Below are positions 1 through 11,167 of a stretch of DNA of 11,167 bases, one piece after another. A program made the translations under genes and the position numbers. Under the pieces are notes generated by a model that made no database searches, was not told the origin of the DNA, and saw only the letters and a list, made by a program, of their open reading frames with translations. Numbering within the stretch: the first letter of the stretch is position 1; every line of letters starts with the position of its first letter. The DNA is from Deltaproteobacteria bacterium (GTDB lineage: Bacteria; Desulfobacterota; Syntrophia; Syntrophales; UBA5619). The DNA lies in assembly GCA_026388365.1 (NCBI GenBank), contig JAPLJW010000330.1, forward strand, positions 1 to 11,167, given 5' to 3'.

Positions 1-1
1 C

Positions 2-1051
2 TTCGGGATTCCCAACTGGTTCGAACACGTGGCCGCGGAGCATCGGGCGGCGCGCGAGGCGGTCGTGCTGTTCGACCAGTCCTCGTTCAGCAAGTTCGAG
101 GTGACGGGGGCCGGGGCGCTTGCCTTCCTGAATCATGTGGCGGCGGCCAGTCTGGACCGGCCCGTGGGATCGACCGTCTATACCCAGCTCTGCAACGAAC
201 GGGGGGGAATCGAAGCGGACATTACCATCTCCCGGGTGGAAGAAGAGCGGTTCTTTGTGATCACGGGTACGGCCTTCGCGGTGCACGATTTGATGTGGCT
301 CAAACGGCACCTGCCGAAGGACGGCTCCGTCTCGCTGCGCGACGTCACCTCCTCTTTGGCAATGATCAATGTCTGCGGTCCCTCCTCCCGGGAACTCCTG
401 CAGCGTCTCTCGGAGGACGACTTCGCCAATGACGCCTTTCCCTTCGGTCAATGCCGGCAGGTCGTCATCGGTTACGCCCCGGTTCTGGCACTCAGAGTGA
501 CCTACATCGGCGAATTGGGCTATGAACTCTACATGCCGCCGGAATACGCCGCCAATCTCTATGAGAGCCTCTGGGCGGCCGGGCAGGATCTTGGGATCCG
601 AAACGCCGGATACCGGGCGATCGATTCACTCCGGCTGGAAAAGGGCTACTGCTACTGGGGCGCCGAGGTATCGCCGGATTACAGCCCCTACGATGCGGGG
701 ATCGGTTTTGCCGTGAGTCTCGACAAGGGTCCCTTCGTAGGGCGGGACGCCCTGCTGAGGATCAAAAAAGAGGGGCCGGCCTGGAAACTCTGCCTGTTTA
801 CCCTGGATACCGACCGTCCGATGCTCCTCTACGGAGGAGAGACCATCACCTGCCGGGGCAAGGTGGTCGGCGTGGTATCCAGCGGCGGTTTTGGGCACAC
901 CGTGAGAAAGACGATCGCGATGGGTTATCTGTCCGCCGAGGACTCGCAGGTTGCCGACGGCTATGCAGTCGAGGTCTACGGGGAATCCTTTCCGGCCACC
1001 CGTCTGGCGAAGGCCCCGTACGATCCGGAGCGCCGGAGAATTTTTCTGTAG
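2..1051 (+). CDS. GcvT-type folate-binding aminomethyltransferase domain, likely C-terminal half of a dimethylglycine/sarcosine dehydrogenase-like protein (5' partial)
   Basis: The reading frame is open to the window edge, and the residues before the first GTG (nt 29) continue the family pattern (F-G-I-P-N-W-F-E-H then V-A-A-E-H-R-A-x-R-E), so the gene begins outside the window. Recognisable features are the L-F-D-Q-S-S-F-S-K-F segment (about nt 70-100), typical of the start of the GcvT domain in dimethylglycine and sarcosine dehydrogenases, the Y-I-G-E-L-G-Y-E-L-Y motif (nt 503-532) and S-L-R-L-E-K-G-Y-x-Y-W-G (nt 626-661), followed by a GcvT C-terminal barrel. In this family the domain binds tetrahydrofolate and accepts the one-carbon unit released by oxidation of an N-methyl amine. 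Whether an FAD-dependent amine oxidase domain precedes it cannot be seen; a stand-alone GcvT paralogue is the alternative. The gene stops with TAG at 1049-1051, 143 nt before the ABC binding-protein gene. Its closeness to a transporter and N-methyl methyltransferases suggests a role in N-methyl catabolism (inference). Confidence 0.85.
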   Translation, partial: FGIPNWFEHVAAEHRAAREAVVLFDQSSFSKFEVTGAGALAFLNHVAAASLDRPVGSTVYTQLCNERGGIEADITISRVEEERFFVITGTAFAVHDLMWLKRHLPKDGSVSLRDVTSSLAMINVCGPSSRELLQRLSEDDFANDAFPFGQCRQVVIGYAPVLALRVTYIGELGYELYMPPEYAANLYESLWAAGQDLGIRNAGYRAIDSLRLEKGYCYWGAEVSPDYSPYDAGIGFAVSLDKGPFVGRDALLRIKKEGPAWKLCLFTLDTDRPMLLYGGETITCRGKVVGVVSSGGFGHTVRKTIAMGYLSAEDSQVADGYAVEVYGESFPATRLAKAPYDPERRRIFL

Positions 1052-1194
1052 GCCGAATAAACGATTAATGGTAATATCGAAAAGAAACAATTTGATGCCT
1101 GGATGAAAGCGGGCGGATGCCCGGGGATGCAAGGATGGAAAGGGGGATCATGCCATAGGTTAAACCAGATTATTTTAAAAGAAGGAGGTAACAT

Positions 1195-2193
1195 ATGACC
1201 GGCAAGAGGAGATTCATCGGTTTTGTGCTGATCGCGGCACTGACGGGTATGATGATGGTTGCGGCCCCCTGTTGGGCGCAACCGGAGCTGCGCGTTTACA
1301 CCCACAATGAAACGGCCGAGATGGAGAAATGGGTGCCGGTGGCGGAAAAGGCAATCGGCATGAAGATCGTCTGGAGCCCCCGCCTCGCATCCAACGAACT
1401 CTGGACCCGCGTTCTGACGGAAAACCCCAACTTCAACGCCGACGTGATCTGGGGATTCCTGAACTCCGATGCCCAGGTGGGCGCCCAGAGAGGGTTCTTT
1501 GTGCCCTACGCATCGTCGGCGTGGGCCGACATCCCCGCAGAATTCAAGGATCCGGATCATCAATGGTACGGCTACAACTACTGGTTTTCCGCCATCGCCG
1601 TGAATCCGGATCTTCTGAAAAAGAAAAACCTGCCCAAACCCAAATCCTGGGTTGACCTGACCAATCCCGTCTATAAGGGAGAGATCGTGATGCCCGATCC
1701 CGCGACGAGCGGCACGGCCTTCATTTTTGTCTCCGCCATCATGCAGATCTTCGGCGAGGACAAGGGCTGGGAGATCCTGGAGAAGATCCACAAGAATGCC
1801 GGCCAGTACACCAAATCCGGCTCGGCTCCGGCCCAGTCGGTGGCCCAGGGTGAATATGCCATCGGGGTAAGCTGGGATCAGGCCGTCTACGGAAGGGTGG
1901 AGCAGAAATTTCCCATCGAAGGCCTCATCCCCGCGGAGGGTACCGCCTTTGATCTGGAGTCCGTGGCAATCCTGAAGGGGACCAAAAATCTCGCCGGCGC
2001 CAAGAAGCTGGTCGATTGGCTCGGCACCAAGGAGGGGCAGACGCAGATCGGTCTCCTCCGTTCGAAGGTGACCCGACCCGGAATCCCCGGAAAGGTGCTT
2101 GTCGATCCCAAGCTGATCAAGTATGACGCCCTCTGGGCCGGGGAGAACAAGAAGCGGATTATGACCGAGTGGGCCAAGCGTTTCTCGAAGTAA
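1195..2193 (+). CDS. ABC transporter periplasmic substrate-binding protein (family 1, Fe3+/putrescine/2-aminoethylphosphonate-like)
   Basis: This 332-residue protein starts at an ATG preceded by a near-perfect ribosome binding site (AAGGAGGT, 1183-1190). It has a clear secretion signal: basic K4-R5-R6, a hydrophobic core around residues 7-24 and a probable signal peptidase I site after A28 (C-W-A/Q-P); no convincing lipobox. The mature protein begins E-L-R-V-Y-T-H-N-E and carries the family's M-P-D-P-A-T-S-G-T-A-F stretch (residues about 164-174). The length fits AfuA/FbpA/PotD-like binding proteins. These deliver ligands such as ferric iron, polyamines, thiamine or 2-aminoethylphosphonate to a two-domain permease. 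The true ligand cannot be read from sequence; neighbouring demethylation genes point to a methylated amine or betaine-like compound (inference). It leads the transporter set and probably the whole downstream transcription unit. The 225-nt spacer after it holds repeats and a strong hairpin, which could allow higher expression of this gene than of the permease. Confidence 0.9.
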   Translation: MTGKRRFIGFVLIAALTGMMMVAAPCWAQPELRVYTHNETAEMEKWVPVAEKAIGMKIVWSPRLASNELWTRVLTENPNFNADVIWGFLNSDAQVGAQRGFFVPYASSAWADIPAEFKDPDHQWYGYNYWFSAIAVNPDLLKKKNLPKPKSWVDLTNPVYKGEIVMPDPATSGTAFIFVSAIMQIFGEDKGWEILEKIHKNAGQYTKSGSAPAQSVAQGEYAIGVSWDQAVYGRVEQKFPIEGLIPAEGTAFDLESVAILKGTKNLAGAKKLVDWLGTKEGQTQIGLLRSKVTRPGIPGKVLVDPKLIKYDALWAGENKKRIMTEWAKRFSK

Positions 2194-2212
2194 TCTCATC
2201 AATATAATTTAT

Positions 2213-2270
2213 GGGATTGCTTCGGTTTGCTCGCAATGACAAAAAGGCCTTTGGACTCCTCGCAATGACC
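2213..2270. repeat. Degenerate copies of the dispersed palindromic 'GATTGCTTCG...CGCAATGAC' repeat
   Basis: Nt 2215-2240 reads GATTGCTTCGG, TTTGCTC, GCAATGAC, with ATTGC/GCAAT as inverted ends. A second partial copy, CTCCTCGCAATGACC, lies at 2256-2270. I recognise this as the widespread repeat whose reverse strand begins GTCATTGCGAG and ends GAAGCAATC, known from many environmental bacterial genomes, where it generates spurious reading frames containing 'VIARS...' or 'SLRANRSNPI'-type peptides. Here it sits in the spacer between the binding-protein and permease genes. A mobile or REP-like origin is likely, with no coding capacity. Confidence 0.65.
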
Positions 2271-2285
2271 GATGGCCCGTTTTTT
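2241..2285 (+). terminator. Possible weak intrinsic terminator or attenuator between binding-protein and permease genes
   Basis: AAAAAGGCC (2241-2249) can pair with GGCC (2274-2277) and, across a CG bulge, with the T run at 2280-2285. The loop is about 24 nt and contains part of the dispersed repeat. The T6 run just after a GGCC stem is terminator-like, but the stem is only four G-C pairs plus A-U pairs, so termination would be partial at best. Partial termination here would favour the binding protein over the membrane components, as is common in ABC operons (inference). Confidence 0.25.
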
Positions 2286-2351
2286 AAAGTCTCAATTTTG
2301 GGAGCGGATGGATTAAGATTCCCAAGTTGGGTAAAGATTTCGACTTGTAAG

Positions 2352-2390
2352 CGCCGGCATGGAGCGGGATCCTGCCGCCCCATGCCGGCG
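2352..2390 (+). promoter_or_regulatory. Strong GC-rich hairpin in the spacer ahead of the permease gene
   Basis: CGCCGGCATGG (2352-2362) is perfectly inverted at 2380-2390 (CCATGCCGGCG). Inside this, after one A.C mismatch, GCGG (2364-2367) pairs with CCGC (2375-2378), leaving a 7-nt loop. No T tract follows, so it is not a standard terminator. The structure would bury the upstream ATG at 2359, which argues that translation of the permease starts downstream at 2419 or 2422. It may act as an RNA stability or processing element that stabilises the upstream binding-protein transcript (inference). Confidence 0.6.
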
Positions 2391-2418
2391 ACCGTGTCCA
2401 GCCGACATGGGAGCAGCG

Positions 2419-4365
2419 ATGATGCCTTTCCCGGGTAGCGCCATCCTGAAACAGCAGATGGATGATTTCCGGCATATTTTGCGCCGGCCAAGTCTGCTTT
2501 TTGTCACCGCCGTCTCGGTTCTGCTGATTTTCCTCTTTATCGTCTTCCCGATCGGTTCCGTGCTGATCAAGAGTTTCACCGTCAGCTACCCGACGGTCAC
2601 GATCACCTTTCCGGCGGTCAACCCAACCGGGGTGGAAACGGAGAAAAGGGCCACCGACTCCCTGCGCGTGATTTTCAAGGAGATCCAGGGAATCGAGCAG
2701 ACCCGGTTCAAAAAGGAGAATGGAGCGGCCGTCCATACCGTCCGTTTTCGCAAGGACTGGGATGATCTCAAAGGCTTCAACGACGTCAAACGCGCGATCA
2801 AGCGCAACAAGGATACCCTGGAGCCACTGGTCTTGGGTGCGAAGCTCTCCCTGGGCAAGGAGGTGACGGCAAGCCTCGCCACCTACATGGATTTCTTCTC
2901 CGGCGGACGTTATTACCGGGCGCTGAAAAACAGCATTGTTGTGGCGATCGTCACGACGCTGCTGGTGATTCCACTCGCCTTCTGTTTTGCCTTCCTGGGG
3001 CTCAATGGACCGGCCCTGCTGAAGATTCCTCTGCGGTTGCTCGGCCTCATCCCGCTGGTGGCGCCGCCCTTCATCTTTTCGCTGGCTCTGATCATCATCG
3101 GCGGCCGTCACGGCATCCTGACCCGGATGCTGGAGTTGCCCTTCAACATCTACGGCTGGCGGGGGGTGATCATCGCCCAGGTGATCACCTTCCTGCCGCT
3201 GGGATACCTGATGATCGAAAACGTTCTGTGCTCTCTGGGCTCCAACCTGGAGGAGGCCGCCTGTGACATGCGCGCCACCGACTGGCAGATCCTCTGCAAG
3301 ATCACCATTCCGCTTGCAGCCCCGGGGATTCTGAAGGCGTCCCTCCTGGTTTTCATCCTCTCCATCGCCGACTTCGGGAATCCGATGCTGATCGGCGGGG
3401 ACGTTCCCTTCCTCTCCACGGGGGCCTATCTGCTGTGGGTCAGCGACAACAACCTGGAAATGGCGGCCGTCTTCTGCGTTTTTCTGGTGCTGCCGAGCCT
3501 GATCATCTTCGTGGTCAACGAGTATCTCCTCAAGGGGAAAGGCTACACCACCATCGGCGGCAAGCCCCAGCAAACGGAACGGAGGCCGATCGCCCCGAAC
3601 ATCCTCTATCCCATGCTGGGACTGGCGGCCATCGCCTCGGCGGTGATTCTGGTGAGCTTCGGCATCATTTTCTTCGGGGCCTTCACCAAGATCCTGATGG
3701 TGGACAACACCCTGACCCTGGAGCACTTCCGACGCCCCAACGGGTTCAGAACGCTGATCACGAGCCTCAAGTTTTCCCTTGGGGCAGCCCTGGTCGCCCC
3801 GGCGGTTGGCATTACCCTATCCTACATCCTGGTCCGCAAAAGGGTCCCGCTGAAGAAGGTTCTGGAGTCCCTGGCCCTGCTGGGGTTCGCCGTTCCCGGT
3901 ACGGTCATGGGGATCGGGTATATTCTGGCCTTCAACCACCCGCCGCTGCAGCTCACCGGAACCTTCATCATCCTGATTATCAACGAGGCATTCCGCAACC
4001 TCTCGGTGAGCCTCGAGGCCGGGGTGAGCAAGCTTCACCAGATCGATGTGGCCATCGAGGAGGCGGCGGCGGACATGGGCGCCGGCGCCGTCCGGACCTT
4101 TTTCAAAATCGTTCTGCCCCTGATCAGCTCCGCCTATGTCGCCGGCTTCATCTACACCTTCATGGTGGGCATGATTGCCGTGAGCGCGGTGATCTTCCTG
4201 ATCACGCCGGGGAACGACCTGGCAGCCCTCTACATCCTGAACGTGGCCGAACAGGGGTATCTGGGGATGGCCTGCGCAATTTCCACGATGCTCATCGCCG
4301 TCGTGCTGGCCTGCCTGGGCGGCCTGAAGTTTCTGGTCAAAATGACGAAAATCGAGATGTACTGA
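2419..4365 (+). CDS. ABC transporter permease with two fused transmembrane domains (FbpB/AfuB-like)
   Basis: I place the start at the ATG at 2419 (648 residues), or the adjacent ATG at 2422, because GGGAG at 2409-2413 is well spaced. An in-frame ATG at 2359 lacks a ribosome binding site and lies inside a hairpin stem. The protein has two BPD-type permease halves. Each carries an EAA loop that docks on the ATPase: E278-E-A-A-C-D-M-R-A-T-D-W near residues 278-300, and E547-E-A-A-A-D-M-G-A-G near 547-570. A first transmembrane helix spans about 27-50. Between it and the rest of half one is an unusually long polar segment (about 55-165), apparently on the outer face. The family usually has a much shorter connection there. 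Residues about 370-395 form a basic linker between the halves. The gene lies 13 nt upstream of the ATPase, confirming an importer of the binding-protein/permease/ATPase order. Ligand unknown. Confidence 0.9.
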   Translation: MMPFPGSAILKQQMDDFRHILRRPSLLFVTAVSVLLIFLFIVFPIGSVLIKSFTVSYPTVTITFPAVNPTGVETEKRATDSLRVIFKEIQGIEQTRFKKENGAAVHTVRFRKDWDDLKGFNDVKRAIKRNKDTLEPLVLGAKLSLGKEVTASLATYMDFFSGGRYYRALKNSIVVAIVTTLLVIPLAFCFAFLGLNGPALLKIPLRLLGLIPLVAPPFIFSLALIIIGGRHGILTRMLELPFNIYGWRGVIIAQVITFLPLGYLMIENVLCSLGSNLEEAACDMRATDWQILCKITIPLAAPGILKASLLVFILSIADFGNPMLIGGDVPFLSTGAYLLWVSDNNLEMAAVFCVFLVLPSLIIFVVNEYLLKGKGYTTIGGKPQQTERRPIAPNILYPMLGLAAIASAVILVSFGIIFFGAFTKILMVDNTLTLEHFRRPNGFRTLITSLKFSLGAALVAPAVGITLSYILVRKRVPLKKVLESLALLGFAVPGTVMGIGYILAFNHPPLQLTGTFIILIINEAFRNLSVSLEAGVSKLHQIDVAIEEAAADMGAGAVRTFFKIVLPLISSAYVAGFIYTFMVGMIAVSAVIFLITPGNDLAALYILNVAEQGYLGMACAISTMLIAVVLACLGGLKFLVKMTKIEMY

Positions 4366-4378
4366 AAGGGTTCGATCC

Positions 4379-5476
4379 ATGACGCAAAAAGAGAACACCC
4401 CCATATTGGAATTGCGGCACATCGTCAAACGCTTCGGCGCGATGACGGCGGTGGATGACGTCTCCCTGGATCTGGAACGGGGCAAGCTCTTCACCTTTCT
4501 GGGTCCCAGCGGCTGCGGCAAGACCACCCTCCTGCGGGTGGTGAGCGGATTCACCGTCCCTGACGGGGGGAAGGTTCTCCTCGACGGGGAGGACATCACC
4601 CGGGTCCAGCCCAACGGGCGCGACACGGCCATGGTTTTTCAGAACTACGCCCTTTTCCCCCACATGACAGTGGCCGCCAATATCGGATTCGGCCTCAAGA
4701 TCATGAAAAAATCCAAAAAGGAGATCACGGGCGAAGTGGAGAGGCTCCTGGCACTGGTGCAGATGGAGGGGCTCGGGGGACGACACCCCCATGAGCTTTC
4801 CGGCGGCCAGCAGCAGCGTGTGGCCCTCGCGAGGGCCTTGAGCCTCTGCCCCAAGATTCTTCTGCTGGATGAACCTCTCTCCAATCTCGACGCCAACCTG
4901 CGCCTGCTGATGCGGGCGGAGATCCGCAAACTCCATCGGCGCCTGGGCCTGTCGATCATCTTTGTTACCCACGACCAGGAAGAGGCGATGTCCCTCTCCG
5001 ATGAACTCGTCGTGATGGATCGCGGCAAGGTCAAGCAGGTCGGCTCGCCGACGCAGGTCTACGAGACCCCGGTCGATGATTTCGTGGCCCGGTTTATCGG
5101 GCACATCAATTTCATCCCCGGGGAACTCGTCGAAAAGTCGAACGGCCATCTCACCTTGCGAACCCGCCATGGCGACTGGTCCGTATCGCAGGTCCCGTTT
5201 CCCGTAGCCTGCGGCGACAAGCTCAAGGCCGTGGTCCGCCCCGAATCGATCGGCATTGCCGCCGCGTCCGATTGCGCCGGGACCGGCGAGGCCAACGTAA
5301 TCCCGGGACGGGTGGAGGCGGCCATGTACATAGGCTCGATCATCCGCTACACGGTGATCTGTGGTGAAGACACGATGTACGTCGATGAGGCGGATCCCCA
5401 GTACCGAGGGATACTCAAGGAAGGGACGGAGGTAAAGCTGTTTATGAAGAAACGAATCCATATGCTTAAAATATAA
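4379..5476 (+). CDS. ABC transporter ATP-binding protein (PotA/FbpC-like, with C-terminal TOBE domain)
   Basis: This 365-residue cytoplasmic ATPase powers the importer. All nucleotide-binding motifs are intact: Walker A G42-P-S-G-C-G-K-T49, Q-loop Q88, signature L140-S-G-G-Q-Q-Q-R147, Walker B I-L-L-L-D164-E165-P, D-loop S-N-L-D171, and switch histidine H198 in F-V-T-H-D-Q-E-E-A-M. The C-terminal third (about 235-360) is a TOBE-type regulatory domain containing V-R-P-E-S and ending V-K-L-F-M-K-K-R-I-H. Length and motifs fit the PotA/FbpC/UgpC class, whose members serve polyamines, iron, sugars or phosphonates, so the ligand is not revealed. It follows the permease by 13 nt. The MttB-like gene follows after only 29 nt, which links uptake directly to demethylation. 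Confidence 0.95.
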   Translation: MTQKENTPILELRHIVKRFGAMTAVDDVSLDLERGKLFTFLGPSGCGKTTLLRVVSGFTVPDGGKVLLDGEDITRVQPNGRDTAMVFQNYALFPHMTVAANIGFGLKIMKKSKKEITGEVERLLALVQMEGLGGRHPHELSGGQQQRVALARALSLCPKILLLDEPLSNLDANLRLLMRAEIRKLHRRLGLSIIFVTHDQEEAMSLSDELVVMDRGKVKQVGSPTQVYETPVDDFVARFIGHINFIPGELVEKSNGHLTLRTRHGDWSVSQVPFPVACGDKLKAVVRPESIGIAAASDCAGTGEANVIPGRVEAAMYIGSIIRYTVICGEDTMYVDEADPQYRGILKEGTEVKLFMKKRIHMLKI

Positions 5477-5505
5477 ACCCTTTTCAAGGAAAGAAAGGAT
5501 CATTC

Positions 5506-6906
5506 ATGAACTGGGCGGAATTCCTGACCGCGGAAGAGATCATCCTGGTGCGCAACGAAAAGGCGCGCCGGATCTTTGCCCGGGCGGGATGCCGGGTGGA
5601 GAGTGAAAGAGGAGTAGTCAAAATTCCGGGGAAGGTGGTCGAAGAATACCGAAAGGCGTTTCCGCCATCGTTTACCTTCCGCGGCCGCGACCCCCGGTAC
5701 GATCGCACCATTCCGCAGGACGGGCCGATCATGATTACCGCAAGCTCCGCACCGGACATCATCGATCCGGAAACGGGCCGGCAGCGAAGGGCCACCTCCG
5801 GGGACATCGCCGGGATCGCCCATCTGGTCAATGAACTGCCGGGGTACGATGTCTTTTCCATCTCGACCCTTGCCGCCAATGCACCGGAGGGGCTCTCCAG
5901 CCTGACCCGGTTTTACGCCGCATTGCGGAATTGCGCAAAACCGGTGCGGAGCAATACCCCGAACATGAAGGAACTGGAAGATGTCCTGGCATTGGGGGCG
6001 ATCATTGCGGGCGGTGAAGAGGCCTACCGGGAGAGGCCGCTCATCAACCATCACTACTGTCCTGTGGTCTCTCCACTCACCATGGATGTGGAGTCCACGG
6101 AGGCGGTCATCTATCTGACCGGGAAGGGGCTGCCGGTCTATGGGACGATCTGCCCCAATGCGGGGATGAGCTCGCCGCTCAGCCTGATTGCGACTCTGGC
6201 CCAGGGGAATGCCGAGTTCCTGGCCCTGGCCGTGTTGATGCAGATGGTCCGGATCGGCACCCCGCTGATCTATGCGGTGCTGGCCACGGTGGCCGACATG
6301 AGAACGGGAAATTACGCCCCCGGGGCGATCGAGACGGCGATACTCCAGATGGGACACAGCCAGATGGCCCGGTATTACAATGTGCCGTCCGGGGGCTATA
6401 TCGGTTTGACGAACGCCCATGTCAACGATGCGCAATCCGGTTATGAAACGGGCATGGGCACGACGGCGGCGCTTCTGGGAGGGATCGACATGCTCAACAT
6501 GGGCGGACTCCTGGGAAGCCTTATGGTATTTGACTTTGCCAAGGTGATGATCGATCACGAAATCGCGATGATGCTGAAGCACTTGCGAAATGGGATGCGG
6601 TACCGGCAGGATGATCTGTGCCTGGGGCTCATTGCTATGGTCGGACCGGGCGGAACCTTCATGGACCAGGAGCATACGCTGGAGAAGATGCGCACGGCCG
6701 CCTATCTGCCGAAGGTCGCGACGCGGGAGATGAGGGAACGCTGGGAAAAAGAGGGGCGGATGGAGATCGGATTCCGGGCCTTGACGGAGGCGAGACGAAT
6801 CCTGGCCAAGGATAATCCCGCACTCTTCGATGCGGAGCTGGATCGGAAGATCCTCGCCCGTTTTCCAAGGATTGAAAAGATTACCGTTTCGGGAACTCCC
6901 GTCTGA
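5506..6906 (+). CDS. MttB-superfamily corrinoid methyltransferase, pyrrolysine-free
   Basis: The start ATG has AAAGGA at 5494-5499. The 466-residue product belongs to the trimethylamine methyltransferase (MttB, COG5598) superfamily. Hallmarks are F-T-F-R-G-R-D-P-R-Y-D (57-66), the N-D-A-Q-S-G-Y-E-T-G-M-G core (307-318), D-F-A-K-V-M-I-D-H-E-I-A (343-354) and V-G-P-G-G-T-F near 379-385, followed by H-T-L-E-K-M-R (390-396). These enzymes move a methyl group from a quaternary or tertiary amine to the cobalt of a partner corrinoid protein. Archaeal MttB carries pyrrolysine encoded by TAG; here there is no in-frame TAG, so it belongs with non-pyrrolysine homologues such as MtgB (glycine betaine), MtpB (proline betaine) and MtcB (carnitine). 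Substrate cannot be assigned. The N-terminus looks one or two helices shorter than many relatives, with no good start further upstream. The partner is probably the corrinoid protein 45 nt downstream. Confidence 0.9.
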   Translation: MNWAEFLTAEEIILVRNEKARRIFARAGCRVESERGVVKIPGKVVEEYRKAFPPSFTFRGRDPRYDRTIPQDGPIMITASSAPDIIDPETGRQRRATSGDIAGIAHLVNELPGYDVFSISTLAANAPEGLSSLTRFYAALRNCAKPVRSNTPNMKELEDVLALGAIIAGGEEAYRERPLINHHYCPVVSPLTMDVESTEAVIYLTGKGLPVYGTICPNAGMSSPLSLIATLAQGNAEFLALAVLMQMVRIGTPLIYAVLATVADMRTGNYAPGAIETAILQMGHSQMARYYNVPSGGYIGLTNAHVNDAQSGYETGMGTTAALLGGIDMLNMGGLLGSLMVFDFAKVMIDHEIAMMLKHLRNGMRYRQDDLCLGLIAMVGPGGTFMDQEHTLEKMRTAAYLPKVATREMRERWEKEGRMEIGFRALTEARRILAKDNPALFDAELDRKILARFPRIEKITVSGTPV

Positions 6907-6951
6907 TATGCCAAGAAAGGGGAGATCTATTCTGATAAGGAGGTAGGTTTC

Positions 6952-7578
6952 ATGGCCGTCCAGGAGATATTCAATGCGGTGCTGGCCTTCGAGCAGGACC
7001 GTACCGCCGATCTGGTCAGGGAGGAATTGCAGAAAAAGACGGATCTGCAACTCATTTTGAACGAGGGGCTCGTCCGGGCCATGGATGAGGTCGGCCGGCG
7101 TTTCAGCACCGGCGAGTTTTTTTTGCCGGAGATGCTTCTCGCTGCAAAGACCATGAAGGCGGGGCTGGAGGTACTGCGGCCCCATCTCTCTTCCAATATG
7201 GGAGAGCTCCTGGGAACCGTCGTCATCGCCACCGTAAAAGGCGATCTCCATGATATCGGCAAAAACCTGGTGGCCATGATGCTTGAGGGGGCTGGTTTCA
7301 AGGTGATCAATCTGGGCGTTGATGTGGATGGGGATGGTTTCGTCCGGGCGGCGGAGGAGCACAAGGCGGATTTGGTTTGCATGTCGGCCCTGCTGACCAC
7401 CACCATGCCAGCCATGGCTGTGGCGGTCAAGGCCGTTCACGCGCATGATCCCCGGGTGCGGACCATGGTGGGCGGTGCGCCGGTCACAAAGGCTTTTGCC
7501 GATCAGATCGGCGCCGACGCTTACAGCGCTGATGCCCCCGATGCGGTGATCATGGCCCGGAAACTGATGGCCGGTTGA
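6952..7578 (+). CDS. Corrinoid (B12-binding) methyl carrier protein, MtbC/MttC-like (first of two)
   Basis: The ATG follows a strong AAGGAGGT site at 6936-6943. The 208-residue product has the standard two-domain build. A helical cap domain (about 1-85) includes the S-T-G-E-F-F-L-P-E-M motif (52-61). A Rossmann-type B12-binding domain follows, with D98-L-H100-D-I-G103-K-N. H100 should be the lower cobalt ligand and D98 its hydrogen-bond partner, as in methionine synthase; S145-A-L-L-T-T and G174-G-A-P-V complete the pocket. It is a cytoplasmic shuttle carrying methyl from the MttB-like enzyme to an acceptor methyltransferase not found in this window. It sits between its probable partner (45 nt upstream) and a second corrinoid gene (71 nt downstream). 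Confidence 0.93.
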   Translation: MAVQEIFNAVLAFEQDRTADLVREELQKKTDLQLILNEGLVRAMDEVGRRFSTGEFFLPEMLLAAKTMKAGLEVLRPHLSSNMGELLGTVVIATVKGDLHDIGKNLVAMMLEGAGFKVINLGVDVDGDGFVRAAEEHKADLVCMSALLTTTMPAMAVAVKAVHAHDPRVRTMVGGAPVTKAFADQIGADAYSADAPDAVIMARKLMAG

Positions 7579-7649
7579 ATGCAAAAATAACAGAATCTTG
7601 ATGCACGTTGAATGTATCTCTTTCAAATGAAACGCAGGAGGGTGGATCA

Positions 7650-8300
7650 ATGGACAAGATGGAGCTGTTTGCAGGGTTGATAGACGCCATGGTTTCCCTG
7701 GAAAAGGAAAAGGTCTTACATCTAACGCAAAAGGCGTTGGAGATGGATCTGGACCCACTGGATATTATCGATCATGGACTGCTGCCGGGATTGACGGAGA
7801 TCGGCAGGCAGTTTGAGAACGAAGAGGTATTTCTTCCGGAGCTGATGCTCTCGGCCATGGTGTTCCAGAAAGCAATGGCCATCCTGCAACCCCGGATTCA
7901 GGCGCAGGGCGCGAAATCCCGGAAGAAGGGCACCGTGGTAATCGGCACCGTAAAAGGGGACATGCACTATATCGGGAAGAATATCGTCCGGCTGCTGCTG
8001 GAGATCAACGGTTTCGAGGTACATGATCTCGGCGTCGATGTGGATCCGCTCAAATTCGTCCAGAAGGCCAGGGAGGTCGAGGCCGATATCATTGCCCTTT
8101 CGGCGCTTCTGACCACCACCCTTGTGGGTCAGAGGGATGTGATCGAGGCCCTGGTAGGACTGGGGGTCCGTGACCGCTTCAAGGTCCTGGTCGGCGGGGG
8201 GGCCGTAACAAAAAAATGGTCCGAGGATATCAAGGCGGACGGTTATGCGGAAACGGCTTACGCCGCCGTGGAAATGGCCGCTTTTTTTGTACGGGGTTAA
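7650..8300 (+). CDS. Corrinoid (B12-binding) methyl carrier protein, MtmC-like (second of two)
   Basis: I use the ATG at 7650 (216 residues) because AGGAGGGTG at 7636-7644 is correctly spaced; an in-frame ATG at 7608 has no ribosome binding site and would add non-homologous residues. The cap domain contains F-E-N-E-E-V-F-L-P-E (55-64). The B12 domain has D104-M-H106-Y-I-G109-K-N, S151-A-L-L-T-T and G182-G-G-A-V. H106 is the predicted cobalt ligand. The residue after it is Tyr, where most relatives, including the neighbouring paralogue, have Asp; the D-x-H-x-x-G core itself is preserved. The two corrinoid proteins are clearly homologous but well diverged, so this is not a recent duplication. 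Only 18 nt separate it from the MtmB-like gene, its likely partner. Confidence 0.93.
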   Translation: MDKMELFAGLIDAMVSLEKEKVLHLTQKALEMDLDPLDIIDHGLLPGLTEIGRQFENEEVFLPELMLSAMVFQKAMAILQPRIQAQGAKSRKKGTVVIGTVKGDMHYIGKNIVRLLLEINGFEVHDLGVDVDPLKFVQKAREVEADIIALSALLTTTLVGQRDVIEALVGLGVRDRFKVLVGGGAVTKKWSEDIKADGYAETAYAAVEMAAFFVRG

Positions 8301-8318
8301 CAAGACAGGAGAGGGAAT

Positions 8319-9698
8319 ATGATCGATCTGATTGAAGTATTTGACAGGGCGGATCAAGGTCCGCTGATCTCGGACACGGATTACTACATGGGGCGCTTCG
8401 TACCGAAACTGGCCGAAGTGATCGCGCGCTACCGGATCAAGTGGGATAAAAATACGATTGTCAATACCGACGATGATCTTGCCGATCGCGTTTTTCAGGC
8501 GGCAATCGATCTGCTCGCGGAGACCGGGGCGTATTGTTCCGACAGCAACCGGGTGATGGAATTCAGCCGGGATGAGGTCCTCCGGGCGGTGGAACAGGCG
8601 CCAAAATTTGCCCGGTTCGGCGGGGGGCGCGAGGCGAAAACGATGTACGGGCGGACGGTGGACGATCCGTCGCGTCCCTGGATTCACATCGGCGGCGGCA
8701 TCTATACCACGGAGGAGCAGATCTACCTCGATACGGTGGAAGGAATGGCCGCCATCAGCATCGCCGACTCACTCAGCGTTCCTTCGATCCTTCACCTTCG
8801 GGGGAAGGACGCCCGCGTTCGATCGCCGCAGGAACTCCTGTCGGCCATCAAGACGGTCATCCTGGCCCGGGAGGGGATCAGGCGCTCCGGTCGCGCCGGC
8901 CTGCCCATCATCAATGGAATCTCGGCCGCCTCCAATGCGGTATCCATGATTGCCGCCGCGGCTCCGCAGTTCGGCCTGAGCATCACGGACGGATTCCTGG
9001 TTGATTTTCTATCCGAGATGATCGTCAATTATGAAGCCCTGCAGAAAGTGGCCTACTTCAGCAGCATCAGCGCCAACATCGGTTCCACCTCCACGCCGCT
9101 ATTCGGCGGCTATGCCGGCGGGGCGGAGGGGGTGGCCGTTCTGGCCACCTGCTACCTCATCATGGGCAGCCTCATCTACCGGGGCAGTTACCATTACAAT
9201 GCGCCGCTGCACCAGAGCCTCCATCTCTCTTCGACGAAACCCCTCCTCTGGGCGATCGGAATGTCCAACCAGGCCAATGCCCGCAACATGCGCTACCCTA
9301 CGGTCAATCTTCCCTATCTGGGAGGGGGCGCCGGGAGCAAGATGGTTCACTATGAAATGGCTGCCTACATGCTCGCCGTGGTGCCGGCCGGGGGCAACAT
9401 CTTTTCCGGACATCCGGCCAAGTCCGTGGAGCCCGATTCCCTGCTGCCCTGGGACCACCAGTTCCACGCCGAGATCGGTCTCGCCGCGGCAAAGTACAAC
9501 CGTAAGGACGCCGAGCCACTTGCGCAGGCGTTCTACAAGAAATATGAAGGGATGATCAAGAGTCCGCAGGCGGGGTTCCGGTATGCGCAAGTGTACGACC
9601 TGAAGAATAAAAAGATTTTCAACAGCGACTATCTCCGGATGCAGGACGAGGTGCGCGAGGAATTCCGCGAGATGGGGTTCGAGATCCAGCCGTCGTGA
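8319..9698 (+). CDS. MtmB-family (monomethylamine methyltransferase-like) corrinoid methyltransferase lacking pyrrolysine
   Basis: The start has AGGAGAGG at 8307-8314. At 459 residues it matches archaeal MtmB (about 458). Compared with Methanosarcina MtmB from memory, collinear matches include: F-D-R-A (8-11) near the N-terminus; L-L-A-E-T-G-A-Y-C-S-D-S-N-R-V (65-79) against an L-L-E-C-G-I-Y-C-T-D-T-H-R-I segment; R-G-K-D-A (161-165) against R-G-K-A; G-R-A-G-L-P-I-I (191-198) against G-R-P-G-M-G-V-Pyl; P-L-F-G-G-Y-A-G-G-A-E (260-270) against P-I-F-G-G-Y-A-G-G-I-E; and the C-terminal Y-D-L...M-G-F-E-I. Pyrrolysine 202 therefore aligns with I198, give or take one residue, and no TAG interrupts the frame. 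MtmB proteins transfer methyl from monomethylamine to the corrinoid protein MtmC. Without pyrrolysine the substrate and chemistry are unknown. It follows an MtmC-like gene by 18 nt. Confidence 0.87.
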   Translation: MIDLIEVFDRADQGPLISDTDYYMGRFVPKLAEVIARYRIKWDKNTIVNTDDDLADRVFQAAIDLLAETGAYCSDSNRVMEFSRDEVLRAVEQAPKFARFGGGREAKTMYGRTVDDPSRPWIHIGGGIYTTEEQIYLDTVEGMAAISIADSLSVPSILHLRGKDARVRSPQELLSAIKTVILAREGIRRSGRAGLPIINGISAASNAVSMIAAAAPQFGLSITDGFLVDFLSEMIVNYEALQKVAYFSSISANIGSTSTPLFGGYAGGAEGVAVLATCYLIMGSLIYRGSYHYNAPLHQSLHLSSTKPLLWAIGMSNQANARNMRYPTVNLPYLGGGAGSKMVHYEMAAYMLAVVPAGGNIFSGHPAKSVEPDSLLPWDHQFHAEIGLAAAKYNRKDAEPLAQAFYKKYEGMIKSPQAGFRYAQVYDLKNKKIFNSDYLRMQDEVREEFREMGFEIQPS

Positions 9699-9792
9699 GA
9701 TTCAATCCCAATCCGGCGACGCTCCATATCCCGGAGCAGGATCACCAAAAGTAACAATTTATTAGCATTCTTATCCAAAGGAGGTGCGACCG

Positions 9793-10449
9793 ATGCCGAC
9801 ACAAGCATCACAGGCTGCCCTGAACGGGCTGTGGGACCTGACGATGATCAAGTGGTACGTAATCCCCCTGCTGGCCATCGTCATCTATATCTACGTGACG
9901 GAAATGAAGAAGGCCAGAGAGACAGAGAACTGGAACGCCATCTTCGCGGGCCTCACCGTTTTCGGCATGGATTTCTTCAATGAGACCTGGAACGGCTGGG
10001 TCTTCCATTTCACCAACCATTCGGCCTTCTGGACGACCCCCGGCGACACGGCCTTAAGAACCATGATCGGATGGAACATCGAGATCATGTTCATGTTCGC
10101 CATTTCCGGGATCATCTACTACCATACCCTGGAAGACAAGACGGAAGTCAGGATCCTGGGGGTTCCGAACCGGTGGTTCTGGGCGATTGGCTATTCGGTC
10201 TTCTGCGTTTTCGTGGAGTGCCTGCTGAACATCGGAGGCCACCTCGTCTGGGAATACCCCTTCTGGAAACTCTCGTTCGGCGGCGTCTGGCTGATCTTCC
10301 TCTTTGGATACTTCCATTTCTACGTGGCGGTCATCCTTGTCCTCGGCATGAAAACGGACCGTGGCAAGATTATGGCGATCGGCCTGATCTACAGCGTTCC
10401 CATCGTCATGAACATCATCGGCAAGGGGATCTTTCACTGGGCCTATTGA
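9793..10449 (+). CDS. Unrecognised polytopic membrane protein (about six helices)
   Basis: AAGGAGG at 9778-9784 fixes the start at the ATG at 9793 (218 residues); an in-frame GTG at 9784 lies inside the ribosome binding site. I do not recognise the family. Hydrophobic segments lie at about 19-36, 48-72, 92-110, 128-148, 164-186 and 193-210. Several contain polar or charged residues within the membrane: D60, N63 and E64, N67 and H72, N95 and E97, E142 and N146, H150 and H175. The protein is rich in Trp, Phe and Tyr and has a conserved-looking F-F-N-E-T-W-N-G-W stretch (61-69). It lies 94 nt downstream of the MtmB-like gene, with a small hairpin (GCTCC/GGAGC, 9721-9737) in the gap. Context suggests a transporter, exporter or membrane partner for the methyl-amine pathway (inference). 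Confidence 0.8.
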   Translation: MPTQASQAALNGLWDLTMIKWYVIPLLAIVIYIYVTEMKKARETENWNAIFAGLTVFGMDFFNETWNGWVFHFTNHSAFWTTPGDTALRTMIGWNIEIMFMFAISGIIYYHTLEDKTEVRILGVPNRWFWAIGYSVFCVFVECLLNIGGHLVWEYPFWKLSFGGVWLIFLFGYFHFYVAVILVLGMKTDRGKIMAIGLIYSVPIVMNIIGKGIFHWAY

Positions 10450-10545
10450 GCGGGATGGCCTGAAAGATGGAGCAGGCGCACTACAGTCATCATCTCTCCG
10501 GTTTGGCCGGTTTGCCCTGCGATGCGTCTGACAGAGGTTGATGAA

Positions 10546-11003
10546 ATGGACAAGGATCTTTCCCGGAAGTACCGGTCATTTCTGAAGGACAGTATCCGCA
10601 AGGCGGTCGATTTTTCCCAAACGGACCAAAGCCGGGGGATTGCGCCACCGCCAATCGAGAAGCCTTTTCGACCAGATGCCAAACGAATGGACCTCCCCAC
10701 ATTCGGGGACATCGAGAAAATTGATCTTCTCTCCGCAATCGGCAGACGGGAGATGCTGCTGTCACCTTCATCTGGACGGCGATCCCGTACCGAATGGAGT
10801 GGCGCTATGGAATTGCCGCCTATAAGGTCATTGCGCTTGATGCCGGTCACGTTTGCCAGAACCTCTATCTGGCCTGCGAGACAATCGGCGCCGGAACCTG
10901 CGCGATCGCCGCCTACGACCAGAAGGGGATCGACCGGCTGCTCCGGATCGATGGCGAGGAGGAATTCACGATTTACCTTGCCTCGGTTGGGAAACAGCCA
11001 TAG
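10546..11003 (+). pseudogene. Broken SagB-type nitroreductase/dehydrogenase gene with internal deletion and frame change
   Basis: The 5' part (10546 to about 10745) reads in one frame: M-D-K-D-L-S-R-K-Y-R, then D-F-S-Q-T-D-Q-S-R-G and A-P-P-P-I-E-K-P, up to D-L-L-S-A-I-G-R-R-E. This is the usual N-terminus of SagB-type FMN-dependent oxidoreductases. From about 10749 the family's C-terminal part continues in a different frame: A-A-V-T-F-I-W-T-A, W-R-Y-G, A-L-D-A-G-H-V-C-Q-N-L-Y-L-A and G-E-E-E-F-T-I-Y-L-A, ending at TAG 11001-11003. The central section of the domain, roughly 100-130 residues including the R-R-S-x-R-x-Y FMN-binding segment and the substrate face, is missing. The flanking coding parts look well preserved, so the loss is recent or is an assembly collapse. 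The product would be non-functional. Intact relatives reduce or dehydrogenate small molecules or peptide azolines. Confidence 0.85.
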
Positions 11004-11040
11004 AGATAATTTAAATCCTATGATTGCAGTTGACACAGAG

Positions 11041-11116
11041 AAAACATGCTAAGACTTGAAAAAACATGCTAAGACTTGAAAAAACATGCTAAGACTTGAA
11101 ATGAAGACTTGAAATG
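11041..11116. repeat. Short tandem repeat: three 20-bp units plus a 13-bp duplication
   Basis: Three exact copies of a 20-bp unit (AAAACATGCT followed by AAGACTTGAA) occupy 11041-11100. The tail is then reduplicated as two 13-bp units, AAGACTTGAAATG, at 11091-11103 and 11104-11116. The array follows a good -35-like TTGACA at 11030-11035 and each unit contains TGCTAAGAC, which resembles an extended -10. The first spacing is only 14 nt, so a promoter is possible but weak. Copies are identical, indicating recent expansion or slippage. No gene start can be confirmed after it before the window ends. Confidence 0.85.
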
Positions 11117-11167
11117 AAAATCAGTGATAAAGGGTCCCCAAGGTATATTTTCTGAGCACGATAAAAA

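Follow-up and report, generated by a model that had tools for sequence, protein, structure and literature searches.

What can an enzyme of the MtmB family do without pyrrolysine (Pyl)? MtmB1 of Methanosarcina barkeri (PDB 1nth, 1l2q, 1tv2) has Pyl202, whereas its homologue P0001, encoded in a contig from a Deltaproteobacteria bacterium, has Ile. The window, by which we mean the whole 11,167-nucleotide stretch of DNA analysed, carries an array of eight + strand genes (2-9698), listed below together with the codon in the Pyl column and one downstream gene.

2-1051, + strand: GcvT-like folate protein, truncated by the window start (PF01571, PF08669)
1195-2193, + strand: PhnS2-like substrate-binding protein (TIGR03261, 255.1 bits, below the cut-off of 392.75)
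2359-4365, + strand: PhnU2-like ABC permease (TIGR03262, 263.7 bits, below the cut-off of 593.25)
4379-5476, + strand: PhnT2/PotA-like ABC ATPase (TIGR03265, 360 bits, below the cut-off of 457.7)
5506-6906, + strand: non-Pyl MttB-superfamily methyltransferase (PF06253; nearest solved structures MtgB, 9yce/2qne)
6952-7578, + strand: corrinoid protein MtxC-1, DLHDIG motif (family profiles, motif)
7650-8300, + strand: corrinoid protein MtxC-2, DMHYIG cobalamin motif (PF02310 and PF02607; TIGR02370, 208.6 bits, below the cut-off of 215.3)
8319-9698, + strand: non-Pyl MtmB-family corrinoid methyltransferase P0001 (PF05369, PDB matches, alignment)
8910-8912, + strand: codon ATC (Ile198), aligned with Pyl202 (MAFFT)
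9784-10449, downstream of mtmB: 221-aa membrane-like protein (Pfam and NCBIfam scans gave no match at E 0.01)

Family, fold and the pyrrolysine column

The P0001 reading frame runs from ATG 8319 to TGA 9698 (459 aa) and contains no in-frame TAG. Directly 5' of ATG 8319 lies AGGAGAGGG, which resembles a ribosome-binding site; promoter and terminator scans of the window gave no enrichment over shuffles. P0001 matches PF05369 at 221.2 bits (curated cut-off 25; E 3.1e-65), with residues 2-453 covering positions 1-449 of the 450-position profile, a full-length match. This was the one Pfam match at E 0.01, and PF06253 (MttB superfamily, COG5598) gave none. Against PDB 1l2q/1tv2 (458 aa) the match has E ~1.5e-40, aligns residues 3-454 on 8-456 and places P0001 in the MtmB TIM-barrel fold, at 24% identity to MtmB1. 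The motifs G-R-A-G (191-194), FGGYAGGAE (262-270) and Y-D-L (426-428) are present. The original prediction, of an MtmB homologue without Pyl that is collinear with MtmB over its whole length and keeps these motifs, is thereby borne out.

It was also right in setting ‘I198 or its neighbour’ opposite Pyl202: I198 occupies this column in the MAFFT alignment and in HMMER against 1l2q, while in HMMER against 1tv2 I198 falls in a gap and N199 (8913-8915) takes the column. The columns of MtmB1 E229, E259 and Q333, which we take to be the Pyl contacts in the pocket, hold L227, T257 and L331 in P0001, so that TAG/Pyl at 202, E229, E259 and Q333, the marks of a classic Pyl-MtmB, are all missing. These columns were counted over 87 full-length sequences (P0001-P0089, P0001 included, with two of the 89 omitted for length), which, like the next group of 32 (P0090-P0121), come from the best 120 of 182 search matches. 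Among the matches listed, column 202 is Ile in 86/87 and Leu in the other, with Leu at 229 in 87/87, Thr at 259 in 86/87 and Leu at 333 in 87/87; in the next group, column 202 is Leu in 31/32 and Ile in 1/32. Columns 229, 259 and 333 together show one deviating cell in the 87 listed sequences and zero in the 32. The stretches GSTSTP and NLPYLGGG, whose MtmB1 counterparts are MDEQMP and NQYYPCAG, occur in 83/87 and 71/87 of the matches listed. Pairwise dN/dS (NG86) among the window gene and its two nearest relatives (stretches L001 and L025) is 0.085, 0.119 and 0.106, estimates near saturation since dS exceeds 1 in all three pairs. From pocket columns, loops and dN/dS we read the group as an old, maintained, non-Pyl lineage.

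A corrinoid protein at 7650 had been proposed as the assay partner, and MtxC-2 does adjoin the MtmB gene; its reading frame opens at TTG 7608, and ATG 7650 is preceded by a GGAGG-like stretch. The locus thus pairs a DxHxxG corrinoid protein with a methyltransferase, as in a three-component system. An MtxC-2-like gene is adjacent or one gene off in 17 of 22 non-Pyl MtmB copies (21 stretches, window included; seven from genome G280), the copies without one nearby being one of two in L029 and those of L035, L036, L061 and L062. MtxC-2 is the probable partner of P0001, as MtxC-1 probably is of the window MttB-like protein; in L057 a relative of MtxC-1 adjoins an MttB relative. What the sequence establishes for P0001 is its family and fold, the absence of Pyl and its contacts, and a corrinoid gene next door; P0001 is very probably a non-Pyl corrinoid methyltransferase.

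Placement, distribution and characterised relatives

For the phylogeny, 150 of 241 proteins (430-510 aa) were aligned and 65 rows entered a maximum-likelihood tree, in which seven inner forks are unresolved and the midpoint root is a drawing aid only. A tree had been put forward as a check on the original assignment, and in it P0001 lies within a 26-row non-Pyl clade (support 100/100), apart from the 16-row group of MtmB1 (100/99). Thirteen non-Pyl proteins nearer MtmB1 (P0130, P0133, P0136-P0140 and P0142-P0147) retain E259 in 13/13, unlike P0001. In these, which match MtmB1 at 41-46%, the Pyl position is taken by I, L, F, M or T, and P0243 (Methanomethylophilaceae) branches beside them; they may have lost Pyl by a different path.

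PF05369 matches are present in 13 of 395 genomes sampled from the phylum of G001, the Desulfohalobiaceae MAG that carries L001. Of the 21 matches in that phylum, one (G356) has a TAG and two (G394) are interrupted by N runs; the G356 match that follows immediately after the TAG-bearing one on the same contig is probably its C-terminal part. P0001-like genes (E 1e-60) were found in 2/348 genomes of the class of G001 (G001 itself, 75%, and G450, 76%), and in the small class of G280 in 9/23 genomes, at 30-43% identity. In G280 alone, P0001 matches seven genes with an E of at most 1e-60, all of them free of internal stops. The relatives whose neighbourhoods were read have at most 76% identity to P0001; P0002 (95%) and P0007 (91%), on contigs of 407 kb and 130 kb, are closer. 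The plasmids and viral contigs searched held no P0001 relatives, and the class of G341 (63 genomes) gave no match at E 1e-60, an empty result that is not informative there.

PylS matches at E 0.001 were present in 17/17 genomes and in 13/14 control genomes, mostly weakly; since such matches occur nearly everywhere, only those above the cut-off were counted. By this measure PylS is found in 4/17 carrier genomes (G001, G356, G280 and G300), with G450 among those without such a match. An RACo-type activase is encoded in 16/17 carrier genomes, the exception being G356. Two RACo-type matches (G001:C50:40258-41004 and G242:C59:11294-12025) have one internal TGA each, which might be selenocysteine codons or mark broken genes.

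The original remark that no characterised non-Pyl MtmB homologue was known to its author is outdated. The portion of PMC13044021 (March 2026) drawn on here describes MtqB (ACT9XH_RS04775) of Methanococcoides methylutens Q3c, a non-Pyl MtmB homologue that demethylates tetramethylammonium and choline, with rates in nmol/min/mg of 42 for choline, 37 for tetramethylammonium and 11 for monomethylamine, and its authors call MtqB the first such homologue with a demonstrated function. P0001 is thus of a kind in print since that date. Non-Pyl MtmB homologues are numerous: the same portion of that paper gives a tree of 1,061 sequences with many non-Pyl proteins that have no assigned function, among which the P0001 clade may well lie. 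Compared by description, MtqB and P0001 are alike in being Pyl-less MtmB homologues, each with an associated corrinoid protein; MtqB is archaeal and, in the text available, branches near Pyl-encoding MtmBs (PMC13044021), whereas the P0001 clade stands apart from MtmB1. Methanococcoides names were absent from the best 120 of 211 MtmB1 matches, most of which are nameless, and from 26 matches to an alignment of the near-Pyl non-Pyl proteins. A bacterial case also comparable by description is Ga0180325_111810 of strain DCMF, a non-Pyl MtmB-superfamily protein which, according to the part of a 2022 proteome study used here (PMC9768040), had the top fold change on dichloromethane; it is like P0001 in being bacterial and non-Pyl, and unlike it in being dichloromethane-induced. 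With a pocket unlike that of MtmB1 and with telling neighbours, the P0001 clade can reveal uses of the MtmB fold without pyrrolysine.

Gene context and candidate substrates

Our preferred reading, to which we give a probability of about 0.45, is that P0001 is a non-Pyl methyl-donor:corrinoid methyltransferase acting on a charged methylated amine, with a phosphorylated or phosphonate amine favoured. P0001 would bind an N-methylated amine that already carries a positive charge, which would make the Pyl adduct unnecessary, and the Ser/Thr/Gly-rich loops found in place of the Pyl pocket would hold the other end of the substrate. The methyl group would be handed to Co(I) in the corrinoid carried by the 7650-8300 protein, and then to tetrahydrofolate. 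The favoured substrate would enter through the PhnS2/U2/T2-like ABC transporter, and the MttB-like enzyme of the same array would probably carry out a neighbouring demethylation step. We infer the charge and identity of the substrate, the partnership with MtxC-2 and the direction of transfer; the substrate is probably other than methylamine. The new mechanism originally suggested is not required: MtgB and MtqB have been proposed to transfer the methyl group of an already charged N-methyl compound directly to Co(I), and the same reaction would account for an enzyme without Pyl. A new substrate, likewise suggested, is plausible. Of the ten proteins scanned in the window, none was recognised as a methylcorrinoid:tetrahydrofolate methyltransferase, in an array truncated by the window start, and a Pfam scan found no kinase gene in the window.

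The gene context points, tentatively, to a methylated amine with a phosphate or phosphonate group, phosphocholine being the first candidate. In two clade relatives (L030:9612-19347 and L035:8280-12043) a PhnX-like hydrolase, a class III aminotransferase and MtmB lie on the same strand. Their PhnX-like proteins are 82% alike and score 168 and 170 bits to TIGR03351 (cut-off 218.9), the aminotransferases are 64% alike, and L030 also carries MtxC and a PhnS2/U2/T2-like ABC transporter of the window's kind; the set could be an operon for N-methylated aminoethylphosphonate. Across genomes, PhnX-like genes (E 1e-25) occur in 4/17, one apiece; two of the four lie 1.7 and 7 kb away from MtmB, and those of G356 and G375 are on different contigs from it. 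PhnU2-like permeases (E 1e-60) gave 11 matches in 6/17 genomes, of which 2/11 (G300:C25 and G168:C188) have a clade MtmB no more than 5 kb away; they are therefore not specific to MtmB loci. The substrate-binding protein of the window itself has 8x1a, 4r72 and 6wce as its best PDB matches.

Three close relatives (L031, L058 and L059, 86-97% alike) share a GntR regulator, a HisC-like aminotransferase, a transaldolase-like protein, MtxC, MtmB, a HAD protein and alanine dehydrogenase. The GntR protein, scanned in L031, has PhnF as its nearest NCBIfam family (114 bits, cut-off 157), and L031 additionally encodes a PhnU2-like permease (487 bits, cut-off 593). L027 and L060 combine MtmB and MtxC with an APH kinase (49% alike) and a class III aminotransferase (33% alike). 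In L001 and L025, which are nearest to P0001, MtxC and MtmB are accompanied by a phosphoethanolamine N-methyltransferase-like protein and by a protein of 746-767 aa, whose L001 copy contains a weak PHP-like stretch. L001 further holds two choline-kinase-family genes, whose nearest NCBIfam family is GntI, below cut-off, an SAM synthetase and an OpuAC-type transporter. The genes for the OpuAC-type binding protein and permease immediately precede MtxC-MtmB on the same strand; the former is nearest PDB 4xz6 (283 bits), presumably a TMAO binder, and the latter passes the choline model (408 against a cut-off of 363). The APH kinases of L027 and L056 are nearest to homoserine kinase, below cut-off, and have DFD rather than DxE after the Brenner motif.

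Apart from MtmB no gene is shared by all clade loci, and most functional matches in these neighbourhoods fall short of curated cut-offs. The common thread that we see is a phosphorylated or phosphonate amine. A kinase, a PhnX-like gene and a transporter occur together at no clade locus examined, so the subclades may differ in substrate. A role for the class III aminotransferase as an ethanolamine-phosphate lyase was considered and dropped, the copies being of no clear phospho type: in L030, copy a is HemL-like and copy b passes, among the models listed, PRK06062 alone, a function-less model, and the L027 protein is omega-transaminase-like.

A precedent for activation by phosphorylation comes from Eubacterium limosum, where, according to the part of PMC12155760 used here, MthB of the MthB-MthC-MthA-MthK system requires phosphocholine. 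Like the present one, that system is built on a non-Pyl corrinoid methyltransferase; the genes near it include a kinase and EamA. MthB, however, belongs to the MttB superfamily and P0001 to MtmB, and no kinase gene was found in the window. In G341, a 54-56% relative of the window MttB lies in L056:3873-12603 together with a further MttB match (29%), a HAD protein, two APH kinases and EamA, a neighbourhood resembling the E. limosum mth phosphocholine cluster. The open-licence literature searched reports no MtmB-family enzyme for demethylating phosphorylated or phosphonate amines; in the available parts of two papers, mtmB and C-P lyase genes are mentioned separately in a study of methane in salt ponds (PMC8692437), and aminoethylphosphonate occurs within a reference list (PMC12478193). 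The P0001 clade may show whether anaerobes demethylate such amines through the MtmB fold.

Nearly as likely as a phospho- or phosphonate substrate is a free quaternary or otherwise charged amine (choline, TMAO, glycine betaine or tetramethylammonium), demethylated without any phosphate as by MtqB or MtgB. The PhnS2/U2/T2, PhnX and PhnF matches all lie under their curated cut-offs, and the 4xz6-like binding protein and choline-model permease of L001 fit an unphosphorylated amine. Of the solved structures, MtgB comes closest to the window MttB-like protein (202 bits, compared with 136 for MttB), and the portion of PMC13044021 cited above has MtqB working on choline and tetramethylammonium. Against this, the window transporter is of PhnS2/PotA rather than OpuAC type, and the clade repeatedly shows kinase genes, phosphoethanolamine-methyltransferase genes and PhnX-like genes.

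It is less likely that the MttB-like and MtmB-like enzymes remove successive methyl groups from one substrate (for example phosphocholine to a dimethyl or monomethyl product), with the GcvT-like protein taking the folate step. Two methyltransferase:corrinoid pairs and a folate-type protein do share one strand and one array, and the GcvT-like protein (PDB 4p9s, E 4.8e-68; 1pj5, E 4.7e-67), which stands alone, resembles the C-terminal folate domain of dimethylglycine dehydrogenase/oxidase. The window MttB, however, has no match in the L001, L025 and L030 stretches, and G341 has an MttB relative in a genome from which PF05369 is absent, so each enzyme works alone elsewhere. That P0001 is a Pyl gene with a recently lost TAG, now an inactive or declining monomethylamine enzyme, is highly improbable despite the length and fold shared with MtmB1, given the altered pocket columns (near-invariant in 87 sequences, among the matches listed), its place in the tree apart from the Pyl group, a dN/dS of ~0.1 and a 76% relative in a genome with no PylS match above cut-off.

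Other non-pyrrolysine MtmB branches

Another non-Pyl MtmB subgroup was seen in four genomes (L028:8881-14319, L032:6351-11979, L063:8630-14208 and L064:5872-11309), where the neighbours are MtxC, a HisC-type aminotransferase, imidazolonepropionase HutI and glutamate formimidoyltransferase FtcD. The last two families were scanned in L028 (HutI 473 bits, cut-off 298; FtcD 412 bits, cut-off 221), and the counterparts in L032, L063 and L064 are 73-84% alike. This subgroup looks as if it demethylates N-methylated histidine, such as hercynine, ahead of histidine breakdown; the open-licence literature searched held nothing linking MtmB with hercynine. Speculatively, the non-Pyl MtmB proteins would form a radiation over several methylated substrates unrelated to one another, in which the P0001 branch takes phospho- or phosphonate methylated amines (phosphocholine, N-methylated 2-aminoethylphosphonate) and the L028/L032/L063/L064 branch N-methylated histidine. 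If true, corrinoid demethylation would be an anaerobic entry to both phosphonate and methylhistidine breakdown. The Pyl column is His in L004, L005 and L007, the MtmB genes of L028, L032 and L064.
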